From NCBI RefSeq assembly GCF_019104945.1, contig NZ_JAHRWW010000045.1, forward strand, positions 1 through 55,949: 55,949 nucleotides of DNA, given 5' to 3'. Below are positions 1 through 55,949 of this stretch, in pieces. Positions within the stretch are counted from its first letter, which is position 1. Every line of letters starts with the position of its first letter. The stretch is from Thermomonas sp. (GTDB lineage Bacteria > Pseudomonadota > Gammaproteobacteria > Xanthomonadales > Xanthomonadaceae). Made by a program: the position numbers and the translations under genes. The notes beneath the pieces were generated by a model. The model was not told the origin of the DNA, ran no database searches, and saw nothing but the letters and a program-made list of their open reading frames with translations.

Positions 1-160
1 GCCCGATGGTCAGGGTCTCGCGGCGTCCGTTGAGACGGTAGTCATAGCGGAAGGTGACAGTACCGGCTGGCGATACCGTCACGTACATTCCATCTCTATC
101 AGAAGCCTTGTAAGTCAATGACTTAGGCTTCAAGTTCCGCAGTGCGGTGTCGGTAAGCAT
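1..160 (-). CDS. Tyrosine recombinase integrase, N-terminal part (runs off window)
   Basis: Translating the minus strand from the ATG at 160-158 gives 53 residues before the window ends. They read MLTDTALRNLKPK, then YKASDRDGMYVTVSPAG, then FRYDYRLNGRRETLTIG. This is the hallmark N-terminal arm-binding domain (DUF4102 type) of P4-like phage and genomic-island integrases. A strong ribosome binding site, AGGAGG, lies 9 bases before the ATG. The catalytic domain (R-H-R-Y) lies outside the window. The gene starts 300 bases past the stop of guaA and points away from it. The 3' end of guaA is a known integration target for genomic islands, so this is very probably the integrase of an element inserted there. 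The left-hand cargo is not visible. Confidence 0.85.
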   Translation of the reverse strand, partial: MLTDTALRNLKPKSLTYKASDRDGMYVTVSPAGTVTFRYDYRLNGRRETLTIG

Positions 161-181
161 CGAGGTATTCCTCCTGTTGCG

Positions 182-453
182 TGACGGCTTTTACCGTCAA
201 GGGCCAGGAGACCCGTCGATGCCCGGAAAGCCGCATGAAACAAGCTTTCCAGGGAAGCGTTTTACCGTCAAAGACCGATTTGGTCTCAATAGTAAACGGG
301 AGGGTCTTAATCCGCCCCCCGGTTCTTACCGTCAGTTTTATCGTCAACCCATTCTGCTGGCCGACGATAGTCACCGATAGCTTTCGCAACGCATTCTTTT
401 AAAAATCAATACGTTACAGAAGTTTTTCGATAGCTGGCGATAGTCCCCGAAAG
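182..453. repeat. Short repeats between integrase start and guaA end (candidate arm-type or excisionase sites)
   Basis: Two families of short repeats fill this gap. TTTTACCGTCAA occurs at 189-200 and 260-271, with variants TTCTTACCGTCAG at 323-335 and TTTTATCGTCAA at 336-347; the first also forms an inverted repeat TGACGG/CCGTCA at 182-199. CGATAG occurs at 365, 375, 428 and 438, as two pairs each offset by exactly 10 bases, one helical turn. Such phased repeats beside an integrase and its target gene are typical of arm-type integrase or excisionase binding sites, or of an autoregulatory operator. The function is inferred from position only. Confidence 0.5.
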
Positions 454-461
454 ACGTCAAT

Positions 462-4376
<3,915 letters not shown>

Positions 4377-4412
4377 GCAGGTCACGCGGTACGGTAGTGC
4401 GCGTATTATCGC

Positions 4413-5462
4413 TCAATCTGTGCCTTGCATTGGGCTTTGCGTGGGCGGCGGCAAAGTGCCTTCCGCTGGGCAACGCGGCACACCCGAACCCAGCACGCAG
4501 TTAATGCAGCAGGTTGGCGCTGTAGGCGGCTGTAGCAGGCTACCAGGCGGCGTGACCGGGCCAATTGCGGCCAGCTCCGCTTGTGATTTGAGTTTGAGCA
4601 CGGCCACCCAATCTTGCCGGTTAAAGCTGCAGATCTCTGGCATCTCAGGTGAACACACGGGGTCAGCATTCGTGCGCTGCGGCAGCCCCCATAAGCGCTG
4701 CTGCGCATTGACCGGCAACAGGCGCATCGTGACCGCCTGCTGCACATTGCCACCAATGGCGTAGGCCATCCCATCGTGAACCCCCACCACCACATCGCAG
4801 TGCATCGGTAGGCCGGTGTTTTTACGGTCTTGCAATACCTTCAACACGCCTGCAGAGCCAAACACCTGCGCGCTGCGCGCATAGCACACAAGATCGCCCA
4901 TGCTGAGCGATGTGGTCAATAAGTCGGCGTAGCGGTAGGGGTTCTTGCCACTATCTTTGAACGCGGCGCGCACATAGTCGAAATGGCTGGCCGAGCTGGT
5001 AAACCCGGGCACCCCCGCACGTTGTTCGGCCCAGCTAATAAACGCGGCAGACCACGGGTTATCAATTACAAAGCCCCTGCAGCCCAGCCCCGGATAAGCC
5101 GCGCTCATCGCCGCATAAGTACAGTCGCTCGCGCCCGACTTGAATGCCAACTGCCCCAGCAGCCCGCTGGAATACCAGTAAAACGCCACGCGTCGCCACG
5201 GCGCGCCGCCGTCTTTCAGGCCGCTGCCTTCCGCCTCGTACACACTGGCGCTGGCCATGCGGCCATTTTGGTCGATAAACGGGCGATTCCAGCGCAGGTA
5301 TTCATCACACGCTACCGCTGCAAGGCGGGTGGCTACCTGCGCATCGCTTTGCTGCTGCGCCAGCGCAACGCAAGGGTCGGCCGCAGCCGCGCGCCCGGCC
5401 CATAGCAGCAAGCTGAAAAGACTAATGCGAAGTAAGCAACGCGTCCAAGCGTAAGTCGACAT
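4413..5462 (-). CDS. Secreted DUF2272 domain protein
   Basis: A 349-residue protein with a signal peptide (hydrophobic run LLRISLFSLLLWAG, cleavage near GRAAAADP). The body matches what I recall of DUF2272: NPWSAAFISWAEQRAGVP, then a conserved S-x-H-x-x-Y (SASHFDY), GDLVCYAR, and HCDVVVGVHDGMAYAIGGN. The Cys and His pattern resembles the CHAP/NlpC-P60 fold, so a periplasmic amidase-like role is possible but unproven. Four C-terminal cysteines (PTCCINC and following) are unusual and could form disulphides. The start at 5462 has AAGGA 7 bases upstream; an ATG six codons earlier lacks one. It sits between der and folD on the same strand. Confidence 0.75.
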   Translation of the reverse strand: MSTYAWTRCLLRISLFSLLLWAGRAAAADPCVALAQQQSDAQVATRLAAVACDEYLRWNRPFIDQNGRMASASVYEAEGSGLKDGGAPWRRVAFYWYSSGLLGQLAFKSGASDCTYAAMSAAYPGLGCRGFVIDNPWSAAFISWAEQRAGVPGFTSSASHFDYVRAAFKDSGKNPYRYADLLTTSLSMGDLVCYARSAQVFGSAGVLKVLQDRKNTGLPMHCDVVVGVHDGMAYAIGGNVQQAVTMRLLPVNAQQRLWGLPQRTNADPVCSPEMPEICSFNRQDWVAVLKLKSQAELAAIGPVTPPGSLLQPPTAPTCCINCVLGSGVPRCPAEGTLPPPTQSPMQGTD

Positions 5463-5483
5463 CAAGCGGTCCTTGAGCATTCA

Positions 5484-5513
5484 GAAGGGCTATGTATCCA
5501 CATAGCGCCCTTC
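5484..5513 (-). other. Long inverted repeat between der and the DUF2272 gene
   Basis: The arms GAAGGGC-TATGT and ACATA-GCCCTTC pair over 12 bases with a 2-base bulge (5505-5506) and a 4-base loop (5496-5499). It lies 33 bases after the der stop and 21 bases before the DUF2272 start. There is no U-tract on either strand, so it is not a clear intrinsic terminator; it may stabilise or attenuate the transcript. Confidence 0.5.
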
Positions 5514-5546
5514 GGTGCAAGCTCTAAGAGGCGAGTCGACGCGTAG

Positions 5547-6944
5547 TTAGCTGCGTTTGACGTGGCGCATCAAGCGGCGTTTCTTCGCCACTTGGCGCTC
5601 GCTGAGCTCATTCTTACGCCCCTCGTAGGGGTTTGCGCCTTCTTTGAAAATAAACCGCACCGGCGTACCCACCAGCTTGAAGCGCTTGCGGAAGAAGTTT
5701 TCCAGATAGCGGTGGTAGGTTGGGCTGAGCGTTTTCAGGCGGCTGCCATGCACCACAAAGGTAGGTGGGCTTTCACCACCCGGGTGGCAGAAGCGCAGCT
5801 TGGCCACATGCCCGCGCACCACTGGCGGCGGGTTAGCGGTATAGGCCGCCTCAAGCGCACGCGTCACCTCTGAAGTACCCAGCGGTTTGGTCGCAGAGGC
5901 GTGGGCGCGATGTACTGCTTTGAACAATTCGCGCAGACCTGAGCCGTGCAGCGCCGAGATGCGTACGTTTTCCGCCCATTCCACAAAATTGAGCTTACGA
6001 GACAGCAGTGCTTCGGCCTGCTGGCGCTCATAGTCGGTGCGGCCGTCCCATTTATTGAGCGCAATCACCAAGGCGCGGCCAGCATCTAGAATTGCTCCCA
6101 GTACGGTGGCATCTTGGTCGGTCACGCCTTCGCTAGCGTCGAGCAAGAGCACCGCCACTTGGCATTGCTCGATCGCCTGCAGGGTTTTCACCGCAGAAAA
6201 CTTTTCAACCGCCTCTTCCACCTTAGAACGGCGGCGCAAGCCTGCGGTGTCGATCAACCGGTACTTGCGGCCATCACGCTCCAGATCTACCGCGATTGAA
6301 TCGCGGGTAGTCCCTGGAACGTCGGAAGCGATCATGCGCTCTTCGCCCAAGATGCGGTTCACCAGCGTGGATTTACCCACATTGGGGCGGCCCACAAAAG
6401 CCACGCGCACACGCTCGGGGTCATCGTCCAGCACCTCGGCCGCGCCTTCTTCCGGCAGCAGCGACACGGCCTTGGCCAGTAACTCGTCCAAGCCTGTGCG
6501 GTGTGCACTGGAAACGGGCAAGACGTTAGAAAAACCGTAGCGCGCAAACTCGGCCATGGCCGCACGCACGTCGATACCGTCGGTTTTATTGACAATCAGC
6601 AGAGCGCGCTTATCCAGCTTACGCAGCCAGCGCAAAATATCGTCATCCAGTGCCGATGCGCCTTCGCGGCCATCGACCACGAACAAGATAACATCGGCTT
6701 CTTCTGCAGCCGCACGCGACTGCTTCGCCGTTGCCCCAGCAAGCCCTGTATCTTCACCGGCAATGCCGCCCGTATCCACCAGTACAAAGGGGCGCTGTTC
6801 GTTCAAACGGCATACGCCGTAATTACGATCACGCGTAACGCCGGGCGCATCGTGTACCAATGCGTCGCGGCTGCGCGTTAGCGCATTGAACAGGGTGGAT
6901 TTACCGACGTTCGGACGGCCCACCAAAGCAACTAAGGGAAGCAT
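5547..6944 (-). CDS. der: Ribosome-associated GTPase Der (EngA)
   Basis: Tandem-GTPase factor required for 50S ribosomal subunit maturation. The 465-residue protein has two complete GTPase domains. The first has GRPNVGKST at residues 9-17 with DTGG and NKTD. The second repeats GRPNVGKST near residue 190 with DTAGLRRR and NKWD. A C-terminal KH-like domain (FEVRIFIF-type segment [16 protein letters not shown]) and a basic tail ending HVKRS follow. The ATG has AAGG upstream. It follows bamB by 24 bases, the usual gammaproteobacterial pairing. Confidence 0.97.
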
Positions 6945-6968
6945 GCATCAAACCTTTTCAGCGAATGC

Positions 6969-8138
6969 TTACTGCAGCGCGAACGCCGACAGCTTGCCCT
7001 CATTATTTTGCACAATCACGATGTTGTCGGCCGATACCGGCTTACCCACAATGACACCGCCCAGCTTACTACGCGCAGCAAAGGCACCGTCATTCAGGCG
7101 CAGCCAGTGCAACACGCCTTCGTAATCACCGACCACCGCGTAGTCGCCCTGCACCGCAGGCGCGGTGACGCCGCGGTTCAATAGACCAGGCTGCTGCCAG
7201 AGGCTGCCGCCGCTGTTTTTATCCAAACCGAACACATTGCCGTCTTTGTCGGTAACAACAACAGCCGAATTGCTCAGACTTGCGCCGCGCGCGCCGCCGT
7301 GATCACTATTCCACATGATCTGCCCTGAAGGCCCGTCGATGGCAACCGTGTGATTTTTATAGCTCGAGGCATACAGCGTCGTGCCGTCCAGCGCCGGAGC
7401 TGCATCCACGTCGGCCATGCGCTCCAATTCGGTGCGCCCATCGGGTTCGGCCACAGGCGTTGTCCACAGCACATTGCCGTCGTTCATATTCATCGCAGTG
7501 AGGCTGCCATTGTCGCCGCCGACAAACAAAATGCCGGGGCCAAGCGTAATGCCGCCGGTACCGCGCACGGTCAGCGCGGGCACTTCGACACTATGGAACC
7601 AGCGGCGCTCACCTGTGTTGGAATCAAACGCTGTCACGCGGCCGTCGTTGGAATGCACAAACACCATGCCATTCCCAATCGCTGGTGCAGACAGCACTTC
7701 GTTATTGACTTTAGCCGTCCACTTCTCGCTGCCGTCAGAGGCATCCAGCGCAATCACTTCGCCCTCAAGCCCACCAACCACCACCAAGCCTTCACCCACA
7801 CCCGGCCCGCCGCTGATGCGTGCCTTGGAGGGATACGTCCACACCGTCGCACCTGAATGCAGATCCAGTGCGGTAACGCCGCCATCGACGGCGGCCGCAA
7901 AGACATGATCGCCGTTGATCACCGGATGCTGGCCAATGCCAAGCAGTTTTTCACCCTTACCAACGGATACCGTCCACAGTTTGCTGACACTAGCAACTGG
8001 GGTGAACTCCACCAACTTGGCAGGCTCGCCGGTTTTATCTTTCTTCTTCCCGCCGAACAGGTTTTTGACGCTGCTGCAGCCAGTGACCAAGGTCACCGAA
8101 ATAATGGCCGTTGCCAGCAGTTTGGCGGTAGTGTGCAT
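6969..8138 (-). CDS. bamB: Outer membrane protein assembly lipoprotein BamB
   Basis: Periplasmic lipoprotein of the BAM complex that helps insert beta-barrel proteins into the outer membrane. The start at 8138 (GGGAG 5 bases upstream) gives a lipoprotein signal ATAIISVTLVTGC with lipobox cysteine. The rest is an eight-bladed PQQ-like beta-propeller, visible as repeated G-x-V-x-A-L/F-D-x-x-T/S-G motifs (TALDLHSGATVWTY, IALDASDGSEKW, TAFDSNTGERRW). An upstream ATG at 8153 overlaps the YfgM stop as TAATG but would misplace the signal peptide. Confidence 0.95.
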   Translation of the reverse strand: MHTTAKLLATAIISVTLVTGCSSVKNLFGGKKKDKTGEPAKLVEFTPVASVSKLWTVSVGKGEKLLGIGQHPVINGDHVFAAAVDGGVTALDLHSGATVWTYPSKARISGGPGVGEGLVVVGGLEGEVIALDASDGSEKWTAKVNNEVLSAPAIGNGMVFVHSNDGRVTAFDSNTGERRWFHSVEVPALTVRGTGGITLGPGILFVGGDNGSLTAMNMNDGNVLWTTPVAEPDGRTELERMADVDAAPALDGTTLYASSYKNHTVAIDGPSGQIMWNSDHGGARGASLSNSAVVVTDKDGNVFGLDKNSGGSLWQQPGLLNRGVTAPAVQGDYAVVGDYEGVLHWLRLNDGAFAARSKLGGVIVGKPVSADNIVIVQNNEGKLSAFALQ

Positions 8139-8152
8139 ACGTGCTCCCGTCA

Positions 8153-8797
8153 TTAGCCCTGCTCCCCGCTATGCGGCGGTGTGCCGCCTGCTTCCACCAG
8201 TTTCATTGCAATCAAGCGGTGCTGAGGTGATGCCACATCCACCAGCGCCAGCGCTTTGCGGTAGGACTCCTGCGCCTTGTCGCGCTGCCCTAGCGCAAAC
8301 TGCGCATCGCCGCGCACGTCAAGCATGGCCGCGTCGCGCTCGTCGGTCAGCAGCGGCAGCGCTTCTTTGGCCTTACCTGTGTCAATCAGCAGGCGCGCGA
8401 GGCGCTGCTGCACCACGGGGCCCAAATCGCCATCCACATTTTTCAAACCGCGCAGCGTTTTGATCGCATCCTGCGGCTTATCGGCATCCACCTGAGACTT
8501 CGCCAGCTCCAGTGCGGCAAGCGTACCCAGCGTGCTGTTTTGCTGGTCAATTTGCGCAATCACGGCCTGCGCTTTATCTGGTGCCACCTTGCCTTCAGCA
8601 ATGGCTTCCACCGCTGCAGAATAATTTGCACTGGCCTGCATGCTGCCTTGCAGGTGCTTGCTCTGCCACCACTGCCAGCCCGCAATCACCGCCATACCTA
8701 GCACAACACCACCAATCAAACCAGGCGCATTGGCCTTCAGCCAGCTGCGTACCTGTTCACTTTGTTCGTGGTCGTTCATTACTTCGTCGAGTGCCAT
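8153..8797 (-). CDS. yfgM: YfgM-like TPR protein, ancillary SecYEG subunit
   Basis: A 214-residue single-pass protein. A short cytoplasmic N-terminus with charged EQSEQVRSWLKANA precedes a transmembrane helix (LIGGVVLGMAVIAGWQWW) and a periplasmic helical repeat domain typical of YfgM/TPR_21. In E. coli YfgM works with the PpiD chaperone at the SecYEG translocon. Its position directly before bamB and der is conserved in gammaproteobacteria and supports the call. GAGAGG lies 4 bases before the ATG. Confidence 0.9.
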   Translation of the reverse strand: MALDEVMNDHEQSEQVRSWLKANAPGLIGGVVLGMAVIAGWQWWQSKHLQGSMQASANYSAAVEAIAEGKVAPDKAQAVIAQIDQQNSTLGTLAALELAKSQVDADKPQDAIKTLRGLKNVDGDLGPVVQQRLARLLIDTGKAKEALPLLTDERDAAMLDVRGDAQFALGQRDKAQESYRKALALVDVASPQHRLIAMKLVEAGGTPPHSGEQG

Positions 8798-8875
8798 ACT
8801 GCCTCTCGCCCGCTTTGAAAGCAGGAGCCGTTAATTCATAGAAATTGTTAATTTTTGCTTGAGAAGCGGCAAATG

Positions 8876-9694
8876 TCAGTCTGCCGCTACAAGCGAACCG
8901 TCGGAGGATACAGTAAAGCGGGCGACATTCGTATGTGCTTTGGCAGAAACCTGCACCGGCCCGTTCCGATCTTCTAGGGTGACGGCAGGCAGATTGCCCA
9001 CCTTGATTCGCTGCACCTGAGCCGCCGGATAGCGGCGCAGATCCCCTTCCGAAAGCAGCCCTTTTTCAAGAATGCTGCCGTCTTGAGCGATCACTTCTAA
9101 CCATGTTTTGTCACTGGCGCGCAGGACAATGTCGGTCGATTTTGCGACAGGCGCTGGCGCTGCCGCAGCAACCGGTGCCATCGAGGCCACCAGCGTTTGC
9201 GGCGGTGCGGGCTGCGCTGCCGCCTTGCGTAATTCAGCCTGATCGACCGGCGTATCGAGCGCGGCCACGGTGCCTACATCGCGCGAAAGGTGCTGCTGGG
9301 TGGCGACCCAAGCAGGGATGGCCAAAGACAACGTGAGCACGATATACACCAAACGCCGCCCCAGCTGCTCGGCCCACCACTGCAATTTAGGGGTGTGCAC
9401 GCGGCTGACCAATTTGGCCGGCTCCACCGGAGCCACCGGCAGCGCGTCCATCATGGTAGTTGTAGCTAGCCCCAACAGGCGCGAGTAGCTACGCACCTGC
9501 CCACGCACAAATACTGGTGCGCCTAAACGGCTCCAGTCTTCATCCTCAAGTGATTTCACCACCCGCGCCGGCATTTTTAGCCGACTGGCCACATCGTCCA
9601 GCGACAGGCCCGCCGCTTCACGCGCGCGGCGCAAACGATCGCCGCAACCGGCGAACTCCTGATGATTCTGTTGGGAATGTGGCGTGGCGGTCAT
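8876..9694 (-). CDS. rodZ: Cell-shape protein RodZ
   Basis: Bitopic inner-membrane protein that links MreB filaments to the elongation machinery. The cytoplasmic N-terminus has a helix-turn-helix of the HTH_25 type (GDRLRRAREAAGLSLDDVASRLK, then VVKSLEDEDW, VRGQVRSYSRLLGL). A transmembrane segment (LVYIVLTLSLAIPAWV) is at about 120-135, followed by an Ala/Pro linker and a C-terminal DUF4115 domain (WLEVIAQDGSILEKGLL). Length 272 aa is normal. Its ATG overlaps the pilF stop as ATGA. In many relatives ispG and hisS follow rodZ; here yfgM follows directly. Confidence 0.93.
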   Translation of the reverse strand: MTATPHSQQNHQEFAGCGDRLRRAREAAGLSLDDVASRLKMPARVVKSLEDEDWSRLGAPVFVRGQVRSYSRLLGLATTTMMDALPVAPVEPAKLVSRVHTPKLQWWAEQLGRRLVYIVLTLSLAIPAWVATQQHLSRDVGTVAALDTPVDQAELRKAAAQPAPPQTLVASMAPVAAAAPAPVAKSTDIVLRASDKTWLEVIAQDGSILEKGLLSEGDLRRYPAAQVQRIKVGNLPAVTLEDRNGPVQVSAKAHTNVARFTVSSDGSLVAAD

Positions 9695-10503
9695 TGCGGG
9701 GTTGGCTGCACCGTAGCTGAACCGGAGGAAAGAGTACGAATACGTGAAAGATAGCGCGAAGCGGACACGTTGTCGCCTAGTTTTTGCTCAATTTCTGCCG
9801 CAAGTTGCAAACCAGTGACATCGGTGGGCGTTTCTGCCAGCCAGCGTTCAGCAAACGCACGGGCTTCGAAGTAGTTTTTTTGCCCCACCATAAGCTGCGC
9901 CATCCCCGCTAACGCCGCTAATTGCTTGGGCTGCAGGTCTAGCGCCTTGCGCCAATAAGCCTCGGCTTGCGCCGATTGCCCGGTTTGGCTGGCACAGTTC
10001 CCCGCATTTACCAGAGGAACGATTGGCGAAGCGTAATTCACGTCGAGAAGCGCCCAGTTGAACCACTCCAACGACTCCGCTGCGCGCCCATTCGTGCACA
10101 GCCAGTTGCCGTAGTTAGTGGCATAGGCCCCGGTTTGCGGCGATGTATCGACAGCCTTTTTCAAAAACGCCCCAGCTTGGCGTTGATCGCCGCGCGCTTG
10201 GGCAATGAGCCCTAGCAGCGTGTTGGCATCGGCGGAACCGGGCTGCATCTTGAGTGCGCTATGGGCCAAGGTTTCGGCCTGCTGCAAATCACCGCTTTGG
10301 TACAGATCGCTGGCTGAAATCAACAGCATCTTCGGGTCTTGGCCGTGCGTCCCCTTTTTGCCACTGACATCGTAGCTGGGCGCCACTTGGGTATAGCCGC
10401 GCACTTTGGCGCTCGGCCGAATTAACGTCAAACGCTCCATCGCCGAGCAGCCGGAGAGCAGCACCACCAGAGCACCCAACCACAACCAAGCTTTACCCTG
10501 CAC
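9691..10503 (-). CDS. pilF: Type IV pilus biogenesis/stability lipoprotein PilF (PilW)
   Basis: Outer-membrane pilotin that localises and multimerises the PilQ secretin for type IV pili. The 270-residue product has a lipoprotein signal ALVVLLSGC and about six tetratricopeptide repeats with the pattern A-x-x-L-G-x-x-A-x-x-x-G-x-x-x-x-A. The GTG start at 10503 is preceded by AAGGAGG 7 bases upstream and lies inside the 3' end of rlmN (11-base overlap). The rlmN-pilF-rodZ order is conserved in this order of bacteria. Confidence 0.93.
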
Positions 10504-11719
10504 GCACTCCTCCTTGGGACTCCTGCCGCTTGCGAATGGTGGCGGAACGCCGCGTGCGGTCGGCCACTTGGCCTTTCAACTGCCCGCAGGCGGCGTCGAT
10601 ATCGTCACCACGGGTGCGCCGCACCGGCGCGATCATGCCCGCGTTATTGAGCAATTTTTGGAACGAACGAATGGTGACGTCGTCCGGGCGCCGGAACTGC
10701 GTCCCCGGGAACGGGTTGAACGGAATCAGGTTGATCTTGGCCGCGTCTTTCATCTGCACACGGCGGTCAAAATCTTTCATTAGCGCGACAAGTGCGCGGG
10801 CGTGCTCTGGCTGATCGTTGACCCCCTTCATCAGGGTGTATTCAAACGTCACCGACTCGCCCTTCTTGCGCAGCGCATAGCGCACACAGGCATCCATTAG
10901 CTCGGCCAGCGGATACTTCTTATTGATTGGCATCAGCTGGGTGCGCAACTCATCGAACGGCGCGTGCAGCGATACCGCCAGCGACACGTCACTCTCCTGC
11001 GCTAGCCGGTCGATCTGCGGCACCATGCCCGCCGTGGACAGTGTGACGCGCTTATTCGCCAAGCCGTAACCAAGGTCATCACGCATGATGCTCATGGCGC
11101 GGACAACGTTATCGAAATTGGCCAGAGGCTCGCCCATGCCCATCATCACCACGTTGGTGAGGCGGCGCTGCTGATGCGGCACATTGCCTAGCGCACGCGC
11201 GGCCACCCACACTTGGCCAATGATCTCGGCGGTGGAAAGATTGCGATTAAAGCCCTGTGCGCCGGTGGAGCAGAACGAACAATTCAGCGCACAGCCCACT
11301 TGCGAGGACACGCACAGCGTGCCGCGCCCTTTATCGGGGATATATACCGTTTCAATGGCATTTTTGGCATCCATGCCGAGCAACCATTTCTGGGTGTCGT
11401 CATTGGATTTTTTTTCGAAGATGACCTGCGGCGCATGCACCACCGCGCGCGCTTCCAGCTTGCTGCGCAGGGCTTTGCCGAGGTCGGTCATCTCTGCAAA
11501 ATCGGTGACGTAACGGTGGTGAATCCACTTCATCACCTGATGGGCGCGGAATTTCTTTTCGCCCAATTCTTCTTCAAAAAAACGCTCTAAGCGGGCGCGA
11601 TCGAAGTCGAAAATATTCGTCAGGGGTACTGCGCCAGCTTGCGCCGACGCAGCCCCGGAAGCGACAGCATCCCCGTCTGCCGGAATGATCGTCAGGAAAG
11701 GGGCTTGCGTATCACTCAT
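10493..11719 (-). CDS. rlmN: Dual-specificity RNA methyltransferase RlmN
   Basis: Radical-SAM enzyme that methylates C2 of A2503 in 23S rRNA and A37 of some tRNAs. The CxxxCxxC cluster motif is seen in [11 protein letters not shown], with the substrate and SAM motifs MGMGEPL and SLHAP. The resolving cysteine lies in the C-terminal [14 protein letters not shown]. At 408 aa it is longer than usual because of an Ala-rich N-terminal extension of about 30 residues before [12 protein letters not shown]; a later start was not evident. It precedes pilF and follows ndk by 14 bases. Confidence 0.96.
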
Positions 11720-11733
11720 GGTCTTAACTTAAC

Positions 11734-12159
11734 TCAGCGGTTGAAAACATCAGTTGCCGGGAAGAAATAGGCAATTTCAATCGCCGCATTTTCCAGCGAA
11801 TCGGAGCCGTGCACGGCATTGGCGTCGATGCTATCGGCGAAGTCAGCGCGGATGGTGCCCGCCGCAGCTTCCTTCGGGTTGGTGGCGCCCATCAGCTCAC
11901 GGTTCTTCAGCACCGCACCCTCGCCTTCTAGGGCTTGGATCATCACCGGGCCGGAGATCATAAAGTTGACCAGCGCAGCGAAGAACGGGCGCTCACGGTG
12001 CACCGCGTAGAAGCCTTCGGCTTCGGCCTTGGACAGGTGCGCCATCTTGGCGGCCACAACTTTCAGGCCAGCCTTTTCAAAACGCGAATAGATTTCACCG
12101 ATCACGTTCTTGGCAACGGCATCGGGCTTGATGATGGAAAGTGTGCGCTCTAGCGCCAT
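11734..12159 (-). CDS. ndk: Nucleoside diphosphate kinase
   Basis: Balances NTP and dNTP pools by phosphate transfer through a histidine. The protein starts [15 protein letters not shown] and is 141 residues, the family length. The active site is [12 protein letters not shown] with the phospho-histidine. I chose the ATG at 12159 (GGAG 8 bases upstream) because the longer frame adds 14 unrelated residues. It heads the minus-strand series running down to guaA. A terminator hairpin lies about 55 bases upstream in the same direction. Confidence 0.97.
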
Positions 12160-12211
12160 GGGAAAATCTCCGGAATTGGCGGGCGTCCTTGGCCGGATCA
12201 CCCGAGGATAA

Positions 12212-12241
12212 CAGAAAAAACCCGCGTACAGACGCGGGTTT
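12212..12241 (-). terminator. Intrinsic terminator on the minus strand upstream of ndk
   Basis: On the minus strand the perfect 10-bp stem AAACCCGCGT/ACGCGGGTTT (loop CTGT) is followed by a run of T, the classic rho-independent form. The only sequence upstream on this strand is the psrA promoter region, so it must end a short or antisense RNA, or act as a leader attenuator for ndk. Confidence 0.75.
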
Positions 12242-12308
12242 GGCCGATATGGCTGGAGCTAATTCTACCTGTTTCACGGGGCGTAAGCACACTCCGCGCT
12301 AAACCTTG

Positions 12309-12338
12309 TTGACGGCTTGGCCGTTTCAGCCGTAATCT
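12309..12338 (+). promoter_or_regulatory. Candidate sigma-70 promoter of psrA
   Basis: TTGACG (12309-12314) and TAATCT (12333-12338) are separated by 18 bases. The -10 box touches the palindromic operator that follows. It lies 29 bases before the psrA ATG. Confidence 0.6.
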
Positions 12339-12353
12339 CAAACAATCGTTTGA
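12338..12353 (+). promoter_or_regulatory. PsrA-type operator
   Basis: The palindrome TCAAAC-AATC-GTTTGA contains CAAAC-N4-GTTTG, an exact match to the PsrA recognition pattern (C/G)AAAC-N2-4-GTTT(G/C) known from Pseudomonas. It overlaps the end of the -10 box and the expected transcription start of psrA, the ideal place for autorepression. Confidence 0.7.
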
Positions 12354-12366
12354 TTGAAGGTCGCGT

Positions 12367-12993
12367 ATGGAAAACAAACATTTTTCAACCAAAGACCGCA
12401 TCCTGCACGCCGCAGAAGACCTGTTCGCCCAGCAGGGCTTTGCTGCCACGTCGCTGCGCCAAGTGACCAGCCTTGCCGACGTCAATATCGCCGCCGTCAA
12501 CTACCACTTCGGCAGCAAAGACAATTTAATCAACGAGGTCTTTCGCCGCCGCATGGATGTAATGAGCCAGCAGCGCATGACCGCACTGCGCAAGGCCACA
12601 GAACACGCGCCAGGCCAGCTTGAACCAATTCTGGCGGCGTTCGTTGAACCAGCGCTTGCCATATCGCAAGACCGCAGCGGCGGCACTGCATTTATCCGTG
12701 TTATTGCGCGTGCTTACGCCGAAAGCAATGAAGGCTTACGTAAATTTCTATCCGATCAATACGGCTATGTGCTGCGGGAGTTTGCCAAGGCGATTACGCC
12801 CTGCGTGCCGACACTGAGCAAAGAAGAACTGTATTGGCGGCTGGATTTCCTTGCCGGTGCACTGACCTATGCCATGGCCGATTTTGGCCTAATTAAACGC
12901 CCATCCGGTACCACCGAAGCCGTCCACCGCCAGCGTGCGGCCAAGGCCCTGATTCAATTTGCTGCCGCTGGCTTCCAGGCCGACGCGGCGTAA
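12367..12993 (+). CDS. psrA: TetR-family regulator, PsrA-like (fatty acid response)
   Basis: A 208-residue TetR repressor. The N-terminal helix-turn-helix reads RILHAAEDLFAQQGFAATSLR, then VNIAAVNYHFGSKDNLI, very close to PsrA of Pseudomonas as I recall it. The C-terminal half (about 80-205) is the ligand domain, which in PsrA binds long-chain acyl groups. GAAGG lies 6 bases before the ATG. A PsrA-type palindrome sits in its own promoter, and the beta-oxidation genes follow within 20 bases, so it most likely represses its own fad operon until fatty acids are present. Confidence 0.82.
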   Translation: MENKHFSTKDRILHAAEDLFAQQGFAATSLRQVTSLADVNIAAVNYHFGSKDNLINEVFRRRMDVMSQQRMTALRKATEHAPGQLEPILAAFVEPALAISQDRSGGTAFIRVIARAYAESNEGLRKFLSDQYGYVLREFAKAITPCVPTLSKEELYWRLDFLAGALTYAMADFGLIKRPSGTTEAVHRQRAAKALIQFAAAGFQADAA

Positions 12994-13012
12994 CTTCCTA
13001 GGAGAACGACTG

Positions 13013-15385
13013 ATGACACAGAAACTACTTGTTCGCCGCGCTGCGGTGCTCGGTGCTGGGGTGATGGGCGCACAAATCGCCGCGCACCTGACCAATGCCG
13101 GTGTGGATACCGTGCTGTTTGACCTCGCCTCCAAAGAAGGCGCGCCAAACGGCGTCGTGCTCAAAGCGCTGGCCAATTTGGGCAAACTCAGCCCCGCGCC
13201 GCTGGCCAGTAAAGCTTTGGCGGATGTCATTACACCTGCCAATTACGACCACGACTTGGCGCTATTGAAGGACTGCGACCTCATCATCGAAGCCATCGCC
13301 GAGCGCATGGATTGGAAGCAAGACCTATACAAAAAGATTGCGCCCTTCGTGCCAGCGCACACCGTATTAGCCAGCAACACCTCCGGCCTTGGCATCAATA
13401 CGCTGGCCAGCGTGCTGCCAGAAGAGCTGCGCCATCGTTTCTGCGGCGTGCACTTTTTCAACCCACCACGCTATATGCATCTGGCCGAACTTATCCCCGC
13501 CAACACCACCGATGCCAATGTGCTTGAGGGTTTGGAAACCTTCCTCACCACCACTCTCGGCAAGGGTGTGGTAATCGCCAAAGACACGCCCAACTTCATT
13601 GGCAACCGTATCGGTGTGTTCTCAATTCTTTCGGTCATCCACCATACCCACGCCTTTGGTCTTGGGTTCGATGAAGTGGACGCCCTCACCGGCCCACTGT
13701 TAGGCCGCCCGAAGTCGGCCACCTACCGTACATCCGACGTGGTGGGGCTGGACACGATGGCGCATGTCATCAAGACCATGGCCGACACCCTACCCAATGA
13801 CCCGTGGCACGCATTTTTCCAAAGCCCGGTGTGGCTATCGGCGCTGATTGGCAAGGGTGCGCTGGGGCAGAAAACTGGCGCGGGGATTTTCCGTAAGGTT
13901 GGTAAGGACATCGTTGTACTGGACCTTGAAAAACAAGACTATCGCGCCGCCGACCGTGCCGCTGCGCCGGAAGTGGTGGAAATTCTCAAACTCAAAAATC
14001 CGGCAGAAAAATTCGCCAAACTACGCGCAAGCCAGCACCCGCAGGCACAGTTCCTGTGGGCCTGCTTCCGCGATCTGTTCCACTACAGCGCTTTCCACTT
14101 GGCTGACATTGCCAACACCGCACGCGATGTAGATTTGGCCATCCGTTGGGGCTACGGCTGGGCGCAGGGCCCATTTGAAACTTGGCAGTCGGCCGATTGG
14201 CAGCAGATTGCGCAGTGGATTTCCGAAGACATCGCTGCAGGCAAGAGCATGAGCACCGCGCCCTTGCCCGCGTGGGTCACCGACGGACGCAGCGGCGTGC
14301 ATGCAGCAGAAGGCAGCTATAGCCCGTCGCACAATGCCCTGCAACCACGTTCGAATCTGCCGGTGTATCAGCGTCAGCGCTTCCCCGACCCGGTCTTGGG
14401 TGAACGCTTCGCGCCGGGCGAAACCGTATTTGAAAACGACGGCCTGCGCATGTGGCACGACGGCGACGATATCGCCGTGGTCAGCTTCAAAACCAAGATG
14501 CACACCGTCTCCGATGCTGTACTCGATGGCCTGCAGGAAGTGGTATCGCGCGCAGAGCGCGACTTTGCTGGCCTCGTATTGTGGCAGCCGAAAGAACCGT
14601 TCTCTGCGGGCGCCGATCTCGCCGGTGCGCTGGGGGCGTTGCAGGCGGGCAAGATCGCCGAATTTGAGGCGATGGTGGCCAACTTCCAAGCCACCAGCCA
14701 GCGCATCAAATATGCCCTCGTGCCGGTAGTAGCTGCTGTACGCGGCTTGGCGCTGGGCGGCGGTTGCGAGTTCCAAATGCACAGCGCAAAAACCGTGGCG
14801 CATTTGGAAAGCTACATTGGCCTTGTAGAAGCAGGTGTGGGCCTACTGCCGGCAGGCGGCGGCCTGAAAGAGTTTGCCGTGCGCGCCGCAGCGGCGGCCG
14901 GCCCCGGTGGTGACATATTTGCTGAACTCAAGAAAGTGTTTGAAACCGTGGCAATGGCCAAGGTCTCTAACTCGGCGGTCAATGCAAAAGAACTAGGACT
15001 GATGCGCGCCGGCGATAAGGTCACATTCAACGCCTATGAGCTGCTGCACACCGCCAAGGCCGAAGCACGTGCCTTGGCCGATGCGGGTTACCGCCCGCCG
15101 CTGCCTGCGCGCAAGATCGCGGTTGCCGGTGATGTGGGCATCGCTACGTTCAAGATGATGCTGGTCAATATGCTGGAAGGCCGTTTTATCAGCGACTACG
15201 ACTACGAAATTGCCGAACGTATCGCCACTATTTTGTGCGGCGGCAAGATCGACCGCGGCGCGCTGGTGGATGAAGACTGGCTGCTCAAACTAGAACGGCA
15301 GCACTTCGTTGAGCTGGCGCAGCAAGAAAAAACGCAGGCGCGCATCGCGCACATGTTGAAGACGGGCAAACCTCTTCGCAACTAA
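13013..15385 (+). CDS. 3-hydroxyacyl-CoA dehydrogenase / enoyl-CoA hydratase, FadN type
   Basis: Performs the middle two steps of fatty acid beta-oxidation. The 790-residue protein has the dehydrogenase first: Rossmann motif VLGAGVMGAQIAAHL at 12-26, active-site HFFNPPRYM, and a second 3HCDH C-domain. The hydratase/isomerase fold comes last, with the oxyanion segments FSAGADLAGAL and LALGGGCEF. This order is the reverse of E. coli FadB/FadJ and matches Bacillus FadN. The ATG at 13013 has AGGAG 8 bases upstream; an earlier ATG would overlap psrA. It is 19 bases after psrA and 36 bases before the thiolase gene. Confidence 0.93.
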   Translation: MTQKLLVRRAAVLGAGVMGAQIAAHLTNAGVDTVLFDLASKEGAPNGVVLKALANLGKLSPAPLASKALADVITPANYDHDLALLKDCDLIIEAIAERMDWKQDLYKKIAPFVPAHTVLASNTSGLGINTLASVLPEELRHRFCGVHFFNPPRYMHLAELIPANTTDANVLEGLETFLTTTLGKGVVIAKDTPNFIGNRIGVFSILSVIHHTHAFGLGFDEVDALTGPLLGRPKSATYRTSDVVGLDTMAHVIKTMADTLPNDPWHAFFQSPVWLSALIGKGALGQKTGAGIFRKVGKDIVVLDLEKQDYRAADRAAAPEVVEILKLKNPAEKFAKLRASQHPQAQFLWACFRDLFHYSAFHLADIANTARDVDLAIRWGYGWAQGPFETWQSADWQQIAQWISEDIAAGKSMSTAPLPAWVTDGRSGVHAAEGSYSPSHNALQPRSNLPVYQRQRFPDPVLGERFAPGETVFENDGLRMWHDGDDIAVVSFKTKMHTVSDAVLDGLQEVVSRAERDFAGLVLWQPKEPFSAGADLAGALGALQAGKIAEFEAMVANFQATSQRIKYALVPVVAAVRGLALGGGCEFQMHSAKTVAHLESYIGLVEAGVGLLPAGGGLKEFAVRAAAAAGPGGDIFAELKKVFETVAMAKVSNSAVNAKELGLMRAGDKVTFNAYELLHTAKAEARALADAGYRPPLPARKIAVAGDVGIATFKMMLVNMLEGRFISDYDYEIAERIATILCGGKIDRGALVDEDWLLKLERQHFVELAQQEKTQARIAHMLKTGKPLRN

Positions 15386-15421
15386 GCCAACGCCCCGTCT
15401 AAACCTGTTTGGAGATTATCA

Positions 15422-16627
15422 ATGAGCACTCAAATTCAAGACGCCTACATCGTTGCCGCCACCCGCACCCCTGTGGGCAAAGCGCCGCGCGGTGTGTTCC
15501 GCAACACCCGCCCCGACGACATGCTGGCCTTTGTGCTGAAGTCGGTGTTAGCGCAAGCCCCTAGCGTTGACCCCACACGCATTGGCGATGTGATCGTAGG
15601 CTGCGCCATGCCCGAAGCCGAGCAAGGCATGAACGTGGCGCGCATCGGTGCGCTGCTTGCGGGCCTGCCCAACTCGGTACCGGGCCAGACCATCAACCGT
15701 TTTTGCTCCTCTGGCTTGCAGGCCGTGGCACTGGCTGCAAATGAAATCCGTTTGGGTAATGCCGACCTCATGCTGGCCGGCGGTACCGAGTCGATGAGTA
15801 TGGTGCCGATGATGGGACATAAGGTGGCGCTGGCACCGTCGGTATTTGATAACGACCACGTCAACATTGCTTATGGCATGGGTATTACCGCTGAAAAAGT
15901 AGCGGAAGAGTGGAAAATCAGCCGCGACGCGCAAGACACTTTCGCCCTTGCCTCACACCAAAAAGCGTTGGCCGCGCAAGCCGCGGGCGAATTCCGCGAT
16001 GAGATTAGCCCGTATGAAGTCAATAGCCATCAACCCGACCTTGCGGGCAATACCATCCGCCTGAAAAAGTTGCTGGTGGAAAACGACGAAGGCCCGCGTC
16101 ACGACACCTCGCTAGAAGGCCTCGGCAAGCTGCGTCCTGTATTCCGTAACGGCCAATTTGGCGGCAGCGTAACCGCTGGCAACTCATCACAAATGAGTGA
16201 TGGTGCAGGTGCGGTGCTACTCGCGTCCGAACGCGCGGTGAAAGAATTTGGCCTCACCCCACTGGCGCGCTTTGTCAGCTTCAGTGTGGCAGGCGTGCGC
16301 CCGGAAGTGATGGGGATTGGCCCAATCGCTGCCATTCCCAAAGCATTGGCACAGGCCGGGATGACGCAAGATCAGTTGGATTGGATCGAACTCAACGAAG
16401 CCTTTGCTGCGCAATCGCTCGCGGTGATTCACGACTGCAAGCTCGACCCCAACAAGATCAACCCACTGGGCGGCGCCATTGCGCTGGGCCACCCGCTGGG
16501 TGCTACCGGCGCGGTGCGCACTGCCACGCTGGTACATGGCATGCGTCGCCGCAAACAGAAGTACGGCATGGTGACCATGTGTATTGGTACTGGCATGGGC
16601 GCTGCGGGGATTTTTGAGGCGCTGTAA
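15422..16627 (+). CDS. fadA: Acetyl-CoA acyltransferase (thiolase), FadA type
   Basis: Cleaves 3-ketoacyl-CoA to acetyl-CoA and a shortened acyl-CoA, the last beta-oxidation step. The 401-residue protein shows the nucleophile Cys95 in INRFCSSGLQ, the GHPLGATGA histidine loop and the second active cysteine in MVTMCIGTGMGAAG. GGAG lies 7 bases before the ATG. Its position after the FadN-type gene makes a two-enzyme oxidation operon under PsrA. A biosynthetic role towards acetoacetyl-CoA for PHB is possible but less likely given the partner. Confidence 0.93.
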   Translation: MSTQIQDAYIVAATRTPVGKAPRGVFRNTRPDDMLAFVLKSVLAQAPSVDPTRIGDVIVGCAMPEAEQGMNVARIGALLAGLPNSVPGQTINRFCSSGLQAVALAANEIRLGNADLMLAGGTESMSMVPMMGHKVALAPSVFDNDHVNIAYGMGITAEKVAEEWKISRDAQDTFALASHQKALAAQAAGEFRDEISPYEVNSHQPDLAGNTIRLKKLLVENDEGPRHDTSLEGLGKLRPVFRNGQFGGSVTAGNSSQMSDGAGAVLLASERAVKEFGLTPLARFVSFSVAGVRPEVMGIGPIAAIPKALAQAGMTQDQLDWIELNEAFAAQSLAVIHDCKLDPNKINPLGGAIALGHPLGATGAVRTATLVHGMRRRKQKYGMVTMCIGTGMGAAGIFEAL

Positions 16628-16634
16628 GAACCGC

Positions 16635-17081
16635 TTAAAAGTTGGCCCAAGGCCACCAACCGCGGCCGGTCTGCGCATAGCGATCGGCCGCTTGTTCAAA
16701 CCGGTTGCGGTAGCTCACGCCGCCGCACAACAGATACAAAGGCAGAAACAACACACCAAGCACCATATATTGATAGACATGGGCGCGTTCGTGGTCGGCC
16801 AAGATAATTGGGGCGTCTTGGCATAGCCCGGCGCGGTGCGCGTAGGTTGTGCATGCGCAGTCTAAATCTGCGCCGGTGTGCAAAATCACGTTTCCAAACG
16901 TGATCGCCCCACCCGGCCCCCATGGGAATTTCTGCACAACCAATGCGAAATCTTTGCGGCTAATTCGCGCCGTTGCCCCCATGGAAACTGCGGCGGCCGC
17001 AAGAAGCAGACCAAGGGCGCTCACAGGGAGCGCCCAAACCATGCCTAACGCCTGCAGTACACGCAAACCGAAAACAGGCAT
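16635..17081 (-). CDS. Small membrane protein with HExxH motif, function unknown
   Basis: A 148-residue protein that I do not recognise as a named family. It has a hydrophobic N-terminal helix (about 9-34) and a second at about 103-121. Between them lies H97-E-R-A-H101, a zinc-peptidase HExxH motif. This is followed by NRFEQAADRYA (Glu129, Asp133), which resembles the E-x-x-A-D third-ligand motif of M48-like gluzincins. There is a cysteine cluster DCACTTYAHRAGLC. It would be a very small metallopeptidase if active. The ATG at 17081 comes just after the phaC stop (TAAGTGATG), so it is probably the third gene of the phaEC operon. Confidence 0.7.
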   Translation of the reverse strand: MPVFGLRVLQALGMVWALPVSALGLLLAAAAVSMGATARISRKDFALVVQKFPWGPGGAITFGNVILHTGADLDCACTTYAHRAGLCQDAPIILADHERAHVYQYMVLGVLFLPLYLLCGGVSYRNRFEQAADRYAQTGRGWWPWANF

Positions 17082-17084
17082 CAC

Positions 17085-18155
17085 TTAGCGCGAACGCTTG
17101 CTTAGCCAGTCGTGGATCGTCTGCGGCACCTCTTTCTGCGCGCGGCCGGACACGTAAATGCCGATATGCCCGCCTTTGAACGACAGTTCGGTGTAGTCCT
17201 CGCTGCCTACGACATTACGCAGCGCACGCGAGGCATTCGGCGGCACCAAGTGATCTTGCTCGGCGTAGATATTCAAAATTGGCATATCCACCATGCCTAA
17301 ATCAACCTCTTGTTCGCCGATGCGCACGCCACCGTTGATAAAGCGATTTTTCTGGAAGAACTGCTTACTGAATTCGCGGAATGCTTCACCGGCTTGATCG
17401 GGGGAATCGAAAATCCATTTCTCCATGCGCAAGAAATCTTCCATTGCTTTCTTGTCGTCCAAGATGTCCACCATGCCGACGTACTTCTGTGCAAACAGGC
17501 GCCATGGCTTCAGCATGAGGTAGGTGAAATTCATCATATCGGCAGGTACATTGCCGAGTGTATCCACCAACAAATCAACGTCGATTTCGCGGTTCCAATT
17601 CGACAGCATATTGTCTGGCGTATGGAAATCGACCGGCGTCACCATCGTGATCAAATTTTTGATTTTTTCAGGATGCAGCGCCGCATAGCACAGTGAAAAT
17701 GCACCGCCTTGGCAGATACCCAATAGGTTGATGGCGGGAAGCCCACGCGCTTTGCGCAAATAGTCCACCGCGCCGCCAATAAAGCGCTCGATGTAGTCTT
17801 CAAGCGTGAGATAGCGGTCGGAGCGATCGGGATACCCCCAATCGATAATGTAAATATCTTCGCCGCGTGCAAGCAGGCCTTTTACAAGCGAACGGTCTTC
17901 CTGAAGGTCCACCATATAAGGGCGGTTGACCAGCGCATAGGAAATGAGAATCGGCACTTTTGCTGTGGCTGGGCGCTCGCCTTTGTAGCGGTACAGCACA
18001 ACCTTGCCATCACGCCAAACCTCTTCACGCGGAGTGACGCCAAAATCCACGTCGTTCATCTCGCGCAAGGTATGCAACCCAGCGGTGAGTTTGCGCTGCA
18101 GCTTCTCGGTTTCTTCTGCCAGTGATTCTGCGGTGATATTGAGTGGCCCGTTCAT
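17085..18155 (-). CDS. phaC: Class III poly(3-hydroxyalkanoate) synthase subunit PhaC
   Basis: Catalytic subunit that polymerises (R)-3-hydroxybutyryl-CoA into PHB on granules. The 356-residue length is that of class III. The lipase-like box GICQGG places the nucleophile at Cys148. The other triad members are the Asp in YAEQDHLVP (near 302) and the His in KGGHIGIYVSG (near 331), the spacing known for Allochromatium PhaC. It begins 1 base after the phaE stop (TGAGATG), so the two subunits are translated together. Confidence 0.96.
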   Translation of the reverse strand: MNGPLNITAESLAEETEKLQRKLTAGLHTLREMNDVDFGVTPREEVWRDGKVVLYRYKGERPATAKVPILISYALVNRPYMVDLQEDRSLVKGLLARGEDIYIIDWGYPDRSDRYLTLEDYIERFIGGAVDYLRKARGLPAINLLGICQGGAFSLCYAALHPEKIKNLITMVTPVDFHTPDNMLSNWNREIDVDLLVDTLGNVPADMMNFTYLMLKPWRLFAQKYVGMVDILDDKKAMEDFLRMEKWIFDSPDQAGEAFREFSKQFFQKNRFINGGVRIGEQEVDLGMVDMPILNIYAEQDHLVPPNASRALRNVVGSEDYTELSFKGGHIGIYVSGRAQKEVPQTIHDWLSKRSR

Positions 18156-18156
18156 C

Positions 18157-19218
18157 TCAACGCTTCCTCGTAGCTGACTTGTTTGCTGCTGACTTCAGCG
18201 CCTTTACTGCGGGCTTCACTGCCTTTTTAGCAACAGTTTTTTTGGCGGCAGTTTTTTTAATCACAGCCTTTTTTGCCGCAGCCTTTTTTACCACCACTTT
18301 GCTGGCTGCAGGCTTTGCCTGCGCGCGCGCAACGGGCGCTGGCGCGGCTTCCGTTTGGCCACGCTGCACGCGGCGCAGCTGGCGCTCTAATTCAGCAATT
18401 TTGCGGTGTGCGCTATCCAGTTCGGTTCGCCCCGGCATACCAAGCGTTTGCGCCGACTGTTCACCGATGGCCTGCGCGGCGGCGCGCAACTGCATTTGCG
18501 CGTTCGCAAGATCGCCAAACACATGCCGATACTCTTTGGAAAGCGCATTCTCAGCCCACGCTTCTTCGGCCGCATCCACCCACAGATCAAACAGCGCACG
18601 CACGCTGGTGATCTGCCGCCCCGGTTCTTCGCGTTCGGCTAATTTGAGTTCAAATACATCGAACGCATCTTTGGAAATTTTACTTAGCAAGGTGGCATAG
18701 GCATCCTGCGCTTCTTGCATGCGAATTTGCGCTTTGCCTAACGCCTGCAGTCGTTCTTGGTGCTCGCGTGCAAACCCAAATGCAGGAAGACCTAACGCGT
18801 TCATGGCCTCGCTGCGCATTCCAGCCAGCCACGGCGCGGTGGTTTCGCTCCACTGCATGAAATTTTCAAGACCCGGCCCGCGCATTCCCTGCAGCAAGCC
18901 ATCAAATGGATGGCTCGTGCCAAACGCATCGCGCCAGGCCTGTGCTACGTCGCTTGCGCGATGATCGCGCCCGGCAAACTGCGCGGCCACCTGCTGCATT
19001 TGCGCAAACCAATCACGGCTTTGTCGGTTGAAGTGTTCTAAGACACCGCCAAACCCCGTTTGCCCGCCCGCCTGTCTCATCCAATCGTCTAGGCTACTGC
19101 GCACGCCCGACAAACCGCCTTCAAAACCCGTTTGCGGGGCTGCACCACGCAGCGCATCACCCCACAAGTCCCAGTACTGGCGCGCAAGCGCCGCAAAATC
19201 ATTGGAAGCGTTGGCCAT
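18157..19218 (-). CDS. phaE: Class III PHA synthase subunit PhaE with histone-like tail
   Basis: Partner subunit that activates class III PhaC. The N-terminal region begins with a Trp-containing helix (ARQYWDLWGDAL) and is followed by long amphipathic helices and a coiled-coil (HRKIAELERQLRRVQRG near 275-290). The last 60 residues are almost only Lys, Ala, Val and Thr in AAKK/AVKK repeats and end in RKR, similar to histone H1 and to the tails of PhaF and PhaM, which bind DNA. This suggests that granules may be tethered to the nucleoid by the synthase itself. SD GGAGG precedes the ATG. The 3HB-oligomer hydrolase gene lies 55 bases upstream in the same direction. Confidence 0.9.
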   Translation of the reverse strand: MANASNDFAALARQYWDLWGDALRGAAPQTGFEGGLSGVRSSLDDWMRQAGGQTGFGGVLEHFNRQSRDWFAQMQQVAAQFAGRDHRASDVAQAWRDAFGTSHPFDGLLQGMRGPGLENFMQWSETTAPWLAGMRSEAMNALGLPAFGFAREHQERLQALGKAQIRMQEAQDAYATLLSKISKDAFDVFELKLAEREEPGRQITSVRALFDLWVDAAEEAWAENALSKEYRHVFGDLANAQMQLRAAAQAIGEQSAQTLGMPGRTELDSAHRKIAELERQLRRVQRGQTEAAPAPVARAQAKPAASKVVVKKAAAKKAVIKKTAAKKTVAKKAVKPAVKALKSAANKSATRKR

Positions 19219-19273
19219 AGATCCTCCGTGAGTCGTAAAGATCCTAGCAACGTGCGTGTGAGAGCGCCATCAT

Positions 19274-21064
19274 TTAGCCATTCGGAATCGCTAAATGCTC
19301 TGCCGTAAGTGGTTGCCCCATACGCGGCACGGTGTTGATGGTGGCATCACTTGGCAGTGCGCCTTGCTGATCCAAATACGCATCGACTCGGCTCAAGGCT
19401 TCATACACGTATGGCAAAAGCGGAAGATAGGCAGCCGCCATATGTGGAAGGCCGAGGAAGGCGTCGAAGTGCTGCGCATGGCGCACCTGCCAATAACGCA
19501 CATCGCGTCCTGCGGCCTTTGCCATTGTCACATAAGGCAGGCTAGAAAACGCCTGCGGCACAAGGCCGTCGTCGGTACCGTGCACCACCACCACCGGCAG
19601 GCCTGCACGCGGCAGCTGGCTGCGGGTTTCTTCAATACCTTTTTTAACGCGCTGTGCGTCGGCGCTGTCTTGCGTCCACAGGGCGCGCAGGCACTGCAGG
19701 CCGGTGAGCCCCATATCCGTTATTGGCTGCGCATCAATGATATTCACGCCATTGCCCGGTGGAATGCCGCTGGCGTCGCTCCACCACGCTGCACGCTCGG
19801 CCGCCGTCGCCGCACGTACGCTGAAATCCGGGTTCATCGCCGCGTAGCGATAGCCGCACGGGTGTGCGCTATGCGTGTAGCGGCCATACGCCGAGGCGTA
19901 GCCCACGGTCACCGCGCGCCAGAGATCAAAGCCTACGGAAATGGCGCCAGCGCGCAGCGCTGCATCGGTCCAGCCTGTGGCGTGGAGCTTAGCGAGTGCA
20001 TCTTGTTGCTGCGCTTGCAGCGTATCGCCCGCCAATACACCGCGTTTAGCGAGTTCGGCGCATTTCAATTCCAAACCTGGCGCTGCCGGGATTCCCAATA
20101 GCGGCAATGCGCAGGGCATCAGCAGCGCGGCTTCGGTGCCATAGTCATACAGGCTACGCGCACCATGCCCGCTGGCTAGGATATTGGGTTCCCCTGCCAC
20201 TACGGCATCGAGCCACGGTGTTTCGTCTTCCGCCGCACGCAGTACGGCGCCGCCGCCATTGGAGATACCAACGGCAATGACGCGCGTGTTTTCAAACGTA
20301 AACGGTGCCTGCTGCGGCAATTGCGTGTTGAGCGTGCTTAATGCGAATTCTGCCGCCTGTTTGACGTGCTTACCCCAATCGGCTTCGGGGTTATCCAGCG
20401 AATGGGCGTGCTTGTAGGCCACACCCGAGCCACTTGCAGGCTCAGGTTTGAATGCCAGTGCGCCCTCTCCGGCCACCTGGCCGTTTGCATCAAAGCCGAG
20501 GCCTGCATCTAAATCGTAATAATCAGAGCCGGTGCCTTTATCGGTATAAACCACAGCGCAGCCGCGTGGTAGCCCCCATGCGCCCGCAACGGCAATGGCG
20601 CCATACACCCCACGCGAGCCCGAAGACGGCGCCACCAGCACGCAGCGTTTGTGTGCATCAAACTGATCCGGTAACTGCAGTAGCACGCGGTGTGGTTGCT
20701 TGGCCCCCGGCAATGTTGCAAATGCGCTGAACTCACGCCCCGGCACGCTCTCTAGACTACCGTAAAGACTGCCATAACCGCCGCCGGGTGCAAGGTCGGC
20801 AATGCCGCGCCAATTGCTCCACAGCGCGCGCTTGCGCAATTCTGCCGAGGTGGGATGTTCGGCATCGGCGAACGCGGGGGGCAACATGACCTGCAGCCCG
20901 GCGAGGCCTAAACCTGCGCTCAGTAAATCGTCTTGGCCGCGATGCTCGCTACTTTGTGGCTGGCTGAACATCGCGGCGGCTCCTTGATGAGAAACAGGCT
21001 GGCTAGCGCAGCTGGCCAGTACAAGTGTCGATGCCAAGAAGGCGCAGTATTGGAGAGTCTTCAT
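19274..21064 (-). CDS. 3-hydroxybutyrate oligomer hydrolase (lipoprotein)
   Basis: Hydrolyses short 3HB oligomers released from PHB. The 596-residue protein matches what I recall of the D-(-)-3-hydroxybutyrate oligomer hydrolase family: segments VLLQLPDQFDAHKRC, VAPSSGSRGVYGAI, AVVYTDKGTGSDYYDL and the serine box VGISNGGGAVLRAAED. The N-terminus has a lipoprotein signal (LASTLVLASC), so this copy should face the periplasm and may act on external or leaked oligomers. It is encoded upstream of phaE on the same strand and divergently from the dehydrogenase that uses its product. Confidence 0.88.
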   Translation of the reverse strand: MKTLQYCAFLASTLVLASCASQPVSHQGAAAMFSQPQSSEHRGQDDLLSAGLGLAGLQVMLPPAFADAEHPTSAELRKRALWSNWRGIADLAPGGGYGSLYGSLESVPGREFSAFATLPGAKQPHRVLLQLPDQFDAHKRCVLVAPSSGSRGVYGAIAVAGAWGLPRGCAVVYTDKGTGSDYYDLDAGLGFDANGQVAGEGALAFKPEPASGSGVAYKHAHSLDNPEADWGKHVKQAAEFALSTLNTQLPQQAPFTFENTRVIAVGISNGGGAVLRAAEDETPWLDAVVAGEPNILASGHGARSLYDYGTEAALLMPCALPLLGIPAAPGLELKCAELAKRGVLAGDTLQAQQQDALAKLHATGWTDAALRAGAISVGFDLWRAVTVGYASAYGRYTHSAHPCGYRYAAMNPDFSVRAATAAERAAWWSDASGIPPGNGVNIIDAQPITDMGLTGLQCLRALWTQDSADAQRVKKGIEETRSQLPRAGLPVVVVHGTDDGLVPQAFSSLPYVTMAKAAGRDVRYWQVRHAQHFDAFLGLPHMAAAYLPLLPYVYEALSRVDAYLDQQGALPSDATINTVPRMGQPLTAEHLAIPNG

Positions 21065-21173
21065 TCCACGACATTAACCGGATCCTCTTCGCCTTGCATC
21101 GTACCTTCGTACCAAGCAGCACGGCCGCGCTTCCTGTTAGCGTATAGCGTCTATTGAAAACTTGGAATTCGCC

Positions 21174-21983
21174 ATGACTGATGCGTTTTTGCAAGGCCGC
21201 ACCGCCCTTGTTACCGGCAGCACCTCTGGCATCGGCCTTGCCATTGCCAAGACGCTGGCCGCAGCAGGCGCGCGCGTAGCCATCAACGGGCTTGGAGCGG
21301 CCGAACAAATTGCCAATGCACGCGCCGAGGTGGATGCGGCTGGAAACGGCGCAACGCGACATTTTGACGCCGACCTGCGCAACCCCGATGCAATCGAAAC
21401 CATGATGCAGGATTTAGCACAGTGGTCGAACGGCGGCGTGGATATTTTGGTGAACAACGCTGGCATTCAGCACGCAGTACCGCTGCATGAAATGCCCGTT
21501 GCCAAGTGGAATGACATCATCGCGATCAATCTCTCCTCTGCCTTTCACACCATGCGCCTGGCCATGCCCGCCATGGCGCAGCGCGGCTATGGACGCGTGA
21601 TCAATATTGCATCCGTGCACGGCCTTGTGGCTTCAAAAGACAAAGCTCCATATGTGGCCAGCAAGTTTGGCATTGTGGGCATGAGCAAGGTGGCGGCACT
21701 TGAATACGCAGCGCAAGGCAGCCGCGACTCTGGCAGCATTACCGTGAACTGCATTTGCCCGGGCTGGGTGGAAACGCCGTTGATCGAGCCGCAAATTGAC
21801 GCGCGTCGCAACGGCGGCAGCCGCGACGACGGCGTGCGCAGTTTGCTATCTGAAAAGCAACCCAGCTTGCGCATGACCCTGCCTGAAGAAATCGCCGCAC
21901 TCGCGGTCTTTTTGTGCCGCCGTGAAGCGCACAATATGACGGGTAGCGCCATTCCCGTAGATGGTGGTTGGACGGCACAATAA
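21174..21983 (+). CDS. hbdH: 3-hydroxybutyrate dehydrogenase
   Basis: Short-chain dehydrogenase that oxidises (R)-3-hydroxybutyrate to acetoacetate with NAD+, the next step in PHB use. The 269-residue protein starts MTDAFLQGRTALVTG and has the cofactor motif TGSTSGIG, NNAGIQH, the catalytic Ser in NIASVHG and the YVASK pair, then CPGWVETPL. I chose the ATG at 21174 over a TTG four codons earlier. It stands divergent to the oligomer hydrolase gene and is followed after 3 bases by a response regulator gene. Confidence 0.92.
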   Translation: MTDAFLQGRTALVTGSTSGIGLAIAKTLAAAGARVAINGLGAAEQIANARAEVDAAGNGATRHFDADLRNPDAIETMMQDLAQWSNGGVDILVNNAGIQHAVPLHEMPVAKWNDIIAINLSSAFHTMRLAMPAMAQRGYGRVINIASVHGLVASKDKAPYVASKFGIVGMSKVAALEYAAQGSRDSGSITVNCICPGWVETPLIEPQIDARRNGGSRDDGVRSLLSEKQPSLRMTLPEEIAALAVFLCRREAHNMTGSAIPVDGGWTAQ

Positions 21984-21986
21984 GCC

Positions 21987-22652
21987 ATGCCTAGCCTGCT
22001 GATTGCCGACGACCACCCACTCTTTCGCGCCGCACTCAAACAGGCGGCGCGCGACGCGCTGAGTGAAGTGGAATTGTTTGAATCCGGCACTCTGGACGAC
22101 ACGCTACAGCTTCTGGAAGCGCAGCCGCAGGTAGATCTGGTGCTGCTAGACCTGCACATGCCGGGTAACCACGGGTTGGCGGGGCTTGCGGCTATTCGCG
22201 CGCAGTTCCCCGGCGTGGCTGTGGTGGTGGTTTCCGCCAATGATGACCCGCGCGTAGTGCGGCGCGCATTGGACCATGGCGCTGCTGGCTACTTACCCAA
22301 GAGCACGGGCCTAGACGAGCTGCGCGACGCCATCCGTAGTGTGCTTGCCTGTGAGACGTGGCTACCGCCTTCGCTACGCGCTAGCGTGTCGCGCGCGCAA
22401 AGCGCACCCGCCGATGCCGACCTTGCTGCACGTTTGGCGAGTCTATCGCCACAGCAGTTCCGCGTGCTCTCACTGGTGGCCGAAGGTTTGCTCAACAAAC
22501 AAATCGCCGACCGTCTCGACGTACAAGAGCGCACCATCAAAGCCCACCTCACCGCGATTTTTGAGCGCCTCGGCGTGCGCAACCGCACGCAGGCCAGCGT
22601 TGTGCTGCGCGAGCTAGAACTCTCCGACCCGGCGCGGCAAATAGAAAGTTAA
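21987..22652 (+). CDS. NarL/LuxR-family response regulator (orphan)
   Basis: A 221-residue two-component regulator. The receiver domain has the acidic pair DDH at 8-10, phospho-acceptor Asp55 in LVLLDLHMPG and the conserved Lys in YLPKS. The C-terminal LuxR-type helix-turn-helix reads LSPQQFRVLSLVAEGL, NKQIADRL and VQERTIKAHL. No sensor kinase is encoded nearby. The start is 3 bases after hbdH, so it is cotranscribed and may adjust PHB or acyl use, but the target genes cannot be read from the sequence. Confidence 0.9.
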   Translation: MPSLLIADDHPLFRAALKQAARDALSEVELFESGTLDDTLQLLEAQPQVDLVLLDLHMPGNHGLAGLAAIRAQFPGVAVVVVSANDDPRVVRRALDHGAAGYLPKSTGLDELRDAIRSVLACETWLPPSLRASVSRAQSAPADADLAARLASLSPQQFRVLSLVAEGLLNKQIADRLDVQERTIKAHLTAIFERLGVRNRTQASVVLRELELSDPARQIES

Positions 22653-22670
22653 TTTCAACACCCTACTGGC

Positions 22671-22770
22671 TATTTTTTCACCACATCTGTTGACAGCCGC
22701 GCCACGTAACGCGGAGAGGTGGTTATCCACATAGTTATACGAATTTCATCCACAACGGCTGTGGAAAACA
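22671..22770 (+). repeat. DnaA-box module, copy 1
   Basis: A 100-bp unit that begins TATTTTTTCACCA and ends TGTGGAAAACA. It holds a perfect DnaA box TTATCCACA (22723-22731), the element TTATACGA (22735-22742), a one-mismatch box TCATCCACA (22746-22754) and, on the other strand, TTTTCCACA (22760-22768). The last two form an inverted repeat with a 5-base spacer. Confidence 0.85.
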
Positions 22771-22798
22771 TGCACGCCCGCACGATATGCACACGCAA

Positions 22799-22811
22799 AA
22801 TCAATTGTTTA
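22799..22811 (+). promoter_or_regulatory. Consensus IHF binding site between the DnaA-box modules
   Basis: AATCAATTGTTTA fits the IHF consensus WATCAANNNNTTR at every defined position. It lies in the 39-bp spacer and overlaps the first two bases of copy 2 by position, the arrangement of a DNA bend bringing two DnaA clusters together. Confidence 0.55.
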
Positions 22812-22909
22812 TTTTTTCACCAACACCATTGAAAGCCGCATAAAACAAAGCGCTCAGCGCGTTATCCACATGGTTATACGAGTTTCATCCACAGCAATTG
22901 TGGAAAACA
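22810..22909 (+). repeat. DnaA-box module, copy 2
   Basis: A second 100-bp unit, starting exactly 139 bases after the first with no insertion or deletion between copies. It has TTATCCACA (22862-22870), TTATACGA (22874-22881), TCATCCACA (22885-22893) and reverse TTTTCCACA (22899-22907). The last 49 bases match copy 1 at about 43 positions; the middle 20 bases differ. Boxes and spacings are conserved while linkers drift, which suggests selection. Confidence 0.85.
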
Positions 22910-22919
22910 GCGGCCTTAT

Positions 22920-23966
22920 TCACATCGATGCGATATCGATCACGAAGCGGTACTTCACATCGTTTTTCAGCATGCGTTCGTAAGCCTCATTGATGCCGTT
23001 GGCCGCAATCAATTCGATATCCGATGTGATGCCGTGCTGTGCGCAAAAATCGAGCATTTCTTGGGTTTCGGCGATGCCGCCAATCAACGAACCTGCAATC
23101 GCACGACGCCCGTTGATTAGACTTCCCACGTTGGGTGAAGGATGCGCGTGTTCTGGTAGCCCTAACAGCACCAAGGTACCGTCACGGCGCAGCAAACGGG
23201 TGTACTCGTCCAGCGAATGGCTTGCCGCAACCGTATCTAAAATTAAGTCGAAGCGATTGCGCTGCGCTTTCATTTGCGCGGCATCACTTGACACCACAAC
23301 TGCATCGGCCCCAAGCGCAAGTGCGGCTTCGCGCTTATTGGGGCTACTGGTAAACGCTACGACGTGCGCGCCCATCGCGTGCGCAATTTTGATCCCCATA
23401 TGCCCAAGCCCGCCGATTCCGACAACACCCACGGTTTTACCGGGGCCAGCCTGCCAGTGGCGTAGTGGCGAATAGGTGGTAATGCCCGCGCATAGCAGCG
23501 GCGCAACAGCGGCCAACTGGTCTGCGGGGTGGCTAATCTTCAGCACAAAATCTTGATTGGTTACCATGCGCTGCGAATACCCGCCCAGCGTGTGGCCAGG
23601 TGCTTCTTCGCAAGGGCTGTTATAGGTGTAGGTTGCACCGGTTTCGCAGTATTGCTCCAAGCCTTCTGCGCAGGAAGCACAATGGCGACAGCTATCAACC
23701 ATGCAGCCCACGCCCACTACGTCGCCCACCTTGAAGCGCGTCACGGCACTACCGACAGCGCTTACATGCCCCACTACTTCATGCCCTGGCACGCAGGGGT
23801 AGCGCGTTCCGCCCCACTCCGCGCGCACGGTATGCAGGTCTGAATGACAGACCCCGCAATAGGCGATTTCAATTTGCACATCGTGCTCACCCACCGCGCG
23901 ACGCTCGATCGCAAGCCCCTGCAATGGTTCATTGGCGGCGTTGGCGCCCCATGCTTTTACGTTCAT
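22920..23966 (-). CDS. Zinc-dependent NAD(P) alcohol/aldehyde dehydrogenase, YahK/CAD type
   Basis: A 348-residue medium-chain dehydrogenase. The catalytic zinc ligands are in GVCHSDLH and GHEVVGHV with a late cysteine. The structural zinc has four cysteines in SCRHCASCAEGLEQYC. The nucleotide motif is GIGGLGHMGIKIAHAMGA. The overall layout is that of YahK or cinnamyl-alcohol dehydrogenase, broad aldehyde reductases using NADPH. It lies 16 bases after the Nudix gene on the same strand, so the two are likely one unit. Confidence 0.9.
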   Translation of the reverse strand: MNVKAWGANAANEPLQGLAIERRAVGEHDVQIEIAYCGVCHSDLHTVRAEWGGTRYPCVPGHEVVGHVSAVGSAVTRFKVGDVVGVGCMVDSCRHCASCAEGLEQYCETGATYTYNSPCEEAPGHTLGGYSQRMVTNQDFVLKISHPADQLAAVAPLLCAGITTYSPLRHWQAGPGKTVGVVGIGGLGHMGIKIAHAMGAHVVAFTSSPNKREAALALGADAVVVSSDAAQMKAQRNRFDLILDTVAASHSLDEYTRLLRRDGTLVLLGLPEHAHPSPNVGSLINGRRAIAGSLIGGIAETQEMLDFCAQHGITSDIELIAANGINEAYERMLKNDVKYRFVIDIASM

Positions 23967-23982
23967 TGCAAAGCTCCTTTGT

Positions 23983-24477
23983 TCAAATTCTTGAATACTG
24001 CCAAGACTGCATTTTGCCGTCGCGGTATGGCATCACGCCGTGAAAAATACGCGGATCGTTATCGAATACCAAAGGCACAAAAAGACGGTCGCCGTCCCAT
24101 AGCGGCAGATCGAGCAGGCGATCGCGCTCTACCCATTCCAGCGTGCCTTCCGGGTTTTTCTTCAGCGGCGTGCCGGTATAATTGTCGATGATGAAGATAA
24201 AGCCCAGCCAATCTTCGCCTTGTTTGCCAAAGCCAGGCCAACTCAGCGTTCCGCGCAGCGTAAGCGAAGTGCATTCGACCCCGGCTTCTTCGCGAATCTC
24301 ACGCTTCATGCAGGCCAGCACGTCTTCGTTCGGCTCCATCTTTCCACCCAAGCCGTTGTACTTGCCAAGGTGCAAGTCGTCCGGGCGTGCATTGCGATGG
24401 ATCATCAAAACCTTGGTACGGTCCGGCGAAAGAACGTACCCCAACGTAGCAATAATAGGTGTGTATGGCATTTGCAT
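23983..24477 (-). CDS. Nudix hydrolase (8-oxo-dGTP diphosphatase-like)
   Basis: A 164-residue protein with a complete Nudix box, from GGKMEPNEDVLACMKRE to IREEAGVE at about residues 44-67, holding the metal-binding glutamates. The segments HRNARPDDLHLGKYNGLGGK and LTLRGTLSWPGFGK resemble MutT-like 8-oxo-dGTP diphosphatases of the NUDT1/YtkD type. An oxidised-nucleotide sanitising role is probable but the substrate is not proven by sequence. A start two codons later is equally possible. Confidence 0.85.
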   Translation of the reverse strand: MQMPYTPIIATLGYVLSPDRTKVLMIHRNARPDDLHLGKYNGLGGKMEPNEDVLACMKREIREEAGVECTSLTLRGTLSWPGFGKQGEDWLGFIFIIDNYTGTPLKKNPEGTLEWVERDRLLDLPLWDGDRLFVPLVFDNDPRIFHGVMPYRDGKMQSWQYSRI

Positions 24478-24528
24478 AGTGTGCCAGTTCCCAGCCTGCC
24501 TTTGTTGTGCGATGATGTCGCCCCTAAC

Positions 24529-24618
24529 GGAAGTGTGGCCGAGCGGTTTAAGGCACCGGTCTTGAAAACCGGCGTGGTAGCGATACCACCGTGAGTTCGA
24601 ATCTCACCGCTTCCGCCA
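24529..24618 (+). tRNA. tRNA-Ser (anticodon TGA)
   Basis: A 90-base gene with acceptor stem GGAAGTG/CGCTTCC, D-loop with AGCGGTTTAAGGC, anticodon stem CCGGT/ACCGG around loop CTTGAAA (anticodon TGA), a long variable arm typical of tRNA-Ser, T-loop GTTCGAATC and encoded GCCA end. The convergent LysR gene stops 2 bases past its 3' end. I see no clear terminator. Confidence 0.97.
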
Positions 24619-24619
24619 T

Positions 24620-25591
24620 CTAGCGCATTTCACCGCTCTTTTTCGCCAGCGCTTTGAAACACTCCGGCTCACTGCACTCGAGCCGCGCCATTTCAAGCAG
24701 GGGCGGCATTTTCTTCGCCAAGAAGTCGATAAACACCCGTACTGCGGGCAGCATGCCGCGCCGCGAAGCAAAGACTGCGTGGGCAATCCCCTGCGGCAGG
24801 CGCCAGTTTGGCAGCACCACTTCCAACAGGCCACTGCGCACGGCATCTGCGCAAATGGTTTCAGGGACAAGGGTGATGCCCACACCGCTTTCGGCCATCG
24901 CCAGCATCATTGGGAAATCAAACCCTGTAATGCGCGGCTGCAGCTCTACGCGACGCACCTCACCATTGGGGCCGTGCAGTTCCCAGCGCTGGCGCGCCTC
25001 GTCTTCATTCACGCTCAAGGTCACGTGCTCGGCCAGCTGATCGGGTGTCACCGGCCGGCCGACGCGATTGAGGTATTCGGGGCTGGCCACCAATAGCTCT
25101 TGGATCTGCCCGAAGCTGCGCATGATGAGGCTGCCATCTTCATCCAGCTTGCTGCGCACGCGAATAGCCACGTCCACGCCTTCGTTGATGACATCAATGC
25201 GGCGATTGCTAACGGTAAGCTGCACCCGCACTTTTGGATACAGCGCCATAAATTCCGGCAGCAGTTTCGACATCTGCTGCTGCGCCATCGACACCGGCAC
25301 GCTGACGCGCACACTGCCGCGCGGCTCGGCGCTCAGCCGATCTACCACTTCGCGGGCCGCCTGCGCTTCTGCCAGCATCGCCTGCGCGTGGCGGTGCACG
25401 CTCGTACCGACATCGGTCACGGCGAAACGGCGCGTAGAGCGTTGCAATAGACGCACACCAAGTTCCGCTTCCAATGCGCTGATGCGCCTGCTGAGGCGCG
25501 ATTTGGGAATACCCAAAGCGCGCTCTGCTGCCGCGAAGCCGCCGTGATCGACCACGGCAGAGAAATAGTAGAGATCGTTGAGGTCTTGCAT
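24620..25591 (-). CDS. LysR-family transcriptional regulator
   Basis: A 323-residue regulator starting MQDLNDLYYFSAVVDHGGF. The winged helix reads AAAERALGIPKSRLSRRI, then LEAELGVRLLQRSTRR. The C-terminal effector domain starts with the typical SVPVSMAQQ segment. I used the ATG at 25591 because the longer frame adds 35 residues not seen in LysR proteins. It is divergent from azoR, the classic LysR layout, and two palindromes in the shared region are candidate operators. It probably controls azoR in response to quinones or electrophiles; this is inference. The 3' end abuts the tRNA-Ser gene. Confidence 0.9.
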   Translation of the reverse strand: MQDLNDLYYFSAVVDHGGFAAAERALGIPKSRLSRRISALEAELGVRLLQRSTRRFAVTDVGTSVHRHAQAMLAEAQAAREVVDRLSAEPRGSVRVSVPVSMAQQQMSKLLPEFMALYPKVRVQLTVSNRRIDVINEGVDVAIRVRSKLDEDGSLIMRSFGQIQELLVASPEYLNRVGRPVTPDQLAEHVTLSVNEDEARQRWELHGPNGEVRRVELQPRITGFDFPMMLAMAESGVGITLVPETICADAVRSGLLEVVLPNWRLPQGIAHAVFASRRGMLPAVRVFIDFLAKKMPPLLEMARLECSEPECFKALAKKSGEMR

Positions 25592-25597
25592 GCCTAA

Positions 25598-25611
25598 TTC
25601 CAAATATGGAA
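25598..25611. promoter_or_regulatory. Palindrome in lysR-azoR intergenic region, near lysR
   Basis: TTCCA-AATA-TGGAA is a perfect inverted repeat 6 bases before the LysR start codon, well placed for negative autoregulation. Confidence 0.45.
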
Positions 25612-25619
25612 CGATGAGT

Positions 25620-25633
25620 GGTATTTGAATACC
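25620..25633. promoter_or_regulatory. Palindrome in lysR-azoR intergenic region, second copy site
   Basis: GGTATT-TG-AATACC is a perfect inverted repeat whose centre is about 22 bases, or two helical turns, from that of the first palindrome. This spacing fits binding of a LysR tetramer to recognition and activation sites. Confidence 0.45.
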
Positions 25634-25705
25634 TTTATCCCAAAAAAGCAACAAATTAAAGTACACCCCATCGCGGCAGGGCCGCTTCTTCAGCATCTAA
25701 GCCTT

Positions 25706-26290
25706 ATGAAATTACTGCATCTTGATTCCAGCATTCTTGGCGACAATTCGGCCAGCCGCACGCTTTCAGCCAGTATCGTGGCCCAGTGGCAGCAAAATAA
25801 CGCGGGGCTCAAGGTAAGCCATCGCGACCTGACAGCAGAGCACGCCCTCCCCCATCTCGACGGTGCCAGTCTGGCTAAAGCCGACCCAGAAGAAGCCGCG
25901 CGCTCAGCACGTGCGTTAGAAGAGTTTTTGAACGCCGATGTCGTGGTGCTGGGCGTCCCCATGTACAACTTCGGCATCCCAAGCCAGCTCAAGGCTTGGA
26001 TCGACCGCATCGCCGTGGCGGGCAAGACATTTCGCTACGCGGCCTCCGGTTCTGAGGGGCTGGCTGGCGGCAAAAAGGTGATCGTTGCCGCCACCTATGG
26101 TGGGCTGTATCCGCTCGCGGAAGGGCGTAATTTTGTTGAGCCCTATCTGCGCCAAGTATTCACGTTCTTAGGGATTGATGATGTGAGCTTTATCAGCGCC
26201 GAAGGCCTGAACATCTCGCCCGACCTGCGCACTAAAGCGATGGACAGTGCCCACGCCAGCATCGGCGAAGTGCTTCAGCTGGCCGCCTAA
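25706..26290 (+). CDS. azoR: FMN-dependent NADH:quinone oxidoreductase / azoreductase
   Basis: Two-electron quinone and azo reductase of the flavodoxin fold. The 194-residue protein starts MKLLHLDSSILGDNSASR (phosphate-binding loop for FMN). It has VVLGVPMYNFGIPSQLKAWIDR and later the segment VIVAATYGG, both typical of AzoR. I used the ATG at 25706; the longer frame overlaps the LysR control region. Regulation by the divergent LysR protein is expected. Confidence 0.92.
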   Translation: MKLLHLDSSILGDNSASRTLSASIVAQWQQNNAGLKVSHRDLTAEHALPHLDGASLAKADPEEAARSARALEEFLNADVVVLGVPMYNFGIPSQLKAWIDRIAVAGKTFRYAASGSEGLAGGKKVIVAATYGGLYPLAEGRNFVEPYLRQVFTFLGIDDVSFISAEGLNISPDLRTKAMDSAHASIGEVLQLAA

Positions 26291-26299
26291 GGAAACACT

Positions 26300-27586
<1,287 letters not shown>

Positions 27587-27674
27587 TCAACATATTTCGA
27601 TATGAATGGGCATTATCGCGCAGCTGAGGGCTTCCGTGGCGGCAACCGGCGCTGGCTGTGCAAGAATGCGGAAT

Positions 27675-28310
27675 ATGAGCACCCCTGATCCGCACACCGA
27701 AACGCCAAAACCACTGCTTCCTCCGTATTTTTTGAAGCTCATGGCCGCCGCGTTTATCGCGGGCCTTCTGCTATTTTTGGTGGTTTGGCTGCGTTCGCGC
27801 CACAGTTATGACTTCTACAAGGCTGATGTGGCCGACCCCACCGCCCAGCAAGAAGACACCCTGCCCGCGCCATTACCCGCTGACGTGGCCAGCGGCAACA
27901 ACGCAAGTGGGTTGCAGGCCGTGATCGAACAGCCCGGTACAAGCAACACGAATACGACGGATACGCCCAAGGTAATCGAAGCACCTACTGCGCCGCCTCC
28001 GCCCCCTGCCCCCAAACCTGTGGCTCCGGTGGCCAATACAAGCCAGCCAACACCGATCAGCGCACCACCACCGCGCTACCCCTCCGACGCCATGCGTCGC
28101 GGTGTGGGGGGCACTGTACGCGTAAAAGTAACCGTGGCTGCGGACGGCAGCGTGGAACAGCTCGACATTGTAGAGACCAGCGGTAACCGCTCACTGGATC
28201 GCGCCGCATTGGAAACGCTACGACGCTGGAGGTTTCAGCCCGCAACACGCGCTGGCCAGCCGGTCAGCGCGGATGTTGTGGTGCCTATTTCATTCGACAT
28301 CAACGGCTAA
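27675..28310 (+). CDS. TonB-family energy transducer
   Basis: Links the proton motive force to outer-membrane receptors. The 211-residue protein has a short cytoplasmic part, a transmembrane helix (LMAAAFIAGLLLFLVVWLRS, about 22-42), and a Pro/Ala linker (PPPPPAPKP). The C-terminal TonB domain has YPSDAMRRGVGGTVRVKV and ends LRRWRFQPATRAGQPVSADV. The His residue typical of the E. coli TonB membrane helix is absent, as in many TonB paralogues. No ExbBD genes are nearby. I chose the ATG at 27675; one three codons earlier is possible. Confidence 0.88.
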   Translation: MSTPDPHTETPKPLLPPYFLKLMAAAFIAGLLLFLVVWLRSRHSYDFYKADVADPTAQQEDTLPAPLPADVASGNNASGLQAVIEQPGTSNTNTTDTPKVIEAPTAPPPPPAPKPVAPVANTSQPTPISAPPPRYPSDAMRRGVGGTVRVKVTVAADGSVEQLDIVETSGNRSLDRAALETLRRWRFQPATRAGQPVSADVVVPISFDING

Positions 28311-28318
28311 TGCTCCGA

Positions 28319-29716
28319 TTAGCCTTTAATTCCACCCTTGGTGAGCGCCGCAGGGTCTAACAGCTTGCGCAGTTGTTTTTCTGTAAGCCCACTGTCTTCT
28401 AAAGCAACCTCGAGCACCGGGCGGTTTTCTGCATAGGCACGCTTGGCGATCTTGGCGGCCTTCTCATAGCCAATCACCGGGTTCAACGCTGTCACCAAAA
28501 TAGGGTTGCGATCGAGCGCTTGGGCAACGTGTTCTTTGCGAATTTTCAGCGTGGCAATAGCGTTGTCCGCCAGTTCGCGCATGGCGTTGGCTAAAAGACC
28601 AACGGCTTCATCTAAATTGCACGCCAGCAGCGGCAGCATCACGTTCAATTGGAAATTGCCACTCTGCCCCGCCACCGTGTTGGCTTGATGCAAACCAATC
28701 ACCTGCGCGCACACCATCACCAGTGCCTCGGGAATCACCGGGTTTACCTTGCCCGGCATAATGGAGCTCCCCGGCTGCAGCGCCTTCAACTCGATCTCCC
28801 CCAACCCCGCCAGTGGGCCTGAGTTCATCCAGCGCAGATCGTTGCCAATTTTCATCAACGCCACCGCCAGCGCACTGAGCTGGCCGGAAAGTTCGACCAA
28901 GTCATCCTGCGCCGCCAGCCCTTCAAACGTATTGTTATTTTGCTCGAAGCGCAATTCAGTGGCGGTGCTCAACGCTTTCGCCACGCCCTTACCAAACTTC
29001 GGATGCGCATTGATCCCGGTACCAATCGCCGTACCGCCAATCGGCAACCTAGACACGCGCTTTAAGCTGTCTTCGATACGCGCCTGCGCCGATACTAATT
29101 GCGCCGACCACGCGCCAAATTCTTGCGCAAACGTCAGTGGCATCGCGTCCATCAAGTGCGTGCGCCCGGTTTTCACCACGCCGCCAATTGCCTTGGCTTG
29201 GGCATCGATGGTGTTGCGCAGATGTTCTAATTCCGGCAGCAGCGCGCCTTCCGTTTCACGTACCGCCATCACCCGCAGTGCAGTAGGAATGGTGTCGTTA
29301 CTGCTCTGCCCAAGGTTCACATGATCATTGGGATGAATGGTGATTTTTGCGGCCGCACTGGCAACGTGGGCAATCACCTCGTTGGCATTCATATTGGTGG
29401 AAGTGCCCGAACCCGTTTGATAACGGTCGATTGGAAAATGTTCCTGATAAGCGCCACCAGCAATCGCCGTAGCGGCCTCCACAATGGCGTCGGCGCGGGC
29501 GGCATCAAGCAAACCCAAATGCCCATTCACCACCGCCGCCGAGGCTTTAACAAGTGCCAGCGCGCGGACAAACGCTTCCGGCATCGGCCGCCCTGAGATA
29601 TGAAAATTATCCTTTGCCCGCTGCGTTTGTGCGCCCCACAGCGCCTGCTTCGGCACCTGCAGCTCGCCCATGCTGTCGTGTTCCACCCGAAAACCAGACG
29701 CTTTCTTCGTCGCCAT
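28319..29716 (-). CDS. fumC: Fumarate hydratase, class II
   Basis: Iron-independent fumarase of the TCA cycle. The 465-residue protein carries the superfamily signature GSSIMPGKVNP, the catalytic His region GRTHLMDAMPLTF and the SGTSTNMNANEV loop. The ATG at 29716 has GGAGG 8 bases upstream; an earlier ATG nine codons back lacks one. It is convergent with tonB and divergent from the M13 peptidase gene. Confidence 0.96.
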   Translation of the reverse strand: MATKKASGFRVEHDSMGELQVPKQALWGAQTQRAKDNFHISGRPMPEAFVRALALVKASAAVVNGHLGLLDAARADAIVEAATAIAGGAYQEHFPIDRYQTGSGTSTNMNANEVIAHVASAAAKITIHPNDHVNLGQSSNDTIPTALRVMAVRETEGALLPELEHLRNTIDAQAKAIGGVVKTGRTHLMDAMPLTFAQEFGAWSAQLVSAQARIEDSLKRVSRLPIGGTAIGTGINAHPKFGKGVAKALSTATELRFEQNNNTFEGLAAQDDLVELSGQLSALAVALMKIGNDLRWMNSGPLAGLGEIELKALQPGSSIMPGKVNPVIPEALVMVCAQVIGLHQANTVAGQSGNFQLNVMLPLLACNLDEAVGLLANAMRELADNAIATLKIRKEHVAQALDRNPILVTALNPVIGYEKAAKIAKRAYAENRPVLEVALEDSGLTEKQLRKLLDPAALTKGGIKG

Positions 29717-29820
29717 TGTTACAGCCTCCATTGAGTTGGGCATAGCGTAGCGAAGTTACATGAGGAACGCTGTGAAGTACTGGTAAACTCGGACGTTTCT
29801 TTTGCAACGAGTTCAACCGC

Positions 29821-31821
29821 ATGCTGACACCGCGCCCACTCGCCCTAGCGTTGCTCACCGTTCTGAGCGCAGGATTCCTTACCACCCCCGCACATGCAGC
29901 TAAAAAGCCTGCCGCAAAGAAGACCGCGCCGCACGCGTCGGCCTGTACGGATTTCTACGCAGAGGCAAACAAAGGCTGGCTTATTGCCAACCCTCTGCCA
30001 GAGCATGGCTCGGTCTCGGCACTGGGGCAGATGTCTGCACGCTCGCTGCAGCAGCAGCGCGACTTATTAGAAAAAGCCGCAAGTGCGCCGCAAAACAACG
30101 TGCAAAAATTACTGGGTGATTTTTGGGCCAGCGGCCTAGACGAAGCCGCGATTGAGCGCGACGGCGCAGCGCCTATCGCCCCACTGCTAAAACGCATCGA
30201 CAGCATGCGTAAAACTGGCGATGTTGCGCCTGCCATTGCCGCACTCCACCAAGTAGGCATTCCGGTGGCCTTCCAGTTTGGCGCAGACGTTGACCTGCGC
30301 GACCTTAACCGGCATCTCGGCTACTTCAGTCAAGGCGGCGTTGGCCTTCCTGACCCGGCTTATTACACGCGCAACGACGCCGATACGCAGGCGCTCATTG
30401 CTCGTTATGCCGATTACATCCGCGCAATTCTTGCGCTTACTGGCGTGCCTGCGAAAGACATCGAGGCTCAAACGGCCTTAGTCCTAGACCTAGAAAAGCG
30501 CATCGCCGCCAAGGCCAAGCCCCTTGCTGAGTTGCGCGATCCTCGTAATAACTTTGCCCCAGTAGCCACCGCCGAGCTTGGCAAGCAGTATAAAAACTTG
30601 CGCTTAGACGCATTTTTGCAGACGCAGAGCGTGAGCGACGATACTGTCTCCATCGCTAACCCCGCCATGCTCACCGAGCTTGACCAATTGGTTACGCGTT
30701 TGAAGCCCGTGCAATGGCAGGCGTATTTACGCTGGCGTATCGGCGATGCGATGGCGCCTTTTCTCTCCAAACCCTGGCGCGATGCGGCGTTTAGTTTCCG
30801 CGGCAAAATACTGCTTGGGAAAAGCGCGCCCGCACCACTTTGGCAGCAGACTTTAGACGCCATCAATCTTGCCGCAGGCCCCATGCTAGGCCGCGAATAT
30901 GCCGCGTCTTATCTCAGTGACGCCAGCCGCAAGCAGGCCGAGCAGATCGCCGACCAAGTGCTAACCGTATTGAAAGACCGCATCGCCAGCAGCACGCGCT
31001 TCAGCGAAGCCGCCAAAGCCGAAGCCAGCAAGAAACTTGGCAAGCTGAAAATCGAAGTCGGCACACCACCTTATGACCTCGATTACAGCGTGCAGCCGAT
31101 GGGGCGCGGCAGCTTTGGCAGCAACATCCTGATCGCTTCTACCTGGCGCCACACGCAAGAAATGAAGCGCATCGGCAAGAGCGGGGCCGCGCGCCGCTGG
31201 GACGTGCTGCCGCAGCAACCCGCGCTTGCCTACGACCTTGCCCATAATCGCCTCATCGTAACGGCGGCAATGCTGCAAACGCCTGTACTTGACCTATCCA
31301 TGCCGCAGGGCAACCGCTACGGCGCATTTGGTGCACTGGTGGGGCATGAGCTGAGCCACGCCGTGGATGGTTTGGGCAGGCACATCGACGCCGACGGCAA
31401 CATCCGTGATTGGTGGCAGCCCAGCGACGTGAGCGCGTGGGATGCTGTGACCGCAAAGGTCACCGCGCTGTACAGCAACCTTCCATACCCGGGCTTGAAA
31501 GATGTCAAGCTCAATAGCGATCTAACCCGCAATGAAAACCTTGCCGATTTAGCCGGGCTGGAGCTTGCTAAAACCGCTGCAGACGCCGCCAATACCGCAA
31601 CCGCGCAGCGGCATAAAGAGTTCTATACCGGCTGGGCGCAACTATGGGCGCAGCAAGTACCCCATGCCGATGCCGAGGCGCGCAGCCAGCAAGACGTTCG
31701 TGCGCCGGGCCTCCTGCGCACAAACATCCCGCTGATGCAGCAGCCGGCATTTGGGGAAGCCTACGGTTGCCGAATTGGTGCCGCGATGCGGCCTAAAGAA
31801 CAAGTGCGTTTATTTGACTAA
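29821..31821 (+). CDS. Secreted M13-family (neprilysin-like) metallopeptidase
   Basis: A 666-residue zinc endopeptidase exported by a signal peptide (LALALLTVLSAGFLTTPAHA, cleavage near AHA-AK). A Lys/Ala-rich stretch follows. The PepO-like N-terminal domain contains CTDFYAEANKGWL. The catalytic motifs are HELSH in VGHELSHAVDGLG and ENLADLAGLELA, which supplies the third zinc ligand, with NxY-type substrate contact upstream. The C-terminus ends CRIGAAMRPKEQVRLFD instead of the usual C-x-x-W. It likely cleaves peptides in the periplasm. Confidence 0.93.
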   Translation: MLTPRPLALALLTVLSAGFLTTPAHAAKKPAAKKTAPHASACTDFYAEANKGWLIANPLPEHGSVSALGQMSARSLQQQRDLLEKAASAPQNNVQKLLGDFWASGLDEAAIERDGAAPIAPLLKRIDSMRKTGDVAPAIAALHQVGIPVAFQFGADVDLRDLNRHLGYFSQGGVGLPDPAYYTRNDADTQALIARYADYIRAILALTGVPAKDIEAQTALVLDLEKRIAAKAKPLAELRDPRNNFAPVATAELGKQYKNLRLDAFLQTQSVSDDTVSIANPAMLTELDQLVTRLKPVQWQAYLRWRIGDAMAPFLSKPWRDAAFSFRGKILLGKSAPAPLWQQTLDAINLAAGPMLGREYAASYLSDASRKQAEQIADQVLTVLKDRIASSTRFSEAAKAEASKKLGKLKIEVGTPPYDLDYSVQPMGRGSFGSNILIASTWRHTQEMKRIGKSGAARRWDVLPQQPALAYDLAHNRLIVTAAMLQTPVLDLSMPQGNRYGAFGALVGHELSHAVDGLGRHIDADGNIRDWWQPSDVSAWDAVTAKVTALYSNLPYPGLKDVKLNSDLTRNENLADLAGLELAKTAADAANTATAQRHKEFYTGWAQLWAQQVPHADAEARSQQDVRAPGLLRTNIPLMQQPAFGEAYGCRIGAAMRPKEQVRLFD

Positions 31822-32490
31822 TCAGCGCACGATCCGCATGCGCGGCCCACGCCCGCCCTTGCCAAAGGGCGGCTGGCCGCGCCAATAGCGGATCAGTAGC
31901 CAGCCGAACAGCATCCCACCAAGGTGGGCGAAATGCGCCACCCCCGGCTGCAAGCCGCTAAAACCAGCGCCTAATTCAAACAAACCATAAAGAATAACCA
32001 AGGTGCGCGCCTTCATTGGAATCGGCGGAAACAGCAGCATCACGCGCTGATTTGGAAACAGCATGCCGTAGGCCAGCAGCAGACCGAACACGCCGCCCGA
32101 AGCACCGATTGTTGGATACGGATCCGCGCCATTGGCCACCGCATACGAACCTACCGCCAACTGACACAGGCCCGCACCCACAACACAGACCAAATAGAAC
32201 GTAAGGAAACGGCGCTCGCCCCACGTATATTCCAGCGGCGAGCCAAACATCACCAAGGCCAACATATTGAAGGCAAGGTGCATGAATCCACCGTGTAAGA
32301 AGCTATAACTCACCAGCTGCCACGGCAAGAACGCGGGCGCACCGCCCATATCCGCCGCATACACCGTATCGGCCCAAGGCCATAGCATGAGACTGACAAG
32401 TGCCTCATTGCCCGCCACAGCCTGCAGCAAAAAGCCGATCACATTCGCGATCAGCAGTATTTTGGTCATTTTGGGAAGGTTGAATGGCAT
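31822..32490 (-). CDS. Rhomboid-family intramembrane serine protease
   Basis: A 222-residue protein with six predicted membrane segments. The catalytic serine is in GASGGVFGL and the histidine in HFAHLGGMLFGW, with the conserved L1-loop ERRFLTFYL and HGGFMHLAFNM. It ends in a basic, Gly-rich tail (FGKGGRGPRMRIVR). The start at 32490 avoids an overlap with the upstream gene. Its stop abuts that of the convergent peptidase gene. Confidence 0.92.
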   Translation of the reverse strand: MPFNLPKMTKILLIANVIGFLLQAVAGNEALVSLMLWPWADTVYAADMGGAPAFLPWQLVSYSFLHGGFMHLAFNMLALVMFGSPLEYTWGERRFLTFYLVCVVGAGLCQLAVGSYAVANGADPYPTIGASGGVFGLLLAYGMLFPNQRVMLLFPPIPMKARTLVILYGLFELGAGFSGLQPGVAHFAHLGGMLFGWLLIRYWRGQPPFGKGGRGPRMRIVR

Positions 32491-32531
32491 CCGTGCAAAT
32501 TTCCGAATTCGCTGCAGTGCATCATAGCCGT

Positions 32532-32879
32532 TTAGCGAGGGGCCCAAACGGCGCTATCCAAACTTTCTTCATCCTGCAGCAAGCGAACCCGCCCGTTGCG
32601 AACGTCCACCCCTTCCGCCCGCAAACGCTGGCATTGTTCTAGATAGGCCTCCGAACCCTCTGGAAAGGCAATCCGTCCGTCGGAACGCAAAATGCGGTGC
32701 CACGGTAGGTGAGCCCCTTCCGAATGCGCCAGTATTCGCGCCACTAGGCGCGCGCGCCCCGGTAGCCCCGCGCGGCGCGCCACTGCACCATAGCTGGTCG
32801 GTTGGCCACGCGGAACCGCGCGTATCGCCGCAACGATACGCTGCTCTGCCGTAAGTGGAGTGTCCGCTGACTTCATCAT
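32532..32879 (-). CDS. Alkyltransferase-like protein (MGMT fold, no cysteine)
   Basis: A protein of about 115 residues with the DNA-binding domain of O6-alkylguanine transferases (RGQPTSYGAVARRAGLPGRARLVARIL). In place of the active PCHR it has PWHRI, the signature of alkyltransferase-like (ATL) proteins. These bind O6-alkylguanine lesions and recruit nucleotide excision repair rather than repairing directly. Two adjacent ATG codons (32879, 32876) are possible starts; neither has a strong ribosome site. The rhomboid gene follows after 41 bases. Confidence 0.88.
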   Translation of the reverse strand: MMKSADTPLTAEQRIVAAIRAVPRGQPTSYGAVARRAGLPGRARLVARILAHSEGAHLPWHRILRSDGRIAFPEGSEAYLEQCQRLRAEGVDVRNGRVRLLQDEESLDSAVWAPR

Positions 32880-32921
32880 TCGGGTTAGCATAGCGCTAAG
32901 CCCTACTGCAGTGATTTCCAC

Positions 32922-33332
32922 ATGGACAATTTCGAGCAGGTTCGCCAGCACCTCACCGCCAGCGGCTATCGGCTGACGCTACAAGAGCCGTATATGGTTT
33001 GCGTCGAGCTTTCGCTGGTGCAAGGCACCCGTCATCAGTCGATTTTTTTGGCTGAAATCAAAGACGACGACGGGCGCAATTACCTTCGCGTCAGCACCGC
33101 CGTGGCCCCCACTACCGGCATGGACGCGCGCAAGGCATTGACGTTCAACTGGCACAGCCGCGTGGGTTACCTCGGCGTGGGCAACCTCGACGGCGTGCCG
33201 TATTTGCAGCTTTGCGAAAACCGTCCGTATGACTGCCTGCACCCGGCCGAAATTGATCGCCTCGTGCTGGAAATTGGCGGCACCGGCGATGAAATGGAGC
33301 GCAGCCTGTCGGCTGGAGGCGATTTGTTGTAG
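32922..33332 (+). CDS. Conserved small protein, YbjN/T3S-chaperone-like fold possible
   Basis: A soluble 136-residue acidic protein without signal or membrane segment. I do not recognise it with certainty. Alternating strand-like segments (YMVCVELSLV, QSIFLAEIKDD, YLRVSTAVAP, RVGYLGVGNLDGVPYLQL) with a helical N- and C-terminus recall the YbjN or type III secretion chaperone fold. It is divergent from the ATL gene and convergent with pit, and no function is proposed. Confidence 0.7.
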   Translation: MDNFEQVRQHLTASGYRLTLQEPYMVCVELSLVQGTRHQSIFLAEIKDDDGRNYLRVSTAVAPTTGMDARKALTFNWHSRVGYLGVGNLDGVPYLQLCENRPYDCLHPAEIDRLVLEIGGTGDEMERSLSAGGDLL

Positions 33333-33341
33333 CGGGTGGGC

Positions 33342-34466
33342 TTACGCCCAGCCCAGCAGCATCATCCCGCGGTAGAACAGCCACGCCACACCCGCAGAGG
33401 CCGGAATCGTTAGAATCCACGCCCATACGATGCGCTCAATCGTGCGCATTTTGAGGCGCCGCGGGTTCTTCGCAAAACCTACGCCCATGATCGCCGTTGA
33501 AACGGTGTGCGTAGTGGACACCGGCATACCGAAGTGCGCCGCCGTCATCAGCACCGTGGCCGAACTGGTATCTACTGCAAAACCGTCAAGCGGATGCAGC
33601 TTCACCATTTTGTGGCCCAGCGTTTTAATGATGCGCCAGCCTCCAGAGGCCGTCCCTGCCGCCATTACCAGCGCACACGTCACCACAATCCAGGTCGCAA
33701 CTTCATTACCCACAATCGATTGATCGGGGTGCATAAACGCAAGAATATCGGGAAGATCATTCAGCGCGCCTGAGGCTTCCGCACCGACCAAGGTCAACGC
33801 AATGATGCCCATGGTTTTTTGCGCGTCATTATGGCCGTGGGCATAGCCCATATACGCGGCCGACATGATCTGCATTTTGCCAAAACCGGCGTTGATCCAG
33901 CGCGGCCGTGCAATGCGTTTAAGCACACCACCCGCGCGCTCCATCCCCGAGATCAGCGCCCACAGCAGCACCATCAGGGTTAGGCCAAGCAAAAACCCAA
34001 CCACCGGCGAAGACACCATCGGCACTAGCACTTTCCACACAAGGCCTTTGCTCTTGGTCCACTCTACGGTTGTGTCGATCCACAGCAGCGAATTCCAGTT
34101 ACCGTGCGATGCCGACAGCGCCGCGCCGCACAGCCCGCCGATCAGTGCATGTGAAGACGAGGACGGAAGCCCCAGCCACCAGGTCAATAGGTTCCACGCA
34201 ATCGCGCCTAAAAGTGCGCACAGCACCAGCTGCGAAGTTGCGGTGACCACTTCAGTATTCACGATCCCCGTGGCAATGGTGGCGGCCACTGCGGTTCCGG
34301 TAAGTGCGCCCACAAGGTTCATTACCGCGGCCAAGCTCACCGCTTTACCTGGTGTAAGTACCTTGGTGGCCACCGAGGCGGCAATCGAGTTTGCGGTGTC
34401 GTGAAAGCCGTTGATGAACTCGAACACGAGTGCAGCAAGGATCACCACCAGTACGAGCGTCAGCAT
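33342..34466 (-). CDS. pit: Low-affinity inorganic phosphate transporter, Pit family
   Basis: Proton-coupled importer of metal-phosphate complexes. The 374-residue protein has about ten membrane segments and the two family signatures, GFHDTANSIA at about 20-29 and GYAHGHNDAQKTMGI near 216. AGAGGG lies upstream of the ATG. It follows the DUF47 gene by 11 bases, the standard pair. A candidate PhoB box precedes the pair, which would make expression phosphate-dependent, unlike the constitutive E. coli PitA. Confidence 0.95.
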   Translation of the reverse strand: MLTLVLVVILAALVFEFINGFHDTANSIAASVATKVLTPGKAVSLAAVMNLVGALTGTAVAATIATGIVNTEVVTATSQLVLCALLGAIAWNLLTWWLGLPSSSSHALIGGLCGAALSASHGNWNSLLWIDTTVEWTKSKGLVWKVLVPMVSSPVVGFLLGLTLMVLLWALISGMERAGGVLKRIARPRWINAGFGKMQIMSAAYMGYAHGHNDAQKTMGIIALTLVGAEASGALNDLPDILAFMHPDQSIVGNEVATWIVVTCALVMAAGTASGGWRIIKTLGHKMVKLHPLDGFAVDTSSATVLMTAAHFGMPVSTTHTVSTAIMGVGFAKNPRRLKMRTIERIVWAWILTIPASAGVAWLFYRGMMLLGWA

Positions 34467-34477
34467 CGCGCGCCCTC

Positions 34478-35104
34478 TTACGAATTTTTCAGCACGATCT
34501 GGTAGGCCACTACGCCCGCCTCACGGCAGCGGTCGATGGCTTTTTCCAGAATTTCGAAAAACTCTTTTAGCAAAAACATCTGCAGGCTATCGAGCTTGCC
34601 GGAATAGATTTCGCGATACAGCTCCAGCATCAATCGATCGGCTTCGTTTTCAATCGAACGCAGCTTTTCATTCAGCGCGGTCATACGATCCAGATTCATA
34701 TGCTCCAGCTGATCCACCATTTGCACCACTACTTCGGCGGCCTGCTCCAACATGGCGGCGCGCGGCGCGAAGTCGATCTGCTCAAGGTGTTGCGTTGCAA
34801 GCGCATAGCGGTCTGCAAATTTCTCCACCTGTTTGGGGATTTTGTGCAGCGCCGAGCCCAGCGCTTCGATATCTTCACGCTCAATGGGGGTGATATAGCT
34901 ATCCACCAATGCTTGGCTAATTTTTTCTGCCGCATTGCGCTCACGCAGACGCGCTAATTTGAACGCATCCAGTGCCGGCTGACGGTCGGCTTCTTTCATC
35001 ATGGCGTGCAGCGCCTTCGCGCTATCAAGCGCTGCGGCCGCCGCTTCGTCTAGCAGCGTATAGAACTGCGTGCCCGAGCCAAAAATGGTTTGCAGTGAGA
35101 ACAT
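34478..35104 (-). CDS. DUF47 (PhoU-like) Pit accessory protein
   Basis: A 208-residue all-helical cytosolic protein. The beginning FGSGTQFYTLLDEAAAAA and the segment ENEADRLMLELYREIYSG, with clustered acidic residues for metal binding, are typical of DUF47/YkaA proteins that regulate Pit transporters. It is the first gene of the pit pair, with AGGA 8 bases before its ATG. Confidence 0.93.
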   Translation of the reverse strand: MFSLQTIFGSGTQFYTLLDEAAAAALDSAKALHAMMKEADRQPALDAFKLARLRERNAAEKISQALVDSYITPIEREDIEALGSALHKIPKQVEKFADRYALATQHLEQIDFAPRAAMLEQAAEVVVQMVDQLEHMNLDRMTALNEKLRSIENEADRLMLELYREIYSGKLDSLQMFLLKEFFEILEKAIDRCREAGVVAYQIVLKNS

Positions 35105-35129
35105 GATCGAATCCTAGAAATGGCTGCGC

Positions 35130-35164
35130 CACAATAAACGCGAATTGTGACGATTTAGTGACAA
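35130..35164 (-). promoter_or_regulatory. Candidate PhoB box and -10 for the DUF47-pit operon
   Basis: On the minus strand TTGTCAC-TAAA-TCGTCAC (35164 to 35147) fits the two 7-base direct repeats with a 4-base A/T spacer of the Pho box, with 13 of 18 positions matching the E. coli consensus. A -10-like TATTGT starts exactly 10 bases downstream, the known spacing for PhoB-activated promoters. There is no separate -35. Confidence 0.6.
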
Positions 35165-35222
35165 ACCCACCCCATTCTTTCTTAACGTCATTTTTCTAAA
35201 TATCGCCCCACGCCCGCGGCCC

Positions 35223-35369
35223 TGTTATGATGCCCCTGCGCTCCGGCGCACCTCATGGACATACAGCCCTGCACTCACTGCCGCTCTTACCGCCCCGCCC
35301 ATACTACTGGGACGGCTGGCGCTGTCCAATTCCCCTTCCCCCCCATAGCCTACGTCCGGTGAAGCCCTC
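35223..35369 (+). promoter_or_regulatory. Extended -10 promoter and leader of the CorC/HlyC gene
   Basis: TGTTATGAT (35223-35231) is an extended -10 element. It leaves a leader of about 130 bases before the GTG at 35370. The leader holds an open frame 35255-35362 of 35 codons with a Pro-rich end (FPFPP) and a stop 7 bases before the GTG. An overlapping frame from 35227 is also Pro-rich. Neither has a ribosome binding site. Confidence 0.35.
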
Positions 35370-36680
35370 GTGCTGGAACTGTTGATTGTCCTTGCCCTGA
35401 TTTTGCTCAACGCATTCTTTGCGTTGGCCGAAATGGCCGTTGTCACATCCCGCAAAGCGCGCCTGAAACAGCGTGCAGAAACCAGCCGTGGCGCGCGGCG
35501 CGCACTGGATCTTGCCGAACACCCGGAACGCTTTCTCTCTACGGTGCAAGTGGGGCTCACCCTAATCACCATCCTCACCGGCATGTACGGCGGCGAGGCA
35601 ATCGGTGGGCTCATCGGCAGTTGGCTGAGTGAAGTGTTCCCCAATATGGGGCGGCACGCGGGCACCGTAGGCACGGTGCTCGCCGTAAGTCTCATCACGT
35701 ATTTAAGCATCGCACTGGGCGAACTTCTGCCCAAGCGGCTCGCCCTACTCGCGCCTGAAAGCCTCGCCGCTTGGGTCGCTGTACCCATGCACTGGTTATC
35801 GCGAATGGCTAGCCCCGTCGTGTGGTTACTCAGCGCCACTGTGCGGCTCTTTTTGAAGCTGCTACGCATCAACGGCCATTCCGATGCGCAGGTGACGGAA
35901 GAAGAAATTCAGCTATTGGTGAGTGAAAGCCACGAACAGGGTGTGATCGATCTCGACGAGCGCAATATGATGAACCGGGTTCTGCGCCTAGGCGACCGCA
36001 CCGCCGATAGCCTGATGACACCGCGTACGCGCATTACCTGGCTCGACACCCAAGCGTCCCCCGCTGAAAACCTTGCCACAATGCAGGAAGAAGCCTTCTC
36101 GCGCTATCCGGTGTATCGCGGCAATGACAGCGATGTTGCAGGAATTTTAGAAGTCAAAACCCTGCTGGATGAACTCGGCAAACCTAAGCCCAATCTCTTT
36201 CAACACCTGCGCCCTGCATTGTTTGTTTCCGAATCCACGCACGCCATGAAGCTGCTGGAGATTTTGCGTGAAGAGCAGCAGTCACAAGCACTGGTGGTGG
36301 ATGAATATGGCGACATCCAGGGCCTTGTTACCATCAGTGACATCGTTGATGCCGTGATTGGCCGCCTGCAGGCAGGCGCCGACACCGACCCAGACGAAGC
36401 GCTGGTGGTTGCGCGCGAAGATGGCTCTCTACTTGTCGATGGTGGCCTGCATATCGAAGAGCTGCGCGAACTCACCGGCGAGCGTTTGCCCGATGCCGAA
36501 GAGCACGACTTCCACACCGCAGCGGGCTTGGTCATTACCCACTTTGGCCGTATTCCGCATGTGGGCGAATACTTTTATATCGGCCAATGGCGTATCGAAG
36601 TCGTGGACTTAGACGGCCCGCGTATCGACAAACTCTTGCTGCAGCGTGCGCCGCAAACACAGCTCGAACCCGACGTTTGA
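35370..36680 (+). CDS. Hemolysin-family CNNM/CorC-type transporter
   Basis: A 436-residue inner-membrane protein. A DUF21/CNNM transmembrane domain fills about 1-190 (LLIVLALILLNAFFALAEMAVV, YLSIALGELLPKRLAL), then two CBS domains (near 210-335: PRTRITWLD, VVDEYGDIQGLVTISDI) and a C-terminal CorC/HlyC domain (DGSLLVDGGLHIEELREL). Such proteins are linked to Mg2+/Co2+ export or envelope homeostasis; the name hemolysin is historical. The GTG start fits the usual short N-terminus. A leader with a possible Pro-rich ORF precedes it. Confidence 0.9.
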   Translation: MLELLIVLALILLNAFFALAEMAVVTSRKARLKQRAETSRGARRALDLAEHPERFLSTVQVGLTLITILTGMYGGEAIGGLIGSWLSEVFPNMGRHAGTVGTVLAVSLITYLSIALGELLPKRLALLAPESLAAWVAVPMHWLSRMASPVVWLLSATVRLFLKLLRINGHSDAQVTEEEIQLLVSESHEQGVIDLDERNMMNRVLRLGDRTADSLMTPRTRITWLDTQASPAENLATMQEEAFSRYPVYRGNDSDVAGILEVKTLLDELGKPKPNLFQHLRPALFVSESTHAMKLLEILREEQQSQALVVDEYGDIQGLVTISDIVDAVIGRLQAGADTDPDEALVVAREDGSLLVDGGLHIEELRELTGERLPDAEEHDFHTAAGLVITHFGRIPHVGEYFYIGQWRIEVVDLDGPRIDKLLLQRAPQTQLEPDV

Positions 36681-36686
36681 TTTGGC

Positions 36687-38825
36687 TTAGCTCAACAGTT
36701 CGGAAAATTCTTCGGCAGGCAGTGGATGCCCCATCCAGAAGCCTTGGATCAAGTCGCAGCCACGCTCACGCAGCAACTCGAACTGGCCGGGCAGTTCCAC
36801 ACCCTCGGCCACCACCGTGATACCCATTGAACCGGCCATCGACAAAATCGCGCTGGTCAGTGATAGGTCTTCGGGGTTGCACAACAGGCCGGAAATAAAG
36901 CTCTTATCAATTTTCAAGCCATCCACCGGCACGCGGCGCAAATGGCTAAGGCTGGAATAGCCGGTGCCAAAATCATCGAGCCAAATCTTGACACCCAGCT
37001 GACGCAGCTTCATCAACAGCTCATTGGTTCCAGACTCGTTATCCAGCACCGCCGTTTCCGTCAACTCAAGATGCAGGCGATCGGCCGTTAGCCCACTTTG
37101 CGCAAGCGCCGTGGTGACTTGTTCGAGTAATGCACCGCTACGCAGCTGGCGCGCAGACACATTGACGGAAACGAAAGGACGCCCCTCACTACCCGGTAGC
37201 GCCGGCCACGTGGCCGCGTCCATACAGGCTTGGCGAAGCGCGCGCAGCCCCAATACTTCAATCAAACCGCTTTGCTCGGCCACTTCAATGAAAATAGACG
37301 GTGGAATGGGGCCTTCGCTGGGGTGATTCCAGCGCAACAGCGATTCTGCCCCCATCAACGTTTTATCTGACGCACGATGGATGGGCTGGTAGGCAAGACT
37401 CAATTCCCCGCGCTCCCAAGCGCCGCGCAGATCGTGCTCCATTCGCGCGCGCCGCTCAATCGCCAAATCCATCGACCGGCTATAGAAACGGTAGCAATTT
37501 TTGCCCGCCATTTTGGCTTGATACATGGCGATATCGCCGTGTTTCATCAGCAGCGAAGCATTGCTCGCATCTTCGGGAAAGATTGCCGCACCAATGGATG
37601 CGCCTAACTGCAGCTGGCGCCCGTACAGCAACAAAGGCTCACTGAGTTCTAGCACCAAGCGCTCAGCCAAGCGCACCACTTGGTTACGCACATTGCCTTC
37701 CGGGTTCGCAGCACCCGCCTGCAGCAAAATAACAAACTCATCGCCACCAAAGCGGGCCACCAGTGCATCCACATCAGGCAAAGACTGCACCGCACGCTGG
37801 ATGCGCATTGCCACCTGCAACAGCACCTCGTCACCCGCTTCGTGCCCTAATGTGTCGTTGATTTGCTTGAAGTCATCAATGTCGGTGAACAACAGCGCGA
37901 GCTGCCGCCCTGCACCCTGCAGTTCGCGCAAACGCCGGTCTAATGATTCACGGAACGCAAGCCTATTGGCCAAGCCAGTGAGCGAATCACTATAGGCCAC
38001 GCGACGAATATCACGATCGTGCCTTGCCACACCCGCACGCATGCGATCAAACGCGCGCACGAGATCGCCAACCTCATCGGTACGGTTTGTCTCAGGAATC
38101 CGTGAAGCAAAGTCACCGGCTTCAATTTGCTTGGCCGCCATCCCCAGCATGCGAATCGGCTTCACCAGTTGCCGCTGCACCAGCAGCGCTGCACCTAATG
38201 ACAGCAGCGCAAGCCCTAGGCTAAGCCCCAACATCCAAGCTCGGCTGTGCTGATTGACTTCGTGTAAACGCTCACGCAGCTCGCTCAGTACATGAGTTTC
38301 AGCGCGCGCCATTGGGGCCAAAGAATAGCCAATGCGCACCCCGCCAAGCCGCTCCTCACCGATCATGATGGGACTAGAGGCATCAAGCACTTCACCGAAC
38401 TTCAGTGAGCGCGGCTCCGATGCCGAAATAATTTGTTTGGCCAACGGGTCGTCCATCAGCCGGCCGTACGATGCGATATCGCCAGACCCATCATGCAAAA
38501 TGCGGCCTTGCGTGTCGTACACCAGCACGTAGTCAACGTCAGGCACGCGCAGCGCGCGTCGCGCCAGTGCCCCTACGGCATCCAAATCAAAGTAATACAG
38601 CGGATTCGTTAACGCATCTGCAAGCTGGCGTACTTGCGCATCACTACTGCTACGCAACTGCTCAAGCAGCAAGACGTGCGTGCTTTGGCTGGACACCTCC
38701 ACCATCTCGCTCTGGCTTTGTCGCTGGCGCTGCCAAAGCAGCGCTAAAATCAGCAGTACGATACCCAGCAGCAGAGCAATTGAAATCTGAAACTTGGATT
38801 GCAAATTCAACCGGAGGCGTTTCAT
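36687..38825 (-). CDS. HAMP-GGDEF-EAL membrane sensor (c-di-GMP turnover)
   Basis: A 712-residue bifunctional-type protein. One membrane helix (about 12-30), a periplasmic sensor domain (about 31-195), a second helix (LGLSLGLALLSLGAALLV), then a HAMP linker. The GGDEF domain has an intact RFGGDEFVI near 360 but no RxxD inhibitory site before it. The EAL domain has ESL in place of EAL (catalytic Glu kept), DDFGTGYSS and EGVE intact, so both activities are possible. The start overlaps the PhnD-like gene by 4 bases, so the binding protein probably presents a ligand to its periplasmic domain. Confidence 0.92.
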   Translation of the reverse strand: MKRLRLNLQSKFQISIALLLGIVLLILALLWQRQRQSQSEMVEVSSQSTHVLLLEQLRSSSDAQVRQLADALTNPLYYFDLDAVGALARRALRVPDVDYVLVYDTQGRILHDGSGDIASYGRLMDDPLAKQIISASEPRSLKFGEVLDASSPIMIGEERLGGVRIGYSLAPMARAETHVLSELRERLHEVNQHSRAWMLGLSLGLALLSLGAALLVQRQLVKPIRMLGMAAKQIEAGDFASRIPETNRTDEVGDLVRAFDRMRAGVARHDRDIRRVAYSDSLTGLANRLAFRESLDRRLRELQGAGRQLALLFTDIDDFKQINDTLGHEAGDEVLLQVAMRIQRAVQSLPDVDALVARFGGDEFVILLQAGAANPEGNVRNQVVRLAERLVLELSEPLLLYGRQLQLGASIGAAIFPEDASNASLLMKHGDIAMYQAKMAGKNCYRFYSRSMDLAIERRARMEHDLRGAWERGELSLAYQPIHRASDKTLMGAESLLRWNHPSEGPIPPSIFIEVAEQSGLIEVLGLRALRQACMDAATWPALPGSEGRPFVSVNVSARQLRSGALLEQVTTALAQSGLTADRLHLELTETAVLDNESGTNELLMKLRQLGVKIWLDDFGTGYSSLSHLRRVPVDGLKIDKSFISGLLCNPEDLSLTSAILSMAGSMGITVVAEGVELPGQFELLRERGCDLIQGFWMGHPLPAEEFSELLS

Positions 38826-39757
38826 TCAACCTCCAAACGCACACGCTGCACGCCTTTGCCCAACTGATCTAAGCCGCGACGGTCTGCTTGGGTAATCGGC
38901 ACAAAATGGGCCGTCCCCATAAATTTACGCAGTGCGTCCCCGGCGACTGGGTCTTGCGCCGCCTCTAGCAATACCTTGCTCAACAGCCTTTCCACCTCTG
39001 GGGCTAAACCATTGCGCGCCATCATTAGTGCACGCGGCACAGCCTCGGTGGTGCCAATTACTCGAAAATCGTGACGGAAGCCAGGCGGCACACGCTGCGG
39101 GCTGAGCCAATCCACGTTACTCACCACGCCCGCATCCACCAGCCGCTTATGCACCCATGTGCTGATATTGAGCTCTGTGCGCGCAAACACGTAGCCCACG
39201 CGATCATTCGCTGGCATATCAATAGGCGAAAGCAGCTGCTCCAACCCTAGGCCTTGTTGCAGCAAATAGGCCGCTGGCAGGTAATAGGCGCTTGTTGAAT
39301 ACGGTGATTGGAAGGCGACCCGATGGCCGCGCAAATCCTGCAGGGATTGAATGGGGCTGTCGTTGCGAACGAAGAACACGCCGTGATAGTGGGTTACCCC
39401 GTCACGTTCGGTCAGCAAAAACGAATGTGCGACATTGCGGTATTCCAATACCGCCGCATTGCCCGCCGTTTCATTCAATAAATCAACCCGGCCACGCCGC
39501 AGATAGCTGGTCATCTGCTGTAGGTCTTTGGCCATCAAAATGCGCCCGCTGCGAATCCCCACGGGTGCCATCTTGGGCACAACATAATCAAGCAGCGGCT
39601 TGAGCTGTTCGTAATGCGCTTTTGGGTCGTCACTCACCCGCCCCAGCACCAGCACGCTAGCTTCGTCTTGCGGGCTGGAACCCTGGGCACTGGCATTCGG
39701 CCCATTCGCAAGCAATAGACTGGCCACACACGCCAATACAAACAAGAAATGACGCAT
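38822..39757 (-). CDS. PhnD/SsuA-like periplasmic binding protein
   Basis: A 311-residue exported protein with a signal peptide (LFVLACVASLLLANGPNASA). It has the phosphonate-type periplasmic binding fold: LVLGRVSDDPKAHYEQLKPLL, RRGRVDLLNE, LQDLRGHRVAFQSPYSTSAYYLP. No ABC permease or ATPase gene accompanies it. The stop overlaps the start of a HAMP-GGDEF-EAL gene (ATGA), so it is more likely the ligand sensor of that protein than a transport component. The ATG at 39757 was chosen over a TTG three codons earlier. Confidence 0.85.
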   Translation of the reverse strand: MRHFLFVLACVASLLLANGPNASAQGSSPQDEASVLVLGRVSDDPKAHYEQLKPLLDYVVPKMAPVGIRSGRILMAKDLQQMTSYLRRGRVDLLNETAGNAAVLEYRNVAHSFLLTERDGVTHYHGVFFVRNDSPIQSLQDLRGHRVAFQSPYSTSAYYLPAAYLLQQGLGLEQLLSPIDMPANDRVGYVFARTELNISTWVHKRLVDAGVVSNVDWLSPQRVPPGFRHDFRVIGTTEAVPRALMMARNGLAPEVERLLSKVLLEAAQDPVAGDALRKFMGTAHFVPITQADRRGLDQLGKGVQRVRLEVE

Positions 39758-39808
39758 TACTGGCAACAGCCCTCGCTAATCCCCTTGCACTAGGCTAACC
39801 GATTTCTC

Positions 39809-40591
39809 TCATTCCAGGGACTGTCCGGCCAATCTTGCCATCCGCTGCGCGTCCGCCAGCACGCCGCGCAACAGGCGCACGTCGGCACTGTCTAAATTGG
39901 CGCGCAAATAAAGCCGTCGCAGCTTACGCATCGCAGACTCGGGGGCGCGCCCTTTATGGAAGTCGATTTGCTCTAAGGTGTCGGCCAACTGCCCGAAGAA
40001 CCCCTCTAGCTCCGCGTGACTTGCCACCACTTCGGTAGGCGGCGGCGTGCGTACATCCACCTGCGGCGCAGCATGCCCCAGCAAGGTGCAGCGCAGCTCG
40101 TAACTAAGCACCTGTACCGCCGCAGCGAGATTGAGCGAGCTAAACGCCGGGTCCGAAGGAATATGCACAGCCGCATGGCAAAGCTGTAGCTCCTCATTTT
40201 CAAGCCCAGTGCGCTCGCGCCCAAAAACCAGCGCCACCGGCCCACCTGCGGCCGCCAGCACCGCACGCTGCGCCGCATCACGCGGGTGCAGCGGTTCTAG
40301 TTGGATTTTCCGATTGCGCGCCGTTGCCCCCAGCACCCAGCGGCAGTCGGCCACCGCCTCGGCCAAGCTTGCAAACACCGGCGCAGCTGCAACCAAATCA
40401 TCGGCCCCTGCGGCCATGGCCTGCGTGTCGTGATTGGGTGCTTTTTCCGGGGCCACCAGCACCAGCTGCGACAGCCCCATCGTCTTCATCGCCCGCGCTG
40501 CGGAGCCGATATTGCCAGGATGCTGCGTGCCAACCAGCACAATCCGTAAATTCTTGGCGATTTCTTGCACGCCATTAGATGGTTCATTCAT
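39809..40591 (-). CDS. trmJ: tRNA (cytidine/uridine-32-2'-O)-methyltransferase TrmJ
   Basis: SPOUT methyltransferase that modifies position 32 of tRNAs. The 260-residue protein has NLRIVLVGTQHPGNIGSAARAMK, the SAM knot LVFGRERTGLENEEL and the C-terminal knot SLNLAAAVQVLSYELR. I start at MNEPSN (40591); the longer frame runs into the divergent suhB gene and is a shadow there. No good ribosome site is visible. The divergent trmJ/suhB arrangement is also found in E. coli. Confidence 0.93.
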   Translation of the reverse strand: MNEPSNGVQEIAKNLRIVLVGTQHPGNIGSAARAMKTMGLSQLVLVAPEKAPNHDTQAMAAGADDLVAAAPVFASLAEAVADCRWVLGATARNRKIQLEPLHPRDAAQRAVLAAAGGPVALVFGRERTGLENEELQLCHAAVHIPSDPAFSSLNLAAAVQVLSYELRCTLLGHAAPQVDVRTPPPTEVVASHAELEGFFGQLADTLEQIDFHKGRAPESAMRKLRRLYLRANLDSADVRLLRGVLADAQRMARLAGQSLE

Positions 40592-40687
40592 GTGCAAATG
40601 GTAAACTTTCCTGCCGACCCTTGCGTCGGATCTGTTCTTTTCCGCCACTCGTTCCCTTTCCTCTTTCAGCTTTGAGGTGCTTTCGCC

Positions 40688-41512
40688 ATGCAAAAACCCG
40701 TCGTCAACGTCATGGTCAAGGCAGCCCGCTCCGCCGGTAACGTGCTTCTGCGCAATATGAACCGGCTCGACGCTATCAATGTGATCGAAAAAGATCGCTT
40801 GGACTACGCCAGCGAAGTGGACGAGCAGGCCGAGCAAGCGGTGATCAAAGAACTGCGCCGCGCTTACCCTGATGCCGCCTTTATGGGGGAAGAAAGCGGC
40901 ATTCAGGGACGCAAAGGCAGCAATATGCTGTTCGTGATCGACCCGCTCGACGGCACCAGCAACTACCTGCACGGGTTCCCGCACTGGTGCGTTTCGATCG
41001 CCCTTGTTGAATTGGGTGAAGTCCAGCACGGCGTGATTTTTGACCCACTGCGCAACGAACTCTTTACCGCCAGCCGTGGCAGCGGCGCTGTGCTGAACGA
41101 CCGTCGCATTCGCGTGGCTGAGCGTAAAGACTTGAACGGCGCCATGCTGGCCACCGGCTTCTCACCGCGCGAGCGCGATCGCGCCCCGGCCCAGTTGGAA
41201 TGCCTGCGCGAACTGCTACGCAGCGCCGAAGACGTTCGCCGCACCGGTTCGGCTGCACTTGACCTCGCCTACGTGGCCTGCGGCCGCAGCGATGCCTTCT
41301 TTGAAGCGGGCCTAAAGCCTTGGGATATCGCTGCTGGCGTGCTGTTGGTGCGCGAAGCTGGTGGCCGCGTATGTGACTTCAAGGGCAGCCAGACTGGCCC
41401 AATGGACGCACGCGGCATTCATGGCCGCCAAATCATCGCGGCCAACCAGAAAATTAGCGCTGAGCTACAAAACGTTGTGGTGCAGTCGGGCTTCGCCGCC
41501 GCGTTCAACTAA
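40688..41512 (+). CDS. suhB: Inositol-1-monophosphatase SuhB
   Basis: Mg2+-dependent phosphatase that also acts in the NusA-dependent rRNA antitermination complex. The 274-residue protein shows the metal-binding motifs [23 protein letters not shown] and the C-terminal [17 protein letters not shown]. The ATG has GAGG 9 bases upstream. A long hairpin follows 16 bases after its stop. Confidence 0.95.
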
Positions 41513-41527
41513 GCTCCCACTTCCACC

Positions 41528-41564
41528 ATGCCCTTATCGCCATGCCGTTATGGCGATAAGGCAT
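41528..41564. other. Long hairpin between suhB and metX
   Basis: ATGC-C-CTTATCGCCAT and ATGGCGATAAG-GCAT pair over about 15 bases with one bulged C and a 6-base loop (GCCGTT, 41544-41549). No T-run follows on either strand. It may protect the suhB mRNA 3' end, be an atypical terminator, or be a REP-like repeat. Confidence 0.55.
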
Positions 41565-41598
41565 CACGCAGCAAGCCCATGCGCGCGAAGATGGCGTC

Positions 41599-42750
41599 AT
41601 GGCCGAATACACCCCCCCCGGCACCCGCTGGTTGCATCTTCCCTCACCGTTTCCGATGAAGCGCGGCGGTGCGCTGGTTAGCGCCCGCATGGCTTATGAA
41701 ACCTGGGGTCAGCTCGACGCAGGCAAGAGCAATGCAGTGCTCGTTCTCACCGGCATGTCCCCCGATGCCCACGCCGCCAGCAGCGCCGAGAATCCAGCGC
41801 CGGGCTGGTGGGAATGGATGATCGGCCCCGGCAAGCCGATCGACACCAACCGTTGGTTCGTCATCTGCGTCAATGCGCTTGGCAGCTGCAAAGGCAGCAC
41901 CGGGCCTGCCTCAGTGAACCCCAGCACGGGCGACCTCTACCGGCTCGACTTCCCCGATCTTTCCATCGAAGACGGCGCAGACGCGGCCGCCGCCGTTGTA
42001 CATGCGCTTGGCATCGAACAACTGGCCTGCGTGGTGGGCAACTCGATGGGCGGCATGACCGCGCTCTCCCTGCTTGCGCGCCACCCAGCCATTGCCCGCA
42101 GCCATATCAATATCTGCGGAGCCGCGCGCGCCCTGCCGTTTTCGATTGCCATTCGCTCGCTACAGCGCGAAGCCATTCGCCTTGATCCACATTGGAATAA
42201 TGGCCAGTACAGCGAAGAAGACTATCCGGAAAACGGTATGCGCATGGCGCGCAAACTGGGGGTGATTACTTACCGCTCAGCATTGGAATGGGATGGACGC
42301 TTTGGCCGCGTGCGGCTAGATTCCGAACGCCGCGACGACGATGAGCCCTTCGGCATGGAGTTCGAGGTCGAAAGTTACCTCGAAGCCCATGCCCGCCGCT
42401 TCGTGCACCGCTACGACCCCAATACCTATCTTTATCTCAGCCGCTCGATGGATTGGTTCGACCTTGGTGAGCCCCATGCAGGCGACACGCTTACCGGGCT
42501 TGCCACCATCCACGGCGTGCAGCGCGCGCTCGTTATTGGCGTTAAAACCGACATCCTATTTCCCATCCAGCAGCAGGAGGAAATCGCCGCGGGCCTGCGC
42601 AACGCTGGATGCGATACACGCTTTCTCCCCATGCCGTCCCCACAGGGCCACGACGCCTTCTTAGTGGACGAAGAACGCTTCGCTCCCGCCGTCGCCGGGT
42701 TCCTGCGCGTACTCCCAAATGAAAATTTCATTACAGAAATGGTGGCGTAA
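41599..42750 (+). CDS. metX: MetX-family homoserine/serine O-acyltransferase, likely serine O-succinyltransferase
   Basis: Alpha/beta-hydrolase fold acyltransferase of 383 residues. The nucleophile is Ser in VVGNSMGGMTA, with Asp in VKTDILFP and His in PQGHDAFLVDEE. The segment GSCKGSTGPASVNP, in place of the GGCQGTTGP typical of homoserine O-acetyltransferases, is what I recall from Xanthomonas and Stenotrophomonas MetX enzymes reassigned to serine O-succinylation for cysteine synthesis. The start MAEYTPPGTRWLHLPSPFPM also fits that group. Substrate assignment is inference from these motifs. Confidence 0.85.
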   Translation: MAEYTPPGTRWLHLPSPFPMKRGGALVSARMAYETWGQLDAGKSNAVLVLTGMSPDAHAASSAENPAPGWWEWMIGPGKPIDTNRWFVICVNALGSCKGSTGPASVNPSTGDLYRLDFPDLSIEDGADAAAAVVHALGIEQLACVVGNSMGGMTALSLLARHPAIARSHINICGAARALPFSIAIRSLQREAIRLDPHWNNGQYSEEDYPENGMRMARKLGVITYRSALEWDGRFGRVRLDSERRDDDEPFGMEFEVESYLEAHARRFVHRYDPNTYLYLSRSMDWFDLGEPHAGDTLTGLATIHGVQRALVIGVKTDILFPIQQQEEIAAGLRNAGCDTRFLPMPSPQGHDAFLVDEERFAPAVAGFLRVLPNENFITEMVA

Positions 42751-42783
42751 TCCAAACTTCCCGCTATACTAGCCAGCTTCCAC

Positions 42784-42870
42784 GCCGAAGTGGCGGAATC
42801 GGTAGACGCAGCGGACTCAAAATCCGCCGCCCTTAAAAGCGTGTGGGTTCGAGTCCCACCTTCGGCACCA
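42784..42870 (+). tRNA. tRNA-Leu (anticodon CAA)
   Basis: An 87-base gene with acceptor GCCGAAG/CTTCGGC, D-loop AATCGGTAGAC, anticodon loop CTCAAAA (anticodon CAA) on stem GCGGA/TCCGC, a long variable arm, T-loop GTTCGAGTC and encoded ACCA. It is followed after 10 bases by an intrinsic terminator. Confidence 0.97.
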
Positions 42871-42880
42871 AGTTTTACTA

Positions 42881-42911
42881 ACGGGTTCGCAGCAATGCGA
42901 GCCCGTTTTTT
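42881..42911 (+). terminator. Intrinsic terminator of tRNA-Leu
   Basis: ACGGGTTCGCA and TGCGAGCCCGT form an 11-bp stem (one G-U) closed by a GCAA tetraloop and followed by TTTTTT. Confidence 0.92.
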
Positions 42912-42977
42912 ATGCATTGACGAATTTATTACAGCTCCCTTGAGTTAGTATCGGGACGAAGCTGAATAAGCACTTGA

Positions 42978-45900
42978 ATGAAGCAATCCTGCCGTCAATG
43001 TCAACACCCCGGTTTCTTGCTGGGTTTGCTTGGTCAACTACTGATCAAGTCGTTGTTGTTGCTGCTCATAAGTACCTGCGCATATGCCGCGGGTACCTCG
43101 CCCAAGCTGGTGGACTATTCCCACCGCGTTTGGACCGCGCACGACGGGCTTCCGCACAACACTATTTTGAGCATCGCCCAAACCCAAGAAGGCTATTTGT
43201 GGCTCGCCACTTGGGAGGGGCTCGCGCGGTATAACGGCAGTACCTTCAAAGTATTCGACCGCAATAGCCAGCCCGCGCTTCGCGATAGCGCAACAGTGGT
43301 TTTACATACAGGCCAAAAAGGCGTGCTTTGGTTTGCCGATACGCGCGGCAACCTAGGCCGCTGGAGCCCCGGCAATCAGATTCGCTATTGGGGCAAACCA
43401 GAAGGCCTCCCCGACGCAGGAATCGACGGCATTTTTGAAGCCGCAAATGGCGATGTTTGGATCACCTTCAATGGCCTCGGCTTGGGACGGCTCACCCCCA
43501 CGGCAAGCCAATTTAAACTCATCCAGCCGCAAAACCATACGCAAAACTTTGTTGGCATCCGCCCAACCTTAGATCGTACAGGTCGCCTATGGGTCGGCAG
43601 CCTGCAAGGGCTTTTATACGTGGAAGGCAATAAGCTGCTGCCCGCACCGGCTGCATTTAATCTCCCCACCGGCGTTGCATGGCCATACCAAGCACCGGAT
43701 GGAACAATTTGGATCGTTGCAGGAAACCAGCTCTATCAATTGAACGATACCCGGCTTCAACATATCCACACGCTTCCTCCGGAGCTACGCGTTACCGCGC
43801 TCTTGCAAGACCACTACGGCGCGCTCTGGTTGGGCACGGAGAACCGAGGCATTTTGCGCCTAAGCGAACACGGCCTTGAAACAGTGGGCGCCAAGATGGG
43901 GCTACCCGAAGGGCGTATCGCCAGCCTGATCGAAGATCAAGAACACAATGTTTGGGCGGCCACCAATGGCGGCTTGTATCGCCTGCGCGAAGCGCTGTTC
44001 AGTACGGTTGGCCTGCAGACTGGGCTAAGCAATGCCTTTGTCCGCACGCTTGCGGAAGACGCCCAGCACACCTTATGGCTGGGTGGCAGCGGCGGCCTAG
44101 ATGCCATGAACCCTGTTGGCAGCATCCGCCACATCCCACTCCAGCCCAGCACGGACAAGCAAGGTGATGTTTCCGTTTTGTCTCTTCTTGCCGATGGCCA
44201 CACGCTCTGGGTGGGCACCTATGGGGATGGCTTATACGAGCTTCGCAACGGCGTTTCGGTACGTCGCTACGGCCGCCGAGACGGGCTGTTAAGCAACCAC
44301 GTGCGCGCATTGGCAAGGGCGGCCGACGGCAGCCTCTGGATCGGCACGCGGCAGGGCGTATTTCAACTGCGCGACGGGGTGATTCAATCACTGAACACGC
44401 CCGGCATGCCAAGCACGCTCATTCACGCCCTACTCGATAGCGGCAGGGCACTTTGGATCGGTGCGCAGTCGGGGCTATACCGCTACGCAGACGGAAGTGC
44501 CTCCAAAATTCCGCTGGGTGATGCAGGTGAACCCATCCGTGCGCTTGCGCTCTACCTCAACCCCACGAATCGTGCGCTATGGGTTAGCAGCGATCGCGGG
44601 CTATGGCGCCTGCTTAATCAAAAGATTAGCCATATCGGTATTGAACAAGGGCTTCCCATCGATGCCGTGTTCCAAATGGCGCAAGACAACGACGGTTCTG
44701 CGTGGATCGGTAGCAATCGTGGCGTTTTGCGCCTGAGCTATCTGCAACTGCGTGAAGTAGCCAATGGCACCGCGCCGCGCATCAATGCTGAAGTGTTCGA
44801 CAACCGCGACGGCATGAGCAACGCGCAAGTCAACGGCGGCGCAGGCACCAGCACATTGCTCACGCACGATGGCCGCGTCTGGTTTGCCACAGCCGAAGGC
44901 GCAGCCTCTGTACAGCCGCAGCGGCTCCTCCACTACCGCACCCAGTCGGCACCTGCGACGGTGGTAGAAGGGCTGCTGGTGGACGGCACCGATACCCCTA
45001 TCCCCGAGCAAGGCAGCGTCAATCTACCCGCTGGGACGCGCCGTATTGCGATTACGTGGGCGGGCCTGAACTTTGTTTCACCGCAAAGCATCCGCTATCG
45101 CACGCAGCTTGAAGGCTACGACAACGCATGGACCGCGCGCGGCAACCAACACTTAGCCGAATTTACTGCACTTGGGCCAGGCCACTATACCTTTAGGGTA
45201 GAAGCATCGATCGGCGATCACGGCAGCATGGGGCAAGCCGCTGTGCTGCACTTTCAAATTGAACCGTTCTGGTGGCAACGCACAACGGTACAAGCCATCG
45301 CCTTGCTTGTTTTACTGCTCGCCATTTGGTTTATCTATCGTCTGCGCATGCGCAGTTATCACCGCAACGCAGAACGGCTTGAACTGCTCGTTGGCGAGCG
45401 CACATCCGACCTACAGCGGCAAACGCTTGCGCTGCAGCACGCCAATGAAGAAAAGAGCACGCTTGCCGAACGCCTGCGCGAACAAGCTGAGCTTTTTGAG
45501 CGCCAAGCCTACCAAGATGCACTCACAGGGCTACCCAACCGCCGCGCATTCGACACGGTGCTGGCCCGCGAATTTGCCAATGCTCACCGCAACAACCAAC
45601 CACTTTGTTTTGTTGCACTCGATATCGACCACTTCAAGCGCATTAACGACACCTACTCGCACGCCATCGGCGATCTTGTATTGAAAACCGTTGGCCAGTT
45701 GTTGCAAAACGTCGCGCGCGAATCGGATTTTGCCGCCCGCGTGGGGGGCGAAGAATTTGCGGTTCTACTAAACGATGATCGCATTGAAGACGCGCAAACA
45801 ATGTGCGAACGCCTGCGCGAAAATTTCCACGCCACCCAGAACTGGGCTGATATTGAAGGGCTTCAGGTTACATTTAGCGCCGGACTTGTGCGCCTAAGTA

Positions 45901-45995
45901 CTGGTGATGCAAACCCACAACAGCTTATGGACCGCGCCGATGCCGCGCTCTATCAAGCCAAACGTGATGGCCGCGATCGTATCTGCACGGCATAA
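42978..45995 (+). CDS. Periplasmic beta-propeller sensor diguanylate cyclase
   Basis: A 1005-residue sensor. The signal-anchor (LLIKSLLLLLISTCAYAA) exports a large periplasmic part of two-component-regulator propeller repeats with the pattern D-G-x-x-W-x-G-T (for example LWLGTENRGILRL, LWVGTYGDGLYEL, LWIGTRQGVFQL), then a Y_Y_Y domain (ITWAGLNFVSP and YRTQLEGYDNAW). A membrane helix (AIALLVLLLAIWFIYRLRM, near 775) leads to a coiled coil and a GGDEF domain. That domain has GGEEF near residue 922 and an RESD inhibitory site 5 residues before it, so it should make c-di-GMP with product inhibition. The ligand is unknown; polysaccharides bind related propeller sensors in Bacteroides. Confidence 0.92.
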   Translation: MKQSCRQCQHPGFLLGLLGQLLIKSLLLLLISTCAYAAGTSPKLVDYSHRVWTAHDGLPHNTILSIAQTQEGYLWLATWEGLARYNGSTFKVFDRNSQPALRDSATVVLHTGQKGVLWFADTRGNLGRWSPGNQIRYWGKPEGLPDAGIDGIFEAANGDVWITFNGLGLGRLTPTASQFKLIQPQNHTQNFVGIRPTLDRTGRLWVGSLQGLLYVEGNKLLPAPAAFNLPTGVAWPYQAPDGTIWIVAGNQLYQLNDTRLQHIHTLPPELRVTALLQDHYGALWLGTENRGILRLSEHGLETVGAKMGLPEGRIASLIEDQEHNVWAATNGGLYRLREALFSTVGLQTGLSNAFVRTLAEDAQHTLWLGGSGGLDAMNPVGSIRHIPLQPSTDKQGDVSVLSLLADGHTLWVGTYGDGLYELRNGVSVRRYGRRDGLLSNHVRALARAADGSLWIGTRQGVFQLRDGVIQSLNTPGMPSTLIHALLDSGRALWIGAQSGLYRYADGSASKIPLGDAGEPIRALALYLNPTNRALWVSSDRGLWRLLNQKISHIGIEQGLPIDAVFQMAQDNDGSAWIGSNRGVLRLSYLQLREVANGTAPRINAEVFDNRDGMSNAQVNGGAGTSTLLTHDGRVWFATAEGAASVQPQRLLHYRTQSAPATVVEGLLVDGTDTPIPEQGSVNLPAGTRRIAITWAGLNFVSPQSIRYRTQLEGYDNAWTARGNQHLAEFTALGPGHYTFRVEASIGDHGSMGQAAVLHFQIEPFWWQRTTVQAIALLVLLLAIWFIYRLRMRSYHRNAERLELLVGERTSDLQRQTLALQHANEEKSTLAERLREQAELFERQAYQDALTGLPNRRAFDTVLAREFANAHRNNQPLCFVALDIDHFKRINDTYSHAIGDLVLKTVGQLLQNVARESDFAARVGGEEFAVLLNDDRIEDAQTMCERLRENFHATQNWADIEGLQVTFSAGLVRLSTGDANPQQLMDRADAALYQAKRDGRDRICTA

Positions 45996-46043
45996 GCGCC
46001 TCTACGTGCAGTCAACCAAAGATCCGCGCTAGAATAGCGAATC

Positions 46044-46709
46044 ATGAAAAAAGAACTCGAAACTCTGCTGCGTAAAAACCACGACTGGGCAGAACGCGTC
46101 ACGCTCGAACATCCTGATTTTTTCGAGCAACTCTCTAAGCAGCAAGCACCTAAGTACCTTTGGATCGGTTGCTCCGATTCACGCGTACCGGCGAACCAAG
46201 TCATTGATCTTGTTCCGGGCGAAGTATTCGTACACCGCAACATCGCCAATGTAATGGTGCACACCGACCTCAATTGCATGTCCACCATCCAATTTGCCGT
46301 GGACGTGCTCAAGGTGCGGCATATCTTGGTGGTAGGCCATTACGGTTGCGGCGGCGTCGGTGCAGCTCTGCACGGTACAAGGTTAGGCCTTGCCGACAAC
46401 TGGATCCGCCACGTTGGCGATGTGAAGCAAAAGCACTCTGATCTACTGAACGCTTTGCCAGAAGACCAGCGCCATGACGCACTGTGTGAGCTCAATGCCA
46501 TTGATCAAGCCTCGAACGTTTGCGTGTCCACCATCATTAGCGATGCTTGGGCGCGCGGGCAGCAGCTCGCCATCCACGGCTGGGTGTATAGCCTGAAAGA
46601 CGGCATCGTGCGCGAGCTCGCAATGGACGTCGATTCCCCCGAGACATTGAGATCGGTATATACCAATGCGATTGCAGAAGTCGGCAAACGCCGTGGAATT
46701 ACTCTTTAA
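46044..46709 (+). CDS. can: Beta-class carbonic anhydrase
   Basis: Zinc enzyme that interconverts CO2 and bicarbonate, supplying bicarbonate for carboxylases. The 221-residue protein has the ligand motifs CSDSRVPAN and HYGCGGVGAAL, giving the two cysteines, Asp/Arg dyad and histidine. It closely follows the E. coli Can layout. TAGAAT 17 bases before the ATG could be its -10. A bidirectional terminator separates it from convergent pnp. Confidence 0.96.
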   Translation: MKKELETLLRKNHDWAERVTLEHPDFFEQLSKQQAPKYLWIGCSDSRVPANQVIDLVPGEVFVHRNIANVMVHTDLNCMSTIQFAVDVLKVRHILVVGHYGCGGVGAALHGTRLGLADNWIRHVGDVKQKHSDLLNALPEDQRHDALCELNAIDQASNVCVSTIISDAWARGQQLAIHGWVYSLKDGIVRELAMDVDSPETLRSVYTNAIAEVGKRRGITL

Positions 46710-46737
46710 TCACCTTTAAGTCTCCATTTACAGAGAC

Positions 46738-46767
46738 AAAAAAAGCGGGCGCAAGGCCCGCTTTTTT
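46738..46767. terminator. Bidirectional intrinsic terminator between can and pnp
   Basis: AAAAGCGGGC and GCCCGCTTTT form a perfect stem around the loop GCAAG. T-runs follow on both strands (6 on plus, 7 on minus), so it can end can (plus) and the pnp operon (minus). Confidence 0.93.
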
Positions 46768-46787
46768 ATGCTTGAAGGAAAGAGCGC

Positions 46788-48887
46788 TTACGCGCCCTCG
46801 CCCTCGGTCACAGCCTTGATCGACAGGCGGATGCGGCCCTGCTTGTCCACTTCCAGCACCTTGACCTTGACCAGATCACCTTCCTTCAGCACATCGGAGA
46901 CCTTCTCCACACGTTCGCTGGAGATCTGCGACACGTGTACCAGACCATCCTTACCCGGTGCGATGGTGACGAACGCGCCGAAGTCCATGATCTTGGCAAC
47001 CTTGCCCTCGTAGATGCGGCCCGGTTCAACGTCGGAGGTGATCTGTTCGATGCGCTGCTTCGCGGCTTGGCCAGCAGCAGCATTGACCGAGGCAACGGTA
47101 ATCGTACCGTCGTCTTGGATATCGATCTGGGTGCCGGTTTCCTTGGTGATCGCTTGGATCACCGAACCGCCCTTGCCGATCACTTCACGGATCTTGTCGG
47201 GGTGGATCTTGATGGTGATCAGACGCGGCGCGTAATCCGACAATTCCGGACGCGCTTCGGTGATGGCCTTGGACATTTCACCAAGGATATGCAGACGACC
47301 CTGCTTGGCCTGCGCCAGCGCGGTCTTCATGATTTCTTCGGTGATCCCTTGGATCTTGATATCCATCTGCAGCGCGGTGATGCCGTGGTCGGAACCGGCC
47401 ACCTTGAAATCCATATCGCCGAGGTGATCTTCGTCACCCAAGATGTCCGACAGCACCACATAGTTACTGTCTTCCTTCACCAGACCCATGGCGATACCAG
47501 CCACCGGGCGCTTCAGCGGCACACCGGCGTCCATCAGGGCGAGCGAGCTGCCGCAGACCGAGGCCATCGACGAAGAACCGTTCGACTCGGTGATTTCCGA
47601 TACCACGCGAATGGTGTACGGGAAGGCTTCCATCCCCGGCATCATGGCCAGCACGCCGCGCTTAGCAAGACGACCGTGGCCGATTTCGCGACGCTTCGGC
47701 GCGCCAAAGCGGCCAGTTTCACCCACCGAATAGGGCGGGAAGTTGTAATGGAACAGGAAGTGTTCTTTCCACTCGCCCGCCACGTCATCCATGATCTGGC
47801 CGTCGCGCGCGGTACCCAGCGTGGTGATCACCAGCGCCTGGGTTTCGCCACGGGTGAACAGCGCCGAACCGTGCACGCGCGGCAGCACGCCCACCTTGCA
47901 GCTGATCGCACGCACGTCCGACAGCGCACGGCCGTCGATACGCACCTTGGTGGACAGCACCGAGTCGCGCAGAGTGTGGTATTCCAGCTCGCCAAATTCT
48001 TTGGCAAGTTCCGCCGAGGCCCAGCCTTCGGCTTCCGCACGGCCCGCCAGTGTTTCCATCACGTCTTTCTTGATCGCCGAGATGGCGTCGCGGCGCTGCA
48101 GCTTGTCGCGCACTTGGAACGCTTCGGCCAGCTTGCTGCCCACAGCTTCCTTCAGCGCAGCGATCAGCGCTACGTTCTTTTCCGGAGCCTGCCAGGTGCT
48201 GGCGGGGGTATTGGCTTCTGCTACCAATTCGTTGATGGCTTGAATGGCCTTTTGCATTTCGCGGTGACCAAACACCACCGCGCCCAGCATCACGTCTTCC
48301 GACAGTTCCTTGGCTTCCGATTCCACCATCAGCACGGCGCTCGCGGTACCGGCAACAACGAGCTCTAGCTCGGAGTCTTTCAGCTCGGTCACGCTCGGGT
48401 TGAGGATGTATTGGCCGTTCTTGTAGCCCACCTTGGCCGCACCGATGGGGCCCTGGAAGGGCGTGCCGCACAGCGCCAACGCAGCCGAAGCGCCGATCAG
48501 CGCAGGAACGTCGCCCTCAATTTCCGGGTTCAGCGACATCAACGTGGCGATGATCTGCACTTCGTTTTTGTAGTCTTCCGGGAACAGCGGGCGGATCGGG
48601 CGGTCGATCAGGCGGCTGATCAGGGTTTCCTTCTCGGTTGCGCGGCCTTCGCGCTTGAAGAAACCACCCGGGATGCGGCCACCGGCGTAGAACTTTTCTT
48701 GGTAATCGACAGTCAGCGGGAAGAAGTCTTGACCTTCACGCGCCGACTTCGCGGCAACGGCGGTGACCAGCACTTCGGTGCCATCAACCTTGACCAGCAC
48801 TGCGCCGCCAGCCTGACGGGCGATTTCGCCGGTTTCGAGGGTGACCTGATGGTTGCCGTATTGGAAGGTTTTACTAATCTTTGCCAC
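46788..48887 (-). CDS. pnp: Polyribonucleotide nucleotidyltransferase (PNPase)
   Basis: Phosphorolytic 3'-5' exoribonuclease of the degradosome. The 699-residue protein has two RNase PH domains (first [21 protein letters not shown]; second with [19 protein letters not shown]), a KH domain ([15 protein letters not shown]) and an S1 domain ending [12 protein letters not shown] start at GTG 48887 ([10 protein letters not shown]), which has AAGGA 7 bases upstream; the ATG 23 codons earlier adds sequence absent from PNPase. A leader hairpin at 48917-48940 could be an RNase III target for autoregulation as in E. coli. Confidence 0.96.
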
Positions 48888-48916
48888 GATGGAATCCTTG
48901 ATGTCTGGTGCGCTAA

Positions 48917-48940
48917 CGCAGGCAAGCCCCGCTTGCTGCG
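48917..48940 (-). other. Hairpin in the pnp leader
   Basis: CGCA-G-GCAAGC and GCTTGC-TGCG pair over 10 bases with one bulge and a 3-base loop, 30 bases upstream of the pnp start. In E. coli a leader stem at this place is cut by RNase III for PNPase autocontrol; that role here is inferred. Confidence 0.45.
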
Positions 48941-49011
48941 CTGCATCGCTCGTCACGATGCGAAATGCGGCTAGGCCGCGCCGATAAAATTTTCAGGTAC
49001 TTCTAAAACGA

Positions 49012-49037
49012 ACCGCGGCGCATCGCTGCGCCGCGGT
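49012..49037 (-). terminator. Hairpin terminator/attenuator between rpsO and pnp
   Basis: ACCGCGGCGCA and TGCGCCGCGGT form a perfect 11-bp stem with a 4-base loop. On the minus strand it is followed by TTCGTTTTAG, a weak U-tract, 11 bases after the rpsO stop. It corresponds in place to the rpsO t1 terminator of E. coli, which partly reads through into pnp. Confidence 0.65.
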
Positions 49038-49048
49038 GGGTAGATCGA

Positions 49049-49309
49049 TTAACGACGCAGGCCAAGTTTGCCAATCAGCGCCTTATAGCGCTCTGCGTCT
49101 TTCTTGTGCAGATAGTCGAGCAGGCTGCGGCGGCGGTTGACCATCATCAGCAGACCACGACGGCTGTGGTGATCCTGCTTATGCGCCTTGAAATGCTCGG
49201 TGAGCTGTTCGATGCGGGCGGTCAGCAGAGCGACCTGCACTTCCGGCGAACCGGTGTCGTTGTCGCCGCGCTTGTGTTCGTTAATAACTTTTTGTGTATC
49301 GATGGACAT
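49049..49309 (-). CDS. rpsO: 30S ribosomal protein S15
   Basis: Primary 16S rRNA-binding protein of the central domain. The 86-residue protein reads [29 protein letters not shown] and ends with the basic [27 protein letters not shown]. It has its own promoter inside the end of truB. The leader holds a CCCGG/CCGGG hairpin (49362-49375) and a TGCTCA/TGAGCA stem near the expected transcript start, possibly for S15 autoregulation as in E. coli. Confidence 0.97.
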
Positions 49310-49412
49310 GCTGTGCCTCGTAGTCGCATAACCGGCAGGAACGAAGAAACGCCTCGCACCGCCCGGTTCGCCGGGGTGATAAAAAATTGAATGTGCTCAA
49401 ATGAGCAGCGGA

Positions 49413-49442
49413 ATTATAACGCGACTCTGCCAAGACGGGCAA
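49413..49442 (-). promoter_or_regulatory. Internal promoter of rpsO
   Basis: On the minus strand TTGCCC (49442-49437) and a perfect TATAAT (49418-49413) are 18 bases apart, about 105 bases before the rpsO start, at the position of the E. coli rpsO promoter. Confidence 0.65.
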
Positions 49443-49458
49443 CGCACCTGGGTGTTGC

Positions 49459-50427
49459 CTATTCAGGCTGCGGGCGAAACATCCGCGCCGGGCGCAAGCC
49501 GCCATCGGCATCGACCTCGCCAAGACCCAGACCACGGCCGTGCTCATCCAGTATCGCCACCTGCTGGCCCAGTGGCGAATAAGGCCCGCGCAGCCCTTGC
49601 CCGTGACACAAACGCTGCGCTTGAACAGTGTTCACACGCACTTCTGGCCACGACGCCATGCCCGCTTCAATCGGCAGCAGGCAGGCTTCTAGTACGCGCT
49701 CCCCAGCCTGTTCGCGCAGCGCTTCTAATGCGTCTAATGTCCACATCCTAGGCTCGCGAAATGGGTCCACCCACAGCCTACGCAGCTCCGCGACGTGCGC
49801 GCCGCAGCCAAGCAGTTCACCGAGATCACGCACAAGGCTGCGCACATACGTGCCTGAGCCACATTCCACATGCAAGCGCAATTGCGGAACATCACCATCG
49901 AGCAGGTCGGCCGCGTTGAGCAAATCGAAGCGGTGCACTTCAATCTCGCGTGCGTCCACTTCAATCACTTCACCGCGTCGCGCTTTTAGGTACAGCGGCT
50001 CGCCGCCGCGCTTGAGCGCAGAATAAATCGGCGGGCGCTGCTGGATGCGCCCAGTGAGTTGGCGCAGCGCAGCGTCGATCATATCGATCGTTAACGCCGC
50101 CACAGGCCGTTCACGCAACACCTGCCCTTCGGCGTCGTCGGTATCGGTCACAACGCCCAAGCGTGCGACTGTTTCATACGCTTTGCGCGCACCGAGCAGC
50201 CCACCCGCAATTTTGGTGGCCTCACCAAAACACACGGGAAGTAAGCCTGTAGCAAGCGGATCAAGGCTGCCGGTATGGCCGCCTTTTTCAGCGCGAAATA
50301 AATGGCGCACGCGCTGCAAGGCTTGGTTAGACGACAAGCCTTGTGGTTTGTCGAGCAGCAGCAAACCGTCTAAGCGACGAAAGACAGTACGCGAACGACG
50401 CTCGCGCGAATTATTCGTCTTGGCCAC
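49459..50427 (-). CDS. truB: tRNA pseudouridine-55 synthase TruB
   Basis: Makes pseudouridine 55 in the T-loop of all tRNAs. The protein has RRLDGLLLLDKPQGLSS at its start, and the catalytic Asp in GGHTGSLDPLATGLLPVCFGEATK. Next is RGGEPLYLKARRGE, then a PUA-like C-terminus with IEAGMASWPEV. No in-frame ATG lies before the conserved start. I propose the GTG at 50427 (322 aa), which overlaps the 3' end of rbfA by 17 bases; the start is less sure than the gene. Confidence 0.94.
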   Translation of the reverse strand: MAKTNNSRERRSRTVFRRLDGLLLLDKPQGLSSNQALQRVRHLFRAEKGGHTGSLDPLATGLLPVCFGEATKIAGGLLGARKAYETVARLGVVTDTDDAEGQVLRERPVAALTIDMIDAALRQLTGRIQQRPPIYSALKRGGEPLYLKARRGEVIEVDAREIEVHRFDLLNAADLLDGDVPQLRLHVECGSGTYVRSLVRDLGELLGCGAHVAELRRLWVDPFREPRMWTLDALEALREQAGERVLEACLLPIEAGMASWPEVRVNTVQAQRLCHGQGLRGPYSPLGQQVAILDEHGRGLGLGEVDADGGLRPARMFRPQPE

Positions 50428-50782
50428 GGGGGCGCAGATCGTCGAGATCACGCAGCAAATTATCGATACGTTCGCCGCGATCCACCGACTCATCGTAGTG
50501 GAAGTGCAGCTCCGGCACGTGCCGCAGCTTGACTGCACGCGCCAACTGGTAGCGAATCTCCGGTGCCAGTGCTTTAAGCGCCTTCACTGTTTCTGCCGCA
50601 CGCTCAGACTGCAGCACGGTGACGAACACTTTGGCATGCGCCATGTCGCGGGTCACTTCAACGTCGGACACACTGGACGAAGCCAAGCCGTGCTCGCGCA
50701 CGAACGCATGTACCAACGTACCCAGCTCACGACGGAGCTGGGCAGAAACGCGGTCGGTGCGATGAAAAGATTTTTGTGCCAT
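50411..50782 (-). CDS. rbfA: Ribosome-binding factor A
   Basis: Cold-shock and 30S maturation factor. The 123-residue protein begins MAQKSFHRTDRVSAQLRREL and has the KH-type segment HAKVFVTVL and VKLRHVPELHFHYDESVDRGERID, both diagnostic. The ATG at 50782 has GGTGAG close upstream; an in-frame GTG four codons earlier is the alternative. It is 15 bases after infB. Confidence 0.95.
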   Translation of the reverse strand: MAQKSFHRTDRVSAQLRRELGTLVHAFVREHGLASSSVSDVEVTRDMAHAKVFVTVLQSERAAETVKALKALAPEIRYQLARAVKLRHVPELHFHYDESVDRGERIDNLLRDLDDLRPRGQDE

Positions 50783-50797
50783 AGCCTCACCCACGCC

Positions 50798-53434
50798 TTA
50801 CAGCGTGCGCTGCACCTCGATACGCTCGAAGCACTCGATCTTATCGCCGGGCTTCACTTGATCGTAGCCCTTCACGCCAATGCCGCACTCGGTGCCGTTG
50901 CGCACTTCGTCCACATTGTCTTGGAAGCGGCGCAGCGAATCGAGTTCGCCCGAGAAGATCACGGTGTCGTCGCGCAGCACGCGGATCGGCTTGCCCTTGC
51001 GGATCACGCCTTCCACCACCACCGAGCCAGCAATCGAGCCAAACTTGGAATGACGGAACACCTGCTGCACTTCGGCGGTACCGATAATTTCTTCGCGCAC
51101 TTCCTTGCCCAGCACGCCCGACGCAATTTGCTTCACCTGATCGATCACGTCATAGATGATCGAGAAGTAGCGAAGATCAATGCCGTTGTTTTCGATCAAC
51201 TTACGCGCCGAGGCATCGGCACGCACGTTGAAGCCGATCACCGCCGCCTTCGACGTTGCCGCCAGCTGTGCATCGGATTCGGTGATGCCACCCACGCCCG
51301 AGCCAATCACGTTGATCTTGATCTGATCGTTCGACAGGCCCGTGAGTGCTTCACGCAGGGCCTGCATGGTGCCGTGCACGTCGGCCTTCACCACCAAGTT
51401 CAGGCTGAGCTGGCTTGCACCATCGCCCATCTGCGCCAAGATGTCTTCCATGCGGTTGCCTGCCGATGCAACAAGGCGCAGCTCACGGCGCTTGGTATCA
51501 CGCTGCTGGGCCACATCTTTGGCGAGGCGTTCATCGGCCACCACCACGAAATCGTCGCCCGCTTCCGGCACACCGGACAGACCAAGGATCTGCACAGGAA
51601 TCGACGGGCCAGCCGACTGCACTTGGCTGCCCGTTTCATCAAACAGCGCACGCACGCGGCCATACTGAATGCCGCAGACAAGATAGTCGCCCTTGTTGAG
51701 CTCGCCTTGCTGCACCAGCACCGTAGCCACCGGGCCACGGCCCTTATCGAGTGCCGATTCAATGACCACACCCGTGGCGCGGCCTTCCGGCACTGCCTTG
51801 AGGTCGAGCACTTCGGCCTGCAGCAAGATCGCATCCAGTAGGTCGTCAACACCTTGACCCGTTTTCGCCGACAGCTCCACCATCTGCACGTCGCCACCGA
51901 AATCTTCGGACACCACTTCGTGCGCCAGCAGGTCACTCTTCACGCGTGACGGATCGGCATCGGCTTTATCAATTTTGTTGATCGCCACGATCAACGGAAC
52001 CTTCGCCACCTTGGCGTGCTGAATGGCTTCCACCGTCTGCGGCATCACACCGTCATCGGCGGCCACCACCAACACCACGATGTCGGTGAGCTTGGCACCA
52101 CGCTGACGCATTTGGGTAAACGCGGCGTGACCGGGGGTATCGAGGAAACTCACCACACCCTTCGGCGTTTCAACATGGTACGCACCGATGTGCTGAGTAA
52201 TGCCACCGGCTTCACCCGGCGCCACCTTGGTGCGGCGAATGTAGTCGAGCAGCGAGGTTTTACCGTGGTCAACGTGACCCATGATGGTCACTACCGGCGG
52301 ACGCACCGTCAAATCGCCCTGTACTTCTTCAGTCAAAGCCAGCAATTCGGACTCGGCGTCGTTGGCTTCTGCTGCAACCGCCTTATGGCCCAGTTCTTCG
52401 GTAACCAGCACCGCGGTATCGTGGTCGATGGTTTGGGTGATGGTCACCATCACGCCCATCTTGAACAGCGCCTTGACCACATCGCCGCCCTTTACCGCAA
52501 GCTTCTGCGCAAGATCGGCCACGGTGATCGCATCACCGATCGCCACTTCACGCACCACAGGATCCACTGGCTTATTGAAGCCAGTACCCGTGCGCGACTG
52601 ATCCATTGCGCGCTTGCCCGGCTTCGCCTTGCCGCGCGCACCACCGCCACCACGGCGCGAACGATCGCCGTCGTTTAAATGCAGCTTGCCAGCAAAACGC
52701 GAGGCGCTATCACTTTCTTCCGCCCCCGATTGCATTGAGTGCGAACCACGGTGCGGCTTCGGCTTCGCCGCTGTACTGGAGCGCTCGGCCTCACGTACAG
52801 GTGCTGCGGGTTTCGCATGGCCATGCCCGTGCGATTTCGTTTTGCTTGCTGCAGCGGCCTCCAGTTTCACCTCGGCCTCAACCTCGGCTTCTACGACCTG
52901 CTCTGCGGCCTTTGCGGCTTCACGTGCTTCCGCCTCTTGTTCAAGACGACGCTTTTCGGCCTGTGCTTCAGCACGCACACGGTCTTTTTCTGCGAGCTCT
53001 TGCTGCTCGGCTAAATTGCGCGCGCGCGATTCTTCAAGCTTACGCAGCGCATCGGCGCGCTCAGCATCCAGCCTTTCAGCGGTGCTTAAACCACCCGCCT
53101 TACCAGCGCCCGGTTTAAGCGTGATTTTCTTACGCGTGGTCACCTCAACCGTGCTGCTACCGCGCCCGCTCTTACCCGCTGCGCCAACCGTAATTTCCTG
53201 TTTGCGGCTGCGATTCAGAACGATTTTACCCGGCGCGATTGCTTCGTCTGGGCTGCTCTCGGCTTTCCCGTGCGCACGACGCAAAAAGCCGTGTAGCTTG
53301 AGCTTTTCAGCACTCGTGATGACCTGATCTGGACCACTGAACTTCATGCCGGCCTCAGCCAGCTGCTCGAGCAGTTTATCGACCGGTGTATTCACCAGTT
53401 CGGCCAGCTTGCGGATGGTAGTTTGCTGCGACAT
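50798..53434 (-). CDS. infB: Translation initiation factor IF-2
   Basis: GTPase that brings fMet-tRNA to the ribosome. The 878-residue protein has the N-terminal IF2 domain ([21 protein letters not shown]), a long charged Ala/Glu/Arg/Lys linker (residues about 95-300), and the G domain with [20 protein letters not shown] and NKID. The C-terminal domains include [16 protein letters not shown] and [14 protein letters not shown]. The start at 53434 (MSQQTT) avoids a 14-residue extension with no similarity to IF2. It follows nusA by 65 bases. Confidence 0.97.
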
Positions 53435-53499
53435 TCGATTTCGTTGTCCTAGGCCATCTTGGAAGATGGCCAACATATGTGAATTGTAGGAAGACGGGT

Positions 53500-54987
53500 T
53501 TATTCAAACCAATGCTTACGCGCTTCCATAATCAGCGCGGCGGCACGTTCTTCGCCCATGTCTTCAATATCGGCGATTTCGTCCGTCGCCATTTCGGCCA
53601 AATCTTCACGCGTGCAAACGCCGCGCTCGGCCAGCGCATAGGCGGTTGCTTCGTTCATACCTGCCAGCTCCAGAAGGTCTGCTGCGGGCTGGCGATCTTC
53701 CAAGCCTTCCTCTGCGGCCAGCGCATCGTTTAGCAAGGCATCGCGCGCGCGCGAACGCAGTTCTTCCACAACGTCTTCGTCGAAACCGTCCACTGCCAGC
53801 AGTTCGGCCACCGGCACATACGCGATTTCTTCAACAGTGGAGAAGCCTTCACCCACCAAGATACCGGCGATTTCATCGTCCACTTCCAGCTTGTCGACGA
53901 ACAGCTTACGCGCCGCGCCCTGCTCGGCTTCAGACTTCGCCTGCACTTGGTCTGCGGTCATTACGTTGAGCTGCCAGCCGGTCAGACGGCTAGCAAGACG
54001 CACGTTCTGGCCGCCGCGACCGATGGCCTTGGCAAGATTTTCTTCAGCCACCGCCAGATCCATTGCATGCTTGTCTTCATCGACGATGATCGACTGCACT
54101 TCCGCCGGGGCCATCGCGTTGATCACGAACTGCGCCGGGTTATCGCTCCATAGCACGATGTCCACGCGCTCGCCGTTCAACTCATTTGTGACCGCCTGTA
54201 CGCGCGAACCGCGCATACCAATGCAGGCACCGATCGGATCGGTGCGGTTATCGTGCGCCAGCACCGCGATTTTGGCGCGGTCACCCGGATCGCGGGCACA
54301 GGCCATGATCGACACCAAGCCTTGGCCCACTTCTGGCACTTCCAGCTTAAACAGCTCCATCATGAACTCAGGCGCGGCGCGGCTGATAAACAGCTGCGGG
54401 CCGCGCTGTTCGGAGCGCACGTCAAACAGGTAGCCGCGCACACGGTCGCCGGTGCGTAGCACGTCACGCGGGATGCCCTTATCTTTCGCAATGATGGCTT
54501 CGGCGTTGCCGCCGAGGTCCACATAAATATTGCCGCGCTCAACGCGTTTCACCACGCCTGTTACCAGCTCGCCCACGCGGTCTTTCCACGCGTCCACCAC
54601 CTGCTGACGCTCGGCCTCGCGCACGCGCTGCACGATCACCTGTTTGGCGGCCTGCGCAGCAATGCGCCCAAACCCGGGGTTTTCAATTTGTTCTTCGATA
54701 TAGTCGCCCACTTCCACTTCGTCGCTATCGTCCAGTGCGTCCATCAGGCGCAACTGGCGATCCGGAGATTCCATCACTACATCGTCGGCCACCACTTCCC
54801 AACGGCGGAACGTTTCGTAACTACCGTCCTTGGGGTCGATCTGCACGCGCACCAACACGTCTTGGTCGATGTAGCGTTTCTTTGCCGCCGAGGCGAGCGC
54901 CGCTTCAATGGCTTCCAGAATCACCGACTCCGGCACACCCTTCTCGGCAGCTACCGCATCGACAACTAGCAACAGTTCCTTGCTCAT
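53500..54987 (-). CDS. nusA: Transcription termination/antitermination factor NusA
   Basis: RNA-polymerase-bound elongation factor. The 495-residue protein has the N-terminal polymerase domain ([21 protein letters not shown]), an S1 domain ([22 protein letters not shown]) and two KH domains ([19 protein letters not shown] and [15 protein letters not shown]). Two acidic C-terminal repeats ([17 protein letters not shown] and [14 protein letters not shown]) complete it. It starts 5 bases after rimP. SuhB, also encoded in this window, is a NusA partner in rRNA antitermination. Confidence 0.97.
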
Positions 54988-54992
54988 ACCGC

Positions 54993-55610
54993 TTACTCCG
55001 CATCAGGCGACTGCTCGGCCGCCGTCTTGGTGGTGGGATTTTTTTTGGACGCAGGTGTTTTACCCGCAGGTTTTTTCTGCTTGCCCGGCCGCGCATCGCG
55101 CCCGGATTTGTCTTGTGCTGGCGCTAGCCCCAAAGCCACCCAATCGGGCACCAGCTTGGCTTTGTCGATATTGGCGGCATCCACAACGAACTCGACGCCG
55201 TCAATCGCAAACACAATTTGATTGTTGTCAACGCGCGCAATGGCGCCTTGAAAGCGGCGACGTCCGTCTTGCGGCAGCTTCAGCGTCACTTTGGCCGATT
55301 CACCAACAAAGCGCGCAAATTGCACTGCGCCAAATAGTGGGCGATCAAGACCGGGTGATGAAACTTCGAGTGTGTAATTGCTGGTAATCGGGTCTTCGAC
55401 ATCGAGCTGGGCCGAGACTTCACGGCTCACCGCTTCACAATCTTCGATGCCCACCGAGCGCGCATCGGCTTCAGCCGGCGGCACATCGATATACAGACGC
55501 AAGGTGGCGCCACCCGGGGCGGGCAGGTATTCAATACCCAACAACTCAAGCCCAAGTGATGACACCGTGGGCGCGAGCAGTGCGGCGATTTCGTCAGCCT
55601 TATCTGTCAC
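54993..55610 (-). CDS. rimP: Ribosome maturation factor RimP
   Basis: Needed for 30S assembly. The 205-residue protein has the RimP N-domain ([24 protein letters not shown]) and the conserved [15 protein letters not shown], followed by the Sm-like C-domain. Compared with the usual 150-160 residues it carries a Lys/Pro/Ala/Thr-rich tail of about 45 residues ([15 protein letters not shown] and following), probably disordered. It heads the rimP-nusA-infB-rbfA-truB-rpsO-pnp operon. Confidence 0.95.
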
Positions 55611-55652
55611 GTCTTGCCTACTTAAAAAGAAAAAGTGCGAACACCTAAAACG

Positions 55653-55671
55653 AAAAAAGGCCCAAAGGGCC
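55653..55671 (-). terminator. Intrinsic terminator upstream of rimP (minus strand)
   Basis: GGCCC-TTT-GGGCC on the minus strand is followed by six T. It lies 43 bases before rimP and ends whatever is transcribed from the right. The stretch 55672-55869 between it and the next coding end shows no tRNA or convincing ORF. Confidence 0.65.
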
Positions 55672-55869
55672 CTGTTCCAATAAAGCTGGAGTGTGGGTTT
55701 CTAAAGTTCCGAAAACCACGAGCCCGAATCGATCCGCGTTACTGCCCACGGCAGCCGCTGCATTATCGATAAGGCAGCGAAGGCAATTTTCGCAAAATGC
55801 CTCCACTGAAGGCGCGAAGAGTACTGTATTTACAGGATAAATGCAATATCGATACGCCAGCGCCCCAGC

Positions 55870-55949
55870 CTACTCCTCTGGCTTTAGCACGAAGTCGGCA
55901 AGCCACAAATCACCAGAAACCGTTTGCGCAGCGCCGCCTGACACTGGAT
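55870..55949 (-). CDS. C-terminal end of an unidentified protein (partial)
   Basis: From the window edge one minus-strand frame is open for 25 codons, ending GDLWLADFVLKPEE and a TAG stop at 55872-55870. Base composition is like neighbouring genes. Too little is present to name a family; it could also be chance. Confidence 0.4.
   Translation of the reverse strand, partial: PVSGGAAQTVSGDLWLADFVLKPEE

Follow-up and report, generated by a model that had tools for sequence, protein, structure and literature searches.

The window, by which we mean the whole stretch of DNA analysed, is the entire 55,949-base contig C49 of a 2.69-Mb draft Thermomonas genome. Within it an array of DnaA boxes sits between two convergent genes, a LuxR-type response regulator gene (21987-22652, plus strand) and a zinc alcohol dehydrogenase gene (22920-23966, minus strand), and both genes end at the array, as the preliminary description of this region had said. 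Beyond the dehydrogenase lies a NUDIX hydrolase gene (23983-24477, minus strand), a marker of the same locus in other genera. The gap between the two flanking genes contains no ORF of at least 80 aa. A repeat search recovered the two 100-bp units originally described, at 22671-22770 and 22810-22909, which are 75% identical, lie 139 bp apart from start to start and align without indels. At the same spacings in both units, and at the places first given for them, are TTATCCACA, TTATACGA, TCATCCACA and a reversed TTTTCCACA. All four boxes attributed to each unit are thus present, although TTATACGA is a weak box that matches 7/9 consensus positions, and the array contains eight DnaA boxes within 240 bp, two of them weak.

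The repeat begins about 4 bp earlier than was first proposed, with a 17-bp palindrome that had gone unmarked. Module 1, taken from this palindrome through the reversed box I, is therefore the repeat unit 22671-22770 extended 5' to 22667-22770 (plus strand). It consists of the palindrome TGGCTATTTTTTCACCA (22667-22683, no strand), which starts 79 bp upstream of box II; a strong box IV, TTATCCACA (22723-22731, plus), at offset -23 from box II; a weak box III, TTATACGAA (22735-22743, plus), matching 7/9 of the consensus at offset 11; box II, TCATCCACA (22746-22754, plus); and, 5 bp from box II, the reversed box I, TTTTCCACA (22760-22768, minus). Module 2, the second repeat unit (22806-22909, plus), has a decayed palindrome, TGTTTATTTTTTCACCA (22806-22822, no strand), with one mismatch in its TGG/CCA core, followed by box IV TTATCCACA (22862-22870, plus), weak box III TTATACGAG (22874-22882, plus), box II TCATCCACA (22885-22893, plus) and reversed box I TTTTCCACA (22899-22907, minus). 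A sequence model of the unit, described below and built partly from module 1, matches at 22666-22769 of C49 (E 1.3e-25) and at 22806-22908 (E 1.1e-21). An extra consensus box, TTATTCACA (22916-22924, plus), overlaps the 3' end of the dehydrogenase gene and lies outside both modules.

Neither a sigma-70-like promoter nor a terminator was found in the array region of the window. A conserved TTGACA had suggested a promoter, and in the window no partner hexamer was found for it; the original view that a promoter role is unlikely is upheld as probably right. The genome's own DnaA matches solved DnaA chains, including PDB 1j1v (E 4.2e-33), the DNA-bound domain IV of E. coli DnaA. When the array was compared as DNA with the rest of its own genome, the top match apart from itself had an E value of 0.062.

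Conservation of the units

In a DNA-comparison survey of 60 genomes, the array's own included, inspection of the matches showed units in 10 of 24 genus relatives, mostly as arrays of two or three with a spacing of 135-148 bp, and also in other genera. Thirty copies were found, from which one belonging to another family (L024) was dropped, and the resulting alignment of 29 copies from 13 sources has 26 invariant columns, which fall mainly within the boxes and the palindrome. These columns show the arrangement to exceed chance, as does the number of TTWTNCACA matches in the own genome, 132 compared with 70 for a reversed-pattern control. In another part of this genome (C2:12115-13515), TTATGCACA appears on the minus strand five times among the matches listed, at intervals of 348 bp, and is probably a tandem repeat. 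A sequence-only model of the 29 units has matches (E <=0.001) in 185 of 247 family genomes, representing 42 of 54 genera, often at several loci per genome, the weaker matches taking in related module types such as the one at priA. A module defined by its sequence is thereby matched in the majority of the family genomes covered, with Xanthomonas, Stenotrophomonas, Pseudoxanthomonas and Thermomonas among the genera.

The box-only pattern was run over one genome per species. The taxa named among the 80 matches listed are Xanthomonas, Stenotrophomonas, Pseudoxanthomonas, Luteimonas, Thermomonas, Luteibacter, Dyella, Rhodanobacter, Frateuria and Lysobacteraceae/Lysobacterales. Also among the matches listed are one from outside Lysobacterales, in a Desulfomonilaceae bin (L194), which may reflect a binning error or chance, and one in a bin named only Proteobacteria. 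At L027 and L111, which belong to two other genera, a response regulator gene and a NUDIX gene border the units (L111 has a relative of a PHB-oligomer hydrolase gene in addition), and a NUDIX gene lies beside units at four further loci (L097, L108, L120 and L131). Since flanking genes are shared along with the units across genera, the site at the NUDIX locus is old. There is only a very slim chance that the units are a dispersed repeat or mobile element devoid of any DnaA role: several copies per genome are seen in Xanthomonas-like and Stenotrophomonas-like genomes, but few columns are as well conserved as those of the boxes, the NUDIX locus is common to several genera, the array has no match in the plasmid collection and the box pattern has no exact match in viral contigs.

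How indispensable is the array at this locus? Loss of the boxes from close relatives with the same neighbouring genes had been named at the outset as evidence against a DnaA-control role, and this is in part what is found: four Thermomonas loci (L023, L028, L029 and L035) have the same two neighbours and no unit, although units are kept at this locus in other genera. At the unit-less loci the response regulator and dehydrogenase alignments end 24-47 bp apart, and when the model was run unfiltered over 15 loci, including 14 dehydrogenase loci, it returned nothing below E 0.27. A strong unit is present in 8 of the 16 Thermomonas genomes listed, the other eight being without a strong hit. Given these genomes, and the relatives with the same neighbours, the array must be dispensable at the window locus. 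The natural presence and absence among Thermomonas species also offers a ready comparison.

The palindrome and its fixed spacing

The layout of the unit is a 17-bp palindrome, box II at 79 bp from the palindrome start, a gap of 5 bp, and the reversed box I. The consensus of the palindrome is TGG-N2-A-N5-T-N2-CCA (TGGNNA-N5-TNNCCA), with an AT-rich middle. The spacing was examined in 137 distinct core hits from 120 stretches among the matches listed, chosen by their boxes alone; many of these hits come from close relatives, and two hits too near an end were left out. An exact palindrome stands at 79 bp in 68/137 core hits and at 78-80 bp in 82/137, and a palindrome within one mismatch stands at 78-80 bp in 121/137; outside that range, exact palindromes occur at offset 77 alone (three hits). 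In a larger set of 190 modules, whose loci were partly picked by a model that includes the palindrome, a strong box with at least 8/9 consensus positions lies at -23 from box II in 151, and there is mostly a weak box at -11. The palindrome tally over these 190 modules reads palindromic box pairs both ways, so that its 551 readings correspond to about half as many places. The commonest palindrome, TGGTCA...TCGCCA, occurs in 43/190 modules, and the palindrome fits the Fis consensus in 47/190 only. We infer that its ligand would be a dimeric DNA-binding or DNA-bending protein.

A structured RNA was considered and rejected. Comparison of 22500-23050 with Rfam gave no match up to E 1, the alignment yields a single stem of six pairs, formed by the II/I boxes, in which 0 pairs have changed on both sides, and the commonest palindrome is not fully self-complementary.

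The preliminary description placed an IHF site between the two units. The match AATCAATTGTTTA (22799-22811, plus) does fit the IHF consensus, but it overlaps the palindrome of module 2 and has no counterpart in any of the 10 other genus loci examined, and for the latter reason we kept it out of the definition of the module. Near the 190 modules, which are of several types, there are five IHF matches where 0.79 would be expected: the window itself, three priA loci and one at L100.

Comparison with DARS and datA

Which of the known DnaA-control sites do the modules resemble? For a comparison of geometry, the DARS1, DARS2 and datA regions of E. coli were taken from MG1655. In the accessible text of two sources (PMC10380432, PMC8682772), DARS is characterised by boxes I and II in head-to-head orientation, which it cannot do without, and box III is stimulatory. 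In the cores of both DARS1 and DARS2, boxes II and I are opposed across a 5-bp gap (offset 14), exactly as in both window modules. Like DARS1 and DARS2, the window modules are chromosomal, non-coding and away from oriC, and have a further box or boxes on the box II side in the direction of box II. The third box is where the likeness fails: in DARS1 and DARS2, box III has the orientation of box II and lies 12 bp behind it, whereas in the window it is weak (7/9) and at offset 11. The window modules are called DARS-like, and not DARS, because they have the II/I geometry in common with DARS but fall short of the strict box III.

Further differences concern what surrounds the core. E. coli DARS2 has IHF-like matches (12/13 positions) starting at -83 and -99 from box II, and a full Fis-consensus match at -137, likewise on the box III side. 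The modules do not keep IHF and Fis sites at fixed positions as DARS2 does; their palindrome, at -79 on the box III side, stands near the positions of the DARS2 regulatory sites. According to one study, as far as its accessible text goes, DARS2 loses activity when its IHF or Fis sites are moved by 5 bp, as would be expected of a fixed-spacing module, and conservation of Fis and of the DARS2 core is specific to those gammaproteobacteria that are related to E. coli (PMC4245941). Unlike DARS, the window modules have a strong extra box at -23, a palindrome in place of conserved IHF sites, tandem copies and, in relatives, several loci per genome, and they lie at the NUDIX and priA loci, whereas the E. 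coli DARS sites have uvrB and mutH as neighbours. At -179 from box II in E. coli DARS2 (L136), TGGTTGATCTTTCGCCA fits the palindrome consensus at 15/17 positions, at a different distance.

The preliminary description had proposed a DnaA-control locus, possibly equivalent to either datA or DARS. The type of locus stands; of the two equivalents, geometry favours DARS and speaks against datA. A datA-like site, at which hydrolysis of DnaA-bound ATP is promoted with IHF, is distinctly unlikely. The window does share with datA the clustering of DnaA boxes in non-coding DNA and an IHF-consensus match, and IHF matches near the modules exceed expectation. However, the IHF site of datA holds a fixed position relative to the essential boxes, and the match in the window is missing from 10/10 other genus loci; the closest facing pair of boxes in E. 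coli datA has a 3-bp gap and not the 5 bp of the window modules; and the array is near the terminus instead of near oriC. The offset of 14 between boxes II and I is that of DARS1 and DARS2 and differs from datA, and we therefore favour DARS over datA.

Eight boxes in 240 bp might also act as a titration reservoir, in which the cluster would merely sequester DnaA without catalysis, and chromosomal titration of DnaA has been reported for E. coli (PMC12371093, from its accessible text). We consider this unlikely for the array: a reservoir could dispense with a rigid 5-bp gap between head-to-head boxes and with a palindrome 79 bp away, and in the same E. coli source the density of boxes peaks near oriC, in contrast to an array near the terminus.

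Position and orientation on the chromosome

The array was placed on the arm between dnaA and dif in four relatives, where it lies at 0.81, 0.95, 0.90 and 0.89 of the arm (G002, G015, G018 and G009, respectively); the first three are single-contig genomes and the last is in two contigs and 89% complete. In the own genome dnaA is on a different contig from the array. The array shares DnaA boxes with oriC, but oriC is expected next to dnaA or at the skew minimum, and an array at 0.81-0.95 of the arm away from dnaA, and on another contig in its own genome, is excluded from being oriC, which settles the origin that had already been rated the less likely reading. Does this leave room for a secondary or back-up origin? 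DnaA boxes and an AT-rich palindrome are suitable components, yet besides the distance from dnaA the core is the head-to-head one of DARS, whereas oriC consists of head-to-tail box arrays according to the available text of a review (PMC10380432), and we give a back-up origin almost no credence.

Orientation was counted from hits at E <=1e-6 only, with chromosome sizes that are mostly rounded and, for one genome without a dif that could be found (G133), with the antipode of dnaA in its place. At E <=1e-13 in near-complete genomes, 28 of 31 loci point towards oriC, two point away and one is mixed, its stronger unit pointing away from oriC (G086); 30 of these 31 loci are in the ori-distal half of the arm. 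At E <=1e-6 there are 72 loci, of which 57 point towards oriC and 14 away, and one (G086) is mixed. An inversion around the ori-ter axis leaves the orientation of a locus as it was, so that related genomes do not contribute independent loci. Counted by independent neighbourhood, six groups point towards oriC, two away, and one, folP, is mixed and mostly away. Modules outside the priA and folP loci are mostly in the ori-distal half and mostly point to oriC, but represent too few independent neighbourhoods to establish a polarity.

A polar terminus element, either a fork barrier or a replichore-oriented signal, would be in keeping with the two counts at E <=1e-13, and the array does resemble Tus-Ter in its ori-distal placement and mostly single orientation relative to the fork. 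In place of Ter sites, which are oriented to stop forks leaving the terminus, it has DnaA boxes, though, and its polarity by neighbourhood is a mixed 6:2:1, with related loci that are not independent, so that such an element seems very unlikely.

Modules at the priA and folP loci

Equally dense clusters elsewhere in the genome had been expected to weaken the case for a special locus, and one such cluster does exist in the own genome, upstream of priA. It strengthens the idea instead, because the cluster itself consists of two modules of the same architecture. Among the first 100 of the 132 own-genome box matches, only two exact facing pairs with offset 14 occur, both on contig C10 at about 500 and 132 bp upstream of the priA start; boxes scattered at random would be expected to give about 0.002 such pairs (hand calculation). 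These tandem modules (L259, C10:15750-16560) have a full III-N3-II-N5-I' core and a palindrome at 78-79 bp, and in both of them box III matches 8/9 at offset 12, the arrangement of the E. coli DARS box III.

In other genomes, 10 loci likewise have a module of this kind upstream of a gene for a PriA homologue. The 11 priA loci were hand-picked, those other than our own from weak model hits, and the modules were filtered on summed box score; all 11 of these picked loci have such a module upstream, and 14 modules pass the filter. In the 14, boxes II and I match 9/9 and box III matches 6-8 of 9. The protein at L114 was identified as PriA, and the remaining priA loci were called by 64-83% similarity to it. 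A third module type, CTGTCCGCA-N3-TTGTCCACA-N5-TGTGG, forms tandem arrays at the folP locus of other genera (L115 2850-3570, L116, L118 and L128), the L115 locus having ftsH, folP and hflX.

The priA-locus modules lie about 124-503 bp upstream of the gene, in the own genome and at the 10 other loci alike, where an operator could be expected at which DnaA and a palindrome protein regulate transcription of neighbouring genes. For the array this is improbable, as both window genes end there and no sigma-70-like promoter was found. On the DARS-like reading, the modules tie the DnaA-control system to the replication-restart gene priA.

A possible DnaA-reactivation mechanism

How might the modules work? 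With a probability of about 0.6, we consider the region to be two tandem DARS-like modules that would promote release of ADP from DnaA, an activity deduced from their sequence; they would then be a DARS-type element in variant form, and may help xanthomonads to time chromosome copying. ADP-DnaA would bind boxes IV, III and II cooperatively, head to tail, and would meet the DnaA on the opposed box I. Head-to-head contact between AAA+ domains would loosen ADP, and apo-DnaA would be released and then bind ATP. A putative dimeric protein, bound to the palindrome on the box III side at a distance of about 7.5 helical turns, might gate this reactivation from roughly the place where E. coli DARS2 has its IHF-like (-83/-99) and Fis (-137) matches, which would make it a possible timing factor. 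The near-terminus position would let ATP-DnaA rise towards the end of the cycle, ahead of the following initiation. Counting against the DARS-like reading are the weak box III at offset 11, the absences in relatives, the lack of a genus-wide IHF site and a palindrome that mostly does not fit the Fis consensus. The exact spacings of the module lead to direct predictions.

The founding DARS paper is reportedly that of Fujimitsu and others in 2009. Sequences similar to DARS are conserved in many proteobacteria according to the accessible text of a review (PMC10380432), and since the review cites the founding paper for this, some of the sites described here may be listed there. The DARS studies drawn on here, in their available text, concern E. 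coli and its relatives. Among the matches listed for DARS or DnaA boxes in Xanthomonas, Stenotrophomonas, Xylella, Pseudomonas and Lysobacter, and for modules upstream of priA, no title or abstract describes these modules, and no paper was found that links a DnaA-reactivating sequence with Xanthomonas.

A broader proposal, which we put forward tentatively and regard as rather doubtful, is that Lysobacterales have a chromosome-wide, amplified network of DARS-like modules, gated by the putative palindrome protein and not by IHF and Fis, whose ori-distal placement and mostly common orientation would couple DnaA reactivation to fork passage or to replication of the terminus. In such a network the loci would be spread along the arm, with the priA locus towards oriC, folP in mid-arm, and the NUDIX and other loci near the terminus.

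Elsewhere in the window, at 18157-19218 on the minus strand, is a PHA synthase III E subunit gene, whose product has a lysine/alanine-rich tail that resembles the histone-H1-like HC2 at a score below the Pfam cut-off.
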